Of a stretch of 64,000 nucleotides of DNA, positions 1 through 64,000 are shown one piece after another. This stretch comes from Cristatella mucedo (Eukaryota; Bryozoa; Phylactolaemata; Cristatellidae): assembly GCA_009760855.2 (NCBI GenBank), contig WPIO01000349.1, forward strand, positions 1-64,000, written 5' to 3'. Numbering within the stretch: position 1 is the stretch's first letter; each line of letters begins with the position of its first letter. The notes under the pieces were generated by a model. It ran no database searches. It had not been told where the DNA came from and saw only the letters and a program-made list of their open reading frames with translations. The translations under genes and the position numbers were made by a program.

Positions 1-514
1 ATTTAGCTCTATCGCTGCACCCATTAATTGATATTTCTAATACTAACGGAACAATCTGCATGAAAATTGGCCAAATGTAGAGAGCAAGGAATAGTTATCT
101 ATCTTGATGTAACCATAGTTGTCGTGTTGTCCTTCTTATGACTTGTAAGAGTCTAGGTTAAATCTTTCACATTTTAAATGTTGACCTTTTAGTAGAAGCA
201 TACCTGTTTAACTCTACACATTGTTAAAACGTTCCAATGCCCTCGGAAAAATGCAAGAAACTGAGTTCTATAGAAGCCGTATCTGTAAAAACTAAAGAAA
301 AACTATTATACATGTCAACTGTGTATGCATCTATAATATCCAAGTTCAAATATATTGGGGAAATATGCAGCTGTACGTACGACACGGACAGTATTGATAA
401 CCCGGACTCCTGTAGAATGATCTAGATCGCATATATTACACAACTTCACGTGGGTGGATTGCATTTGTCGGCCATTCTGTAGAACTTCCATGTTTCTGTC
501 TCGCGCTTGATTAT
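1..514. other. Unassigned AT-rich DNA
   Basis: No gene, repeat or splice-bounded exon could be recognised here. A 62-codon open frame at 237-425 has no recognisable motif and is within the length expected by chance. It may be intronic or intergenic. Confidence 0.4.
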
Positions 515-1287
515 TGTTAATTCCCCTTTTGGTTGGGCTTCAAGAAATCTATTATGCCACTACAGCGACTATGAATATGGCTGCGCAAGGCTGGTCTTCA
601 AGTCCCAGTGGTTTGAGCACGTGTCACCTTTGCTGGAAGAGCTAGGATGGTTGCCGGTGAGCAAAGGATACGGCGCCAACAGTTCTTACGCTGGACCCAC
701 CTCGGTCCGCCCACGGCTGGCTTCTTCATTACCTCTGAACTGCTGACATTCAGGTTCAGCCCGGCTTCTCGCCCCTCAGGTCCTGATGTGACAATAATCT
801 TAGCGTGCCGTTCCTCCGTCTTAAGATAGTTTTGCGCGACAGGCCTCATCTTAGCTCGGCAAGGGTCCTAGACTGTTGGAAGCTCGCGTGTGCCACAATT
901 CACTTTACGCAACGAGCACTCTACACCGCGCAAAGCAACGGGCCGACGGAGATGCGTGGCACAGTCGCTTTTTTAGTCGGTCACCTGCAAAACTGGCTAT
1001 TACTGTCATATGAGCTCTAACTCACTACCAGCATCAACTGCCTTCTCGGAGCTGACAATCTGCTCAGTCGAACGTCCCAATTTCTGCTTTGTTGGTCCGT
1101 GGAGACGAAGTCATGTTGGGCGGTTACCGAATCCGACTACCGAAAAGCCGCTTACGGCTGTGATGATGGTTGCCAATATTCCTCCATCAAAAATCTCCTG
1201 TCAGTAACAACCCACATGGCTGACTTTATGCGCTGTTGTACAACCTAACTGACGGAAGTCCTACATTACATATTACATTACATTACT
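515..1287 (+). mobile_element. LINE-A fragment, 3' part, heavily decayed
   Basis: The frame starting near 515 reads KSQWFEHVSPLLEELGWLPV, matching the conserved C-terminal part of the LINE-A reverse transcriptase seen intact at 10511-13702. The frame is then lost, although the 3' end can be followed at nucleotide level. It closes with a degenerate TTACA tail at about 1261-1287, the plus-strand form of the ATGTA tail on antisense copies. It is a dead 5'-truncated copy. Confidence 0.8.
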
Positions 1288-2260
1288 GTGCCCCTGTCTC
1301 GAAGTGAATATTCTTTGTGGGACAAACCACCTTTTGAAGGAAATTGCATGGTTAAAAACATGCACACGATTAGACAAAAGTAGTGGTCCCCTCGGTGTAA
1401 CTGTCACGTAACTTTAAAGCACATAACCTAGGAGCATAATACTCTTAATCAGTTTTTACAAATTTGAATGATACTCAGACTTAGCATAGTCTGTGATTCT
1501 TGCACCGACACCTTGGCATCCATTATGGATAGTCCGTGATAATAAAGCAAATTATACGCTAGCTAATACTGCACGTAGATAAAGCGTGATAGCGTGCAAA
1601 AAAGGAGAACTCATCTCTTCTTATTACTAACGTGTGCTTTAACAATTTGTTGAACACAAGAATGCCTGCACACAATCCAACATAGGCATAATATAAATAG
1701 GACCAACATAAGCACCGAGACGGCTGCACGTGTGTGTACGTTCATACTTGTCCCACCCCTTTTGAATCGTCAACGTGTTCAAAAAAATTAATAAATTCCA
1801 AATTTCAACAAGAATTGATCGGAAGTCACCTATCGAAGGATGACTAACCATACACAGATAGCAGCATACCAATAAGCCTCTTGTCATTTTTATACCCACG
1901 AGCTACAGTTTGTCACCAACCCATCCTTGAATTTAGAATGTCGTCGGGGAATGTTCTGAGCACTATAGAAAACGAAGCAGCTCTAAATTATGCATCAGTC
2001 ATAAATTACCAATGTTCCACTCCTCTGCTTAAGACCGTTTATGCACAGACAAAGCTGGGGCTCGCAAACCGCGGAGTCCGGACTGTGGAACACAGTTTCC
2101 ACAATCTCTACACAACGCCAACTGACTACTACTGCATCGCTGCGACCTATGGCTTATCCTTTTTACGTTACCTGATGCTCACTACTTATTACTCGAATGA
2201 CCTTCAGATTTCCCGATCTCATTTTTCGATTGTGGTGTGCCAGAAATCGGATCCTGCTAT
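1288..2260. other. Unassigned DNA
   Basis: Nothing is recognisable in this stretch. Open frames at 1881-2291 (+) and 1639-1899 (-) overlap each other and show no domain. The first ends in the T-rich tract and is probably spurious. Confidence 0.35.
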
Positions 2261-2425
2261 TCTTTTTTTTTTTTTTCTTTTCTTTATCTAAATTTTACTT
2301 TCTTTTGTTCTTTTTTTTATTTTGTTTTTTTTTTTTTTTTTTTTTTAGTCTTTTTTATCTTTTTTAAGTTTTATCTTTGTTCTTTTTTTTTTTTATTTTT
2401 TTTAGTTTTTTATTCTTTGTGATGC
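2261..2425. repeat. T-rich low-complexity tract
   Basis: About 165 bases are almost entirely T with scattered C, A and G. Open frames across it read as phenylalanine-rich peptides and are artefacts. A G run (2512-2526) follows shortly after. Confidence 0.9.
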
Positions 2426-2544
2426 GTGCCTTCCTCGTTTATGGGTGATCACACACGGTTTTCAGCTCTTGATTACTTATCCTGACGACTAATTCAGCAC
2501 CGTCTTGTGCTGGGGGGGGAGGGGGGTGCCTGACTCATTTGTCT

Positions 2545-4182
2545 CTTGGTACCTCGTGTGCCACGAACACACAAATCTACTCACATCAAGGGTCGCCACA
2601 ACTCCAAGCCGGATCTTAACCTTGCTCAAACAACTGCACGTTTGTCATCACCAATTATTATCAAATTCTGCCTTATCTTGACCACATGCCCAGAATCTCA
2701 TTCAATGGATCTACAGTGTGTGCCCCACCTCCTCCTCTAAAATAACCTGTGAATAATGGCAAAACCTCAGTAGACCCTTGACATCGATGCTGTCCGTGCG
2801 AGAATATCTACTCAAGCTCTGCTGCTCCGGTCCCTCCCCTCCGACTCTGTCATCATTGGTAGATTAGCTACAACACACACTAAATGACAGGCCATCGTAG
2901 GTAGAGTGGTTTGCACCTCTGACAAAGCACTGCGCACTGTGCGCTCAAATACCCGCCAAGACGGCTTATGGTTTACCACAGACATCAAACTAGCCAGGTC
3001 TACTAAGCACAAGCTTGAAAAAGCATACAGAAAGAAGATCAGGACTGTCTGTCCATCTAAAGGCATATGAAGACTACTGTAGGTCGTACCAATCGATCCT
3101 AGCACGGGCCAAGTCTTGCTTCTATAAAAACATTGTTGAATCACCGATGCACAATCCAAAAATTCTCATGTCAACAGTAAACCATCTCCTCAACCGCTCC
3201 CAGATTAGCTTACCTGGTGATCCTTGTGATGATCTAGCCGACCGCTTCTCTCGATTCTTTGTGCAGAAGATAGACAAGATCAGGAAGTCCATCCCTGCGA
3301 TGACAATATCCCCACTAGAATGTTTTTCCCCGATTTCTGACTGCACCTCAATGTCTACATTTAAGCAGGTCACCAGTGATCTAGTCCTGAAGTTCGTATC
3401 TCAATCAAAGAAGACAACAGGTCCTCTGGACCATATTCCCACTGACAGGCTCCTACGTTGCATTTATCTGCTGCTGCCATGCATAACTAACATCATTAAT
3501 ATGTCATTAGCCTCAGGTCATGTCCCAGCACCTTTCAAAAAGGCTGTAGTCAGGCCACTGCTCAAGAAAGCAAGGCTTGTCTGTCGTGAGCGCCTCAGTT
3601 GCCACATCACATCACTTCTCGCCGACCTGCACTGGCTGCCAGTCAAGCGACGGATGGACTTTAAGGTTTTGTCGCTCACTTTTAGGTCACTTCATTCTTA
3701 GGCTCCAGCCTATCTCTCAGATCTACTCCCCCCCTAGGCCAAGCATCGTACCACCCGCTTTTCGAAATCCAATACCTCGTACAAACCTCAAATCCTTTGG
3801 AGACTCATGTGCATTCAGTTCGCATGCTCCCAAAGCCTGGAACTCCCTCCCGACCTGCGTCAGAACATCTCTCGACTTGACCACATTTAAAAAGAACGTA
3901 CAAACACACCTATTTAGGACAGCATTTTGTGGGTTTCTGTGATTCGTCCTTCTTGTGCTTGTCCATGCTGACACTGTGCAAGATGCCACTAACCACATTT
4001 GCATGCTGACCCTGTGCATGTCACCCCTAACCATGTTATGCATGTTGTTTATCAAGCATGGTATTACTCACCATTCCATTGCATTTCCCTTTGCAGCAAG
4101 TGTAAAGCACCTAAAAAAATATTAAGTTCTTTGATGGTGCTTCATCATGTGCATTATTATTATTATTATTATTATTGTTATT
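2545..4182 (+). mobile_element. LINE-B copy with an internal deletion
   Basis: The 5' part (about 2545-3010) is a broken frame that resembles the end of an APE endonuclease. From 3015 an open frame of 228 codons covers the inter-domain segment (ARAKSCFYKNIVE) and the start of the reverse transcriptase (VVRPLLKK). At about 3570 it jumps straight to the C-terminal motif LVCRERLSCHITSLLADLHW. The catalytic fingers and palm, including YADD, are therefore deleted relative to the copy at 17760-19254. It ends with the conserved LINE-B 3' hairpin and an ATT-repeat tail at about 4150-4182. Confidence 0.85.
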
Positions 4183-4337
4183 AGGCTTCTCACTGCTTCT
4201 ACTGCTCTACCGACTCTGCTAGGCTTTCCACTTTCTTTTAGTTGCTTGAGATGTAGTCTGTTGGCTTTCGAATGAGTGCCGAAAGCTACTTTGGCTTTGT
4301 GGAGTTGCAGACTGAGATACATTACGTTCCATTAGAG
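4183..4337 (+). mobile_element. LINE-A 3'-end fragment
   Basis: This matches the LINE-A 3' end (compare 49070-49268): the segment from the CTACTGCTCTACCGACTCTG region through TTTGTGGAGTTGCAGACTGA and a decayed TTACA-like tail. It has an internal deletion of roughly 60 bases. It lies directly after the LINE-B tail. Confidence 0.75.
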
Positions 4338-4531
4338 CCACATCGAGGATGCCGGTTGCAGATGCATGGCAGAGATTTGGCAGTGCCTTGTCTAGTAGCT
4401 CTTCTACAGACTCCTCTTCATACCCAAAGCTATCGGCAGGTTTCGGCAGGCTTCGAAGAAATAACAGTTCAAAATGCACCTTTGCTCCAGAGTAAATAAG
4501 CAGGTCACTTAAAGGTCATTTTCTTCGTGAT

Positions 4532-5325
4532 AATAATAGTAATCATAACGCATACTCTCAGAGAGCTCAATCTCTTTCTAGGCGCTTTACGTTTGCTGCA
4601 AATGAAGCACTATCGAATGATTAGTGGCAGCATGCTCAATAAACAACAAGTATGACATGGTTAGGGGTGGCATGCACATGGTCAGCATGCAAATGTAGTT
4701 AGTGGCAGCTGGCAAAGTGTCAGCACGCACAAGCACATAAGGACGAATCACAAACCCGCTAAATACTATCTAAAATATATGAGTTTTAGTTTCTTTTAAG
4801 TTTTGAAAAGTTAGGAGATGTAACACATGGCGTTATTGAGTTCCAGGCTTTAACAGGATTTGAACCAAATTCCTAGTCTCCAAAGGATTTAAGATTTGCA
4901 CGATGTGTGTGTGAACTGTTAGATTCCGAAAAGCCAATGGTACTATCCTTAGCCTGGTGGACGAGTAGATCTGTGAGGTCGGCTGGATCCAAAGAATGAA
5001 GGGACCTAAAAGTGAGTGACAAAACCCTGAGGTCGTTGCGTTGCTTGACTGGTAGCCAGTGCATGTCAGCGATAAGTGGTGCTATGTAGCAACTGCAGTG
5101 CTCACGCCATACTAGCCTAGCTGCTGAGCTTTGCACCAGCTGTAAGCGCCTGAATGCACATGCCGTAAGACCATCAAGCAATGAGTTGCAGAAGTCAAGA
5201 CTGGATTTGCACATGCATGGACCAATTTAGATGTGACGTCCCTGTCTCAACAAGCCCAAATTGTAGCAATATTGTATTGCTGAAAGTAGACAGCCATTAC
5301 TGTTTTTACATGACGAAGTTGTCCA
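4532..5325 (-). mobile_element. LINE-B copy, 5' truncated
   Basis: Read on the minus strand, the open frame at 4873-5214 gives LDFCNSLLDGLTACAFRRLQ and MHWLPVKQRNDLRVLSLTFR, the LINE-B reverse-transcriptase C-terminus. Detectable homology begins near 5325 (YFQ..NIA motif). The 3' end on the minus strand is the CTCAGAGAGCTCAATCTC hairpin region and a short ATT-type tail near 4532. Confidence 0.85.
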
Positions 5326-6402
5326 GCAGCCCAAGCTTATTTTAGATCAGGACACGTAAATTATATGGGGGTGATAGCTATTAATTTTTTGTCACTAATC
5401 GAACAAGCCTGTCAGATTTGATCACCATTACTTTTTTATTTGGCCTAATTCAGCCCTTCACTGGACTGATTCTCATTGTCAGCATCTTTATGTAGCTTCT
5501 TTGTTTCCTGCTCGATGTTTGGCTGATTATCACTGTGCAAGAGCATGTGTGGATAACTGCAGTGAGTGAAAGTATGGTGTTTTACTCAGCTGGGCCCTGG
5601 TGTGCTGAGACTTGAAACCCACCAGCCGAGTGGCCTCAGGATTTCAGGCAGCTCAATGATTGAGGACAGTACACAATGTAATTGTGAAATGCCTACGTTC
5701 AAAATTTCGTGCATGGGCGATATATTGACAGTACCAGGAACCCGCCTTGTTCAGCACACTCTTTAAAGGCTAATATAATTAAATATTGGCTACTGACATT
5801 TAGCATTGTACTTGAAACAATAACTGAAGGAATAAAAAAGGTGTGTACAATGACTAGGCTCTTTTATGGAACTTTGCAAATGAGTTACTTTTTATTGTAC
5901 GCCTGGCATGGCACTTATTTTTTAGTAATTAAACCAAAACTACAGCCTGTTGAGTTGCTTTGCTGAGTTACAGTAGAAATGCAATACTGTACATTCGCCG
6001 CATGACGTAGAGTCCTATCTTTCCTCATGACGGAAGGAAGAAAAGACTTTCTCGCTTGAACTAATAACAGTTTATTGGTCTATGCTAACAAGGAGTTTAT
6101 ATTCCCCATTGACTGCTGTTTTTTGCTTGAGAAAATGTATGTTGTCTAATCATAAAACCTTGGTCAGTAACAATGTAACCAGTGATTAACCATCTCCAGT
6201 CAGGTATTGATTCCACTGCTCTTTGCTGAATTCTATTGGTAATAACAATAATAAATAATTGTCCAGCAGGTTATTTGTATGGCTGTGTCTGCTAGCATGC
6301 ATGCATGAAAAAATATTAATTTATTTTACTCTAAAAGTGCCGTGTCGTAATTTGACAATTTTCTGTTGATAATTTTGGTTGAGCTCTCTTGTTTTGCTTT
6401 AG
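5326..6402 (+). other. Probable intron of the ROCO gene
   Basis: This stretch ends in a pyrimidine-rich acceptor (CTTGTTTTGCTTTAG, AG at 6401-6402) directly before the ROCO exon. I found no leucine-rich-repeat exon inside it, so upstream LRR exons are either outside the window or too short to see. The open frame at 5566-5766 shows no domain. Confidence 0.5.
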
Positions 6403-7808
6403 GTTATTGACGGACGTGGAAACATGATAATTGAGCTGCCAGGTGAAGTTATTCATACCTCACTGACCGTTCTCTCATTGGAAGGCAATCCAATGGTTTT
6501 TCCACCTTGTGAGGTATGTGACCAGGGAATTGAAGCTATTCGGCAGTATTTCCGAGATAGCACTCAGGGGAAGGAATCGCTATGCTGTGCTACTATCAAC
6601 ATGCTTGGAGACACGGGAGCAGGAAAGACTAGCATCGTTCAGTCTTTACTACTTGGCATGCCATCTCTTGCTGGAGCTGATGATAGAACTTGTGTGCTAG
6701 ATCAGAGCCTTGTACAGATTGAAAATCGGATAATAAATGTGAATGACTTTGGTGGGCATGTAATGTATCAAACAGTGATTCCAATATTTTTGCCCTCTAA
6801 AGGACTTTGCATCATTGCGTTCGACATAAGTAAAGACCTTGAGAAGCAGAAGGAGCAGATAAAGAAGTGGCTTATGACAATATTCTCTAAATCAGCCGAG
6901 ATACGAGTTATCGTAGTTGGCACTCACACTGATCTTCTTAAAAAAAACGACCTCAAAAACGCTGCTCAAGATGTGGAGAACTACGTAAAAGAACTTCGTT
7001 TGTCTGCTAAGCGAGAGCTTGAGCTTTACACCAATGCACTTGCTCGTCAGGATTCCTCTGCAGAAAATGTTGATGTCTGCCTTAAACAATCTTATGCTGC
7101 GATGTCAGCTGCTGACATTTCGTTCATAATGATGAGGTGCATTAATAATCCTGAAAGTGGTGGAAGTGATGAGAGTGAAAGTAGCCTGAGTAAGTTGAAA
7201 TCAGGAGTCCAAGAGAAGCTTAAGGCCACTGTACAATATCCTGCATCATGGTGTAGTATTATGAAAGACATAACGAAGCGTGATTCAGACGATGGAAACC
7301 GTCAGCCATATTTAGAATGGCAGCAGGTCAGAGAAGTGTATGCAAGGTACTTGCAACCGGAGCCCGACGATTCTACACTAAAAGTAATCCTTCGTTCTCT
7401 TGCATCTGTATCCCAGATTATTTGGTTAGAGAGTTCTCCTTCTCTTATAGGCTTTGTATTCCATCAACCTCAGCTTATCATCAGAGAGTTAAAGAAGGTT
7501 TTGCATCACAACCATCCTGATGCACTTCGTAGTTGTGTTGGCACTCAGTTTTACGGCAGCTGTATTAAGGAGTACAATCGCGGCATTCTGACTGAGACAC
7601 TTTTGGAAGCACTGCTTGGAAGCGGAAACATCGTCGATGTGGTCGGAAAATTCATGCAACAGTTTCACATGATCAGCAGGGTTTGTGCAGTTGGCGAGAA
7701 ACGATACATAATGCCAAGTAAGCTTTCAGACGATCGGCCTACTAAGCTGCAGCAGTTACTAAGTACATCGACAATGGATCCTCCAGTGTTATTCGAGCTT
7801 ACCTTTTT

Positions 7809-7815
7809 GGGGGGG
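7809..7815 (+). other. Frameshift at G homopolymer in the COR domain
   Basis: Seven consecutive G bases mark the point where COR homology moves from the frame of the ATG at 6424 to another frame. One more base in the run (or two fewer) would keep one frame. Such runs are prone both to slippage and to sequencing error. Confidence 0.75.
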
Positions 7816-7949
7816 AGTGTATGCCACATGCTTTCTTTCCAACTCTCCTAGCATCAGTACTATCATTTGTCTACAATAGTAAAGCCGAACCAATATCTTG
7901 GAAGGATGGAATACTGGTCGAACTCTACAGTGTGACTGTAATCATGCTG

Positions 7950-7952
7950 TGA
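7950..7952 (+). other. In-frame TGA within COR
   Basis: In the frame used after the G run, VELYSVTVIML is followed by TGA, then NVSALEIMAFSKSATKDVW without further stops. Both sides look like continuous COR sequence, so TGA interrupts the domain rather than ending it. Confidence 0.7.
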
Positions 7953-8618
7953 AACGTAAGCGCTTTAGAAATTATGGCATTTTCAAAATCTGCCACGAAA
8001 GATGTCTGGAAAGGTTTGCAACCACTGCTCATTCACGTCGTCGAATGTGTAGCAGAGTCGTGGCATGGTGTCCAGCCGCTTTGTAAGCTCATCTGCCCTC
8101 GATCAAGAGGCACCGATAGGCCCCAGCCGTGGGTGAAATTTCATGGCCGAACTGTGGCCTGGAATGATCTGGTCAAGCGCGAGCTCTCCAGGACTGAGCT
8201 GCAGCACTCGTCTGATTGGCATTGCCAAGACTGCAACGATGACATACCTGGATTCTGGATGTTTCCAAGGCAGCCAGGTATGATCGAATCATCAGTGTAA
8301 TCTTAAGCCACTTGTACCCTTCATCGTGCACAGTTACATGCTAATAAGGCAAGTCATGCACGTTCACTTTAATCAAGAGATACTACAAGATTGGAAGAAA
8401 TATAGAAATGCTAACGCCAATTAGAATTGCAAAAGAGCCATCCGGATGCTTAATAATTTTTTATTTTTGTTGCTATGTTGATGAAATATTTTATTGAGAG
8501 CCGGTACTGTAGCTAGTGAGAAATTAAGAGGCAGATTAGTACCACTTTCCTGCTCTATACTCTTTTAAAAATTGTAGTGACAACAATTGTTGCATGACAG
8601 CTTGTTAGCGATCGCTTG

Positions 8619-8734
8619 AAGCTTAGAACAACAAATTTCCTAAGCTTCGCGCCAGTATTACTTAGTAGGCTTAGTTAAGCTTAGAACAACAAATTTTTTA
8701 AGCTTCGTGCCAGTATTACTTAATAGGCTTAGTT
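8619..8734 (+). repeat. Tandem pair of 58-bp units with internal hairpins
   Basis: Two nearly identical units (8619-8676 and 8677-8734) each contain AAGCTTAGAACAACAAATTT followed by TAAGCTT. Each unit can therefore fold on AAGCTTA/TAAGCTT arms. It lies in the intron after the ROCO main exon. No function is apparent. Confidence 0.85.
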
Positions 8735-8958
8735 AATGTACCTTTTATAAAATTGATGTAATGACAACTGTATAGCATAATATATGCAGGCAGTTACTAT
8801 AAAATCGCCATTACCTAATTTCTCATAAAGGTTTAAAATTATTGCTGACTGCATTTTGCCTGGACTTAGTGTCCTGTTTTTTTAATTGTGATCCAGCCTT
8901 GCCCGATAGTAACATTTTTTGGTTTCGAGCAGGTTTATTTTAGGTGAAACTACACTAT

Positions 8959-9042
8959 ACACATGCACACTCTCACACCCACACACACTCACACACACTC
9001 ACACACAGGCGTGCACACAAACACACGCACACATGCACACAT
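8959..9042 (+). repeat. CA-rich imperfect microsatellite
   Basis: CACA-rich DNA with TC, TG and GC interruptions, in the intron between 8278 and 9482. Confidence 0.8.
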
Positions 9043-9094
9043 ACCAATCACATAATATTTGCACTTCTTACGCTAAATGAAAAATAAATAAATG

Positions 9095-9252
9095 ATTAAA
9101 CAGCCTCTTTTTGTATAGCGACAGTAGAGCCTTTACGGCTATCACCACCGCTTGCAGTGGCAATAAAGAATCGCCCACAGCAGGAATCGAACCCACGACC
9201 TCGCGACTGAGGTCGTGAAAGCAACCGCCTTACCTAGTGTGCCATCACGGCT
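9095..9252 (-). mobile_element. tRNA-derived SINE (S2), antisense
   Basis: On the minus strand the head reads GGCACACTAGGTAAGGCGG, resembling a pol III box A, and then GGTCGTGGGTTCGATTCC, resembling box B. The body (TTTATTGCCACTGCAAGCGG) is shared with the copies near 63250 and 63860. The three dispersed copies with different flanks argue for a SINE rather than a tRNA gene. Confidence 0.8.
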
Positions 9253-9482
9253 CACCAAAGCTAAAATCAACCAGCTCTTCTTTTTCTGGGATGATAGTTA
9301 CCAGTAGTTTCGTTTCTCTACTGGGAATTGCACTGACGCCTTGTAGCTGCAAAAGATCTCATTTAAAATTATTTGTTGAGGCTGATTGCAAAGAACTGAA
9401 GGGTGAACCTTTGCTACCATCAGCATTCCTTCTAATGTGTTTTACAAAACTCCGTGACTGGGTCACTTAATGCTGCTATCAG

Positions 9483-9560
9483 ACGATTACCAACTTCTCT
9501 TTGAAGGCTCCTGCTCACACCAGGACTTTCGGGATGCAGAGAATTACCTCAAACGACTAG
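9483..9560 (+). CDS. ROCO gene, linker exon 2 (predicted)
   Basis: This 78-base exon is inferred from an acceptor (CTGCTATCAG, AG at 9481-9482) and a donor (CTAG|GTAAAG). Its frame reads DYQLLFEGSCSHQDFRDAEN then YLKRL. Both boundaries are phase 1, matching the preceding donor at 8277 and the following acceptor at 9723, so the frame runs from COR into the next linker exon. The sequence has no recognised domain. The acceptor lacks a strong pyrimidine tract, so this is the least certain exon of the model. Confidence 0.55.
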   Translation, partial: TITNFSLKAPAHTRTFGMQRITSND

Positions 9561-9723
9561 GTAAAGGCAATCTGTGTAAGCGGCTTGACGGTCGTAAGAT
9601 CATCGTTAGACTCACATGGCTCAATCTAAAGTCTCTTCTTTTTACTGCAGCTAACTTACCTTGCCCTTCCTCTTTGACGCGATGTGATTGTATTGAATCG
9701 CTGTGCTTCCTTCTTTCTTTCAG

Positions 9724-9813
9724 GTAATGAGGGCAAACCTGCTGCCCTACTGCCTGGTGCCAGCAGCGACCCACCAGCTTTATTGGAAGCACCTACGAAG
9801 AGGTCCTCGGAAG
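9724..9813 (+). CDS. ROCO gene, linker exon 3 (proline/alanine-rich)
   Basis: The exon follows a good acceptor (TTCTTTCTTTCAG) and ends at a strong donor (GAAG|GTAAGC). It encodes NEGKPAALLPGASS, then DPPALLEAPTKRSSE, a flexible-looking linker between COR and CARD. It is phase 1 at both ends and 90 bases long. A 90-base counterpart at 48831-48920 keeps the frame and donor but has lost the acceptor AG, which supports this being a real exon. Confidence 0.75.
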
Positions 9814-10028
9814 GTAAGCTTGATGATCCGTGAAGGCACACTGGGGAGGGTGGTTTCTTTTTACGAGCTTTTTTAGAGCCTAATGAGGTGGTACTCAGCC
9901 TGCCCATAGGCCGGGCTGAGTGGTGTCAGTCCGGCTGGGGCAGAGCATTGTGGGCATGGTCACGCCCAAAATATCTCCATCTTCGTCATTTCGAACTCGC
10001 GATTTGATTATATCCATTACTCTGTAAA

Positions 10029-10130
10029 AAACAATAATAATACTGCACTTGATAAATCGCCCTCAGAGAACTCAATCTCTTTCTAGGCGCTTTACATTTG
10101 CTGCAAAGGGAAACACGATTGAATGATGAG
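10029..10130 (-). mobile_element. LINE-B 3'-tail fragment, antisense
   Basis: On the plus strand it reads AATAATAATACTGCACTTGA, then AAATCGCCCTCAGAGAACTC and TCTTTCTAGGCGCTTTACAT, the LINE-B tail reversed. Only the last ~100 bases of the element are present. Confidence 0.85.
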
Positions 10131-10248
10131 TAATATCACTAGTCAACAATGGCCGCTGCTATCAGTGCCCACTCTAGAAACGGCAGCCACTTCTCAAATC
10201 TAAATGCTTGGTAAATAGCCTGTAACCCTTCACAATCGGTAAGCTCGT

Positions 10249-10365
10249 TTAATTTGTAATTTGGCAGTAATTTGTATAATTTGACAGTAATTTGTGACTT
10301 AACATGAAGAAAATGCTAATAATTGCTCCGACTACTAAAAGCAGTGCAATTTTTCTGTAAAACAT
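10249..10365 (-). pseudogene. Type II membrane-anchor exon relic (copy 1)
   Basis: On the minus strand an ATG at 10365 opens MFYRKIALLLVVGAIISIFF then MLSHKLLSNY, ending at a stop at 10249 after 38 residues. A short basic start followed by about 20 hydrophobic residues is typical of an uncleaved signal anchor, as in Golgi glycosyltransferases or sulfotransferases. The catalytic part is absent, so the family is unknown. Homology to 52488-52740 extends over about 10195-10445. LINE-A is inserted right beside it at 10443. Confidence 0.55.
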
Positions 10366-12028
10366 GCTTCTTTACGATTCTATGATCAGGGAAATGCTAA
10401 CTACATGGCACAAGCTACTTGAGATAGAGCAGGGGCAGCACAATGTAATGTAATGTAATGTAATGTATCTCCGTCAGTAACTCCAAAAAGTCATAAAGAC
10501 CATGTGGGTGTTACGCAGGAGAGTTTTGTATAGCACACTCACAGCCTAAGCGGCTTTCGGTACGCATTCGGTAGCCAACAGACTTCGTCTCACGCAACAA
10601 AGAGAAAGTGGGAAGCATAGCAGAGTTAGGAGAGCAGTTGAGGTAGTGAGTAGCATAGAAGTAGCAGTTCAGGACCGCTGAAAAACATGTGCCATAGTCG
10701 GCAGTCGGAGAGTAAATGTCGTTGCGTAAGAATTGTGGAAGCGAGTTCCACAGTCTAGGACCTGCAGAGCTAAAGCATCTGTCGCCAACTGTCTTTAAGC
10801 GGAGGAATGGGACAGCTAATTTATTGTCCACACAGGACCTGAGGGCGCGAACAGGCTGAAACTGATGCAGCAGTTCAGCTAGGTACGAAGGAGCCAAGCC
10901 GTGGCGGGCCTTATGGGTCAGCGTAAGAACTTTGCTCTGTATCCTTTGCTCAACCAGCAACCATCCTAGCTCTTTCAGCAAAGGTGACACGTGCTCAAAC
11001 CGCTGGGACTTGAAGGCCAGCCTTGCAGCCATATTCATAGTCCGCTGTAGTGGCATAATAGCTTTCTTTAGTAGACCAGCCAAAATGGAATTACGATAAT
11101 CAAGCCGAGACAGAACTAAAGAGCTAGTTAAATTTTTTACAATCCACTGTGGGAGACAGCTTCTAATCTTGGATAGGGATCGGATGTGATGGCTAGCTGT
11201 AGAGGCAGTCTTCTGAATGAAGCTTTTGAAATTGAGGCAGCTGTCGAACACGGCACCTAGATTACGAGCACGTGGTGAAGGTCGCACAATAGCATCACCT
11301 ATTAGAACAGCAAAGCCTTTTAACCCAGCAACACGCTTAGGGTGTCCTATGAGAAGCAGTTCGGTTTTATCGTCATTTAATTTCAGGAAGTTTTCCGACA
11401 TCCAGGATCGAATATCGGCAAGGCAAGCATTCAGTTTCTCAGTTGCTGCAGCAGATTCCGACGGTTTAAATGACAAATACAACTGAGTATCGTCAGCATA
11501 GAAGTGATATCCTATTCCATGGGCCTTAATCACTTTTCCCAGAGGTTGCGTATAAATGGAGAACAGCAAGGGACCAAGTACAGACCCTTGAGGGACTCCA
11601 CAGCTGACCCTTCTCATGTCTGAGACCTGACCCCCACACGACACGGATTGAGTACGATCAGACAAGTATGATTTAAACCACGCCAGTGCTTCGTCTGCCA
11701 GACCGATCCTTGTTCTCAGTCGTTCAAGCAAAACTTCGTGATCAATGGCGTCGAAGGCAGCAGACAGATCTAGCAGAGCTAGGGCAGTGACATTCCCGTC
11801 GTCGTTGCCACGTAGAATGTCATTGTTAACACGGAGGAGAGCAGTTTCAGTAGAGTGCTGCCTCTTGAACCCTGATTGAAATGTTTCTGACGTTCCATTA
11901 TTTTCAATATGTTCAACTAGCTGCTTAGCAACAATTTTTTCAAGAATTTTTGATAAGAATGGAAGAAGGGAAACTGGACGATAGTTTGCTAGGACCTCTG
12001 TGCCTAATCCAGGCTTTTTAAGAATAGG

Positions 12029-12031
12029 TCA
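12029..12031 (-). other. Single premature TGA in LINE-A ORF2
   Basis: TGA falls between PKSFKSAII and PILKKPGLG, inside the conserved start of the reverse-transcriptase domain. The same frame stays open on both sides, so this is the only stop in about 3.2 kb. Confidence 0.85.
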
Positions 12032-13650
12032 AATGATTGCCGATTTGAAGGACTTGGGGACGACCCCTTTTCCCAAAGAAACATTAAAAATCTTGGTTAT
12101 GGCAGGGCTAAGTTGGTCTGCAAGTGAAGACCACAGAGATGAAGGTATAGGGTCTTCAGGAGACGAGCTTTTTTTGCTAGACCCCTTTAAGGCAGCCACA
12201 TCACAGGCAGAAACATCAGAGAACCTTTTAAGAAAGGTCACAGGTCGAGGAACGGCGATTGCTTTGTTCGGAGGGGGCTTAACGGAGGCACGAATGTGCA
12301 CAATGTTTTCAGTAAAGAAGGCTGAAAACTTTTCGGCTGAGCCCTTAATATCTGGGGAGTCAGACCTGACAGCATTGGCCAGTAAATGGTTTACTGTCTT
12401 ATAAATCTGTTTAGTGTCCGACTGGCAGGAATTCAGTTTTCTAATGAAAAAAGAAGCCCTGGCTTTTTTAAGCTTTCGTGTGTAAACTCGAAGGAAGTCT
12501 TTAAAATTGACTAGGTCTGCCTCAGACCCCAATTTCTTGAAACGACGTTCCAGCCTGCGCTTAACACGGCGCATCTTAAGGAGCTTTTTTGTAAATTGAA
12601 AGCAATCTCGACGACTTTGAACACGGATAGAGCGAACGGGAGCATGCTTGTCAAGAGCACTCCTGAGTGTCATGTTCATCGCATCTGTGAGGGTATCGAG
12701 GCTGCCGGTCGAGTCTGAATGCAGATCAAGAAGGCCTGCATCACAAACAGATTTCAAAAACTTGTCCATGTCAATGCTTTGTAAGTTACGTCGTTTGGCA
12801 AATTTGACATTGCCCTGCACGTACGAGGGAGCAGGAACAGTAAACGAGACCGAACAATGATCTGAGAGGGTCAGTGGGCACACCACAAAGTCAGTGATGA
12901 GGACATCCTTAGTGATCACGAGATCTAGAATGTTGCCACCGACGTGGGTGCTATGATTAACGTGTTGGGCCAAACCAAGATTCTCCAGACATTCAAGAAA
13001 TGAGCGGACCTGACTGTTGCTAGGGTTGTCAACGTGAATAGTGAAGTCTCCTACAATCAGTAGCGGCCTTTCACACACAAATATTTTAGCGAGGAACTCT
13101 GAAAACTCCTCTATAAACAAGTTTAGACAGCCAGAAGGAGGCCGGTATATCACAACGGTGAGAGGCATTGTCTTCTTTGAAGACCTGATAGCAACCGATT
13201 CAAACGATGACCCATGCGAGAAACTGCACATTTTATAGCCAAACGATTCGCGAACAACAATTGCAACCCCGCCACCAACCTTGTCAGAATGCATGGACTG
13301 ATAGAATGAGAACTTGGGTGGGGTGGTCTCGGAAAAACAGCTACTGGAACAAGGCGTCATCCAGGTTTCGGTAAGCAGAAATGCATCTAGCTTCTCCTGG
13401 ACCACCTGATCGCGGATAAGTAACCCCTTGGTTTTTAGCGAGCGGACATTTAGTAGGCGGAATTTAAGAGGCTGTCCAACAACTGGGCGACGGCGATGAA
13501 GTGGCTCGTATTCTCTACCGTTTGCGTCCGGCCCGGCGGACGCTGGCTCTTCGAATTTGAATTGAACCTTTGTAACAGCCGTGGGATGACGTTTCACAAC
13601 GTGCTGGGCTACAGCGGGTGGACACAAACCAATCGGTTTGTGTGTTTGGA

Positions 13651-13689
<39 letters not shown>

Positions 13690-13694
13690 TGTGC
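13651..13694. repeat. GT microsatellite at the LINE-A 5' end
   Basis: A near-perfect (GT)n run on the plus strand. On the minus strand it is read as a His-Thr repeat at the start of the LINE-A frame. Confidence 0.9.
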
Positions 13695-13719
13695 GCGAGC
13701 ACACTCAGGCATACTTGAG

Positions 13720-14434
13720 CTTGCTTGAGTTGCTACCTATTTGTCCTAAACTAGTTAATAGATAAAGCCTATTACTGAATTCTGCCATTTTTCAGTATTG
13801 GCATTGTCGTTCTCGTGATTAGGTGTAGGAAGTGTTTGGTACATTTCAACTTGCCTGACGTTTTTTTTTTGGTTTTTGCCCCCTCAAACATCTTAACGGG
13901 GACTGCTCAGTGCAATGCCACGGAAATCAGCATCGTTAGCTTTATAATCGAAGTAGTTATAACGCTACGTGAAATGTTTTAAATCCTAGTTCAACTAAAT
14001 CTTAATACCGACGATTTGAAACTCCATGCTACCATAAGGAATGAATGGCAAGCATTCAGTCTATCATGCCTACAAAAACCTGCCAAAGAGAAAACATCAA
14101 ACCTGTCCTAGCTCAAGTTATATTGCTGCCGCTCAAACTAATGAATGTGACATGTCCACTGTCTGTAGCCTCTAGCTATTACTTTATCAGTGTCCGGTTC
14201 TCATCCGGTCGCCAGTACGTTAGTGAATGCCCCACCTCCCCACATGTCGAAGAATCTATTGAAACTGGCGGGTCATATACTTGCACCCTCGCAAGTTAAG
14301 TAGTTATGATAAGGCTACTAATATTCTGCACTAATTAGTCTATGCCGTCACAATAGCCGATCAAAATATCGACTAGCTGTCATCCTCGCTGTCGATTGGC
14401 TTCAAGCTGGTCAACGTCGCCCTTCTGTGAATCC
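13720..14434. other. Unassigned intronic DNA
   Basis: No feature is recognised between the two antisense LINE-A copies. The open frame at 14045-14299 carries no known motif. The position is within the predicted intron 9814-16890. Confidence 0.4.
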
Positions 14435-14435
14435 T

Positions 14436-15508
14436 ATGTAATGTAATGTTATGTAATATATCTCCGTCTGTAACTCCACAAAGTTATAAAGACTATGTGG
14501 GTGTTACGCAGGAGAGTTTTGCATAGCCCACTCACAGCCTAAGCGGCTTTCGGTACGCATTCGGTAGCCAACAGACTTCGTCTCACGCAACAAAGAGAAA
14601 GTGGGAAGCATAGCAGAGTCAGGAGAGCAGTTGAGGTAGTGAGTACCATAGAAGTAGCAGCTCAGAACCGCTGAAAAGGATGTGCAATAATCGGCAGTAG
14701 GAGAGTAGTTATCGCTGCGTAAGAATTGTGGAAGCGAGTTCCACAGTCTAGGACCTGCAGAGCTAAAGCTTCTGTCACCAAATGTCTTTAAGCGGAGGAA
14801 TGGGACAGCTAATTTATTGTCCACACAGGACCTGAGGGCTCGAACAGGCTGAAACTGATGCAGCAGTTCAGCTAGGTATGAAGGAGCCAAGCCGTGGCTG
14901 GCCTTGTGGGTCAGTGTAAGTACTTTGCTCTGTATCCTTTGCTCAACCGGCAACCATCCTAGCTCCTTCAGCAAAGGAGACACGTGATCAAACCGCTGGG
15001 ACTTGAAGACCAGCCTTGCAGCCATATTCATTGTCCACTGTAGTGGCATAATAGCTTTTTTGGTAGCCCAGCCAAAAGGGAATTACAATAATCAAGCCGA
15101 GACAGAACTAGAGAGCTAGTTAAGTTTTTTACAAGCCACTGTGGGGGACAGCTCCTAATCTTGGACAGGGATCGGATGTGATGGCTAGCTGTAGAGGCAG
15201 TCTTCTGAATGAAGATTTTGAAATTGAGGCAGCTGTCGAACACGACACCTAACTTTCGAGCAAGTGGTGATGGCAGCACAATAGCATCACCTATTAGAAC
15301 GGCAAAGCCTTTTAATCTAGCCACAAGCTTAGGGTGTCCTATGAGCAGCAGTTCGGTTTTATTATCATTTAATTTCAGGAAGTTTTCCGACATCCAGGAT
15401 CGAATATCGGCAAGGCAAGCATTCAGTTTCTCTGTTGCTGCAGCAGATTCCAACGGTTTGAATGACAAATACAACTGAGTATCGTCAGCATAGAAGTGAT
15501 ATCCTATC
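14436..15508 (-). mobile_element. LINE-A copy, 5' truncated
   Basis: The minus strand reads [20 protein letters not shown] (from about 15505) through [20 protein letters not shown] to the C-terminus LGCEWAMQNSPA. One frame change near 15040 splits the open reading into 15028-15505 and 14504-15049. The ATGTA-like tail is at 14436-14460. The 5' end falls just upstream of YADD. Confidence 0.9.
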
Positions 15509-15826
15509 CTACTGGCTAGCATGCTGCTCTTGCTGTAGCTCCCCAGGGGGCACTGCTCTCCATGCACAGATCCTGCTGGCTCGCCGTTTGCAGGTGTTAA
15601 CTTTCCTCTATCTAGCAATTTTATGTGCCAACAATTTTGCCAAGCTTGCAATACGCTACTAAGGACATGCAGACGCATTCATATAGCACCGGCAAGCGAT
15701 CAGAGCATGTATTCAGGGCCTTCTCTCCACGAAGCAACTGTCTTGCAGAAGCACAGCTTGAGTAAACCATCAACTCAAGCAGTCGGCCAAATGTCGGCAA
15801 GCAGCTTATCGTGTTAAGTTTATTTG
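15509..15826. other. Unassigned intronic DNA
   Basis: Short stretch between a LINE-A 5' end and a LINE-B 3' end; nothing recognised. Confidence 0.4.
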
Positions 15827-16340
15827 ATATTGGTAATAATACATTAGTATGTTGCCCTTAACGAAATTAATCGCTTTCTAGGCACTTTGCATGTGCTGCA
15901 AAGGTAGCATAATCGAGTGGTAAGTGGCTGCACTCTTAATGTCAACATGATAACATATGTAGAGGTGACATGCACATGGTCACCATGCAAAACTGGTTAG
16001 TGGCAGCATGCTCAGTAGAAGCACCCATAAGCACCGAAAGCAAGAATCATGAGGAGCCAATAAATGCTGCGATAATCAGATGCTTGTTAAGGTTTAATGG
16101 CATCAAGTCAGATGATGTAGTAATGTCAGTAGGGAGTGTGAATACCGTGTTTTGGAAGCATGCAAACTAAGGGCAGGGTCTTCACAGAATTTGAGATTTG
16201 TATGAGGTTGACTACACGATTTGATTCAGAAAAGTTGGTGGTATGATGCCTATCATGGTGGAGGATTAGGTCTGATAGCTAGGCTGGAGCGAGAGAATGG
16301 AGTGGCCTAAAAGTGACTTACGGAACCGTGAAATCGATGC
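15827..16340 (-). mobile_element. LINE-B copy, 5' truncated and decayed
   Basis: The plus strand shows the reversed LINE-B tail (TCGCTTTCTAGGCACTTTGC), the UTR (GGTGACATGCACATGGTCAC) and reversed fragments of the reverse-transcriptase C-terminus up to about 16340. No open frame survives. Confidence 0.75.
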
Positions 16341-16690
16341 TCTGCTAAACTGTGCCAGCCTGGGAGATGCGCAAGCCTGGGAGATGTGTGTTTCGCGATA
16401 CGCAGATTTCTGATCATTAGGAGGACGGCAGACACTGTAGACTGAATGTGACTGGCATGTGATAAGTTAGAAGAATTTGGTAATATTCTACCTGCTTCTG
16501 GCATTCATTTCTGTACTGTGGTTTGAAAGCCTAGCTTTTTTTTTATTTTAGTTCATGATTTGATTAATCAGTATGTGGCTCATCGCGAAACTGTAATATA
16601 ATTCATTCCCACTGCAGTTACTTACCAGTAGCTATTATCAAGGATTAAAGAACAGCTTGGTTAATCTTAGAGTTGGACCAACAGAGAAAA

Positions 16691-16737
16691 ATAGGTTGGA
16701 TCAATATATAATTCATTTATATATTGATCAAACCTAT
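16691..16737. repeat. Near-perfect palindrome (21-nt arms, 5-nt loop)
   Basis: ATAGGTTGGATCAATATATA and its reverse complement flank a TTCAT loop with one mismatch. The flanks hold an imperfect direct repeat (GTTGGACCAACAGAGAA and GTTGGATCAACAGAGAA). It could be a small MITE or a cruciform-prone site. It lies about 150 bases before the CARD exon. Confidence 0.8.
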
Positions 16738-16890
16738 TCGTATCTGTTTATCCGACTCGGTTGGATCAACAGAGAATAATGACTCACCTATAAATAGGTT
16801 CACCAATTTTTTGACTGCTATAGTACACCATGTATTAAACTTTCCAACCGCGTTTAAAGTTGACTGGCGGCTTCCGTTCTTTGTTTGCAG

Positions 16891-17072
16891 ATGATGGTTC
16901 TGCTAGACGGGAATGCTCCGCCGAAAGCAGCAAGCAAAGTGACCTGAAAAAGCGATTCATAAAAGTGAGGTCGATGTTGATTGCTGCGTTAGATACATCG
17001 GTCGTTCTTCAGGCTCTAGACAGTCTCTATGGTGATGGAATCGTTACGGAGGTTGAAAAGCAAAATATTCAG
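16891..17072 (+). CDS. ROCO gene, exon 4: N-terminal half of CARD
   Basis: CARD domains are six-helix death-fold modules that mediate CARD-CARD interactions in apoptosis and immune signalling. After the acceptor TTCTTTGTTTGCAG the exon reads DDGSARRECSAESSKQSDL, then KKRFIKVRSMLIAALD and VLQALDSLYGDGIVTEVEK. This fits the CARD pattern of a charged first helix, a leucine-rich second helix and the G-(I/V)-(L/V)-T-x-x-(E/D) turn. It starts in phase 1, completing the codon left by 9813, and ends in phase 0 at CAG|GTAAGC. The preceding intron (9814-16890) is about 7 kb, largely filled by repeats. Confidence 0.8.
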
Positions 17073-17759
17073 GTAAGCCGTCAAGACAGTGTCGTGTGCC
17101 GATCTGAGACGGAAAAATACTAATATCTGATTTAGCTGCCCCCTTTATCTCGTATCTGAACAGCCTCATCAGTTAACTAGCAGCTGCAACAAAATAACTT
17201 GCCTGCTGCTTCACTCGAAAGTTTAGGTGGCTTTGTAGGCAGTGCATCACAGGTAGCCTACAACAGGTAGCTGTTTAAAGCTTTTTTCCTGCCAGCTACC
17301 AACCGTCGACATTATTGCCTGTTGTTTTAGAAATTAAAAACCATAATTTTTTCATTTTTATTTCGAAGTGCATGCTAATATTTCTCGCCTCGGTGTAAAA
17401 TGAAGCATCGTCAAATTCACTCTTACTTATACTATTGCTGCTTAGAATACAAGTTTTGCTTTTAGGACATCAGAGAGAATATCTCTAGATGTCTACCTTA
17501 ACGCCCTTATATTTGCATCATGATTGTAGTTACAGAGTCGTTGCAGTAGTTGAGAGCTTTATATTGCTTTCATAGCAAGTAAGCAGGATTGTCTAGCTTG
17601 CCGATAGTTTAGCTGTGGCTGCTAGCCGGACTTGGGACAAGCCCAGATCCTTCAAATATGCGATTCATTTGTATACGGCCCACGCCCACACTTGAACTGG
17701 CAGTTTTAAAATGAGATGCAATATTTTTGTTGTCGAGCAGATCTCGTGGCTTAAAAACA

Positions 17760-19254
17760 AATAGTAAGTTCCAGTCTGGCTTTAGAGCTAATCAATCCAC
17801 AGAGTCAGCATTGCTTCGGGTATACAACGACCTACTTAGGAATGCAGACATGGGTAGAGTGTCTCTGCTTGTTTTGCTTGATCTTTTGGCAGCTTTTGAT
17901 ACCATCGATCACAAAGTTCTTCTAGAGCGCCTCTCATCTCGCCTGGGCATCACTGGCACTGCTCTGCAGTGGTTCAGGTCCTATCTCAGTGGGAGACTCC
18001 AGAGTATTGATGTGAATGGACAAAGATCATCTGAAGTACCTCTGAAATATGGAGTACCTCAGGGCTCAGTGCTAGGTCCGATTCTTTTCACGGTTTATAC
18101 TCTGCCTCTTGCTGATGTGATTGCCAAGCACAATCTAGGCTTTCACTTCTATGCGGATGACACTTAGTTGTACCTTTGCTTTGATCCCTCCCAGCCTTCA
18201 AGCACCTCAAATTCTCTAAACTCACTAGCTCCATGCATTGATGACATCTGCACATGGATGGCTGCAAATTTTCTAAAACCTAACGATGATAAAACTAACT
18301 TACTAGTTATGGGAAAACCCAGTGTGATCCAGAGATTGGAAAGGCTGACTCTCAAAATTGGCTCTGCCAGCATATCTCCAGTTGAATCAGCTCGAAATCT
18401 AGGTGTCATATTCCAAAGCGACCTCTCGTTAGACGTTCATGTCAGCTCCACAGTCAAATCCGCCTACTTTCAGCTTCATAACATTGCTAAAATTCGGGCT
18501 TGTTTAGATAAAGATACCACGTCCAAGTTGGTCCATGCATTCGTGACATCCTGTCTCAACTTCTGCAACTCACTACTTACTGGCCTACCAGCATGTGCGA
18601 TCAGGCGATTGCAGCTGGTGCAAAACTCTGCAGCTAGGCTTGTCTGTCGTGAGCGTCGCAGTTGCCACATTACTCCACTTCTCGCTGACCTGCACTGGCT
18701 ACCAGTCAAGCAACGGATTGACTTCAAGGTTTTGTCGCTCACTTTTAGGTCCCTTCATTCTATGGCTCCAGCCTATCTGTCAGATATACTACCCCATCAG
18801 GCTAAGCATCGTACCACCTGCTTTTCGGAATCCAACAGTCTAGAAATACCTCGTACAAACCTTAAATCCTTTGGAGACCGTGCATTTAGTTCATATTCTC
18901 CCAAAGCCTGGAACTCCCTCCTGACCTGCGTCAGAACATCCCCTGACCTGACCACATTTAAAAGGAACCTAAAAACACACCTATTTAGGCCAGCATTTAG
19001 TGGGTCCCTGTGATTCATCCTTGATGTGCTTATGCGTGCTGACAGTGTGCATGCTGCCACTAACCACATTTGCATGCTGACCCTGTGCATGTCACCCCTA
19101 ACCATATTATTCATTTCGTTTGTTTTTCAAGCATGATTTTGCTTACCATTCAATTGCATTTCACTTTACAGCAAACGTAAAGCGCCTAGAGAGAGATTAA
19201 GTTCTCTGAGGGTGCTTTATCAAGTGAATTATTATTATTATTATTATTGTTAGG
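17760..19254 (+). mobile_element. LINE-B, longest reverse-transcriptase copy
   Basis: The frame reads [51 protein letters not shown] and FHFYADDT, then TAG (18165-18167), then LYLCFD and 281 more codons to SGSL at 19013. The stop probably replaces a CAG ([10 protein letters not shown] in LINE-A). The element is truncated at its 5' end inside the reverse transcriptase. It ends with a UTR, an AAGCGCC/GGTGCTTT hairpin and an ATT-repeat tail (about 19228-19252). It sits in sense in the intron that splits the CARD. Confidence 0.9.
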
Positions 19255-19587
19255 TAATTTATTGCCAGGGAGGCAGATAACTATTTTTCGTGAGCATAAC
19301 ACTATCCAAGTTGTATGCGGTACATGCTAAATCAAGCTTCGCTTCTTTACGAAGTGGACCGATTACGGTAAAATTGTATTATGAAAGCGACAATTTATTC
19401 ATAAAAGTTGAACTTATTGGTTTGTGCCTATAGAATTCTCTTACAGTGGCCACGCATTGCAAGCCCTTGTATGATGCAAGTGAGCTCGTGATTGCATATG
19501 GCTACTGATTTGAGAGTTAACGGTAGAAAACAAAAGTTTGAAGCCATGAAGCTCAGACAGCAAAGACCCCGGCTCGCAGCGTATTGC

Positions 19588-19692
19588 ATGTTAATAATAA
19601 TAATAATAATGCACTTGATAAAGCGCCCTCAGAGAACTCATTCTCTTTCTAGGCGCTTAACATATGCTGCAAAAGGAAATTCAATTGAATTG
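19588..19692 (-). mobile_element. LINE-B 3'-tail fragment, antisense
   Basis: Reversed tail: an AAT run, then TGCACTTGATAAAGCGCCCT and CTCTTTCTAGGCGCTTAACA. It lies about 110 bases before the last CARD exon. Confidence 0.85.
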
Positions 19693-19804
19693 TATGTTAC
19701 TAGTTGTGTGAAAATTGATCGATAGAACTTTGTTGTGAATTTGTATAAGCTATGTGAAACATAGTCCTGCTCAATGAACACATTTCGGAGCCTATTTTTT
19801 CTAG

Positions 19805-19969
19805 GCAAAGGCGGAGAGAAATATTCAAATAGATACGGCAAGGTGCTTTATCGACGTCATTGAGTCTCGTGGCGATAATGCGATTCGGGCTTTTGTTGCG
19901 TCTCTGGAGTCTAAATACATCCAAAGAACAGATCTGGCTCAAGATCTGAGAAATTTAGAGTTGTCGTAG
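19805..19969 (+). CDS. ROCO gene, terminal exon 5: C-terminal half of CARD and stop
   Basis: The acceptor TTTTTTCTAG (AG at 19803-19804) is followed by a phase-0 exon reading AKAERNIQID, TARCFIDVIESRGDNAIRAF, VASLESKYIQRTDLAQDL and stop TAG at 19967-19969. It supplies the second half of the CARD begun at 16891: the dxARxFIDvIxxRGxxAxxxF signature, where CARD helices 4 and 5 meet. The frame joins exactly. The intron (17073-19804) carries a 1.5-kb sense LINE-B. I see no domain after the CARD, so it is the protein C-terminus. Confidence 0.8.
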   Translation, partial: AKAERNIQIDTARCFIDVIESRGDNAIRAFVASLESKYIQRTDLAQDLRNLELS

Positions 19970-20289
19970 ATTCTAACTTTGATCACCTAGCTCGGACGCT
20001 GGCTTTGTCATCTCACTAATCTGCCATATTCATCATTAGATGCCAGATTTGTGAATACATTTTTGGTGCATGCGTGAAAGCGCTTTCACATTTAACTCTG
20101 GCTTGCTTGTTGGGATTATGGAAGCTGCGGCCGTTAAATCTCACGCTAAAAGGCAATATGCTTTTGTGTTTCTGAAGGAATTCGATTTTGCCGCGGCACC
20201 AACCAACACTATGTTTCAGTAAATCTTGCTGTGGTTGCTCAAGAAACACAGTAGTCATTGATTAAACCTTTCCAGTTCCACAATCTGCA

Positions 20290-20295
20290 AATAAA
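20290..20295 (+). promoter_or_regulatory. Possible polyadenylation signal AATAAA
   Basis: The first canonical AATAAA noted downstream of the CARD stop (19969), about 320 bases away. It is a plausible 3' end for the ROCO transcript but rests on a six-base match only. Confidence 0.3.
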
Positions 20296-20489
20296 ACCGT
20301 ATTCAATCGTCTGGTATGGCATTTTTGGGCGAAGATTCGCTTCACTAATATACGTTGCATATTGAGGGCAAAGTCGGAAATGTGAGTCGAAATCGCAACT
20401 TTAAAATTATTTCCTTTCAATGGAAATGATTGTCGGAAATACAAACTTAAATTTTGAGAATTGACCCAATTCAGGAATAGAGTAAAGCA

Positions 20490-20602
20490 TGCACCATAAT
20501 AGTAATAATGCATTTGATAAAGCACCCTCAGCAGAACCTCATCTCTTTCTCTGCGCTTTACAGCTGCAGCAAAGGAAGCACGATTGAATCGTAAGTGGTC
20601 CA
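20490..20602 (-). mobile_element. LINE-B 3'-tail fragment, antisense
   Basis: Reversed LINE-B tail (ATAATGCATTTGATAAAGCA, then CTCTTTCTCTGCGCTTTACA). Only about 110 bases remain. Confidence 0.75.
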
Positions 20603-23589
20603 GAGTCCCAGTAAACTCTTCCTTTTGTTAATTCGTGCTACGCCTGCACGTGGCTTGAAACTATTCGGCTTTGTCTTGCTAAGCAGAGGCACAGCTAGAC
20701 CGCTAGCACTTAGTTTTATAGTATCCGCTTATAATTATTGTGTAAGAATGATAATTGTACTGTTTTCTGGCTGGTCTAACTAAGCCTTGTACGTGATATT
20801 TTTCATTATCCTTTGCTTATTAGTTCCCTGGCAGCGAGATTTAAAGCTTTTACTTGGAGATGTACAACTTTATTATTCTAGGCGGAAGACTTATAAATTT
20901 TTTCCTTATGATGTCGCCTCAATAGAAATGAAATCCTTTAGTGCCCTTGGGAAGTATATAGGGCAGAGGGATGGTGCACGTTTCAAGAGAATGCAGTCCA
21001 TACAAGACTCCAGAGATCCAATCTTTTAAAGGCTATCCTGACGGTCGCTGGCTTTTAGGCTCTGAAACGGCCTCCCATATTCAACCTCAGCCAAAGCCAT
21101 GCAACATTTGCAGGACCAAGACGAACAGCAGGATGCGCTTGTTTAGTTTGGTTATTCATGATATCAAATGCATTAAAAAACAGAATCTGCCAGAGCAGGA
21201 TGGCAGAATCGTAATGGGATTTAAGTTCCACAGATCTTGATATTAACGAGCAGTATTAGTCTAACTGCTTAAGTAATCCGTGTGTTTTTTACATCCGGCA
21301 CAGGCAATATTGTCTCCGTAGTACGAGTACGAAATCTGAGCATCCTAATCTGAAATGAAGACTTGCTTTAAGTAAATCACTGAATTGCTCGGCCAAGTGA
21401 CGTCACACTGAGCTGGTTAATATAACAAAGTTAGGTGCGTGCAGTTATGGGCACGGCAGAACAAGTTGGTCTTTGAATTCCTTTCCACATATCAAGCGTT
21501 TTTTCCGGGCACGAAGAAGCTTAAATGTGCCGCTATTTAGGGATTGGAAGCGGTTTTTGGCGATCTTCATGCACTGATCTTCGTGCCCCACAAAGCAGAG
21601 TTTGTGCGTTTTACTTAGAGCAGCCTTGTGGCTACATGTCACTTAAATAGAATAATCAGCTAAAACGGTCCGCAGCTGGGGTCACTTTGATGAAGTACCA
21701 AATGCAACCACGTTGCACACTGTTTCGCTCGTGTCGCCTACTGCCTTGAATAGGCACAGGCATGATGAGAGAGGCGTACGGAAAGGCAGTCTTAATGTGG
21801 CTGCAATATTCGGTCGAAATTAAGGTCAGAATTGTGCACGATACATAAAGTCAATTTTATTTCTTGTGTAGGACGTATAAATTCCCGCAGCAGGTTTTTC
21901 AGTCTTAAATCCTAGTATTCAGTGGCCTGTGTTTATAGCTCTCAGATTGGGAAACTATTCTGAGAGCCTGAGCACGTTAATCTGCTGTCCGATGCTCGCA
22001 GGAATGCGGCAGGATACCGATTCCACTAATTGTGTCGTGTCACGTATACTTGCTTCATAATGTGATATCGGAGAATTCTAAAAATGCATTAGGATTGTGT
22101 GTAAGGTCGTTGCAAATTCGTGAAATCCAAGCTGATTCGGTAGAAACCTCCTGTTAAGCCGCAGCTTGAGACTGGCAAGTGACTCGTAGATGTACTGCTG
22201 TTAGTCTGATTGTACACCACTTTCGGACCATCGAAGGTTGCAGTATCTTAAGACTGCTAGTGGTACTTCTGAAGCCATCAAGATGATATAGCAAAGTGTT
22301 TATCAATTCACATTTCTGCAGTAGCACATCTGGCCTATCATCCCGCATGTCACAGGTTCGAGCGTTGCCGCTAGGAATTTTACATTGATAGCTGTCGAAG
22401 ATTGTATCTAGCAATTTAAAAGTCGCTGTTTGATCAAAAATCCGCGCTACTTTAGTTTTAACTACCAAGATACGACAACTCTCTTACTCTTTCTAATTAC
22501 TGCACTCAAGAAAGTCCGATAAATCAGGCTTTTTGTAGCAAAAGGCTTGAGTTATTCGCGGAGAAAAAAAGTGGAGAAACACATAAGCTTTTTGCTATTA
22601 GATTAAGATTTATTTCAACTTTATTAGCATTATTCTATCAAGATTTCAGCGATTTCAAGAGCTCTGCAACAAGCCGCTCTGAAACAAACTTAAACAAACA
22701 ACAACTCACGTTTACCATTATTTCTCCAAAAATGGGACGAAAAGAAGGACCGCAGACGAATGTACGTGAAGGTCACATACTCCATATTTTAGCTAGATTA
22801 TAGCTTGGTGTAGACGGCGAGTCTTGCGGTCTACCTGCTTCCTACCTATTCGAGTCCTCGTTGTATATATTACCAATACGGTGGGGCGGTCCAAGACTGA
22901 GGAAAGACTTGGCGAAGATTCAGCAGCCAAATCTGGTTCTACTTCATCAGCCAAGACGTAGCAAGTCACTGATCTTATGACCGTTCCGGCCACAACTACT
23001 ACATTGCTTTGAAAACAGTAACGGACGAATCAACCAGCAAAACCCCCTGTTAATGGGACACTCGGTGCTCGGAGTTCAGGAATCTTGTTTTGAGGTGACA
23101 AGCGAGGGAGACTATAGAGGACAGGTTTCGCTCCACCGGTGATTGATTTAGCAAAGCCTGACCGTAGAGAAACGCTGCCGTTAAACCAAACGAATGCTCA
23201 GTGGGCAGAGAGAATAGGGAGCAAGTCTTAGAGCAAGACTGCCGTCTGAAGCAAGACTGCCGTCTGAACATCTGAGAAACCGTTAGACTGATGTAGGACT
23301 CGAGTAGGTAGGAAGCAAGTAGCAAGTAGGTATGAAAATGGTAGGTAGTAGGTAGGATGCACGCTCCTATCACGCGTACCTCAGAATGAAAGTACGTAAG
23401 AAAAAAGCTTGTTGACGATGTAGGCAGATATCATTATGAAATTTTACATAGCCACCTAGATACATAAATAACGGAAATTACTTAATGCAAGCCCGTCTAG
23501 CTTAATAAAATCATTCTGCATGACATTGGAAGTGAATTGGCTTCACTTGGCCGACCCCATTGCTTTCCGCATTTGAAGTGAATTTATTT
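20603..23589. other. Unassigned DNA, about 3 kb
   Basis: I see no gene, known repeat or credible exon chain. The longest open frames (22154-22468 minus, 23050-23373 minus, 20971-21240 plus) show no recognisable motif. A short duplication of GCAAGACTGCCGTCTGA occurs at about 23234-23268. Confidence 0.35.
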
Positions 23590-23735
23590 GGACTTTTGAA
23601 TTGACTAGATTTAAAAAAAATTAAAGATGCACCTATTTTTGATAGCATTTAGTGGGTCCCTGTGATGCGTTCTTTATGTGCTTATGCGTGCTGACACTGT
23701 TGCACGCTGCCGTTAACCACACTTGCATGCATTGC
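23590..23735 (+). mobile_element. LINE-B fragment (end of ORF2 and UTR)
   Basis: Matches the segment around the LINE-B stop codon: a GCACCTATTTTTGATAGCAT variant, AGTGGGTCCCTGTGATGCGT and GCTTATGCGTGCTGACACTG. The tail and hairpin are missing, so it is truncated at both ends. Confidence 0.75.
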
Positions 23736-24429
23736 GGCTGATGAAAACTCCGCTTAGAGGGCTGTAGCTGAAGGTCGGGGAAATTTCTTTGAAACCCACC
23801 CAGATAGTATACACAGCCTGTCTAGAATCTTTGTTTGAAACCTTACAGATGGAATGAATAATCACAATATTACATACATCCGCTTGAGTTTTCCGTTCAA
23901 CTTCCTGTACAATATTTAGAAGAAAGTAGGTCTCTCGCGCAGTTGCTCAGCCCATTTTCCGCGACGCACTAAAAAGAAACTCATCTTCTCGCTTGCACAG
24001 TCTGAAGCCGTGCACACTTTGGCACGGCTCTATAACCCTGCCTAAACAGAATGATCAATTTAGTGACTGAAAGTTTGACCAGGGTATAACTAACGCTCGG
24101 TTGTAAGAGAGACTGGAGCCTGGAGCATTGTCTATAGTTGGTTTAAGTTCTCATAGAAATGAACTCTCCGCTCCTTGGTAAGAGACTACCTTAAGTCTTG
24201 GAGGCCTGAAAAGTCGTAATGCGTTACTTTGTATCCATTAAGTACACTTACTGCATTACTAAGCAGGTTAGCCTCCTTCCTCGAATCATGGTGACCACCG
24301 GAGAGAAGTTGTCAGGATTTATAAGACTTACTATGCATTTTTGTGGTCCAAGTCTAGCATGACTCGCCTTCCAACAACAAGCACCCCTAGCGTTTCTCAT
24401 CCGTTGCAGAATTCTCTTCCGAAAACCGA

Positions 24430-25600
24430 AATGCCCCTCTCCCCCCCCCCGGGGACGCTCGGGCCGCTCGAGCGGCTCACGAGCGCCGTGTGCGGGGCCC
24501 CAGCCGAAGCACTCCTCGGCGGATGGGTAGCCGAGTAAGCCGTCGGCGCGCTCTCACGGAGAGTGGACGTGCGCGTTCTCGCGGAGCGTGGACGTGGGTG
24601 ACCTCGCCAGTGGCTAGATCGCGGACTAGCGACGAGTTAGCGCTCCCCGCCGCTGGCCGACCGTCCGCGTCTCTGGCTGCGGGGGGCGACTTTGCTGCCT
24701 CTCTGCAGCGGGCGCAGCCGCCTCCGGAAACGACTCGGACGAGTCTATTTTTTAATGAGCCATCACCTAGAAGCCGCCATAGCCTTGAAGCCACCGTGGC
24801 CTATCGGCCGGCAGTCTCCGCTTCGAGGTATAGGTTTATTGCCGCAGGCGGGCGGCAGTTCAAGCCGAGCACACGTGGCGTCAGGGATTGCGGCAGCGAC
24901 GGATAATGGCCGCGGACTTGCAATCGCGCGCGCGCTAGCGTCTGTGTCTATTTGCCGAGCCTTTCGCCAGCAGCGACGGCTGCACCACGGAGACTAGCCA
25001 CCCAGCGTGGTTTGCAGCTAGTCCGCCGGCCGTCGTCGCTACGAAAGTACGAAGGTGCCGTTCGCGCCAGTACCGACTGATTCTTGCGCGGCCCCCGTCA
25101 TCTGCGTTGTCGCACGCCTATCTACACCCGTATGACCGTCGGCTCTCAGGTTGAGTGCTACGTGGGTGCCACGCCATGGCCATGCCCGAACAGGAGGCGA
25201 TAGCGAGGCACTTTCTGCACAGATGCATTTTCGCCGAGGCCGCGAGCAGTTGGCAGCAGTAGCTCCACGCTTTGGCGCCAATCGACGCGGACGCCTGTCT
25301 TGCGTCCTGCGCGGTTTCTTCTGTGGACGTTCGCGCGGGACTCCTGCGAAGGCGCGCGCGCGACATTTTTGCCGCTGGCGCGCACGCGCACGCGCTGCCT
25401 CTGTCGGCCTTTCTTCCCCGCCCCCCAGCCCTTCGCGATTCGTCGCGCTCCAATTAGCGCACGCTTCGCGCTCAGCGAGCCGTGAAGCCGCTGGGTGCGT
25501 GGTTCGCCGTCTTAGTGCTCTCCTCAAGTTGAGCCACCGCCGCAGCAGCCGCCATCTCTTACGTCCTCCGTTCATCTTCTTAGAGGCGCGGCGCCGGACG
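24430..25600. other. GC-rich island, no gene recognised
   Basis: Composition is strikingly richer in G, C and CpG than the AT-rich surroundings. The long open frames on both strands (for example 25039-25575 minus, 25151-25699 plus) overlap in many frames and are arginine/alanine-rich, as expected from GC-rich noncoding DNA. It begins at a C run (24431-24450) and ends at a LINE-A. It may be a CpG-island promoter or an unrecognised repeat. Confidence 0.45.
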
Positions 25601-25604
25601 TGCT

Positions 25605-26915
25605 CTCACCCACGAGACCGGTCCCCTGTGGAGTACCTCAAAGGTTCGTCCTCTGTACCTTGCTTTTCTCCATTTACACTCAACCTCTGGGAAAAGTGAT
25701 CGAGGCCCTTGGAATAGGATATCACTTTTACGCTGACGATACTCGGCTGTATTCGTCATTCAAACCGTCGGAATCTGCTTCAGCACCTGATAAACTGAAT
25801 GCTTGCCTTGCCAACATTCGATCCTGGATGTCTGAAAATTTCTTAATACTAAATGACTATACAGCTTATATATAATTCATTTATATAGCGCCCTAAGAGA
25901 ACTTAATCTCTAACCAGGCGCTTCATCTATGCCTCGGGGCTCGAGCCCACGACCTCGGTCAGACCTTGGTCGGGGCGAGCACCTTAACCGCTAGACCAAA
26001 GAGCTGTCGCTCATAGGACACCCTAATGGTAGGGCTGGATTAGAAAGTTCTGCTCTTCAAATAGGTGATGCTGTTGTGCCACCATCACCAAGTGCTCGGA
26101 ATTGAGGCGAAATTTTCAATAGCTGCCTAAATTTTTAAAGCTTTATTCAGAAGACTGCTTTAACAGCTTGCCATTACGTCCGATCCCTATCCAAGATTAA
26201 AAGCTGTCTTTCACTGTGGCTTGCAAAATATTAAACTAGCTCCTTAGTCTTCTCTCGGCTAGATTATTGTAATTCTCTTTTGGCTGAGCTACCAAAAAAA
26301 GCAATTAGGCAGCTGGAAATAGCTGTGAATATGGCTGCAAGATTAGTTTGCAAATCCAAGAGGTTGGACCACGTGTCTTCTTTGCTAAAACTGTTACGGT
26401 GGCTGGCGGCTGATAAACGCATACAGAGCCTAGTTCTTACGCTGACCCACACGGTCCTCCGCGGCTTGACTCTTCCATATCTAGCTGAACTGCTGCACCA
26501 GTTTTCACCTCCCCGTGTCCCCAGGTCCTGTATGGACGATAAGCTAGTTGCTTCATTCCTCCAATCAAAGACAGTTGGTGATAAAAGCTTTGGCTCTGCA
26601 ACTCTTAGATTGTGGAACTCGCTTCCACCATTCTTATGCAACAACTAATCTTCTGCTGCCGACGGTGGCTCATCCTGTTCAGCGGTCCAGAGCTGCTACT
26701 TCCTTGCTACTCACTACCTCAACTGCTCTACTGACTCTGCTATGCTTCCCACTTACTCATTGTTGCGTGAGATGAAGTCAGTTGGCTGCCGAAAGCGTAC
26801 GGAAAGCCGCTCAGGCTGTGAGTGCGCTATACAAATCTCTCGTGCGTAACACCCACATAGTCTTTTTGACTTTGTGGAGTTACAGACGGAGATGCGTTAC
26901 ATTGCATTCCAACAT
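25605..26915 (+). mobile_element. LINE-A copy, 5' truncated, interrupted by a SINE
   Basis: Reads [20 protein letters not shown] and [17 protein letters not shown] from about 25620, then breaks at about 25860. It resumes at about 26005 and continues with ELPKKAIRQLEIAVNMAARL and LRLWNSLPPFLCNN. The end is a 3' UTR and a decayed TTACATT tail at about 26897-26912. Several frameshifts and stops show it is inactive. It is more diverged from LINE-A at 10443-13710 than the other copies. Confidence 0.85.
25864..26004 (-). mobile_element. tRNA-derived SINE (S1) inserted in LINE-A, antisense
   Basis: On the minus strand the head reads TTTGGTCTAGCGGTTAAGGT (box A-like) and GGTCGTGGGCTCGAGCCCC (box B-like). 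The tail AAGCGCCTGGTTAGAGATTA then TTCTCTTAGGGCGCTATATA is the LINE-B 3' end. The interrupted LINE-A continues on both sides. This is the clearest copy of the SINE. Confidence 0.9.
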
Positions 26916-27536
26916 GACGGCTCGGTGCCGACTGTGGACAGAGCTGGCGATGGATCCATCCTCGTCGTCGCCAGTGAGGCTGCGGCCACTGCGACGTCGG
27001 CGTCGACGCAGAAGTTGCCGCAGAGAAATGGCGTCCGGTTTTATATCGTCGGTCGTCCGGCGACTGGAGACCTCCCGAACTTGGCCTCAGGCTGGCAGTC
27101 GATGCTGTCCAAGTGCTCGGACAGACAGCTTCCGTTGGAGCCCCGTCGCCGCCGTCCATCGCTGTGACAGTGGCGAACGACGACCGGCAGCTAGTTCGCT
27201 CGCTCGAAGACGTGCCGCGGTGGCTGCGGCAGCGGCAGCAGATGCTGCGATATCGCTGAGCGCCAAGCGCTTCCGGTGCCGCGGCCGCCAGCGCTGCCTC
27301 CTCCTCGGCCAGCGTCTCTTGCGCCGCTCGTTGCGGTCAGCCGAGCCGCAGCACGAGACCGGCGTCGGCGCCGCGATAGGCCACGACGCCGTAGCGACGC
27401 GTCGTTGGTTATCTAGCTGTCATTGCCCTCCGACAGCCTCGGCTGAGCGACCTTCAGCAAGCGGTCGCAAAAGCCGCCACGAACCTACTCCTGTAGGGGC
27501 ACGCGCGCACGACGGCGGCGAGATGTAGAACGAAGA
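26916..27536. other. GC-rich stretch, no gene recognised
   Basis: GC- and CpG-rich DNA after the LINE-A tail. The 248-codon frame at 26782-27528 starts inside LINE-A and is arginine-rich, so I do not trust it. A frame without ATG containing DRQLVRSLEDVPRWLRQRQQ (about 27178-27237) looks slightly more protein-like, but I cannot assign it. Confidence 0.35.
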
Positions 27537-27760
27537 ATGAAAACCCCACAAGCGAGTTGCGTTAGTGACGACGACGGCCGTATCGGTATTGTACGCAGGC
27601 AAAGGCGGAAGAGCGAGCGTACGTACGGATGTAGGAGCAGCCGTCGTGGAAGCAGCTGCGGAGAGCCAGCGGAAGAAAGGAGAAAGTGAACGAGAAGGAG
27701 GGTGGGCGAGGGGATAGTGTGCGTACAGGCCGACGCACAGGCAGAAAGTTCTCTGCTGCA
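27537..27760 (+). repeat. Dispersed repeat R1, copy 1
   Basis: Starting at CCCACAAGCGAGTTGCGTTA, this segment can be aligned by eye with 51155-51345, including the GTACGCAGGCAA, GAGAAAG and ACAGGCCGACGCACAGGCAG regions. No coding sequence or terminal repeats could be defined. It may be part of a larger transposable element. Confidence 0.55.
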
Positions 27761-27840
27761 GGCCTAGCAGGTCATGCGACCGCAGCGGACCCGTTTCAAT
27801 TAAAACCAGCTTAGCTAGCCAATACTGTTCGACGCATAAC

Positions 27841-29239
27841 CACAATCCACCGAAATCCAATCTAACTAGGCTAGCAACGACCAGACGTAAGTGTTGCCGA
27901 GCTCAAGTTTTTCTCTGATATTGTAGTACACATTCGAATTTATCTGTCTACAAAATTTCATGCCACTTCGCGAAAGCACACACATGGAAATGAGTTTTGG
28001 CGCCGGACGCCTGTACCGCAATCCACCGCAATCCATTCTAGTTCTCTTCAAATCCGTCCCAAATCTGCTGCGAACAGCTCCAAAAAGTCTGAAATATCAA
28101 ACTAGGCTACATGCACGATGTACCCAGAAAATTTTTCGCGATTCCTCTCACGCGTTCTCGCAAAGTTTACGGAAATAAGATTGCCAATACCGCAATCTAC
28201 CGCAATCCACCCAAATCCACTGCATTCCACCATGCAACGATTGAAATCATGATTGAAAAGCTCCTTTTTGATTGCATATAACAGCACACTCTTCGAAAAT
28301 TGCATTAAACAAATTTCACTTGCATTGGTACAGCCAAATCGACTGCAGCAGCCCAGGCCAATATCGCAATCCACTTCAATCCACAAAATCCATCGCATAA
28401 AAATCGAAATACATTGAGCCGAGCTCCAGTTTTTATTGCATATTAAAGTGCACCGTGCTGTGTGCACGACCACGTAAAATGAAAAAAAATGTGCACCCTC
28501 GCATTGTGGCAATGGGCGGCAATCGCCTGAAATGACCTGGAAATCTGCCGCAATCCACGCTATTCCACAGAAAATCATCCAAAGAACTTTAAAACACACC
28601 TATTTAGGGCAGCATTTAGTGGGTCCCTGTGATTTGTCCTTCACGTGCTTATGCGTGCTGACACTGTGCATGCTGCCACTAATCACATTTGCATGCTGAC
28701 CCTGTGCATGTCACCCCTAACCATGTTACTCATTTTTTTTGTTTATCAAGCATGATATTACTCACCATTCTACTGCATTTCCCTTTGCAGCGAATGTAAA
28801 GCGTCTATAGGGAGAGATTGAGTTCTCTGAAGGCGCTTTATCAAGTGCATTATTATTATTATTATTATTTTCCTCAAATCACCATCGCGAAGCTCTAATT
28901 GACATTGCAATATGACTAGACTCAGTTCAAAGTGCATCCAAAAAACTTCGCTCCATTGTGCACAGGCATTCTCATGCAATGAATTGCAATCGCCTGCAAC
29001 GACCCGGTTCCATACCTCAATCCGCCGAAATCCGCCGAAATCCTCTGCAATGTGCTACGAAGTGACCAGAACGCGTACACTAGAATCTCTAATTACAATG
29101 GCACGCTGTTCTACTCTTTGGTTGTCGCGTACTCGCATAACTTTACTGCAATTGCCTCGGCCATTCTGCGGCAACCCACTGCAATCGACTGCAACTGCCC
29201 GGGCCAGTAGGTCGATGTACAGCAACCCACCGAAAAACG

Positions 29240-29240
<1 letters not shown>
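27841..29240 (+). repeat. Degenerate tandem array, unit about 175 bp
   Basis: A CGCAATCCACCGCAATCCA-like motif recurs at 27841, 28017, 28191, 28365, 28549, about 29014 and about 29168-29218. A second landmark (GAGCTCAAGTTTTTCT or similar) lies about 75 bases after most of them. Spacing is 174-184 bases once the LINE-B insertion (28578-28872) is removed. Units are strongly diverged, so the array is old. Open frames inside it are spurious. Confidence 0.8.
28578..28872 (+). mobile_element. LINE-B 3' fragment inserted in the tandem array
   Basis: Begins at AACTTTAAAACACACCTATT (end of ORF2), runs through GTGGGTCCCTGTGATTTGTC and ends with the hairpin and an ATT-repeat tail. The tandem-array sequence continues on both sides. 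Confidence 0.9.

Positions 29241-29337
<97 letters not shown>
29241..29337. repeat. Compound (TA)n(TG)n microsatellite
   Basis: About 22 bases of TA followed by about 74 bases of TG, directly after the tandem array. Confidence 0.95.
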
Positions 29338-29429
29338 ACTTTGCCGGCTTAGCCCCAAACGATGAAAGTAGTGGCTCCTCTCTTGCCGGAAGGAACTGGC
29401 TATCGAGTCTTTACCGGCTGAGCTGCTGA

Positions 29430-30051
29430 TGGTCTACCGTACCAGCAACGAACCAGCACCGTCGAGCGGCGCTGGCGGTCGGGCTCGGCTGCAACCGCAC
29501 GCTGCTGTGCCTGAGCCTGCGAAACAACTCGCTCGGACCGCGCGGCTGCACGCGCCTCTTCGCGGCGCTCGCCGGCGGCGGCGGCTGCCGCATGGCAAGC
29601 ATCGACGTGACGACCCAGAATCTCGTGCTCGACGAGAGCGGTAACAAGCTCGCTCGCCGCCATGCTGGCGGCGAGCGAGCGCGTTACGGCCATGGTGGCG
29701 GCAAGCGCCGGCATACGTGCTGCACGGCATGCGAGGCATGCCGGCATGCGAGAGCTTCACGCCGACGGCTGCGGCGTGACGGCGGCCGGCTGCGTGGCGC
29801 TCAGCGCCGCTCTGCTTGCCGCCGACGCGGGCGAGACGTCGTCGCCGCTGCGAAAGCTGTTGCTCAGCAACAAGACGATCTCTGACGACGGCCTGAGCTG
29901 CCTGAGCGAGGCGCTCGCCGGCGGCCGCGGCAGCCTTCGCACTCTGCATGTCGACCTGTGCGACGACTCAGCGGAGGCTCTGGCAGGACCTTTGTGTGCA
30001 CCCTGCTGCATACGAACGAGCGCTCGCTCGAGGTGCTCAGCGCCTGCTACT
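29430..30051 (+). pseudogene. Ribonuclease-inhibitor-type LRR gene relic
   Basis: RI-type leucine-rich repeats form solenoids used for recognition, for example in NLR proteins. The first part reads LLCLSLRNNSLGPRGCTRLF and CRMASIDVT. After a frame change near 29645 the next reads MRELHADGCGVTAAGCVALS, LRKLLLSNKTISDDGLSCLS and LRTLHVDLCDD. After a second change near 29990 it ends ERSLEVLSACY and stop. At least four repeats follow the LxxLxLxxNxL(x)nGxxxLxxAL pattern. Frame breaks make it a pseudogene or a badly read gene. It is much more GC-rich than the ROCO exons, so the two are not obviously parts of one gene. No NACHT or CARD part is seen nearby. Confidence 0.7.
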
Positions 30052-30182
30052 GATGTATCCTGGCTGTTGCTGCAGCATCTTTGTGGGCAAATAATAACAG
30101 CTCGGCAATGCCATTGCCTTAGGATCTCAGTCGGCGGCGGGGTCGGTGGGTACAAAGTGTTGTCTGCTGCCCCCCCCCCCCC

Positions 30183-30290
30183 CGGTACGACCCAGAGGTA
30201 ACGTGCTTGCCTTTAACGATCAAGGTCGTCGGCTCGATCCCTGCGTCATATGAAAAGCATCTAGATGGAGATTGAGTTGCGTAAAAAAAA
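30183..30290 (+). mobile_element. tRNA-derived SINE (S1), sense
   Basis: A tRNA-like head (GACCCAGAGGTAACGTGCTT and AAGGTCGTCGGCTCGATCCC) is followed by a LINE-B-like tail (AAAGCATCTAGATGGAGATT, GAGTTGCG) and an A run. Confidence 0.65.
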
Positions 30291-30296
30291 AAAAAT

Positions 30297-30456
30297 ACAA
30301 TGCAATTCATATCTATAACACCCCAAGAAAAACCTAAATCTCTATTCACGAACATTACATACGTCACAAGGCTCGAGCCCACGACCTTGGTCGTACAACA
30401 CATTCACCTTGACCTTGTTTCGAGGTCAGCACGTTAATGCCACTAGGCCGGAGTCC
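30297..30456 (-). mobile_element. tRNA-derived SINE (S1), antisense
   Basis: The minus strand reads GGCCTAGTGGCATTAACGTG then AAGGTCGTGGGCTCGAGCC, followed by a decayed LINE-B-like tail (AGAGATTTAGGTTTTTCTTG). It is arranged tail to tail with the copy at 30183-30290. A further box-B-like remnant (GACCGAGGTCGTGGACTCCG, minus strand) abuts it near 30445-30470. Confidence 0.65.
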
Positions 30457-30599
30457 ACGACCTCGGTCATCAAATACATTTACTGTGACCTTGGTGGGGA
30501 GGGGGATGTCAAAAAGGTATTTTGCCGCTGGGTTCTCGGGGCTAAATGCTATGCACACATGCAAGCCATTTGACTAATTACTTTGTAACCCTGGCTCTG

Positions 30600-31186
30600 C
30601 ACGTGAGCTTAAAAGCAGTAATGACAGAAACTGACAATGGGGCAGGAAGTAGCAATGCCAGGGTTATAACAAGTCTTCTAAGCCGCTGAGCTAGGCCACA
30701 TATTGCTAGTTTTGCTTATTACAGTGGCAGAGCATCTAACAGAAAAGTTAGCAGGTTAGCTGCGGATGAGGCCACCCCCTAGCTACACTGTCAGGGCATT
30801 TTCAGTCTGAATGGAGCTTAGGACTCACAGAAACCTCTCGCGTATGCAGAGCTGAGCATGGCTGCTAGCAATCACTTCTGCCAATTTAAACTTGTATCGG
30901 GGCAAGAAGCAGCTTCAAAACAAGAGCAAAGTCAGAGTCAACGCAAAAGACCGTCAAAGCTTGCTATGAGCCCAAAGAGCTCTTTTATGAGCTTTTTTCA
31001 TGAGCTTTGCATTTCCTCCGCGCCTGCCTTCGCACCACGTGTCATGTCTTCTCACCCCAACTAAACTACCGGGTGTCAAGGAAAGCGTTTAGGAAACGTA
31101 GGTGGGGCAGACCGAGGCGGCACTAGCATGGTGCACGTGCACGCAGGCCTTGCTTCAGCGGCCAAGGGCTGAATCGGGCTGATAAG
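30600..31186. other. Unassigned DNA
   Basis: No feature recognised. A weak tRNA-like string on the minus strand near 30650-30700 (TGGCCTAGCTCAGCGGCTTA) may be another SINE remnant, but no second box could be placed. Confidence 0.3.
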
Positions 31187-31275
31187 AATAATATCAATAA
31201 AATTGCACTTGATAAAGCGCCCTCAGAGAACTTAATCTCTTTCTAGGCGCTGTACATTTGATGCAGCGATTGGTG
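31187..31275 (-). mobile_element. LINE-B 3'-tail fragment, antisense
   Basis: Shows the tail hairpin clearly: AAGCGCCCTCAGAGA, loop, TCTCTTTCTAGGCGCT. Only the last ~90 bases of the element are present. Confidence 0.85.
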
Positions 31276-32520
31276 TCAGAGTAGCGCACGTGCACCGGAC
31301 CCACGCTTGGTAACTTTGGGTAAAGTTGAGCTGCATTGCACCTAGCAGAGGCTTGGCTAAGCTGCTCAGCCGCCTGCGCAGGCATCGCCTGCGTCAGAGA
31401 GACTCTAAACGTGGTCCGAAAACCAATTTGTGTCGGGAAGTCAAACACGCATGGGTCAACTGCAATATAATAATCTTGCTAAACCCGGCCTAAAGTTGGC
31501 AGTTTAACGTAATTGAGAATAGACAGACTTCACAGAGAAGTTGTTGATGCCGTCTGGTAAAAGGTCACTTTGGAACAGGACCTCCAGATTTAATGAAGAA
31601 GTTACAGGATATGTGATTGCGAGCCCATTTTGAGAAATAAGTTTCCCAATTCTTCCGTAACTAGTTTGAGCCTAACTAGCCAGTTGCTTTTATCATAATT
31701 CAATTCGAATTTACTACCTGTTACTACTCATGCTAGTGCTTCTGATATGGGTGGCATATCAGCCGCGCTTCAGAAAATGTGCAACAGACCATCTAAGCTG
31801 GTCAATGGCTGCGTAGTTTTCTTACTCCCAGTTAATTGCAGGCTTATACTGAGTCAAAGACACAAGGTGTAGCATTATGAAACACGTAGCTGTCAATACG
31901 CACGATACATGAGCCACTAATAAATTGGGCTCACCGAAACATTATTCAAGGCCAAGTTCTTGTGCCCTACGTCTAGTTACAGCTTAGCCTGGCGTCGCCA
32001 TTCACGAGATAGATCGTGAACTAAAACCTAATTGAGACATCAGACAAGCTTCTGAATAAACTGAGTTTGAGCGTGATCCTACCAACTTGGACTGAGCCTG
32101 GTCTATTAACAAGTTTTGCGACTTTTATATTCCCCAACTTGCTAGTACATTAGATTTGATTCGGGAAAATTTATGTTTACCTTTTTTTGCATCTTCAGCC
32201 TAAAATACTAGTGTTTTAATGTACCACCCGATTCCTGGTTTTGTTCTTCAGATTGTATGTCGCCATTTTCAGCATGTGCTTTTTTCGGATAGGGTACTTC
32301 AAGGCCACCTATAAACGGTGAATAGAGCTTCTTCAATCATTCAACTGCGCCCCAGGTATTCAATGAAGGCGACGGAGACTTTGATGAGGTGCAGTGACAA
32401 TGATGGCAAGGAATCATCAACAAATGTCAGCATTTGTTCGGGCACTCACTGCCTAGCAACAATTTCAAACTGCCAGCCCTTTGACCAATCTGCAGCTGCA
32501 GCTTCGAAATGATTACCGCT
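31276..32520. other. Unassigned DNA
   Basis: AT-rich, with no gene, domain or repeat recognised over about 1.2 kb. Confidence 0.35.
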
Positions 32521-32890
32521 CGGGTCCCGAGGGGTAAAGCTTCTGCCATGGGCAGACCTCGGCTTCCGGGTTTTTACGGAGAGAGAGAGCGGCAGACCGG
32601 GACGCCTTTCTCTAGAGGAACGAGCTGCCGCGTCACCGGGTCGGCTCGTTCGCCCCGCCCCTCGACGCCGCCACTGGATGGCCACCGTCCAGCAGAGAGA
32701 CGGCTCTCGCCTTAGTTCAGCAGCTTGGTTCACCGGCAGCTCGGTCAACGTGCATCGTCTGCAGACTCGCAGATTTCTGGAAAGGCCCCCCCCCTGCGAC
32801 GTGTCTCTGGGTGGCGCAACGAATGGTACGCGACGTCGTCGATTGGAAGGGCGGCGTCTCACTAAACGAGCGAGTGGAGAGGGCTAGAGT
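32521..32890. other. GC-rich stretch, no gene recognised
   Basis: Another GC-rich block with overlapping arginine-rich open frames on both strands, judged non-coding. It contains a C run at about 32787-32794. Confidence 0.4.
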
Positions 32891-32947
32891 GGAAGCAGCA
32901 CGAATGGCCGATTCGCACTCCGATCCTGGCACTCATCTGTGAGGAGG

Positions 32948-33030
32948 ATATATATATGTATATCTATATACATCTATGAGGATATACATATGTGATGATA
33001 TACAGATACGATATACATCTGTGAGGAGCA
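32948..33030. repeat. TA-rich imperfect microsatellite (GATATACAT-type)
   Basis: Alternating TATATG, TATATC and ATACATCTGTGAGG-like units, with the phrase ACATCTRTGAGGA repeated. Confidence 0.7.
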
Positions 33031-33915
33031 GGAGGAATAGGAGCAAACTGAGCGACGCCAGGCGATTGGAGAAGAGACCGCTCGCACCTTCGGGGCAGAC
33101 GATCCAAAGAGCACCTACGATGGGCTTAGATGGCATGCGCGTCAGCACAAGTGCGTGCTGATCAGTAGCGATTTGCTGGCATTAATCCAATCAGTGGAGA
33201 CGCCGGTCGTAGCGAGCTCTCCCCTGCTTTGTAAAGCTGCTGGCCCGAGGCCAACTGAGACCGGGTCTCAAAATGGTGGGCGCCCGGCGGTACGTCGTGC
33301 GTTTTTGAACGACGGTGGCTTTGCTGCTTGTAGATCTTGAGTAGTTTTGTGTGCCAAGCATAACGAATGGTGAGAAGGTCGCGAAAAGCTGACGGAGTAA
33401 AATTTAAAAAATTCGCCGTTCTGCTTAGGACGAGGTTGAGAATTGACGATTGACTCTGACTGCTTCTCTCAGCTTATCGAGTCCAAGACACTGCCGCGAA
33501 TCAAAGAATTTGTCATCCATATTTAATTTCCTTCCTTTTCTGGCTCTTGCTTGCCACTAGGAAATGTTTCTCAAAAAATAAGAAGTTTCAAAATAAGCCT
33601 ACTCCTCACATTATGTGCTCTATTCGCACAAATTGTCCTTCATGTATTAATATACATGCTGACATTCTGCACGTTATCGCTCATCGGCTGAATCGTACTT
33701 CCTTCCCAGCACACGGTAAGTGACTAGACAGTGATTTAGCTAGTCCGAAGTGAACCAGAAATATTTTATTTTCATTTTGTACTACCCACTATAGATATTG
33801 TCGGGCATGGGTACTATTGAACGGCTGATTTACAGCTTCTCAGTAGCTGTACATCAGCCGTCGTCAACATTCTCGATCTCAAGCGATGGAAGCGCCAAAA
33901 AGGGAAGGGTCGAGG
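33031..33915. other. Unassigned DNA
   Basis: No gene recognised. A short LINE-B UTR-like string (about 33627-33680, GTCCTTCATGTATTAATATA) may be a relic. Confidence 0.3.
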
Positions 33916-34284
<369 letters not shown>

Positions 34285-34299
34285 TCATCTTTTTTTCTG

Positions 34300-34375
34300 A
34301 GGTTACTATACAAATGTATTATTATTATTAGCATTATTTTTGTCAGTAAGTCATATACACATGCATCGACTCTTC
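34300..34375 (+). mobile_element. LINE-B-related 3' tail with shared flank
   Basis: TACTATACAAATGTATTATT and the following ATT repeat resemble the tail at 62820-62865, and the next ~30 bases (GTCAGTAAGTCATATACACA) also match the flank at 62870. This suggests a common element end or a duplicated segment. Confidence 0.5.
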
Positions 34376-34584
34376 AAATAGCTCTGCTGTGTTGCTGAAA
34401 GTAGGCAGACTTTACTGTCATCGTGTAGCGACGCGGTCGAGTAAAAGTTGGCTCCAGTAAGCCCCACAGATAGATTACAGTATTCTGAAATTTGATTCGC
34501 TTCGGTAAAGAACATGAACCCGTGAATGTGGCTTCAAGGCGAACAGTGTCACGGGCCCATATGGCTTAGAGGAATGACGTGGAC

Positions 34585-34645
34585 ATACGGTCGTGCTTCC
34601 TTTGCAGCTAAGTAAAGTGCCTATAAAGAGATATCTACGACCTAT
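34585..34645 (+). mobile_element. Short LINE-B tail relic
   Basis: CTTCCTTTGCAGCTAAGTAA and GTGCCTATAAAGAGAT resemble the pre-hairpin LINE-B tail. No ATT tail follows. Confidence 0.45.
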
Positions 34646-35767
34646 TACAAATCCACTACACATCAGCTGGGCTATGCTACCATATATATTACGGGCTATA
34701 CAGCGCTCTGCTGCAGAGCTTCCCTGCAGAATTTCTCAGTGCTTTTGGCATGTCACGCTCTCGAAAAAGAATACTGCAAATTTACGCCACACGGTTGCCT
34801 AACGGTGGATTTTACGGCACCCCGCTCGCTGTGCGCCGACAAGTACTTTTGCTGTCCGTTCGTCTTGAGCTTGCAATCGATTCATGGTGAAATTGAGTTG
34901 ATTCGCCGCGAGATACGCGAACTCTATTAGAGCCTCACATTCTCGCACTATGCAGCTCTTCGAGTGAATCACAGCGAGCTTAGGGTGGCGCCTGCACAAG
35001 GCTCATTGATTCGCTCCGCCGAGAGTGCTGCAATTGCTGAATGGCACATAACTGGTCGAAGAGAACTCTTAACACGGTTCCCTGTTGTAAGATGCCTTCG
35101 CCACGTGAGCGTCGCATTTGCCGTTGCGTCTAGCGAATGGATGGATCGCAGCGTGGTTGAGCGGACCGGTGAAAGAGAAAAACTCGACAGCTTATTTCAA
35201 GAGCGTTCGCGTGCGGAATTCCACAAAACTTCGCGGATAAGCCACACACGCGTAGCGCTCATTGCACTCGTTGCTCCTAAGGAACGGGAACGTGGTTATT
35301 GAAGAGAGGCCGCCAACTACAGTCGCCGCCCGCTCTCGACAGTACTCCTCGTCAAAATTCCCTAAGCGACGCTCTTCTGTCGCACGCGACGTAAACCGCG
35401 GTGCCGTGCGTTACTCTCCTCTACCGCCAACTACTACCTCAGTACAAAACGCCGTGCATAGCTAAAGTGGAGAAATGGTATTTCAGTCCGCAGTTTCTTT
35501 TTGATAGTCCTCAAGTGTACCTTATGTTGTATCGGCTGCATGAATTATGCAGCTTCGCCGAGAGGGATCACCACGTGCGACAACATCACAGCACTCCGAC
35601 TGAACGTACGAAGTCTAAAGATTTCTGTGAAGTATGTACTGCCTAAAGCCTGAGATAAAATCACTGTAATGGCCTCGTTCAAATCCATGTATGGCAATAC
35701 ACTGCGTCCCCATCACTGGATCTAGGTGCGCAGTCTGACGTCATATCCAGAGTTAACCCACTTTATA
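34646..35767. other. Unassigned DNA
   Basis: Moderately GC-rich DNA with open frames such as 34964-35302 (112 codons), none with a recognised motif. No splice-bounded exon chain is obvious. Confidence 0.35.
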
Positions 35768-35936
35768 TAGATTTATTTTTATAGCGTCCTAACTGAACTG
35801 AATGGTAAGGGTGAAATGGTCCAGGTGCTTCACGCATGCCACAGGGCTCAAGCTTACGACCTCCCATATAAAATCACCTTGGTTAAGGTCGGAGCGAACT
35901 CCTTAACCACCGGCCAAACCAGAGCAGCTCGGAGTA
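35768..35936 (-). mobile_element. tRNA-derived SINE (S1), antisense, decayed
   Basis: The minus strand reads GGTTTGGCCGGTGGTTAAGG (box A-like) and GAGGTCGTAAGCTTGAGCCC (box B-like). A tail similar to other S1 copies follows (AAGCACCTGGACCATTTC, then TAGGACGCTATAAAAATAAA). Confidence 0.75.
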
Positions 35937-36051
35937 GCCAGAGATTCATGGTCATTGCGCAGGTAGGACTGCTTGCAAGTAAAGATTTTGGAGAAACCAC
36001 ACTACTCTTTTAGCCGCAGTTGTTGCACTTCAGTAAGCCGTCGCTTAAGTC

Positions 36052-37243
36052 TGCAATGTAATGTAATGTATCTCCGCCTGTAACTGCACAAAGTCATAAA
36101 CACCAAGTAGGTGTTACGCAGGAGAGTTTTGTATAGCACACTCACAGCTTAAGCGGCTTTCGGTACGCATTCGGTAGCCATCAGACTTCGTCTCACGCAA
36201 CAAAGAGAAAGTGGTAAGCAAAGCAGAGTCAGGAGAGCAGTTCAGGTAGTGAGTAGCATAGAAGTAGCAGCTCAGGACCGCTGAAAAAGATGTGCCATAG
36301 TCGGCAGTTGGAGAGTAGTTGTCATTGCGTAAGAATTGTGGAAGCAAGTTCCACAGTCTAGGACCTGCAGAGCTAAAGCTTCTACCGCCAACGGTCTTTA
36401 AGCGGAGGAATGGGACAGCTAATTTATTGTCCACACAGGACCTGAGGGCGCGAACAGGCTGAAACTGATGCATCAGTTCAGCTAGGTACGAAGGAGCCAA
36501 GCCGTGGCGGGCCTTGTTGGTCAGCGTAAGACCTTTGCTCTGCATCCGTTGCTCAACCGGCAACCATCCTAGCGCTTTCAGAAAAGGAGACACGTGCTCA
36601 AACCGTTGGGACTCGAAGACTAGCCTTGCAGCCGTGTTCATAGTCCAATGCAGTGGCCTAATAGCTTTCTTTGGAAGCCCAGCCAAAAGGAATTACAATA
36701 ATTAAGCCGAGACAGAACTAAAGAGCTAGTTAAATTTTTTACAAGCCACTGTGGGAGGCAGCTCCTAATCTTGGATAGGAATCGGATGTGATGGCTAGCT
36801 AAAGAAGCAGACTTCTGAATGAAGCTTTTGAAATTGAGGCAGCTGTCGAAAACGACACCTAAATTTATAGCACGTTGTGATGGTCGCACACTAGCATCAC
36901 CTATTAGAACAGCAAAGCCTTTTAATCCAGCTACACGCTTAGGGTGTCCTTTGAGTAGCAGTTCGGTTTTATCATCACTTAATTTCAGGAAGTTTTCCGA
37001 CATCCAGGATCGAATATCGGCAAGGCAAGCATTCAGTTTCTCAGTTGCTGCAGCCGATTCCGACGGTTTAAATGACAAATACAACTGAGTATCGTCAGCA
37101 TAGAAGTGATATCCTATTCCATGGGTCTTAATCACTTTTCCCAGAGGTTGTGTATAAATGGAGAACAGCAAGGGAGTGAGTACAGACCCTTGAATGACTC
37201 CACAGGTGACCCTTCTCGTGTCTGAGACCTGACTCTCACACGC
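36052..37243 (-). mobile_element. LINE-A copy, 5' truncated
   Basis: The minus strand reads [15 protein letters not shown] from about 37243, [20 protein letters not shown], then after one frameshift near 36690 [20 protein letters not shown] to LSCECAIQNSPA. The ATGTA tail is at 36055-36071. It is nearly as long as the copy at 14436-15508 and only lightly damaged. Confidence 0.92.
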
Positions 37244-37466
37244 AATCACTTTTCTACTGGCATCAGCCTCCAAGGGCATCGCCTACATTATGGACAATTG
37301 ATCAGTTAGCAACAATGCATCTGCAAACTGCTCGCTAGGGTTATGCTAACTTACCTGCACCCGCCTCGGTCATGCAGCTGATATGCTACGTGCTCACCAT
37401 AGCTGACATATAAAGCGATGCTTGGTACCCAATCAGCGAATGCAGACGTCCCCCTTTACTGCCCAG

Positions 37467-37546
37467 AGCATCGCTTTAAGACCGTTGGCTCTAAAAGCTC
37501 TTGATGTGGAGGTCCTAGGCTGTGAACTCACTTCCAAAATTCGTTT
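37467..37546 (+). mobile_element. LINE-A fragment, sense
   Basis: TTTAAGACCGTTGGCTCTAA and AGGTCCTAGGCTGTGAACTC match the LINE-A region encoding FGDRSFSSAGPRLWNSLPQ. Only about 80 bases remain. Confidence 0.6.
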
Positions 37547-37549
37547 GAA

Positions 37550-37715
37550 AATTCTTATAATAATAATAATAAATAAAAATTACAGTGGATTTAATAACAC
37601 GTCCACGGATCGCTTAATCGCTTACTAGGCACTATACAATTGCTGAAGAAGAAGGAAGATCGAGCGGTAAGTGGAAGCACATGCTCATTAAGCAACGAGA
37701 ACACCACGGTTATGG
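37550..37715 (-). mobile_element. LINE-B 3' fragment, antisense
   Basis: Reversed ATT tail at 37552-37575, then diverged hairpin and UTR (CGCTTACTAGGCACTATACA, AGGAAGATCGAGCGGTAAGT). Confidence 0.7.
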
Positions 37716-37736
37716 TATGGCGTATTCAGATCTTTA

Positions 37737-38012
37737 AGGGTAGGTCTTCAGTAGGTTAGCTCTCTTTACTAGACCTTATTAGGTAGCCACATCGCATGCA
37801 GAAAACTCTGAGAATCCTTTAAGGAAGCTTACAGGTTGCGATTCTTCAATTGCTTTAGTCAAAGAGGACCTAACGGAGGCTAAATAATGTGTACACTGGT
37901 TTTCAAATAAAGAAGGCTGAATACTTTTCGGCCGAGCTGCTATTATCTAGGGAGTGAGGCCTCTCAGTATTAGCTAGCAAATTGTTTACAGGAAACGAAC
38001 AAATTGTCTACC
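37737..38012 (-). mobile_element. LINE-A internal fragment (inter-domain region), antisense
   Basis: Aligns by eye with 12145-12400 of the long LINE-A: shared phrases include GCCACATCGCATGCAGAAA, AAGAAGGCTGAATACTTTTC and CTAGGGAGTGAGGCCTCTCA. It has no 3' end, so it is a deletion or rearrangement product rather than a normal 5'-truncated copy. Confidence 0.75.
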
Positions 38013-38070
38013 CATAATAATAATAATATTGCACTTGATAAAGCGCCCATGAAGATCAATTATAGGTGAC
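38013..38070 (-). mobile_element. LINE-B tail fragment, antisense
   Basis: AATAATAATAATATTGCACT and TGATAAAGCGCCCATGA form the first part of a reversed LINE-B tail; the remainder is lost. Confidence 0.7.
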
Positions 38071-38084
38071 ATGGTTAGCATGCA

Positions 38085-38450
38085 TGTGTGGTTGCTCTTG
38101 GCTCTGCCCTTGAATGGACGGTATCGCTAAAGTCTGGAAACGAAATGAGTGTCGAGGAATTCTTAATTCTTAGATACTACTAGGTACATTAGATGAGGTG
38201 GAGTTAGCAAGTCACCAACGTTGAAGTGTCTATTGTTAACTAAACTGCACTGACTTTTGCTGTTAATTTTTTTTATAAAATAAAACAATTATGGATTTTG
38301 TGAGCATGAACTAGTTGTGATAAGCTAAGAATGCCATTTCCATTCCCTGAAGTTATCTGTCGCCCCTGTCGTATAGAGATTCGCCAGCCGTGGTGACGAA
38401 TTGCACTGGCACGTGTCTGAATTCTGTTTGCTGAGATCGTTAGAAGGCTA
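38085..38450 (+). repeat. Dispersed repeat R2x, uninterrupted copy
   Basis: The left half (GGCTCTGCCCTTGAATGGAC to GGATTTTGTGAGCATGAACT) matches 57488-57687. The right half (AATGCCATTTCCATTCCCTG to GAATTCTGTTTGCTG) matches 61091-61205. Here they are contiguous, so this copy shows the sequence without the 3.4-kb nest found at 57.7-61.1 kb. Confidence 0.75.
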
Positions 38451-39270
38451 GAAGTGGAGAGTACACCAATGACGGCAGCCGCTTTGAACTTACTACTGCT
38501 AGTTAATAATTAATCCAAGAGATCAAATCAATTACAATACGGTGAATCTAAAAGATCTCATGGGCCAAAAGATGACCTATTTAGTGCTGCTGCAGGCCCC
38601 AGTCGATGCTCCGTTGGTGCAAAGCGGGAAGCTCGATGTTCGGCTCGAGAAACCGGAAACTACGATTTCTGGCTATACCAAGAAATCGCTTCTTGTAGGC
38701 TTTGGTGGTGGAGATATTGGGCTTGCGCCATGCAGCTCACGGCCGGGATCGACTTAAACTTCAACTTTAACTTCAAAACGCACGTGATGGGCAAGTCATA
38801 CTATTGCATATGGTAAGTTTTATTTACTGTGGCTCTCTGGTGGGTACACTTGTACCATAGTTAAAACTCGCTTAATAGTGACACAAATGTCTGACATCAA
38901 CAATGATTGAAGCGTTTCCCCGGGCCGTCGTCTGTTATGTAATGATTTCGAAGTAGGTACCCACATCCGCCTGCCCTTATATGCAACATTTTTTGAGTAT
39001 TGACCAATAATAATATGTTTTCCGATGCCTGTGCGATTACGCTAATTTTCAGAATATCAATGGGTGCCAATTTAGCAATCGCTACCCTCTCAAGCAAGCT
39101 TTACTATACGTCGCACTTGGTTAGACGCGAGGCCGAGGAGCTTGCTGTTTCGAAAAGAATTCAACTTATGCGGCAAAGGTTTACCCAGGCTAGCTTTGCT
39201 TGACTGGGACCAGACGGCTGTGATGCGAAACGGGTCACACGGTAGGCCGGGGGTAAACAAATATGGCCAT
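38451..39270. other. Unassigned DNA
   Basis: Nothing recognised. Open frames (38542-38757, 39000-39203) are short and without motifs. Confidence 0.35.
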
Positions 39271-39271
39271 G

Positions 39272-40341
39272 GCCGGATGTAATGTAATGTAATGTATTTC
39301 CATCTGTAACTCTACAAAGCCATAAAGACCGTGTGGGTGTTACGTGGGAGAGATTTGTATATCACACTCACAGCCTAAGCGGCTTTCGGTACACATTTGG
39401 CAGCCAACAGAATTCGTGTCGCGCAACAAAGAGAAAGTGGGAAGCATAGCAGAGTCAGGAGAGCAGTTGAGGTAGTCAGTAGCATGGAAGTAGCACCTCA
39501 GGACCGCTAAAAATGATGAGCCAGAGTTGGCAGCAGGAGAGTAGTTGTCGTTGTGTAATATTTGTGGAAGCGAGTTCCACAGCCTAGGACCTGCCGAGCT
39601 AAAGGTTCTGTCGCAAACGATCTTTAAGCGGAGGAACGAGACAGCTAATTTATTGTCCACACAGGACCTGAGGGCGTGAAGAGACTGACATCGGTGCAGC
39701 AGTCAACTAGGTACGAAGAAGCCAAGCCGCGGCGGGCTTGTGGGTCAAGGTGGGAACTTTGCTCTGTAGCGCTGCTGAACGGCATCCGCCCTTTCTCTTT
39801 TAGCAAAGGAAACGCGTGCTCAAACCTCTGGGACTTGAAGACTAGCCTTGCAGCCATATTCATAGTCAGCTGCAGTGGCCTAGTTGCTTTTTGGCAGCCG
39901 GGCAAAAAGAGAATGACAGCAATCCAGCCAAGACAGAACTAAGGAGCTAGGTACATATTTTGTAAGCCACTGTGAAAGGCAGCGCCTAATCTTGGATAGG
40001 GATCGGACGTGATGGCTAGCTGTAGAAGTAATTTTCTGAATGAAGCTATTCAAATTAAGGCAGAAGTCGAAAAGGAATCCTTAACTTCGAGCACGTGGTG
40101 ATGGTCGCACCACCTATAAGAAGAGCAAAGCCTTTTAATCCAGCCACATGATTAGGGTGACCTGTGAGCAGCAGTTTGGTTTTTATCGTCATTTAGTTTG
40201 AACAAGTTTTCCGACATCCAGGATCGAATGTCGGCAAGGCAGCAGATTGCGACGGTTTGAATGACAAATGCAGCTGAGTATCGTTAGCATAAAAGTGATA
40301 TCGTGTTTCATGGGCCTTCATCACTTTTCCCAGAGTGCGAT
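39272..40341 (-). mobile_element. LINE-A copy, 5' truncated, decayed
   Basis: ATGTA tail at 39277-39297. On the minus strand, frames 39645-39905 and 39340-39660 give NMAARLVFKSQRFEHAFPLL and GPRLWNSLPQILHNDNYSP. The rest, up to the YADD region near 40290, is frameshifted. The solo LTR at 40377 follows closely. Confidence 0.85.
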
Positions 40342-40376
40342 AGAGGACGACTAAAACCTAGAGGCAATAAGAAAAT

Positions 40377-41422
40377 TTTAATACCGAAGGCTCGGCGGAG
40401 GAGGCTTCACCTGCCGCTTAACTAGCGGCGTAACCTACCGCCTGATGCCGTTCGGTTCACTTCTACGCGCAATAAGCAGGCCGCCACGCAAAATATGTGT
40501 TTCTGGCGCTGGCCTACTTATTGTTGCTAAAGGGCGTCGTGAGTCCGCGGCGTGAATTGGAAAGCGATACACACAAATTGGGGATTTAACTGAGCTTTAT
40601 TCGCAAGCGCACACAGTCGCTGCGCGTTTAGCTTCAGCTTCATCTCTGCACTCCTCGCATTCTTTCAACAGCACAAGCACTTTTGTGGGGGGGGGAATAC
40701 GTCCCTGCACTTAAGCTACCTACGGCTATTGCGGGGAACGACCCAAATAGGAGAAGCCCGAACCGGAGCCTTGACCCTGACCCGAGAACTAGGACTTCGC
40801 CTCCACATTACGGCAAGAATACCTTACACGTTACACCAAGTACTCTTGGCGAGACCACGTGCACGCGCACACACACGAAACACAGGAGAAACACACACAT
40901 GCGAGCACCGGCGCTATACGACCGTATTAGGTGGCGTCCACCGAATCCTCCTCGCGCTTTCTCGTCCTGTCCCTCAGTCGCCGAAGAACAGCCCACCCTC
41001 CTTCCCCGCTTTCAGAGAAACGAGCCGGGCAACTACCGGCAGCGGCGTCGAGACGGAGCAGAAGATGAAGAAGAGGCCCTATCATTATCTAACTAGCTGG
41101 GACTATGCGGTTGACAACTCAGCCAATATCAATCACCTCAGCGTCCCCACTGCTCATATCTCGAGAACCCAGATACTCTTCATCCACTTCTTTTGTTCTC
41201 ACGGAAACCGTCCAGCAAATCTGGAATGGCTGGCGGCGACGTCGACCCTTGGCAAGCGTTGTCCTATTCTCAAATTGCTGGCATGTACTAAAGGGTTGAC
41301 AGATCAGCCAATTTCAATCACCCTACTACGATGGCTGCGTCCTCTTGTTCTAGAACAGAAGTGTTTCCTGCTGAGCAATTTTCATTCGCTCTAAAACTGA
41401 GTCAGGCTGGCATTGTGCTACA
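40377..41422 (-). mobile_element. Solo LTR (LTR1), antisense copy
   Basis: On the minus strand it starts TGTAGCACAATGCCAGCC (41422) and ends CCGCCGAGCCTTCGG. It can be followed against 57886-60625: shared blocks include GGAGGATTCGGTGGACG, GTGCACGTGGTC, GAATAAAGCTCAG (a polyadenylation-type signal) and CCCCAATTTGTGTGTATCGC. Length is about 1.05 kb. No internal gag/pol region or second LTR is present, so it is a solo LTR. Matching target duplications were not found. Open frames inside it are not genes. Confidence 0.75.
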
Positions 41423-41647
41423 AAGCCACGAGCGAAGTTCAAGGGGTACAACATTTTACGGTCTCTTAAGTAATATGCCATAGCTAAGAACCATGACGAT
41501 GTGTCATCAAATTTTAGAGGTGGAAAATCTAGCCCACTGTTTGCCCACCATGAGGCACAATAAATTCACAGAAGAATAATCATAGTAATACTAGTGATAG
41601 ATCGCTTATCTAGTGTCATAACAGAACTTTGCATTTTTATTAATGTA

Positions 41648-41935
41648 CAGTCAGCCCTTGACTTACAAAATATAGAGAGAGAGACCAGAAAACCTGCCGC
41701 AAGTCAAATTTTTTAAGTCGCGAATTTTAGATGATACTTCCAGTAGGATACTTTCTGACGCTGTCAGACGTAGTTTTATTTTCGCTGGTTGTGGCGTTGT
41801 CAATGCTACCGATCGCACATGAATTTTGAATGTTTCCTTGAAAATAATTTGATTTTCAATTTTTTTGTGTTTCGCGTCCGAGCTCGTATCTCAGAATTTT
41901 CATAAGTCAAACCTTCGTAAGTCGATGGGTTACTG
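41648..41935 (+). mobile_element. pogo/Tigger-like MITE with TA target duplication
   Basis: The left end CAGTCAGCCCTTGACTTAC and the right end, read in reverse, CAGTAACCCATCGACTTACG form imperfect inverted repeats of about 24 bases. They are flanked by TA on both sides (41646-41647 and 41936-41937). Ends of this type are typical of pogo/Tigger elements of the Tc1/mariner superfamily. At 288 bases it cannot encode a transposase. Confidence 0.8.
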
Positions 41936-41937
41936 TA

Positions 41938-42597
41938 CACGTTGCAAAAATATTCAGCACTCAAATACTTTCAGTCTTAAGTCCCTGAATATTCTTTGCA
42001 AGTCGGTACTACAGAATCAGTACACAAGGGTTAATGACGTGCATGGAATTAAACATGCGAAAACACACACATATTATGCTTGGGCCAGAATGCTAGAGAA
42101 AGCTTGAGGGCGCTCATGGCCACTGGTATAATCATATATGGTATATATGAGTAAAACACGTGGTTAGTAACAACCGCTGAATCCTGCGCAGGAACAAGAG
42201 CGAAAGAAAAAACAATTTAATGTAGGCAAAGAGAAAGCAAAGGGATATATAAATACTTCATTGGCTGAGATTTGACAAGACAACTCTGTTTCACCCGAAT
42301 GGGGTCCATGCTGGGATTGCCGGCTAAGCAGCAGTGAATTTTCACCTAGCATAGCACTGCCGAAGCCCAGACGGTGATATAATGCACTGCTAAGCAACAC
42401 GTCTCGAGAAACGAGAGGCGAACGGCTTTTTCTGCCTCTTCAGGCAAGCGTTTTTCCTTACACTGCGATTTTTCGGTCTGCATATAAGCAAACTCATGTC
42501 TCTTCAAGGACCAGTGAGGTTAAAATAAATAAAAAGAATGAAGGTTGAAATCTCTTACGGGTAGAAGCAGAAGAGTCGTTCAGCACTTGTCCCCCCC
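41938..42597. other. Unassigned DNA
   Basis: Nothing recognised in this AT-rich segment. Confidence 0.35.
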
Positions 42598-42715
42598 TTG
42601 CAATAGGGAACCGGCAGGCAATTAAGGATTTCCTGCGGCTGAAGGACTCGAGCTCACTACCTGGGACGTGAAGTACAAGCACAATGCTGCTGAGCTACAT
42701 CTATAGAGCCGGCCA
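42598..42715 (-). mobile_element. tRNA-like sequence, probably a SINE relic
   Basis: The minus strand reads GATGTAGCTCAGCAGCATTG (box A-like) and TAGTGAGCTCGAGTCCTTC (box B-like). The following AAATCCTTAATTGCCTGCCG weakly resembles the S2 body. The arms do not pair into a clean cloverleaf, so a working tRNA gene is unlikely. Confidence 0.45.
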
Positions 42716-43042
42716 TCGCTGCTCGGTGGTGCACCTGTGTGTCGCAGGTATACAGACAAGGGGATCCGCCATGCTCCATTTGCCAATGCTGACAGCCTGA
42801 TTGGGGCTTGCCAGCTCAATTAGCTCAAGGAACGAACTCCAGAGAATGCACACCCACGGCTTGAGGCAACCTGGTCGTCCGAAGTATTGTGCGGGTGAAA
42901 GATATGAGAGGCTGCAGTTGGCCGGTAAGAGGAGCCATTTATTTGGCCATCTATATATAGTAACATGAATGCATTGCCATGCTAATACCTGATGCTAAAG
43001 CCTAGTGATCAAGCTCCCTAATCATGCAAACAGCTTACTGCC

Positions 43043-43495
43043 CCCACCAGGCTAAGCATCCTACCACCTGCTTTATGGAATCTAACTATTTACCTATACC
43101 TCGTACAAACCTCAAATCCTTTGAAGACCGTGCATTTAGTTCGTATGCTCCCAAAGCCTGGGAACTGACTCCGGACTTCTGTCAGGACATCCCCTGACTT
43201 GACCGCATTTAAAAAGAAATTAAAAAACGCACCTAGTTGTGGCAGCACTGAGTGGGTCCCTGTTATTGGTCCTTTATGTGCTTATGCTTACTGACACTGT
43301 TGCATACTGCCACTAACCACAAGCATGCTGACCTTGTTCATGTCACCCCTAACTATGTTATTCACACTGTTTATCAAGCATGATAAAACTCACCATTTAG
43401 CCGTGCTTCCGTTGCAGCAAATGAAAGTGCCTAGAAAGAGGTTGTATTCTTTGAGGGCGATTTATTAAGTTTATTATAATTATTATCATTATTAA
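43043..43495 (+). mobile_element. LINE-B 3' fragment
   Basis: Matches the end of ORF2 (CCACCAGGCTAAGCATCCTA, CGTACAAACCTCAAATCCTT, TGCTCCCAAAGCCTGGG), the UTR and a diverged hairpin, ending in an ATT-type tail at about 43466-43493. The frame is broken. Confidence 0.85.
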
Positions 43496-44522
<1,027 letters not shown>

Positions 44523-44759
44523 CAGAGCCTGAAATAAGTAACCTGTCGGCGGCAAAACTCTGTCGGCCCTAAACCAGAGTGTCTAGGCCACGTTTAAATT
44601 ACCTGCAATGGTGATGCATATGATGCATGGGTGTGGCATCAGTGGTGAATTGTTGACCTAACACTCGGCGGTAGCAGCACCACAGGCATGGCAGGGTAGC
44701 TGCAGCCCTTCGAGTGCTACCTGCGCTCTGCTCACTTTAAGTGTCACCCGGAGGCGACT

Positions 44760-45660
44760 TTCTAGACGCAGACTCCGACGTGAGCATGCCAGTTGCCTGG
44801 CGATTTTCTGTCTGAGTAGTGAATGCTTTGTATGCATGCCTTCACCGGAGGCTGGTATGCTTGGGAAGCAGCAGCTGCTGCTGCTGCGACCAGGGATCTC
44901 TGCTTCCGGTAGCTGTAAAAATCGTACAGCTGATTAAGCAACTGTCTTGTGCTACTGCGACTGGGGCGGCCATTCAGGCTGTCCAATAGAGTTGTAACTG
45001 GGTAAAGGTTTCTATTAAGGCTCTGTACAGACCACATATTATGTACAGTGTCATTAACCACCAAGCCAAACTAACGATGCCCAGAATCATCACTGTAAAG
45101 TGGCTAATAGCATGCATGGTTTTGATATTTTGATGCAGTCAATCATGTAATGATATTGTCTTACACAAGTCAAGTCGCACAAAAATTAACCTCACTTTCT
45201 TCAATTGTCCTCCGGGTCAATTGTAAGTTGCTATCAGCTGTTGAATGTCACCATCACTGTGCCTGGGACTGCTGATGAGGCTGTTTAATGAAGTTTCGAA
45301 TCAGGTGGATATAAATTTGTTTTTTATAGGATATAGATATATGTTTTCTAAAGCACTATGCATATTATTATCATGCTTTATTTGCAGTATATGTAAAATG
45401 CCTAGAAAGAGATTAAGTTATTTTAGGGTGCTATATAATGTATGTATTATTAATATTACTAACTACTGATTATCATTCTTATTTCCTTTTCACCAGGGAG
45501 GCACCAAGGTGTACAGAATCAAAAGCTGCAGTGAGCCAGATAAGAGACCATATACTTGAGATTTATTTGGATTCCTTCAACCACTTCCAAATTGGTCCAT
45601 CCATTTGTGACATCTCGTCTCGACTTCTGTAAGTCTCTGCTTGCTGGTTGAGTTCATTGA
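44760..45660 (+). repeat. Diverged segmental duplicate D, copy 1
   Basis: Aligns by eye with 61460-62330. Shared phrases include GCATGCATGCCTTCACCGGA with a CTG run, TCTGCTTCCGGTAGCTG, TCAGCTGTTGAATGTCACCA, a LINE-B-like tail (about 45370-45470) and GAGCCAGATAAGAGACCATA. The right end contains KLVHPFVTSRLDFCKSLLAG, a LINE-B reverse-transcriptase piece, so the duplicate includes or is an older LINE relative. On the minus strand both copies show similar open frames (SQAYQPPVKACIQSIHYSD here). Confidence 0.65.
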
Positions 45661-46117
45661 AAAGATTTATTTCATAACCGTAATTTACAAATTCTGTCAT
45701 TAATTTTTCTTGTATCTTCTTCCTAAACCAAAAAACGTCTAAGAACTATGAGTTAGGCATTTCTTCTTTTTTTACTTTCTAATCTTAGTTGAGACTACCA
45801 GCCACCCTGCTCACTCTTTACACAGTAAGTCACGTGACTGCCATTTCCTACTTGTTGTTTTAAGGTAGATTTTCAGCTAAGGAGCTCAAATATGTAGCTG
45901 CATACCTAGAAGGACATTGTAAGTAAAATTTGTATCGTGTGGAATTTTACATGAGCTGGGCTTGACTACACATAAATCTAAGTTCTGGAGAACACCTTAT
46001 CTTGAACTCTGATCAAAGCCTAGGTGGCAGCTCTGATTTTGGCCTATACAATTATCACAGGCATTTAGTAGTGACAAAGAATGTAACATCATGTCAAACT
46101 ATGTTGCTTGGTTTGCA
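45661..46117. other. Unassigned DNA
   Basis: Nothing recognised before the TA microsatellite. Confidence 0.35.
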
Positions 46118-46292
<175 letters not shown>

Positions 46293-46494
46293 TTTGTACC
46301 CTTTCTGATTTCATGCCCCGTTCTAGTTAAAGGTCAAGCGCTTCGACCACTAAGCTTCGATCTATCTGCCTGTCAGCTGACAATAATTCAGTCGTAGTCG
46401 TGATTCTTTTTCACTGCTAGACAGGGGACAGCAGCAACGTTACTAGCTGTTGCAACAGCAGCTGCCTGGCACCTTCGTTCAATTGATCAAATAA

Positions 46495-46585
46495 ACAATG
46501 CCTAGTAAGTAATGTAAGGCACCCCGACAGAGACTGAGTTATCTGAGGGCTCTTTATCAAGTGTATTATTAGTAATAGTCGTCGT
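46495..46585 (+). mobile_element. LINE-B 3'-tail fragment
   Basis: GACAGAGACTGAGTTATCTG, AGGGCTCTTTATCAAGTGTA and a short ATT tail. About 90 bases remain. Confidence 0.7.
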
Positions 46586-47223
46586 ATATCCATAGCTAAG
46601 CAGCCTGTGTTTTTTATCGTATGGGCAAGAAGCATAAGCGTTTGCATGCGAGAATCCAGCCCTGTAGCTAACTATTTAGAAACCACTTCAAGGTCAGAGG
46701 CAACTTAGGTATTTGATATAAAGGATTGCTTACGGTAGAGCTTTAACAGTTAATTTCTAGAATTATGTTAACTGCTCGAAAGCACCGGATGTGAATGTTG
46801 CTTTGCATTTTTCTCTCGTATCAAGCTTGCATCCGTAGCCTTGCATTGTGTTGCTCATGATCCCCACCCCTCCGAAGATTAATGAGCGATCGATGGAAGA
46901 GATCAAGTCAGGGCAGACTGGAAGTTATTGCAGATCGGTATTTAAATTCCAACGAGTCAGCTGAGGGGAGAACCTTGCTTTCCCTTAAACTGACCTAGCG
47001 ATGTGATCGGAGGTCTTGATCTAACTGGGACTAAAAAATATATGTTATTCTAGAATATCGATATTAAACAAGCAACGAGCGCTGGGAGTGTACTGTCCTC
47101 AGCCGGCTGAGCGTTACCGTGCTGAACGATAGCACGGTTGCTTCTCTTCTCTGAGAACTGGCCCCAAACCTTGGGGCTGCCTCACACAGTGTCGCTTATG
47201 CATAGTTTCCGAAGGAGCTTCCA
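46586..47223. other. Unassigned DNA, possibly an R2-like LINE 3' UTR
   Basis: Downstream (minus strand) of the endonuclease frame at 47224. No tail or repeat could be defined. Confidence 0.3.
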
Positions 47224-47632
47224 TTATGCAACTTTGATGCCAAGGGCATCAAGGCATCGCTGATTTACCGAGTACCAAGATCCGAGTTCTCCTACGATAA
47301 ATGGTAGGACTGAGGCTGATGCCCGACCCTGGGACCGGAAGTCGAGTACTGTGTCTTCATATTTCGTCATCTTCCGATCAGCGGCTTTCACCAAGGCAGC
47401 CTCGTCGTGGCTGAACGGGACCACCACATCGATGATGATCGTGGTTGTCTCAACGTCGATATTAGGCTTGAAAACACGTGTAGGCTCATAAGTCGAATTT
47501 TTCGCATACAAGTGTGAAAGTAAACAATCAGAATAGGTGTCCAAACGATTTGCAATTTTGACATTCGGCATCATGGGCTGGGCTGAGCATCTGCAACAAT
47601 CTGGCATGTTAGCAATATGAATCACCTGTAAA
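47224..47632 (-). mobile_element. C-terminal endonuclease of an R2-like non-LTR retrotransposon
   Basis: The minus-strand frame of about 133 codons reads VIHIANMPDCCRCSAQ, then FKPNIDVETTTIIIDVVVPF, AADRKMTKYEDTV and LPFIVGELGSWYSVNQRCLD. This resembles the C-terminal restriction-like endonuclease of R2/NeSL-type LINEs: a His/Cys cluster, a P-D...D-V catalytic-type pair (PN here, D in IIIDV), a Lys-x-x-Lys-Tyr stretch and a conserved G-x-x-GSW. It lacks the reverse transcriptase, which would lie upstream at above 47640, where a stop precedes the frame. It is an isolated relic of a lineage different from LINE-A and LINE-B. Confidence 0.65.
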
Positions 47633-47640
47633 CCAGGGTA

Positions 47641-48463
47641 GTAGTTAATTTATGGCCTCAAAGCTTTGCTGCTTTTCAAATAAGCATCAATCTTAGACTC
47701 GGCTCACTGCCTGCACATCAATCGGATTACTTAAGGGTCAACATGTTATGAGCACCTTGTTGGATGATGACTATTGCGGTAGGTAACTGGAGACTTAAAA
47801 ATACTGCCATCCCCGATGAGCAAATCAGGCCTCACAAAGTGTCCTTGTTTTCGTTGTCAATGGTGCTGCCGGGGTAAGCAGGCCCTCGGTGCCATAAGGT
47901 CTGGCCTCAATGAACTCAGTTCTCGCAAGGTACTGAGTTCTCTGGACAGAAAAGCATCACGTAGTGGCTGTGCATAGACCCATTGGAAGGTGGTGATGTC
48001 ACCACTGCACGTTAAGCGTTGCTCTTGCGTTTCTTTTTATCCATGGGATTTATAACCCACATTTGAAAGAATTTCAAATGCTTGAAATTCTTCAAAGTGC
48101 TTTTAATTTAATTAGAATGATATTGCCTTCTTACATGACAATCACTCCACCACTAAATATTGATCTGGAATTTTTACCGGCTTTTCAGAAAGCTGGAACT
48201 TACCCTGAATGTGGCTAGTGCCATTATTTTCTTCCTCCTCGTCAATTCCGTCCTTCTCCTCCTACTTCCCTTCCTCCTCATCTTGCTGCCACAGCTTCTC
48301 CTGGGTGTTTTCATGTTCGATGGAACCGGTGGCTGCCAAAGGTCGGTATACACAAATGATTGGACCCAACCAAGAACTTGAGGAATATGTTCGTGTTTAC
48401 TTTATTTATATATGACGTCAACTCATAAAATGTCGTGACGTCTTTCAGGAGTGATAACAGTAT
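47641..48463. other. Unassigned DNA
   Basis: The frame at 48160-48381 is leucine-rich because of a CTCCT-rich tract (about 48230-48300) and has no recognised family. Nothing else is visible. Confidence 0.35.
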
Positions 48464-48608
48464 AAGAATAATAATAATAGATTTGATAAAGCACCCTCAG
48501 AAAACTCAGTCTCTTTCTAAGGGCTTTATAATTGCTGCAAAGAAAGCACGATCGATTGGTTATTGTCAGCATGTTCAATAAACGACAAGAATTACATGGT
48601 GATGACCT
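48464..48608 (-). mobile_element. LINE-B 3' fragment, antisense
   Basis: Reversed ATT tail, TTTGATAAAGCACCCTCAGA, CTCTTTCTAAGGGCTTTATA and UTR up to GACAAGAATTACATGGTGAT. Confidence 0.8.
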
Positions 48609-48769
48609 TGCATCATTTTAGTCATTCCTAAAGCTGCATCTGCCAGGTTCAGCTTGGCCTTCGCCTCAGAGAACGTCTCTTTTTGTTTTGAAATACTTTG
48701 AATAGGTGCATGTGCACGAATCAGCTCATACGTCATGCAAAGGCTCTGCCTTGTGCTGCTGCTAACTAA

Positions 48770-48925
48770 CCTTGTCCTCCCTCTTTTATGTGATGCGATT
48801 GTTGGATTCGCTGTGATTTCCATCTTTTGGGTAATGAGGGCAAACCTGCTGCCCTACTTACCTGTGCCAGCATCGACCTACCAGCCCCATTGCCAGGACC
48901 TAAGAAGAGGTTATCGGAAGGTAAG
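48770..48925 (+). pseudogene. Decayed duplicate of ROCO linker exon 3 and its flanks
   Basis: The segment aligns with 9655-9820, including the upstream intron (GATGCGATTGTTGGATTCGC). The exon counterpart at 48831-48920 is also 90 bases, keeps the frame (NEGKPAALLTCASID, LPAPLPGPKKRLSE) and the donor GAAG|GTAAGC. The acceptor CAG has become TTG, so it could not be spliced as in the parent. A LINE-A is inserted immediately after. It marks a second, broken ROCO-like locus. Confidence 0.8.
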
Positions 48926-49268
48926 CTTTGAGAAGCTTTAGCTCTGCAGGTCCTAGACTGTGGAACTCGCTCCCACAATTCTTACGCAACTACAACTACT
49001 CTCCTACTGCTTACTATGGCACATCTTTTTCAGCGGTCCTGAGCTGCTACTTCTATGCTACTCACTACCTCAACTGCTCTCCAGACTCTGCTATGCTTCC
49101 CAATTTCTCTTTGTTGCGTGAGACGAAGTCTGTTGGCAACCGAATGCGCACCGAAAGCCGCTTAGGTTGTGAGTGTGCTATACAAAAACTCTCCTGCGTA
49201 ACATCCACATAGTCTTTATGACTTTGTGGAGTTACAGATGGAGATAAATTACACTACATTACATTACA
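48926..49268 (+). mobile_element. LINE-A 3' fragment, sense
   Basis: Reads RSFSSAGPRLWNSLPQFLRN through LRETKSVGNRMRTESRLGCE and a 3' UTR to a TTACATT tail at about 49250-49268. The open frame is intact apart from the end. Confidence 0.9.
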
Positions 49269-49918
49269 TGTCTAGCAATAGAATAGTCATTCGACACGTT
49301 TCCATCAGCAAGTGCTTTATCGTGTATCTACTTTCGAACCTATTAGTATGCTTGGGTACACGTGGGTGAGTGCAGAGTCATCGGTGTGCCAACAACTACT
49401 AGTTTACTGACCAGTCTTTGTATTTGCAGATACGGGCATGTTAATTCCATGAAATGGTCTTTGTTCACACCATGTTAGGTACTGCCCTGACCAAAGAACT
49501 CTCGGATCTATCTCGGAAACTATCTCGGATCCTGAATTCGACTTTTCTAAAATCATAGTTTTAGACAGACCAGTTTATCTTTAATGTACGGGCGTAAAAA
49601 AAATTACTCATTAAGTTAGGTGTGTGCCTGTATTTAAGCGGTATGTAGAGGTATTTGCAGATATGGGTATGTTCATACCGTGCAGTCAGTGTGTGCCCAT
49701 AGTCCAGCGTGTTTTGGCTATCGGTTTATGTAGGTGCATGTGAGTGTGCATGGAGGGCGCATGCAATCGTGCACCCATAACATTTGACTTAGTTCTACCG
49801 GTGTTTCATTTTGAGTCACTGCTAATCCAGCTCACGAGACAGCGGTATTTCATGCTGTCGACATACGGTTTGATCGGTGAAGTATAAGAAAAAACTCCCC
49901 ATATCTTGTTATTACTTA
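49269..49918. other. Unassigned DNA
   Basis: Nothing recognised; GTGCATGTGAG-type low complexity occurs at about 49730-49750. Confidence 0.35.
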
Positions 49919-50112
49919 GCAAGCTACACGGAGACAGACAGACGGAGGGAGATAGACGGAGACAGACGGACGGAGGGAGATAGACGGAGACAGACAGACG
50001 GAGACATAAAGACGGAGACGGACAGACGGCGAAAAACAGACGGAGACGGACGGACGAAGACAGACAGACAGAGACAGGTAGACAGAGACTGACAGACAGA
50101 GACAGACAGTAC
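49919..50112. repeat. GACAGACGGA-type minisatellite
   Basis: Imperfect 6-10-base units built from GGAGA, CAGA and CGGA over about 190 bases. Long frames on both strands here are products of the repeat. Confidence 0.9.
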
Positions 50113-51150
50113 GCCAATCTAGTGTAGTCTGAATTATCGTCGCGAACGGGCACAGAACGCTAGCCGACGAGCAACACCACCAGTTTATTTCACCTACACA
50201 CGGAGCAGGGCAAAGCAGGACTCTCCTCGCCTCTTTCGCCCACATGAGTCCCCGACCCCCAGTCAAAACAACCACTAATAGCTCGTCCCGGCTGCTTACC
50301 ACATCGAGTGTCGAAGCCCACTCGTAAAGCGATCAGGACCAGTGTCATCAATTAAATAAAACCACATCGAGTACATGCACTCTGATGCAAAAAGGCCCCA
50401 CTGCAGGCCGAAGTTGCTGTGGTTGCTACTCCGATCGGATATTCGGATTAGTTTATTATATCTTAATCCTATAGTTGGGTATTGCATGTGAAAATATTTA
50501 TAATGCCATCGGTAGTTATCTATAGACAGTCTATAGTTATTAGTATCTATAAAAAGTGTGTATGATTCCGCCCACAACGAATTTTATATGATCTCCCTTA
50601 TATGGCCAGCCAAAGAGACATCATGCTTCTGTGTTATCTCTTCTGGGGAAGCACATTCCTCCACAGTTGATAGAATTATTTTTGCAGGTCGGCTATTGAT
50701 ATGAGCCGATCACAGAGCACTATCGATCTTGTGATATGCTCTATAGTATTTCTATGGACTCTAGATCAGGTGAAAGAACTGGCCACTAATTAAGCGACAT
50801 CAGATTCGTCAAGAACAGTGCTGGTCTGCCTGGCCGGTACGTTAACGTTTTTTAGCTTTCTGTAGAATGTACATAAACCAGCGGGATATTTGAGGATTAA
50901 ATCTGTCCTGCTAACCAAAGCAGCTTCTTTAAGGTACTTTTTAAAAGTTTGGTGTAGTCCTGTAACAGTTGCACATCTAGTCTCCATCTAATCCCTGATC
51001 TGAACCTCTAAATGGTTATGGGATGATATCAACATGAGACTAAGGCTTGGGGCAAATGAGACTGAGGCGGGGAAATGAGACTCAAAAAGCGGGCGGGGGG
51101 GAGGTTAGACCTGTAGGGCTCGTGGGCCCTCGACGGTAGTTTGACGAAGA
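50113..51150. other. Unassigned DNA
   Basis: A minus-strand frame at 50790-50987 (TFKKYLKEAALVSRTDLILK) looks somewhat protein-like but has no assignable family. A G run occurs at about 51095-51103. Nothing else is recognised. Confidence 0.3.
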
Positions 51151-51154
51151 GTGA

Positions 51155-51345
51155 AGCCCCCACAAGCGAGTTGTTGCGTTGTTGACGACGGCAGTATTAT
51201 ATCGCATACAGGCAACACGGGCGAGTTCGCATACATACTGATGTAATAGCCATAGTGCTTGCTTCTCCAGAGCACGTATTGATAAGAGAGGAGAGACTGG
51301 ATAGCATGCCTTCAGGCCAATACAGAGGCAGACAGTGAATTAAGC
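51155..51345 (+). repeat. Dispersed repeat R1, copy 2
   Basis: Aligned by eye with 27537-27760 (CCCACAAGCGAGTTGTTGCG, ATCGCATACAGGCAA, CAATACAGAGGCAGACAG). Same strand as copy 1. Confidence 0.5.
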
Positions 51346-51607
51346 GGCGAGGAACACACCACGTGCCGGCAAGGAGCTTGCCAGTTGGATGAACGGAAGA
51401 TCGGCTGCGGAACCAGGTGACGGCGATGACACGCCCACAGACCTCCATCTGTAGCCGACTGTTGCAGCAAAACTCAGGCTCTGTGGAATTTCTTAGCTAA
51501 GGAAGAGATAGCACAAAAGTTGATGGTCTCTATACATGGTCAAATAAGAGATGTCGCAAAGAATCCCGGTGGGGCGACCTTGCACTAAGCACGTAAATAG
51601 TTAAAAG

Positions 51608-51708
51608 CAGTGGTTCTCAACCTGTAAGTCGCCATTCCTTTGGGGGGTCGCCACAACATGAGGAACTGTATTGAAAGGTCGTGGCATTAGGAAGGTTGAG
51701 AACCACTT
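51608..51708 (+). mobile_element. Very short hAT-type MITE with SPIN-like ends
   Basis: The left end CAGTGGTTCTCAACCTG and the right end GGTTGAGAACCACT form a 15-base inverted repeat. The body contains GGGGGGTCGCCACAACATGA, GGAACTGTATTGAAAGGTCG and TGGCATTAGGAAGG, which from memory closely match the terminal region of SPIN-type hAT transposons of vertebrates. Only about 100 bases are left, so it is an internally deleted, non-autonomous copy. A clear 8-base target duplication was not found. Confidence 0.75.
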
Positions 51709-51731
51709 ACTTGGAGCATGCCTGTTTGATT

Positions 51732-51812
51732 TTGGACTGTCAATATTTTCCAATACACCTCGAATCTGATTTCGGACTGTCAATATTTTCCAAAGCACCT
51801 CGCATCTACTGT
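51732..51812. repeat. Tandem pair of 40-bp units
   Basis: GGACTGTCAATATTTTCCAA occurs at 51734 and 51774, each followed by a CACCTCG-containing segment. A related string, reversed, occurs near 53855. Confidence 0.85.
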
Positions 51813-51829
51813 ATGCAAGGGGTCATAGA

Positions 51830-51971
51830 AAATCTGCTCATTAGCCAAACACATTGGCAGCCTCAGCAGCTGGGACATTGTAGGGAGATTCTGTACAACG
51901 GAATTTAAGCCGCAAGCCTCTATTTTCAGGGTTTTCAGGTTGCACTTAACATTTTTCACCGTTTTAGCCAT
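51830..51971 (-). pseudogene. Possible LRR fragment
   Basis: The minus-strand frame from ATG 51971 reads CNLKTLKIEACGLNSVVQNL, then PTMSQLLRLPMCLANEQI. LKTLKIEACGL fits the LxxLxLxxCxL repeat pattern and the next repeat fits with one extra residue. It is short, has no visible splice sites, and could be chance. Confidence 0.35.
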
Positions 51972-52487
51972 TTAGTATCACACTGCTCGGCTGCAGGCGA
52001 AAGCTCTTGTTCTTTGATTGGTTTGGTCTTTCCACAAAAAGGCTATTGATTCTACATGGGAAACGTTTGCTCACCGGCTGATAAGCCAGAAGCTCTAAAT
52101 GCTCAACCATATACGAGGGCGAGCCTGGGCATTGTTTCTCAAGTTTCGACCGATTAACTTCCAGCATTGTCTGCTTTACCTGCGATTTAAGCTGAAAATC
52201 CTTAATTCTTAGTAAATCATGGAAACTCCTATTTCGTGGCTGCCTAATCAGAAAAAGTCAGCAAGATTGAGCGAGCAGTTGGCCGTATAAGCAAAGTGTT
52301 TTCTACTCTTTGAGGCTGCTCTATACGGAAAGATCGAGTCTCCTGAAAGCGACGCCCCTCCTTTCCACCACCACTCAGTGCCTGCTGCTTTGAGTAGCAT
52401 GTCTCCATCTTCAGCACCGTCTAACTTTGGATCTTAATTCTATCCGTTGCTCTAGTCAACTGAGGTCACCGCTAGCTGCGGCCACTT

Positions 52488-52643
52488 TCAAAACGACGGC
52501 AAAGTGCTCAAATCTTCATGCTTGACAAATAGTTTAAACTCGTTATAATCTTTGGGTTTGTTTGATGAATATATGGAGCTAAATATGAAGAAAATGCTAA
52601 CGATTGCTCCGAGGATAAAAAACGTGGCTATTTTTCTGTAAAT
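52488..52643 (-). CDS. Type II membrane-anchor exon (copy 2), partial
   Basis: From the minus-strand ATG at 52643 the frame reads MIYRKIATFFILGAIVSIFF then IFSSIYSSNKPKDYNEFKL, ending at a stop at 52488. A 5-residue basic start, about 20 hydrophobic residues and a polar segment suggest a signal anchor with a lumenal stem, as in Golgi enzymes. No catalytic exon follows in view. The region 52458-52740 is homologous to 10180-10445, where the equivalent frame is shorter. The paralogy supports this being derived from a real gene. Confidence 0.45.
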   Translation of the reverse strand: MYRKIATFFILGAIVSIFFIFSSIYSSNKPKDYNEFKLFVKHEDLSTLPSF

Positions 52644-52744
52644 CATGCTTCTCTGCGACTGCTTGGTCTCGAAAATGCCTACTACAGGGCACAAGCCTCT
52701 TGAGAAAAAGCAGAGGCAGCACAAACCAAGTGGTTTCTACTGTG

Positions 52745-54518
52745 GATTCCAGCTAATTTTGAGCAGCTTGGGTGACCAGGGATGACGTTTATAGTGTAAG
52801 CACGGTTTTGATAAATGAGCCAAGGCCTGAATGCTATCTCTACATTTGGGAGCCGACCAGCATGCAGTGTAGTTCTTATTGGCTTTAAGTTATTATTTAC
52901 CAGACACTAAACTGCCACATAGCAATCCGGTTGCTTAAAAATATCTGGCGATATCTTCATTCGTAGGGACCGTGAGCTTTAGTCAATAGATTTTTTTGTT
53001 GACCATTGTATGTCGCGATGCAACGTTTCTGCCGTTGGCTACGATTCCTCAAAGGCAACTTTATACGGCCACAACGAGCTCCTTAGGTCCTGTTATGTGC
53101 TGCATATTTTCAGCCTTACCGACGTCGATCAAACCTGGCCTTCTTGTATTTTCTATATCGTAAATTAATTGAATTGTGTAAGCCGGATTAGTTTGGTTAT
53201 TATTTTTCACCCACCTGCAAGGGCTCCGGCGACGGTCAGGCTACTCTTAAAAAGAAATTCAAAAAATCACAAGTCAAGCGATATTGGCAACTTGGAAAAA
53301 AACAAAATTCTGCATGCAATGAAGTACTCCATTCAGAATAATACACAAGCTAAATTGAACAAGAAGAAATCGTTGTAAGCCTTATACCGATTTTCCAACG
53401 AAACTTGGCTTCCTGGAAACGGTAACAAAGGATTATCCCAGGAACGAACGACCAGCTAATGACAGCTTGTAAATAGACTGCCAGTTCGAAGACCACGCTC
53501 AGTGTGGTTATATTGAGATTATTGTGCTGTCGTTGGATTATGGGCTGTGGCGATTTATGGCAATGGTATATAAGTCACGGCTCGGCAAAGGCCCAGGGAG
53601 TCAGTTCGAGGACGCCGGGCGGGCAGTCACATACTGGCCAGCTGCTGCGTCCATGTGAATAAACGTCTTTGAGCCAGCTTCAGTGTTTCGTGTGGTATCG
53701 CGTACCAGCAGGCATAGTGTAAGCAGGTACATGCACACATAGAACAAATCACGAAAGCCTACCAAAATGCTGTTGACAATCCTGTCTCATCTGAGAGCAT
53801 CAATGGGGCCCGATCGACTGTCTGATTGGGCCTTGTTAAGCATAAAGATGAAAAAACTGGAAAATATTGACAATCAAACTGCAATGGACCAGTTTGCCAA
53901 GTTAAAGGCCAAAACAATACACTGAAGTTACAGCTGCGATGTCTACCTTGTACCTGTAATACAGTTAATAAAACTTTCTCTACTCGGTATGTTGCAAGGG
54001 TGCGTTTTTTGTACTTCTTCTGTGGTGGAGCTAGTTTGCAGCAATTTTTGAAGTGGTGGGGGAGCCATTTGTAGCTTTGACCCCGAATGCCGAAAGGTCT
54101 CACTGGGCCTCTGGCTGACATCTAGACATTTGGTGGATTGCAAAAACTCACACTGGTGTTCTTATAGTGCCCAACCTTGAGCAGAAAAAAAGCAAGTGCT
54201 AAGCATTTCTACAGATTCGGGCAGGAACTGCATCCCATTCTTTCAGTTGAATGAAATGGGTCTGACCTTTGCCCTGACCTTTACAGAGCTCTTCCTCGCT
54301 TTAGTGCAAGCTCTGCAACTGCTCCGATTACACACTGATTTCCCTGTAAAGCTCCTAGTTTTGTCCAAACTGACAACCAAAGAGTGGAGAATGGAGTGGT
54401 TGCTCTATTTATACAACCGTTCAAAATGGTATAGGATACAGTGGGCAGTGTTAGCACAACCGTAGCGAACAGAGAATTCCCACCTAGGCCCCCCATACGA
54501 GTAGTAGAGATGGTATCA
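52745..54518. other. Mostly unassigned DNA with a possible LTR-like stretch
   Basis: Between about 53374 and 53720 there is a TATATAAG box (about 53567) and, about 90 bases later, GTGAATAAACG, a promoter/polyadenylation pairing like that of a short LTR. The termini and target duplication could not be fixed. The minus-strand frame 53759-54121 has no known domain. Confidence 0.3.
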
Positions 54519-54643
<125 letters not shown>

Positions 54644-56395
54644 GTTTAAACAGGACGTTAAACTCGCTTTAAGCTTAGCATCAGGATGTTGGTAAGCCCA
54701 ACCTCCTTTGCAAGCCACTTGTTCCTTTGGACCTATACCATTCACCAGTGCTAAGTAGCTTGTGATTGAGCGAAGCTGTCAGTGCTTTGGAGTGGCTTGG
54801 GTTTGGTAAATATCCATCTAAGTATCGCCCGCGTGGTGTTTGCTAACTGACGAAAAGGAGAGACTTTCTGGCAGATTTATCGCATTGACCTTTAACCACT
54901 GTTGACACAGTGGTTTCGCCACAAATTATGGCAAGGGAGCAGTGCCCACAGAGGTTTATCGTGGTATCGGACATTTCGGAAGCAGTTATCTCCAAGCAGA
55001 GGGGCCTACTCTGGCCCAAGGGCACAAACGAGTGGCGGCTTTACAAGCCAGCCCGTCTCGTTAACTGTCGAGGCTGAATAGGCCTTGAGCAGTTTTATGA
55101 AACTCCTATGACGATCCAAGCTTTGAGTGATGTTCAAGTATGAAAGTGTGCCAATCATCATCTCTTTCGAAGACAGACAAGAACTCGACGCGAACGGAAG
55201 CAGCAAGCCTTCTTATGCATCTTGGCTCGACGCGGTGACTCAGCGATTCAAAACTTTTTAGAAGTTCGCGAATCAAAAGAGGTTGGCAAGTCGGAGCTGG
55301 CCGCCCACGTGCGTAACAGGGCAGCTCATGGAGCACTCTGGTGCTGTGCTTTACGCAAGTCACTCATTTGAAAACGGCATTGGCACTTCCACCTCCTTCC
55401 TGCTGGCAGCTGCTTTTTAATCTCATAAACCTGTTTTATAAATAAAAATCCTGCTATTACCGGCTGACTTTATGGTAAATATTTATATTTATTTAAATAT
55501 AAAATATGGTTTATAAAGTTTCTACCCTAGGGTGTGTCATGGCAACTACGCTGGCTTTGGAGAGCTACTTTAAAGCTACGTTCATAGAAGTACACCGTTG
55601 CTGCGATACAACTTTCCTTGCTGCATTGTCATATGCATCCACAAAGCTACTTTAGTGAGCATGTGTTCACTCCATTGATATTCACTCAAGTGTCCTTCTG
55701 AATCAGTGATAACCCGATGAAGCACAAATAATATTCGATTCCACCGTTGCTGCTTTATTGCCGAGAGAAGGCAACGCTTCCGCTCCCTTGCGGATGTGCT
55801 TTCGGGCGTTATCAAAAATCACTTCAGGCTTCTGGCCGTCATTAGGAATCACGGTGTAGCTGTATAAGTCCTGGCTATGATTAGCATTCATTAAGCGCCA
55901 AGCAGTTCTAATCTAGCTGAATTTTTAGACAGGTCAATGCTCCTGCCCTCTCAGACTCGGCTGACTCGTTCGTGGCTAAGATGAGATGGTTCAGGTTAAG
56001 TGCTTCCGAGTAATGTACTGTCGAGCTGACCTAATCTGTTCAAACAGCGGCAGTGCAACATGAATAGTTTGTGTCTGCTGATACTGGATTCACTTTTAGC
56101 ATCGACGTAGGCATTTACTGTTTCTGGCTGACATGCAGCCTGTGGCGACTTAATTTTGCAGTTAATTTATGGATACTTATGATAAGGCGACATTCTAGAT
56201 TGAACTACTTTCAAAAATCGAAAAAAAGGATGCTGCCGTTGAGCGAGCCGTTATTCTGTTAGATATGCATGTATCGCAAGCTTTTTGTAACTCGAGTGAG
56301 GGGTGAGCCAGGACTAGGCGATCGAGGCAAAAAGACGAAGCATCAGAAGATCAGGTCTGAGTAGCATCCTGCATCCTGCAAAAAAAAACGAATAG
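54644..56395. other. Unassigned DNA
   Basis: Minus-strand frames at 55703-55891 (DLYSYTVIPNDGQKPEVIF) and 54843-55025 look mildly protein-like but belong to no family I know. No exon chain could be built. A short TA-rich repeat ends the stretch (56400-56450). Confidence 0.3.
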
Positions 56396-56449
56396 GTGCA
56401 CACACACACACACATATATATATATATTATATATATATATTATATACTA

Positions 56450-56950
56450 TGCATTTGATAAAGCACCCACTGAGAACTCATCTCTCTCTTTCTGAGCAGC
56501 ACTTTACATATACTGCAAAGGAAACACGATAGAATGGTTAGTGGTAGCATGGTCATGTTGTGTGTGCCTGCTGCTTCCCGGCCACTGCGTGTGCCCCAGC
56601 TCTCGGCGGGGTGGGTTGGACGGTTGGCTCCATGCGGCCTTTGATGTGGGCAGGGTGTTTGGGCGGTTGGCCTAAGGTGCGGGCCTTTGATGTGGGCATG
56701 TGGCCCACCGTAGTGGCACACACCAAGGATGCACTCCCTTATCTGATTGGTTGGTCAGCCCCAAGCTTATATATATATATATATATATGCTACCAGCTGG
56801 GGGAATAAAGAAGAGTCTCGTTCACCGCTCACGTTTCGCCCGCTCGTGTCTTTCGTGAGACTCCAGCGCTCTCTGCAGCCGGAGACACAGTAACATAACA
56901 GTCACGAACAACACGAATAACGTGGTTAGGGGTTAGAGGCTTGCTAAGTT
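56450..56950 (-). mobile_element. LINE-B 3' fragment split by a solo LTR, antisense
   Basis: The reversed tail and hairpin (TTTGATAAAGCACCCACTGA, GCAAAGGAAACACGATAGAA) run to 56555. The LINE-B UTR continues at 56901-56945 (GTCACGAACAACACGAATAA, CGTGGTTAGGGGTTAGA). The two parts join seamlessly once the LTR and one GTCA are removed. Confidence 0.85.
56556..56900 (+). mobile_element. Solo LTR (LTR3), 345 bp, TSD GTCA
   Basis: Starts TGTTGTGTGTGCCTGCTGCT and ends CAGTAACATAACA, so it has TG...CA termini. GTCA flanks it on both sides (56552-56555, 56901-56904). It contains a TA-rich TATA-like stretch (56768-56788), GGGGGAATAAAGAAG as polyadenylation signal and two copies of GGCCTTTGATGTGGGCA. 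There is no internal region. Strand is inferred from the signal order. Confidence 0.85.
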
Positions 56951-57312
56951 AAAGGATTTACAGGTTATCTTCTTATTGCACCCGGTATGCGTTGTAACGG
57001 TCCTGCCGGCATAATCTGTCAATACAAACGCACGATACTTTGTTTAGAACAACAATTTTTCGGAATATCTTTACATATAAGAGGGGTGATAGTTGGGGAA
57101 AGGAAAAAATATAATAAGGTGTTTTTGGAGGGGTTTTTTAAAACAATAATGTAATGTATTCGGGAAAGGTGAAAGAATCTTGAATAAACATAATAACCTA
57201 TCACGAAAGGGAATGTCGGGCACGATGTGTCGGCATGTGGCTGTACGACATAGGAGGTCAGAAGACATGCCGAGCAGGGTGCAGAGGGCAATAAGGCCCC
57301 ACCCACACTGAC
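56951..57312. other. Unassigned DNA
   Basis: Nothing recognised. Confidence 0.35.
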
Positions 57313-57315
57313 ATA

Positions 57316-57352
<37 letters not shown>
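57313..57352. repeat. (CT)n microsatellite
   Basis: About 40 bases of CT with a TTT interruption. Confidence 0.9.
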
Positions 57353-57487
57353 CCCTACTACTCTCTCGCTTCTCTTCCTGCTCAGGAGCTGCCAGCATGA
57401 CGGCTACGTCCGTAGGTACGCTTGCCGCTTGTACTGCCCTCATAAATAGTAACCGTCTCCGATGGCGCTCGGTAATGACAGGGTAGG

Positions 57488-57687
57488 GGCTTTTGGCTCC
57501 GCCCCTGAATGGATAGCGTCACTAAGGCTGGAGACGGAATGAGTGAAAGGAGTGGGGTTTAGCTAGCTCGCAGCCATAAAGCGTGTCATGGTGTTTTTAG
57601 CCTATCTTCACATTATTCATTCGCTTCAGCTTTTAATATTTTGTTTATAAAAGAAAACAAGGTGGATACTGTGAGTGTAATTTAGTT
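57488..57687 (+). repeat. Dispersed repeat R2x, left half
   Basis: GGCTCCGCCCCTGAATGGAT, ACGGAATGAGTG and TTTGTTTATAAAAGAAAACA match 38090-38318. It stops where LINE-B begins; the right half resumes at 61090. Confidence 0.7.
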
Positions 57688-57885
57688 ATGATCAGGCGAT
57701 TGCAGCTGGTGCAAAACTCTGCAGCTAGGCTTGTCTGTCGCGAGCGTCCCAGTTTGCCACATTACACCCTCCACTTCTCGCCGACCTGCACTGGCTACCA
57801 GTCAAGCAACGGATTGACTTCAAGGTTTTGTCGCTCACTTTTAGGTCCCTTCATTCTATGGCTTCAGCCTATCTCTCCGACATAC
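57688..57885 (+). mobile_element. LINE-B copy, left part (continues at 60626)
   Basis: Reads IRRLQLVQNSAARLVCRERP and the nucleotide equivalent of LADLHWLPVKQRIDFKVLSL to SYLSDIL. It is broken at ATAC (57882-57885) by LTR1 and resumes at 60626 with ATACTCCCCCATCAGG. Confidence 0.9.
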
Positions 57886-58346
57886 TGTAGCACTTTGCTG
57901 GCCTTGGCTGAATTTTAGTGCGAACAAGAGCTGTTCGGAGGCGGGCTAGAACTCCTTTGTCCTGGAGCAGTGAGCCAGAGAGGAGCGTCAGTGCGGTTAG
58001 AGAGCAAGAGCTTAAGAGCAAGCCAGGAAGCTGAGACCAGCGGTGTATTAGTTCCTTAGTGTAATGGGCCTTGGTGTCGGGACCAAGACCACTAAGCTCT
58101 TGCCCATTGTCTCTGCAAGGAATTTAAGAGTCGAGCGACTCTTAAATTAAATAAAAAGTCGAGCGACTCCTAAATTAAATAAAAGTCTTAAAAATTCGAG
58201 CGACTCTTAAATTAAAAGCCCGCTCTGGGTCTTTTGTCTGTGGTCTTCGGTCTTTGGTCCGGCTCCGCCGTTGGACTCGTTTCTCTGAAAGGGAGGGAGG
58301 AGGGCGGGCTGTTCGCCGCCGGCAATTGACCGAACAGGACGAGACA

Positions 58347-59542
58347 GATGTATCTCCGTCAGTAACTCCACAAAGTCATAAAGACCATGTGGGTGCTACG
58401 CAGGAGAGTTTTGTATAGCACACTCACAGCTTAAGCGGCTTTCGGTACGCATTCGGTAGCCAACAGACTTCGTCTCACGCAACAAAGAGAAAGTGGGAAG
58501 CATAGCAGAGTTAGGAGAGCAGTTGAGGTAGTGAGTAGCATAGAAGTAGCAGTTCAGGACCGCTGAAAAAGATGTGCCACAGTTGGAGAGCAGATGTCGT
58601 TGCGTAAGAATTGTGGAAGCGAGTTCCACAGTCTAGGACCTGCAGAGCTAAACCTTCTGTCGCCAACTGTCTTTAAGCTGAGGAATGGGACAGCTAAGTT
58701 ATTGTCCACACAGGACCTGAGGGCGCGAAAAGGCTGAAACTGATGCAGCAGTTCAGCTAGGTACGAAGGAGCCAAGCCGTGGCGGGCCTTGTGGATCAGC
58801 ATAAGAACTTTGCTCTGTATCCTTTGCTCAACCGGCAACCATCGTAGCTCTTCCAGCAAAGGTGACACGTGCTCAAACCGCTGGGACTTGAAGACCAGCC
58901 TTGCAGCCATATTCATAGTCGTCTGTAGTGGCAAAATAGCTTTCTTTGGTAGCCCAGCCAAAAGGGAATTACAATAATCAAGCCGAGACAGAACTAAAGA
59001 GCTAGTTAAATTTTTTACAAGCCACTGTGGGAGACAGCTTCTAATCTTGGATAGGGATCGGATGTGATGGCTAGCTGTAGAGGCAGTCTTCTGAATGAAG
59101 CTTTTGAAATTGAGGCAGCTGTCGAACACGACACCTAGATTACGAGCACGTGGTGAAGGTCGCACACTAGTATCACCTATTAGAACAGCAAAGCCTTTTA
59201 ATCCAGCTACACGCTTAGGGTGTCCTATGAGAAGAAGTTCGGTTTTATCGTCATTTAATTTCAGGAAGTTTTCCGACATCCAGGATCGAATATCGGCAAG
59301 GCAAGAATTCAGTTTCTCAGTTTCTGCAGCAGATTCCTACGGTTTAAATGACAAATACAGCTGAGAATCGTCAGCATAGAAGTGATATCCTATTCCATGG
59401 GCCCTAATCACTTTTCCCAGAGGTTGTGTATAAATAGAGAACAGCAAGGGACCAAGTACAGACCCTTGAGGGACTCCACAGGTGACCCTTCTCATGTCTG
59501 AGACCTGACCCCAACACGGATTGAACACAATCAGACAAGTAT
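58347..59542 (-). mobile_element. LINE-A copy inside LTR1, antisense, lightly damaged
   Basis: The minus strand reads [56 protein letters not shown] and on to LSCECAIQNSPA. A stop follows SFKP near 59340 and there is a frame change near 58600. LTR1 sequence flanks both sides (CAGGACGAGACAG and AGGAGGATTCGG). The tail is reduced to a single ATGTA. Confidence 0.92.
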
Positions 59543-59849
59543 GATCTAGGAGGATTCGGTGGACTTCACCGAATACGGTCGTATCGCGCCCGAGCTGGCA
59601 TTTTGTGTTTCTTTCGTGTTTTGTGTGTGCACGCTAGCACGTGGTCCCGGCATAGGGATTTGCTGGTGCGAGCTAGACGTAGTCGGCGTGTGTGGAGTAT
59701 TCCTGCCGCACTGTTGGAAACTGAGTTCTAGTTCTCCGGTTAGGGTTTAGGCTACGGTTCGGGCTCAGTGTGGAGAAGTATTCCCTCCGCAAGAGTGTTG
59801 GTGCTGTCGAGAGCGTGCGAGGAGTGTGGAGATAAAACTGAGCTAGATG

Positions 59850-60375
59850 TGTAACCGAGTTCAAGGGTCCAGCGGCGAACTCCCACTATGGCTCGCTACT
59901 ATCTATGTCCGTTCTGGGTCGTTTCGCCGGGCCCTCCGGTAACAGTGGTTCACGCGTGATCAATCGGGTAAACAACACTTTATATAATACACACGCATGC
60001 GCTATACAAAGGAGGGCACTAAACAAGCCTACAGAGGAAGGTCCTATACAAGGTAAACTAAAGGGTGCGGGATGACGCCGCAAGCGCGGACAAACGTGTT
60101 AGTGCTCAGTCGGCTTCCACAGTCGCACCGTCGTAGGACTCCGTTTTACCTGTACACGCGTACGCCGTCCAAGACCCTGCTAGCTGAATACTCTGTGGTA
60201 GACAGAGCGGACGTCCAACACCGTCGAGAGCTTCCGCCGAAAGAGAGCGAGCACGTTGTACCCAGTTCTCGTCCCCGGAACTCTGGGAGCTGACCCCAGG
60301 CTTTACCCTTCCGGGGCAAGGCGACGCCCAGCCCGACATATCGAATGTCAGTGGGTCTGCCTACTCTAGGGTACA
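59850..60375 (+). mobile_element. Solo LTR (LTR2), 526 bp, TSD GATG
   Basis: Starts TGTAACCGAGTTCAAGGG and ends CTCTAGGGTACA. GATG flanks it at 59846-59849 and 60376-60379. The antisense LTR1 copy at 40.6 kb lacks this block, which confirms the insertion. It differs in sequence from LTR1 and LTR3. Strand is not certain. Confidence 0.85.
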
Positions 60376-60625
60376 GATGCGCAGTGACTTTGTGCGCTGG
60401 CGAATAAAGCTCAGTAAAATCCCCAATTTGTGTGTCTCGCTTTCCAATTCACGCCGCGGACTCACGACCCCCTTTAGTAACGGTAAGCAGGTCAGCGCCA
60501 GAAACGCTCGTTTCGTGGCGGCCTGCTTATTGCCTGTGGGTGCGAACCGAACGGCATTAGGTGCTAGGTTACGCCGCTAGGTAAGCGGCAGGTCAAGCCT
60601 AACCCGCCGAGCCATCGGCGTTACA

Positions 60626-61089
60626 ATACTCCCCCATCAGGCCAAGCATCGTACCACCCGCTTTTCGGAATCCAACAGTCTAGAAATATCTCGTACAAAC
60701 CTTAAATCCTTTGGGGACCGTGCCTTTAGTTCGTATGCTCCCACAGCCTGGAACTCCCTCCCGACCTGCGTCAGAACATCCCCTGACCTAACCACATCTA
60801 AAAGGAACTTTAAAACACGCCTATTTAGGACAGCATTTAGTGGGTCCCTGTGATTCGTCCTTCACGTGCTTATGCGTGCTAACACTGTGCATGCTGCCAC
60901 TAACCACACTTGCATGCTGACCCTTTGCATGTCACCCCTAACCATGTTATTCATTTTGTTTGTTTTTCAAGCAGGATTTTACTTACCATTCAATTGCATT
61001 TCCCTTTGCAGCAAATGTAAAGCGCCTAGAAAGAGATTAAGTTCTCTGAGGGCACTTTATCAAGTACATTACTATTATTATTATTATTA
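60626..61089 (+). mobile_element. LINE-B copy, right part with 3' tail
   Basis: Continues from 57885: AAGCATCGTACCACCCGCTT, AACTCCCTCCCGACCTGCGT, the stop region GTGGGTCCCTGTGATTCGTC, the UTR, hairpin (AAGCGCCTAGAAAGAG) and an ATT tail at about 61068-61089. Confidence 0.92.
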
Positions 61090-61260
61090 TAAGCTGGAAC
61101 TGCCGTTTCCATTCCCTCAAGTTATCTGCCACGCCCCTCCCAGAGATTCGCCAGACCCGGGGACGAATCGCTCGCAAATTTGTCCAAGTTCCGTTTGTTG
61201 CCGTGCCAAGCGAACAGTTCTTGGCTTTGGTCGATGTCAATTCATACATAGTCGTCGTAA
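61090..61260 (+). repeat. Dispersed repeat R2x, right half
   Basis: AACTGCCGTTTCCATTCCCT, AAGTTATCTGCCACGCCCC and GAGATTCGCCAGACCCGG match 38325-38450, directly after the LINE-B tail. Confidence 0.7.
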
Positions 61261-61299
61261 CAAGAGTTTAATATGGATTTAAACTCAGACGAAGGTGCG

Positions 61300-62330
61300 T
61301 CCCTGCATTGCTAGCTGACGTGTTGGTTTCGATTTCCATAGTCCAGTCATGCCCTGTGCTGAGCCGGCTGCTGGCTGCATTAAAACCGCCCGACAGACCA
61401 CAAGTTTGCCAAGCTGCAGAGCCTATATAAAGACCTATAATGAGCTGGACTGTGGGCAGATACTGGTCTGGCGATTGGCTGTCTGAGCAGTGAATGGGTT
61501 GCATGCATGCCTTCCCTGGAGGCTGGGATGCTAGCGAAGCAGCTGCTGTTGCTGCTGCTGACCAGAGATAGCTGCTTCCGGTAGCTGAAGAACCATACAG
61601 CAGATTAACCAACTGTCTATGCAACTGTGACAGAGGGGGCTTCGGTTAAGGCTGCCCAGGCACCGTTGCGAAAATCTCGTGAAGACAAGCACCTCATTTT
61701 TGGCTCGACCCTGCACAGAGCAGTGCCGTTCACAGGATATTGTGAACCCAGCTGACGAACAACACAGGTAGCGTCATCCTCAAGTATTAGGGGGCCAGTT
61801 CGGCACCCCCTGGTCGCTTATCTACCGCCCAGGGACACATGCCCTCCCTTGGCACTCTTCAGCCACTGTTGCAGAGCAATGAGCAACGATGAGCCCGATT
61901 GTCGCTGACGATGTTGTTAGAAAACTGGTGTCTAGGCTAAAGCAATATCTGTTTGCTGTAGAAACTGTAAAACTCAGGAAGCTCTGTCAGCTGTTGAATG
62001 TCACTATCACAGTGCCTGGAGCTGCTGATGAGGCTGTTGAACAAAATTTCAAAGCGGGTGGATAGAAATTGATGTTTTCTAATGCTTGCTATACGATGTA
62101 TCATTATTATTATTATTATTATGACTAACTATCGATTATTATAGTTGTTAATAACCACCAGGGAAGCACCAAAGGTGTCCTGGATCAAGAGCTGCAGTGA
62201 GCCAGCTAATAGACCATATACTTGAGATTTGGATTTCGTCAACCACTTCTAAATTTGACGACGCATTTTAACATCCCGTATCAACTTCTGTAACTCACTG
62301 TTTGCTGGTCTGCCTGCCTGTGCATCAGCT
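61300..62330 (+). repeat. Diverged segmental duplicate D, copy 2
   Basis: Counterpart of 44760-45660. Here a short plus-strand frame is intact at 61889-62065 (58 codons, DDVVRKLVSRLKQYL, KLCQLLNVTITVPGAADEAV). In copy 1 only QLLNVTITVPGTADEAV survives. The frame shows leucine-rich helix-like spacing but no family I can name. A LINE-B-like ATT tail follows at 62100-62123. Confidence 0.6.
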
Positions 62331-62866
62331 GGTCATTGCTGGTGCAATGCTCCGGAGCCAGACCCGTCGTTGGCAAGTGTCGAAATTGCCACACCATGCC
62401 ACTTCTCGCCGACCTGCAGTGGCTCTCAATTAAACAGCCCATCAACTTCTAGGTTCTGTCACTTGCTTTTAGGTCCCGCATGCACTGGCTTTGGCCTGGC
62501 TGGCGCTGGCTTCGGCCTGCCTGTCTTATCTACTTCCCCACAAGGTGAAGAATCATACAGCCAGCTGTTCTGAATCAAATCGTGCAGTCATACCTCATAC
62601 GAACCTCAAAACCGTTGGAGACTGTGCCTTTTGTTCCTTTGCTTTCTCAGCATGAACATCACTACTGCCTCATGTCACAACGTCCCCTAACATGACGACA
62701 TTTACCTGCTCACACTATGTCTGCTGCTTTCGGATGTTACTGCAAAACCTTTTTCGATGATTTGTGTGCAGCCTCTGTATGTAAAGTGCCTAGATAGAGA
62801 GATTTAGCTCTCTCTGACGGTGCTATAAAAATGTATTGTTATTATTAGTACTACTATTATGGTCAG
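62150..62866 (+). mobile_element. LINE-B-related copy, decayed and diverged
   Basis: CTTCTGTAACTCACTGTTTG, CCACTTCTCGCCGACCTGCA and TAGGTCCCGCATGCACTGGC match the LINE-B reverse-transcriptase C-terminus. The end CTAGATAGAGAGATTTAGCT with TGACGGTGCTAT and an ATT tail is a variant LINE-B tail. It is more diverged than the other copies and may represent an older subfamily. Confidence 0.75.
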
Positions 62867-63242
62867 TTAGTCAAATAAAAAATGCATCAGGTTTACAAAT
62901 AATTCCAGCATTCTTCAATTGTCTTCAACAGAAAATGAGTCACCAAGAGATAGGCAGCGAAGGGCTGCATATGACGAAATGAGGCCGGTGACTGGCTGAT
63001 GTGGAAAAATCATTATGATCTGGCAACCCGAGTATCCTGAACACGTGGCTGAAAAATTGAAAGCACTTATGAAAAATGGTTCGATATAAATCCATGCTGT
63101 ACGTTTAGTGTTATTAAAATGTACCTATGCTTTATAGCAGAGCACTTCAGAGCTGCAGTGGACGCATGTTCTGCCTTGTACACTAGCCGGAGTATTTGTA
63201 CAGTGCCATATGCACCGACTCTGCTTATTATGAACCTCCTAT
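62867..63242. other. Unassigned DNA
   Basis: Nothing recognised apart from the flank shared with about 34345-34375. Confidence 0.35.
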
Positions 63243-63425
63243 TAAGTTGAATTACAATAATAATTCATTAGCTGATTAAATAGCCTCATTTGTATAAATG
63301 CTTAATTGCCTTAAAGGTTATCATCAAGGCTTGAAGCGAGCAATGAAGGATTGCCCACTGTAGGGCTTGAGCCCACCACCTCTGTCTTGAACAGCAAGCA
63401 CCTACCTCTGTGATGAGACCCTGGG
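63243..63425 (-). mobile_element. tRNA-derived SINE (S2), antisense, decayed
   Basis: The minus strand reads GGTCTCATCACAGAGGTAGG then AGGTGGTGGGCTCAAGCCC. A body similar to the copy at 9095-9252 follows (AGTGGGCAATCCTTCATTGC, TAACCTTTAAGGC). Confidence 0.65.
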
Positions 63426-63495
63426 AGCATGTTATCTAGTAGCCAGCTGACGAGCTACTCATACTTGTTATCTCTCCAACTGCATTCTTGTAGAA

Positions 63496-63726
63496 ATGGA
63501 GGCTAATCTTCCGAAAGATGCGACCTCTGACCTATCTGATAAGAGACTTGACAGAATACCGGACACCTTGCTGGTGGATGCCTCATCACGTTTGGAGTTG
63601 GATTTGAGTAAGATCAGGGATATTAATTTTGCTCAGGACCTTCGGCAGTTTGTGAATGTTATACGACTGTCTCTACAAGGCTGTGGACTGTCTGAGCTGC
63701 CAGCTAGGCTGTCTGATCTTACAAAG
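63496..63726 (+). CDS. First coding exon of an LRR protein (possible second ROCO-type gene), partial
   Basis: ATG at 63496 (context AGAAATGG) opens 77 codons ending at a strong donor ACAAAG|GTAAGT (63726/63727), phase 0. The peptide starts MEANLPKDATSDLSDKRLDR and continues IPDTLLVDASSRLELDLSKI, VIRLSLQGCGLSELPARLSD. LSLQGCGLSELPARLSDLT fits the LxLxxCxLxxLPxxLxxLx pattern of LRRs, and DLSDKRLDRIP a degenerate repeat before it. The protein seems to begin directly with LRRs, without a signal peptide, so it is probably intracellular. The rest lies beyond the window. Given the ROCO gene on the same strand, a paralogous LRR-Roc-COR gene is a reasonable guess. Confidence 0.65.
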
Positions 63727-63849
63727 GTAAGTGCTCTTGTGTCCAGTCAGACAGCAGTCACCATCAGCATCTGCTTACTCCTAGTCAGCCATGACTGCAC
63801 CATATACTGTCATGTTTAAAAAACCATGCAAGAATTTATTTATTTCAGG

Positions 63850-63990
63850 GCAGTAGTGGCACACTAGGTGAGGCAGTGGCTTTTCACGCCCTTGGTTCCG
63901 AAGTCGTGGGTTCGAATCCTGCGGGGAGCAATGATTTATGCCACTGCAAGTGGTGATGATATAATTCATTTTATATAATTCTTAAAAATA
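63850..63990 (+). mobile_element. tRNA-derived SINE (S2), sense
   Basis: GTGGCACACTAGGTGAGGCA (box A-like), AAGTCGTGGGTTCGAATCCT (box B-like), body TATGCCACTGCAAGTGGTGA and an AATTCATTTTATATAATTC tail. It lies in the first intron of the LRR gene. Confidence 0.8.
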
Positions 63991-64000
63991 ATTATATGTA

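Follow-up and report, generated by a model that had tools for sequence, protein, structure and literature searches.

The window (the whole 64,000-nucleotide stretch of Cristatella mucedo contig WPIO01000349.1 that we analysed, called C276 where contigs are compared) probably holds the 3′ portion of a gene from an animal family that has been amplified in tandem and encodes LRR-Roc-COR-linker-CARD proteins, in which CARD clustering would be under GTPase control. Units of this family stand in tandem, and the predicted architecture, from an LRR end through Roc and a COR-like region to linkers and a CARD, finds good support in the five loci at which it recurs. As assembled, the window copy cannot encode a full-length protein; related loci have intact Roc-COR exons.

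Exon layout and domains of the window gene

Between positions 6403 and 19969 on the plus strand, we found in order an exon for the Roc GTPase, two short linker exons and a CARD that is split over two exons and closes with a stop codon. The open part of the Roc-COR exon (6403..7848) comprises the last LRR (about 6403-6594), the Roc domain (6595-6933) and a COR-A-like region (7240-7719). The remainder of this exon (7849..8277), traced from open reading frames and tblastn pieces, is interrupted in the window copy and is followed by a conserved splice donor after 8277. Linker exon 1 (9483..9560, 26 codons) and linker exon 2 (9724..9813, 30 codons) are both of phase 1-1, and they precede CARD exon 1 (16891..17072) and CARD exon 2, which includes the stop codon (19805..19969). 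All four junctions have GT/AG ends and compatible phases, in agreement with the phase-compatible linkers proposed in the first-pass annotation. The gap of about 7 kb that leads up to CARD exon 1 is rich in repeats, and reverse-transcriptase reading frames were identified in the introns by eye, without a profile.

The Roc GTPase proposed in that annotation is borne out by a Pfam match to PF08477 (E = 1.3e-11, 45.2 bits against a cut-off of 27). The nearest solved structure is the Roc domain of LRRK2 (E = 1.6e-12), and the residues of the P-loop, DFGG and THxD motifs are invariant in all seven aligned copies. Roc and Ras were the GTPase families matched by the window gene in Pfam, with no NACHT match at E ≤ 10. 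A COR-A match (PF16095) lies after Roc, where COR would be expected in a ROCO protein, but scores 14.9 bits in the window, under the cut-off of 35.3; three of six relatives score 15.3-19.2 bits, again under that cut-off, and the other three have no match at E ≤ 1. The exons after COR are the two linkers and the CARD with its stop, and no kinase match was found in the pieces scanned.

The two joined CARD exons match PF00619 at 36.7 bits (E = 4.2e-9, cut-off 23.9), so the two-exon CARD ending in a stop that had been read from the sequence stands up to a profile search. No Death-domain model matched the C-terminal region at E ≤ 10 in Pfam; the match there is to CARD. A genome-wide Pfam search for CARD, run exon by exon, returned seven places; the window locus was absent from these because each of its CARD exons alone is too short to score.

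The last LRR was read by eye within the window exon. Since the contig begins at the first base of the window, any 5′ LRR exons fall outside it; the sister copy on C107 has an LRR exon a short way upstream of the stretch that matches the window (LRR_4, 27.9 bits against a cut-off of 27), consistent with the LRR end suggested earlier.

Recurrence and tandem arrangement

We found the same exon order on four further contigs (C107, C245, C214 and C263), which makes five loci with the window and is more than chance would give. Four of the five are near-identical and one of the four contigs is an older paralogue, so they amount to about two independent cases. CARD exon 2 has 10 matches at nine places in the genome, window included, and at five of the nine a Roc exon lies 12.1-13.4 kb away on the same strand; CARD exon 1 matches C214, C107, C245, C263 and, twice, C167. 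Linker exon 1 shows no difference in C107 and C245; in C263 it is 73% identical and has lost its acceptor AG. Linker exon 2 is identical in C107, C245 and C214 and 77% identical in C263, where its splice sites are present.

The remaining four CARD exon 2 places have no Roc exon at the 12.1-13.4 kb spacing. The Roc exon on C128 is 55 kb from CARD exon 2, that on C167 is on the opposite strand, and none was among the matches listed near CARD exon 2 on C173 and C624. Linkers and CARD were also sought in the 6.3 kb after the Roc exon of C193, and none were found. Related Roc exons in the genome were grouped into 32 places, 16 of them with long open frames.

Tandem spacing is seen downstream as well. 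The first exon of the next copy (63496..63726, plus strand), which has an ATG, LRR-like sequence and a GT donor, matches 22 times in the genome and lies 42.6-45.9 kb beyond CARD exon 2 on four contigs. No Pfam family matched this exon at E ≤ 1.

Frame breaks, selection and alternative readings

The earlier proposal that Roc and COR share a single exon fits the relatives, in which the Roc-COR exon is open in one frame, with COR detected only below threshold by profile. It does not fit the window copy, which does not stay open as a single frame as far as 8277: a stop stands at 7849-7851, and the other frame, followed from about 7788, has its own stop at 7950-7952. Likewise, the proposed ROCO gene ending in a CARD is upheld as a recurring order of exons, but the copy in which it was first read has frame breaks; it could be a pseudogene, a defective allele or sequence that was poorly polished.

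These breaks raise the question of whether the window copy, or the entire CARD-tailed subgroup, consists of decaying pseudogenes that make no working protein, a reading we consider unlikely though still to be reckoned with. Frames are also broken, at other positions, in the Roc exons of C245 and C214 and in CARD exon 2 of C107, both CARD exon 1 matches on C167 contain stops, and the exons of these copies are no freer of indels than their introns. On the other hand, the Roc-COR exon is open in C107 and C263, and the CARD exons of C263 are open except for the last codons, CARD exon 2 having a shifted end there. The breaks vary among near-identical contigs and several fall within single-base runs, which sequence error would also explain. 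Selection points the same way for Roc-COR, with a dN/dS of 0.43 for C107 against C276 (p = 0.028) and 0.27-0.65 in all pairs compared, a recent trio (C193, C128 and C167) excepted. Between C276 and C263, the linker and CARD exons differ at 57 of 514 sites and the flanks at 374 of 2267 (p = 0.0019), and the CARD exons alone also differ less than the flanks (40 of 346 sites, p = 0.018). The dN/dS of the CARD is 0.61, not significantly below 1 (p = 0.22), and that of linker exon 2 is 2.56, from eight changes only. Within the recent trio dN/dS is 1.03-1.20, yet no segment was significantly above 1 when tested segment by segment, and we do not claim positive selection.

We consider it improbable that Roc-COR and CARD exons form two adjacent genes, with the ROCO protein stopping a few codons past the donor and the CARD on a separate transcript. 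A stop does occur within about 40 codons past the donor in all eight family copies whose open frame was followed there, which leaves room for a short terminal exon, and the joining, read from genomic DNA, has to span the long (7 kb), repeat-filled gap before CARD exon 1. However, the donor (CCAG|GTA) is conserved in 10 of 10 aligned copies while the sequence beyond it diverges, the phases match at every junction, and order, strand and spacing are preserved at the five loci, with the same caveat of about two independent cases. Furthermore, the listing of open reading frames gives no Met ahead of CARD exon 1 in its own frame, so this exon requires one upstream. Far less probable still is that the CARD arises by chance, as a helical match in the translation of non-coding DNA. 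The domain is split across two short exons and its structure matches are weak (RAIDD CARD, the best, at E = 0.022; ICEBERG at E = 0.11), but its Pfam score is well over the cut-off, and C263 has corresponding exons with splice sites, a protein 77-78% identical and an indel-free exon 1, on which grounds we rejected a chance match. A single gene, with the CARD as the C terminus of a ROCO protein, is our preferred reading.

Predicted function and relation to known proteins

The most likely function of such a protein is that of an intracellular sensor in which a GTPase switch would govern CARD clustering, and an inflammasome-type role is plausible as a prediction. The LRRs would respond to a ligand or to a state of damage, upon which the Roc-COR GTPase would shift its nucleotide state and its monomer-dimer form; cycling of Roc-COR between monomer and dimer with nucleotide is described in passages of PMC6337361 and PMC11052575. 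This shift could expose or cluster the C-terminal CARD, which might then nucleate a CARD assembly that takes in a caspase or adaptor with a CARD of its own. Overall, the protein would resemble a NOD-like receptor or APAF1 in its action, Roc-COR standing in for NACHT or NB-ARC.

NOD-like receptors and APAF1 combine sensor repeats, an NTPase switch and a CARD in one protein; theirs are a NACHT or NB-ARC ATPase and an N-terminal CARD, whereas the window family has a Roc-COR GTPase and a C-terminal CARD. DAPK1, which carries a kinase, is likewise a ROCO protein with a C-terminal death-fold domain. This is a death domain, and DAPK1 is without LRR in the relevant passage of PMC6337361, whereas the window family has a CARD and LRRs. 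MFHAS1 and other LRR-Roc-COR proteins share the order of LRRs followed by Roc-COR with no kinase found; MFHAS1 is LRR and Roc-COR only in another passage of PMC6337361, whereas a CARD follows in the window family. In LRRK2 and LRRK1, COR is followed by a kinase and WD40 instead of a CARD. The Aplysia TIR-ROCO and sea-anemone LRR-ROC-COR-TIR proteins, as excerpted from PMC9334734 and PMC5094078, also join a ROCO core to an immune-signalling domain in invertebrates, with TIR where the window family has CARD.

The pairing of a Roc-COR GTPase with a CARD is not itself new, which weakens the novelty implied by the first-pass annotation: in the portion of PMC4104024 on Trichoplax, CARD and death domains are among the predicted products of at least 17 ROCO genes. 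Both animals thus have Roc-COR and CARD in the same predicted protein set and multiple ROCO genes. The family described here differs from that of the placozoan, as far as this portion goes and domain order in Trichoplax aside, in its C-terminal CARD, its tandem units and a bilaterian-type mitochondrial code. COX1 scored highest under codes that read AAA as Lys and AGA/AGG as something other than Arg (table 13, 504.9 bits; table 5, 503.7; table 9, 488.1; table 4, 482.1). Such code usage fits a bilaterian invertebrate, perhaps even a tunicate, and speaks against a sponge, cnidarian or placozoan. Among the matches listed in a full-text literature search, judged mostly from the listings, there was no bilaterian with an LRR-ROCO-CARD family in tandem. 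A contig scan for a bacterial relative with two short peptide patterns from the family alignment, a weak search, matched 36 stretches, none of which was confirmed.

In LRRK2, how the Roc-COR switch is coupled to output has yet to be settled, and a natural Roc-COR protein with a CARD output, scorable by filaments or specks, would make it directly testable. If so, the sensors in which repeats are coupled to death-fold assembly would gain a GTPase-based class. We tentatively suggest that the family may be a fast-evolving, tandemly amplified analogue of the NOD-like receptors, with LRR sensing, a GTP-controlled dimer change and CARD nucleation, and Roc-COR in the place of NACHT, and that it may signal to the CARD-caspase proteins of this genome. 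Two of these CARD-caspase proteins have Ser at the position expected for the catalytic Cys.

A CARD-tailed Roc-COR gene model in the window

We translated the region, read its DNA and scanned separate pieces against Pfam, with the two frames of the large exon searched apart. The Roc domain proposed in the first-pass annotation was recovered in the large exon (6403-8277, +; PF08477, E 1.3e-11, 45.2 bits against a cut-off of 27), and the profile search it had called for matched the two joined CARD exons (16891-17072 and 19805-19969, +) to PF00619 (E 4.2e-9, 36.7 bits against a cut-off of 23.9). Among solved structures, the first match to this CARD was the RAIDD CARD, a weak one (E 0.022). All four junctions (8277/9483, 9560/9724, 9813/16891 and 17072/19805) have GT and AG ends. 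In the DNA, the codon is split after its first base at the three junctions before the CARD and the last junction falls between codons; thus, frames fit at all four.

The proposal that Roc and COR share one exon held for Roc but not for a single open frame: the frame with the P-loop and THTD stays open from 6403 until the stop codon at 7849-7851, and the remainder of the exon is read in a second frame, itself interrupted by a stop at 7950-7952 before it continues to 8276. The position of the predicted COR fits, but its profile fell below cut-off (14.9 bits in the window). Sub-threshold scores of 15.3-19.2 bits were also found in three of six intact relatives, and a Pfam scan did not list COR at E<=1 in the other three. 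The backing for this putative COR consists of its position and these sub-threshold profile matches. As for the claimed LRR end, the last LRR was recognized in the window by reading the sequence, and the remaining LRR exons precede the start of the contig. In the near-identical contig C107, an upstream LRR exon (L054 4162-4320) scored 27.9 bits for LRR_4 against a cut-off of 27.

Splicing is suggested by CARD exon 1, which has no Met ahead in its frame in the translated region and thus needs an upstream exon. Furthermore, the Roc-COR exon ends in CCAG/GTA, invariant in 10/10 aligned copies while the sequence downstream diverges, a pattern typical of a donor. Against the splicing model, the copy on contig C263 has lost the acceptor AG of linker exon 1, and the end of its CARD exon 2 is shifted. 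Linker exon 1 consists of whole codons, so its skipping would preserve the frame. Between linker exons 1 and 2, the C263 gene also holds a degenerate second Roc-COR exon (L048 1240-2819, C263:42740-44319), 35-55% identical and with frame breaks.

The exon order recurs as a gene family

Each CARD exon was used as a query against the 572 Mb genome, in which contig C276, the carrier of the window, spans 74,652 bases. CARD exon 2 gave 10 matches at 9 places and CARD exon 1 gave 7. A Roc exon followed by linker exons (9483-9560 and 9724-9813, +, in the window) and CARD exons on one strand was found on five contigs (C276, C107, C245, C214 and C263), with 12.1-13.4 kb between the Roc exon and CARD exon 2. 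The four remaining CARD exon 2 places fit more poorly: on C128 the Roc exon is 55 kb off on the same strand, on C167 it is on the opposite strand and CARD exon 1 holds stops, and on C173 and C624 no Roc exon was among the matches listed.

C276, C107, C245 and C214 are 94-99% identical in long alignments across introns and exons and have repeat insertions in common, with C107 declining to 77-91% further upstream. These four are recent duplicates or unmerged haplotypes; a single diploid animal would not have as many as four haplotypes. C263 is an older relative (DNA about 80-87% alike around the linkers and CARD and 78% around the Roc exon; CARD protein 77-78% identical), and the five loci thus represent roughly two independent cases. 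When the genome was searched with the Pfam CARD model, 7 other places and none from this family were listed, because single CARD exons are too short to score. The LRR-Roc-(COR)-linker-CARD architecture is well supported, and is of more interest as a family than as the window's gene. By eye, the introns hold reverse-transcriptase-like LINE ORFs and remnants at 10511-13732 (-), 14504-15678 (-) and 17715-19013 (+), and such ORFs are common to the near-identical copies. On C276 beyond the window, an ORF resembling a Maverick/Polinton-type integrase was seen by eye (L050 7652-8587, -).

The Roc exon had 53 matches, grouped into 32 places (omitting three short LRR-end-only matches on C634, C80 and, as a second match, C114). 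At 16 of the 32, an open frame of at least 590 codons was present, one with a stop inside the match. The exon at 63496-63726 (+), which has an ATG and a GT donor, is the putative first exon of the following copy. It had 22 matches in the genome and lies upstream of a same-strand Roc exon on seven contigs (C107, C150, C148, C550, C49, C256 and C660). On four contigs it follows the CARD exon at 42.6-45.9 kb, which indicates head-to-tail repeated units. Should the first exon at C107:286548 be part of the CARD gene ending near 372645, the gene would span about 86 kb.

Frame breaks and divergence among copies

The window's copy is broken as assembled. The near-identical copies do not share their breaks, which fall in COR for the window, in CARD exon 2 for C107, in both the Roc exon and CARD exon 1 for C245, and in the Roc exon and at the CARD exon 2 acceptor for C214. 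Indels were about as frequent in exons as elsewhere (C107, 2 in 2388 exon bases versus 15 in 14016 others; C245, 4 in 2384 versus 22 in 15215; C214, compared parts, 7 in 2203 versus 46 in 9788). Either relaxed constraint or inadequate polishing of multi-copy contigs would fit this pattern. The Roc-COR exon is intact in C107, C263, C193, C256, C128, C150, C167, C550 and C90.

Between C276 and C263, 57/514 sites differ in linker and CARD exons versus 374/2267 in flanks (Fisher p 0.0019), and 40/346 in CARD exons alone (p 0.018). CARD dN/dS (0.61) did not fall significantly below 1 (p 0.22); on few changes, linker exon 1 gave 0.80 and linker exon 2 gave 2.56. Roc-COR values were 0.27-0.65 across comparisons, apart from those among the recent trio C193, C128 and C167 (1.03-1.20). 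No segment was significantly above 1, and our claim is thus of rapid evolution rather than positive selection. Between C276 and C263, synonymous divergence was 0.56 for Roc-COR versus 0.16-0.19 for CARD exons, which suggests that the two gene halves have different histories, e.g., through exchange between copies.

Possible function and relation to known ROCO proteins

CARDs are assembled by homotypic contacts, and RAIDD pairs with caspase-2. The parts of the gene and their order are observed, and from here we infer a sensing and clustering mechanism: LRR sensing would alter the Roc-COR state, and the altered state would cluster the CARD. In Roc-COR proteins, monomer-dimer cycling is described as tracking nucleotide state (PMC6337361, PMC11052575). 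Two CARD-caspase genes in the genome, each one open frame, are candidate partners of the right kind (L001, C111:11326610-11329840; L002, C518:1848319-1851561), and there are other caspase-like places (30 matches). The best solved relative of L002 is a caspase-2 construct, with Ser aligned to the Cys of QACRG; L001 aligned to L002 has Ser at the same site, the expected position of the catalytic Cys (QACxG). Both are possible CARD pseudo-caspases. The RAIDD-like CARD match and the caspase-2-like L002 may offer a lead towards partners rather than evidence of interaction. Another long open frame (L004, C376:2935324-2938545) encodes a CARD and then ribonuclease-inhibitor-type LRRs (LRR_6), with no NTPase domain among the matches listed.

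The first-pass annotation had implied that a ROCO protein with a CARD was new. The pairing was already predicted from Trichoplax, described as having at least 17 ROCO genes with products whose domains include CARD and death domains (PMC4104024). Among the matches listed in full-text literature there was no bilaterian LRR-ROCO-CARD family. The mitochondrial genetic code of this genome suggests a bilaterian invertebrate. Reported relatives include TIR-ROCO proteins in Aplysia (PMC9334734), LRR-Roc-COR-TIR genes and one gene with kinase, Roc/COR, death and TIR in sea anemones (PMC5094078), and amplified LRR-ROCO candidate immune receptors in brown algae (PMC11378527). The vertebrate ROCO proteins named in one review (PMC6337361) and in one research paper are LRRK1, LRRK2, MFHAS1 and DAPK1. 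A term search found no mention of Roc, COR, Miro or GTPase in a paper on new death-fold combinations in amphioxus (PMC2575513).

Elsewhere in the window, a further CARD-tailed gene appears to have left a remnant: a second linker-2-like stretch at 48830-48922 (+; 71% identical and lacking the acceptor AG) and, at 55144-55368 (+), a stretch resembling CARD exon 2 (39%, tblastn E 5e-5). Between 20 kb and these stretches, no Roc exon was found. A GC-rich segment at 29430-30201, with weak LRR_6 resemblance below cut-off, is possibly a decayed LRR gene.
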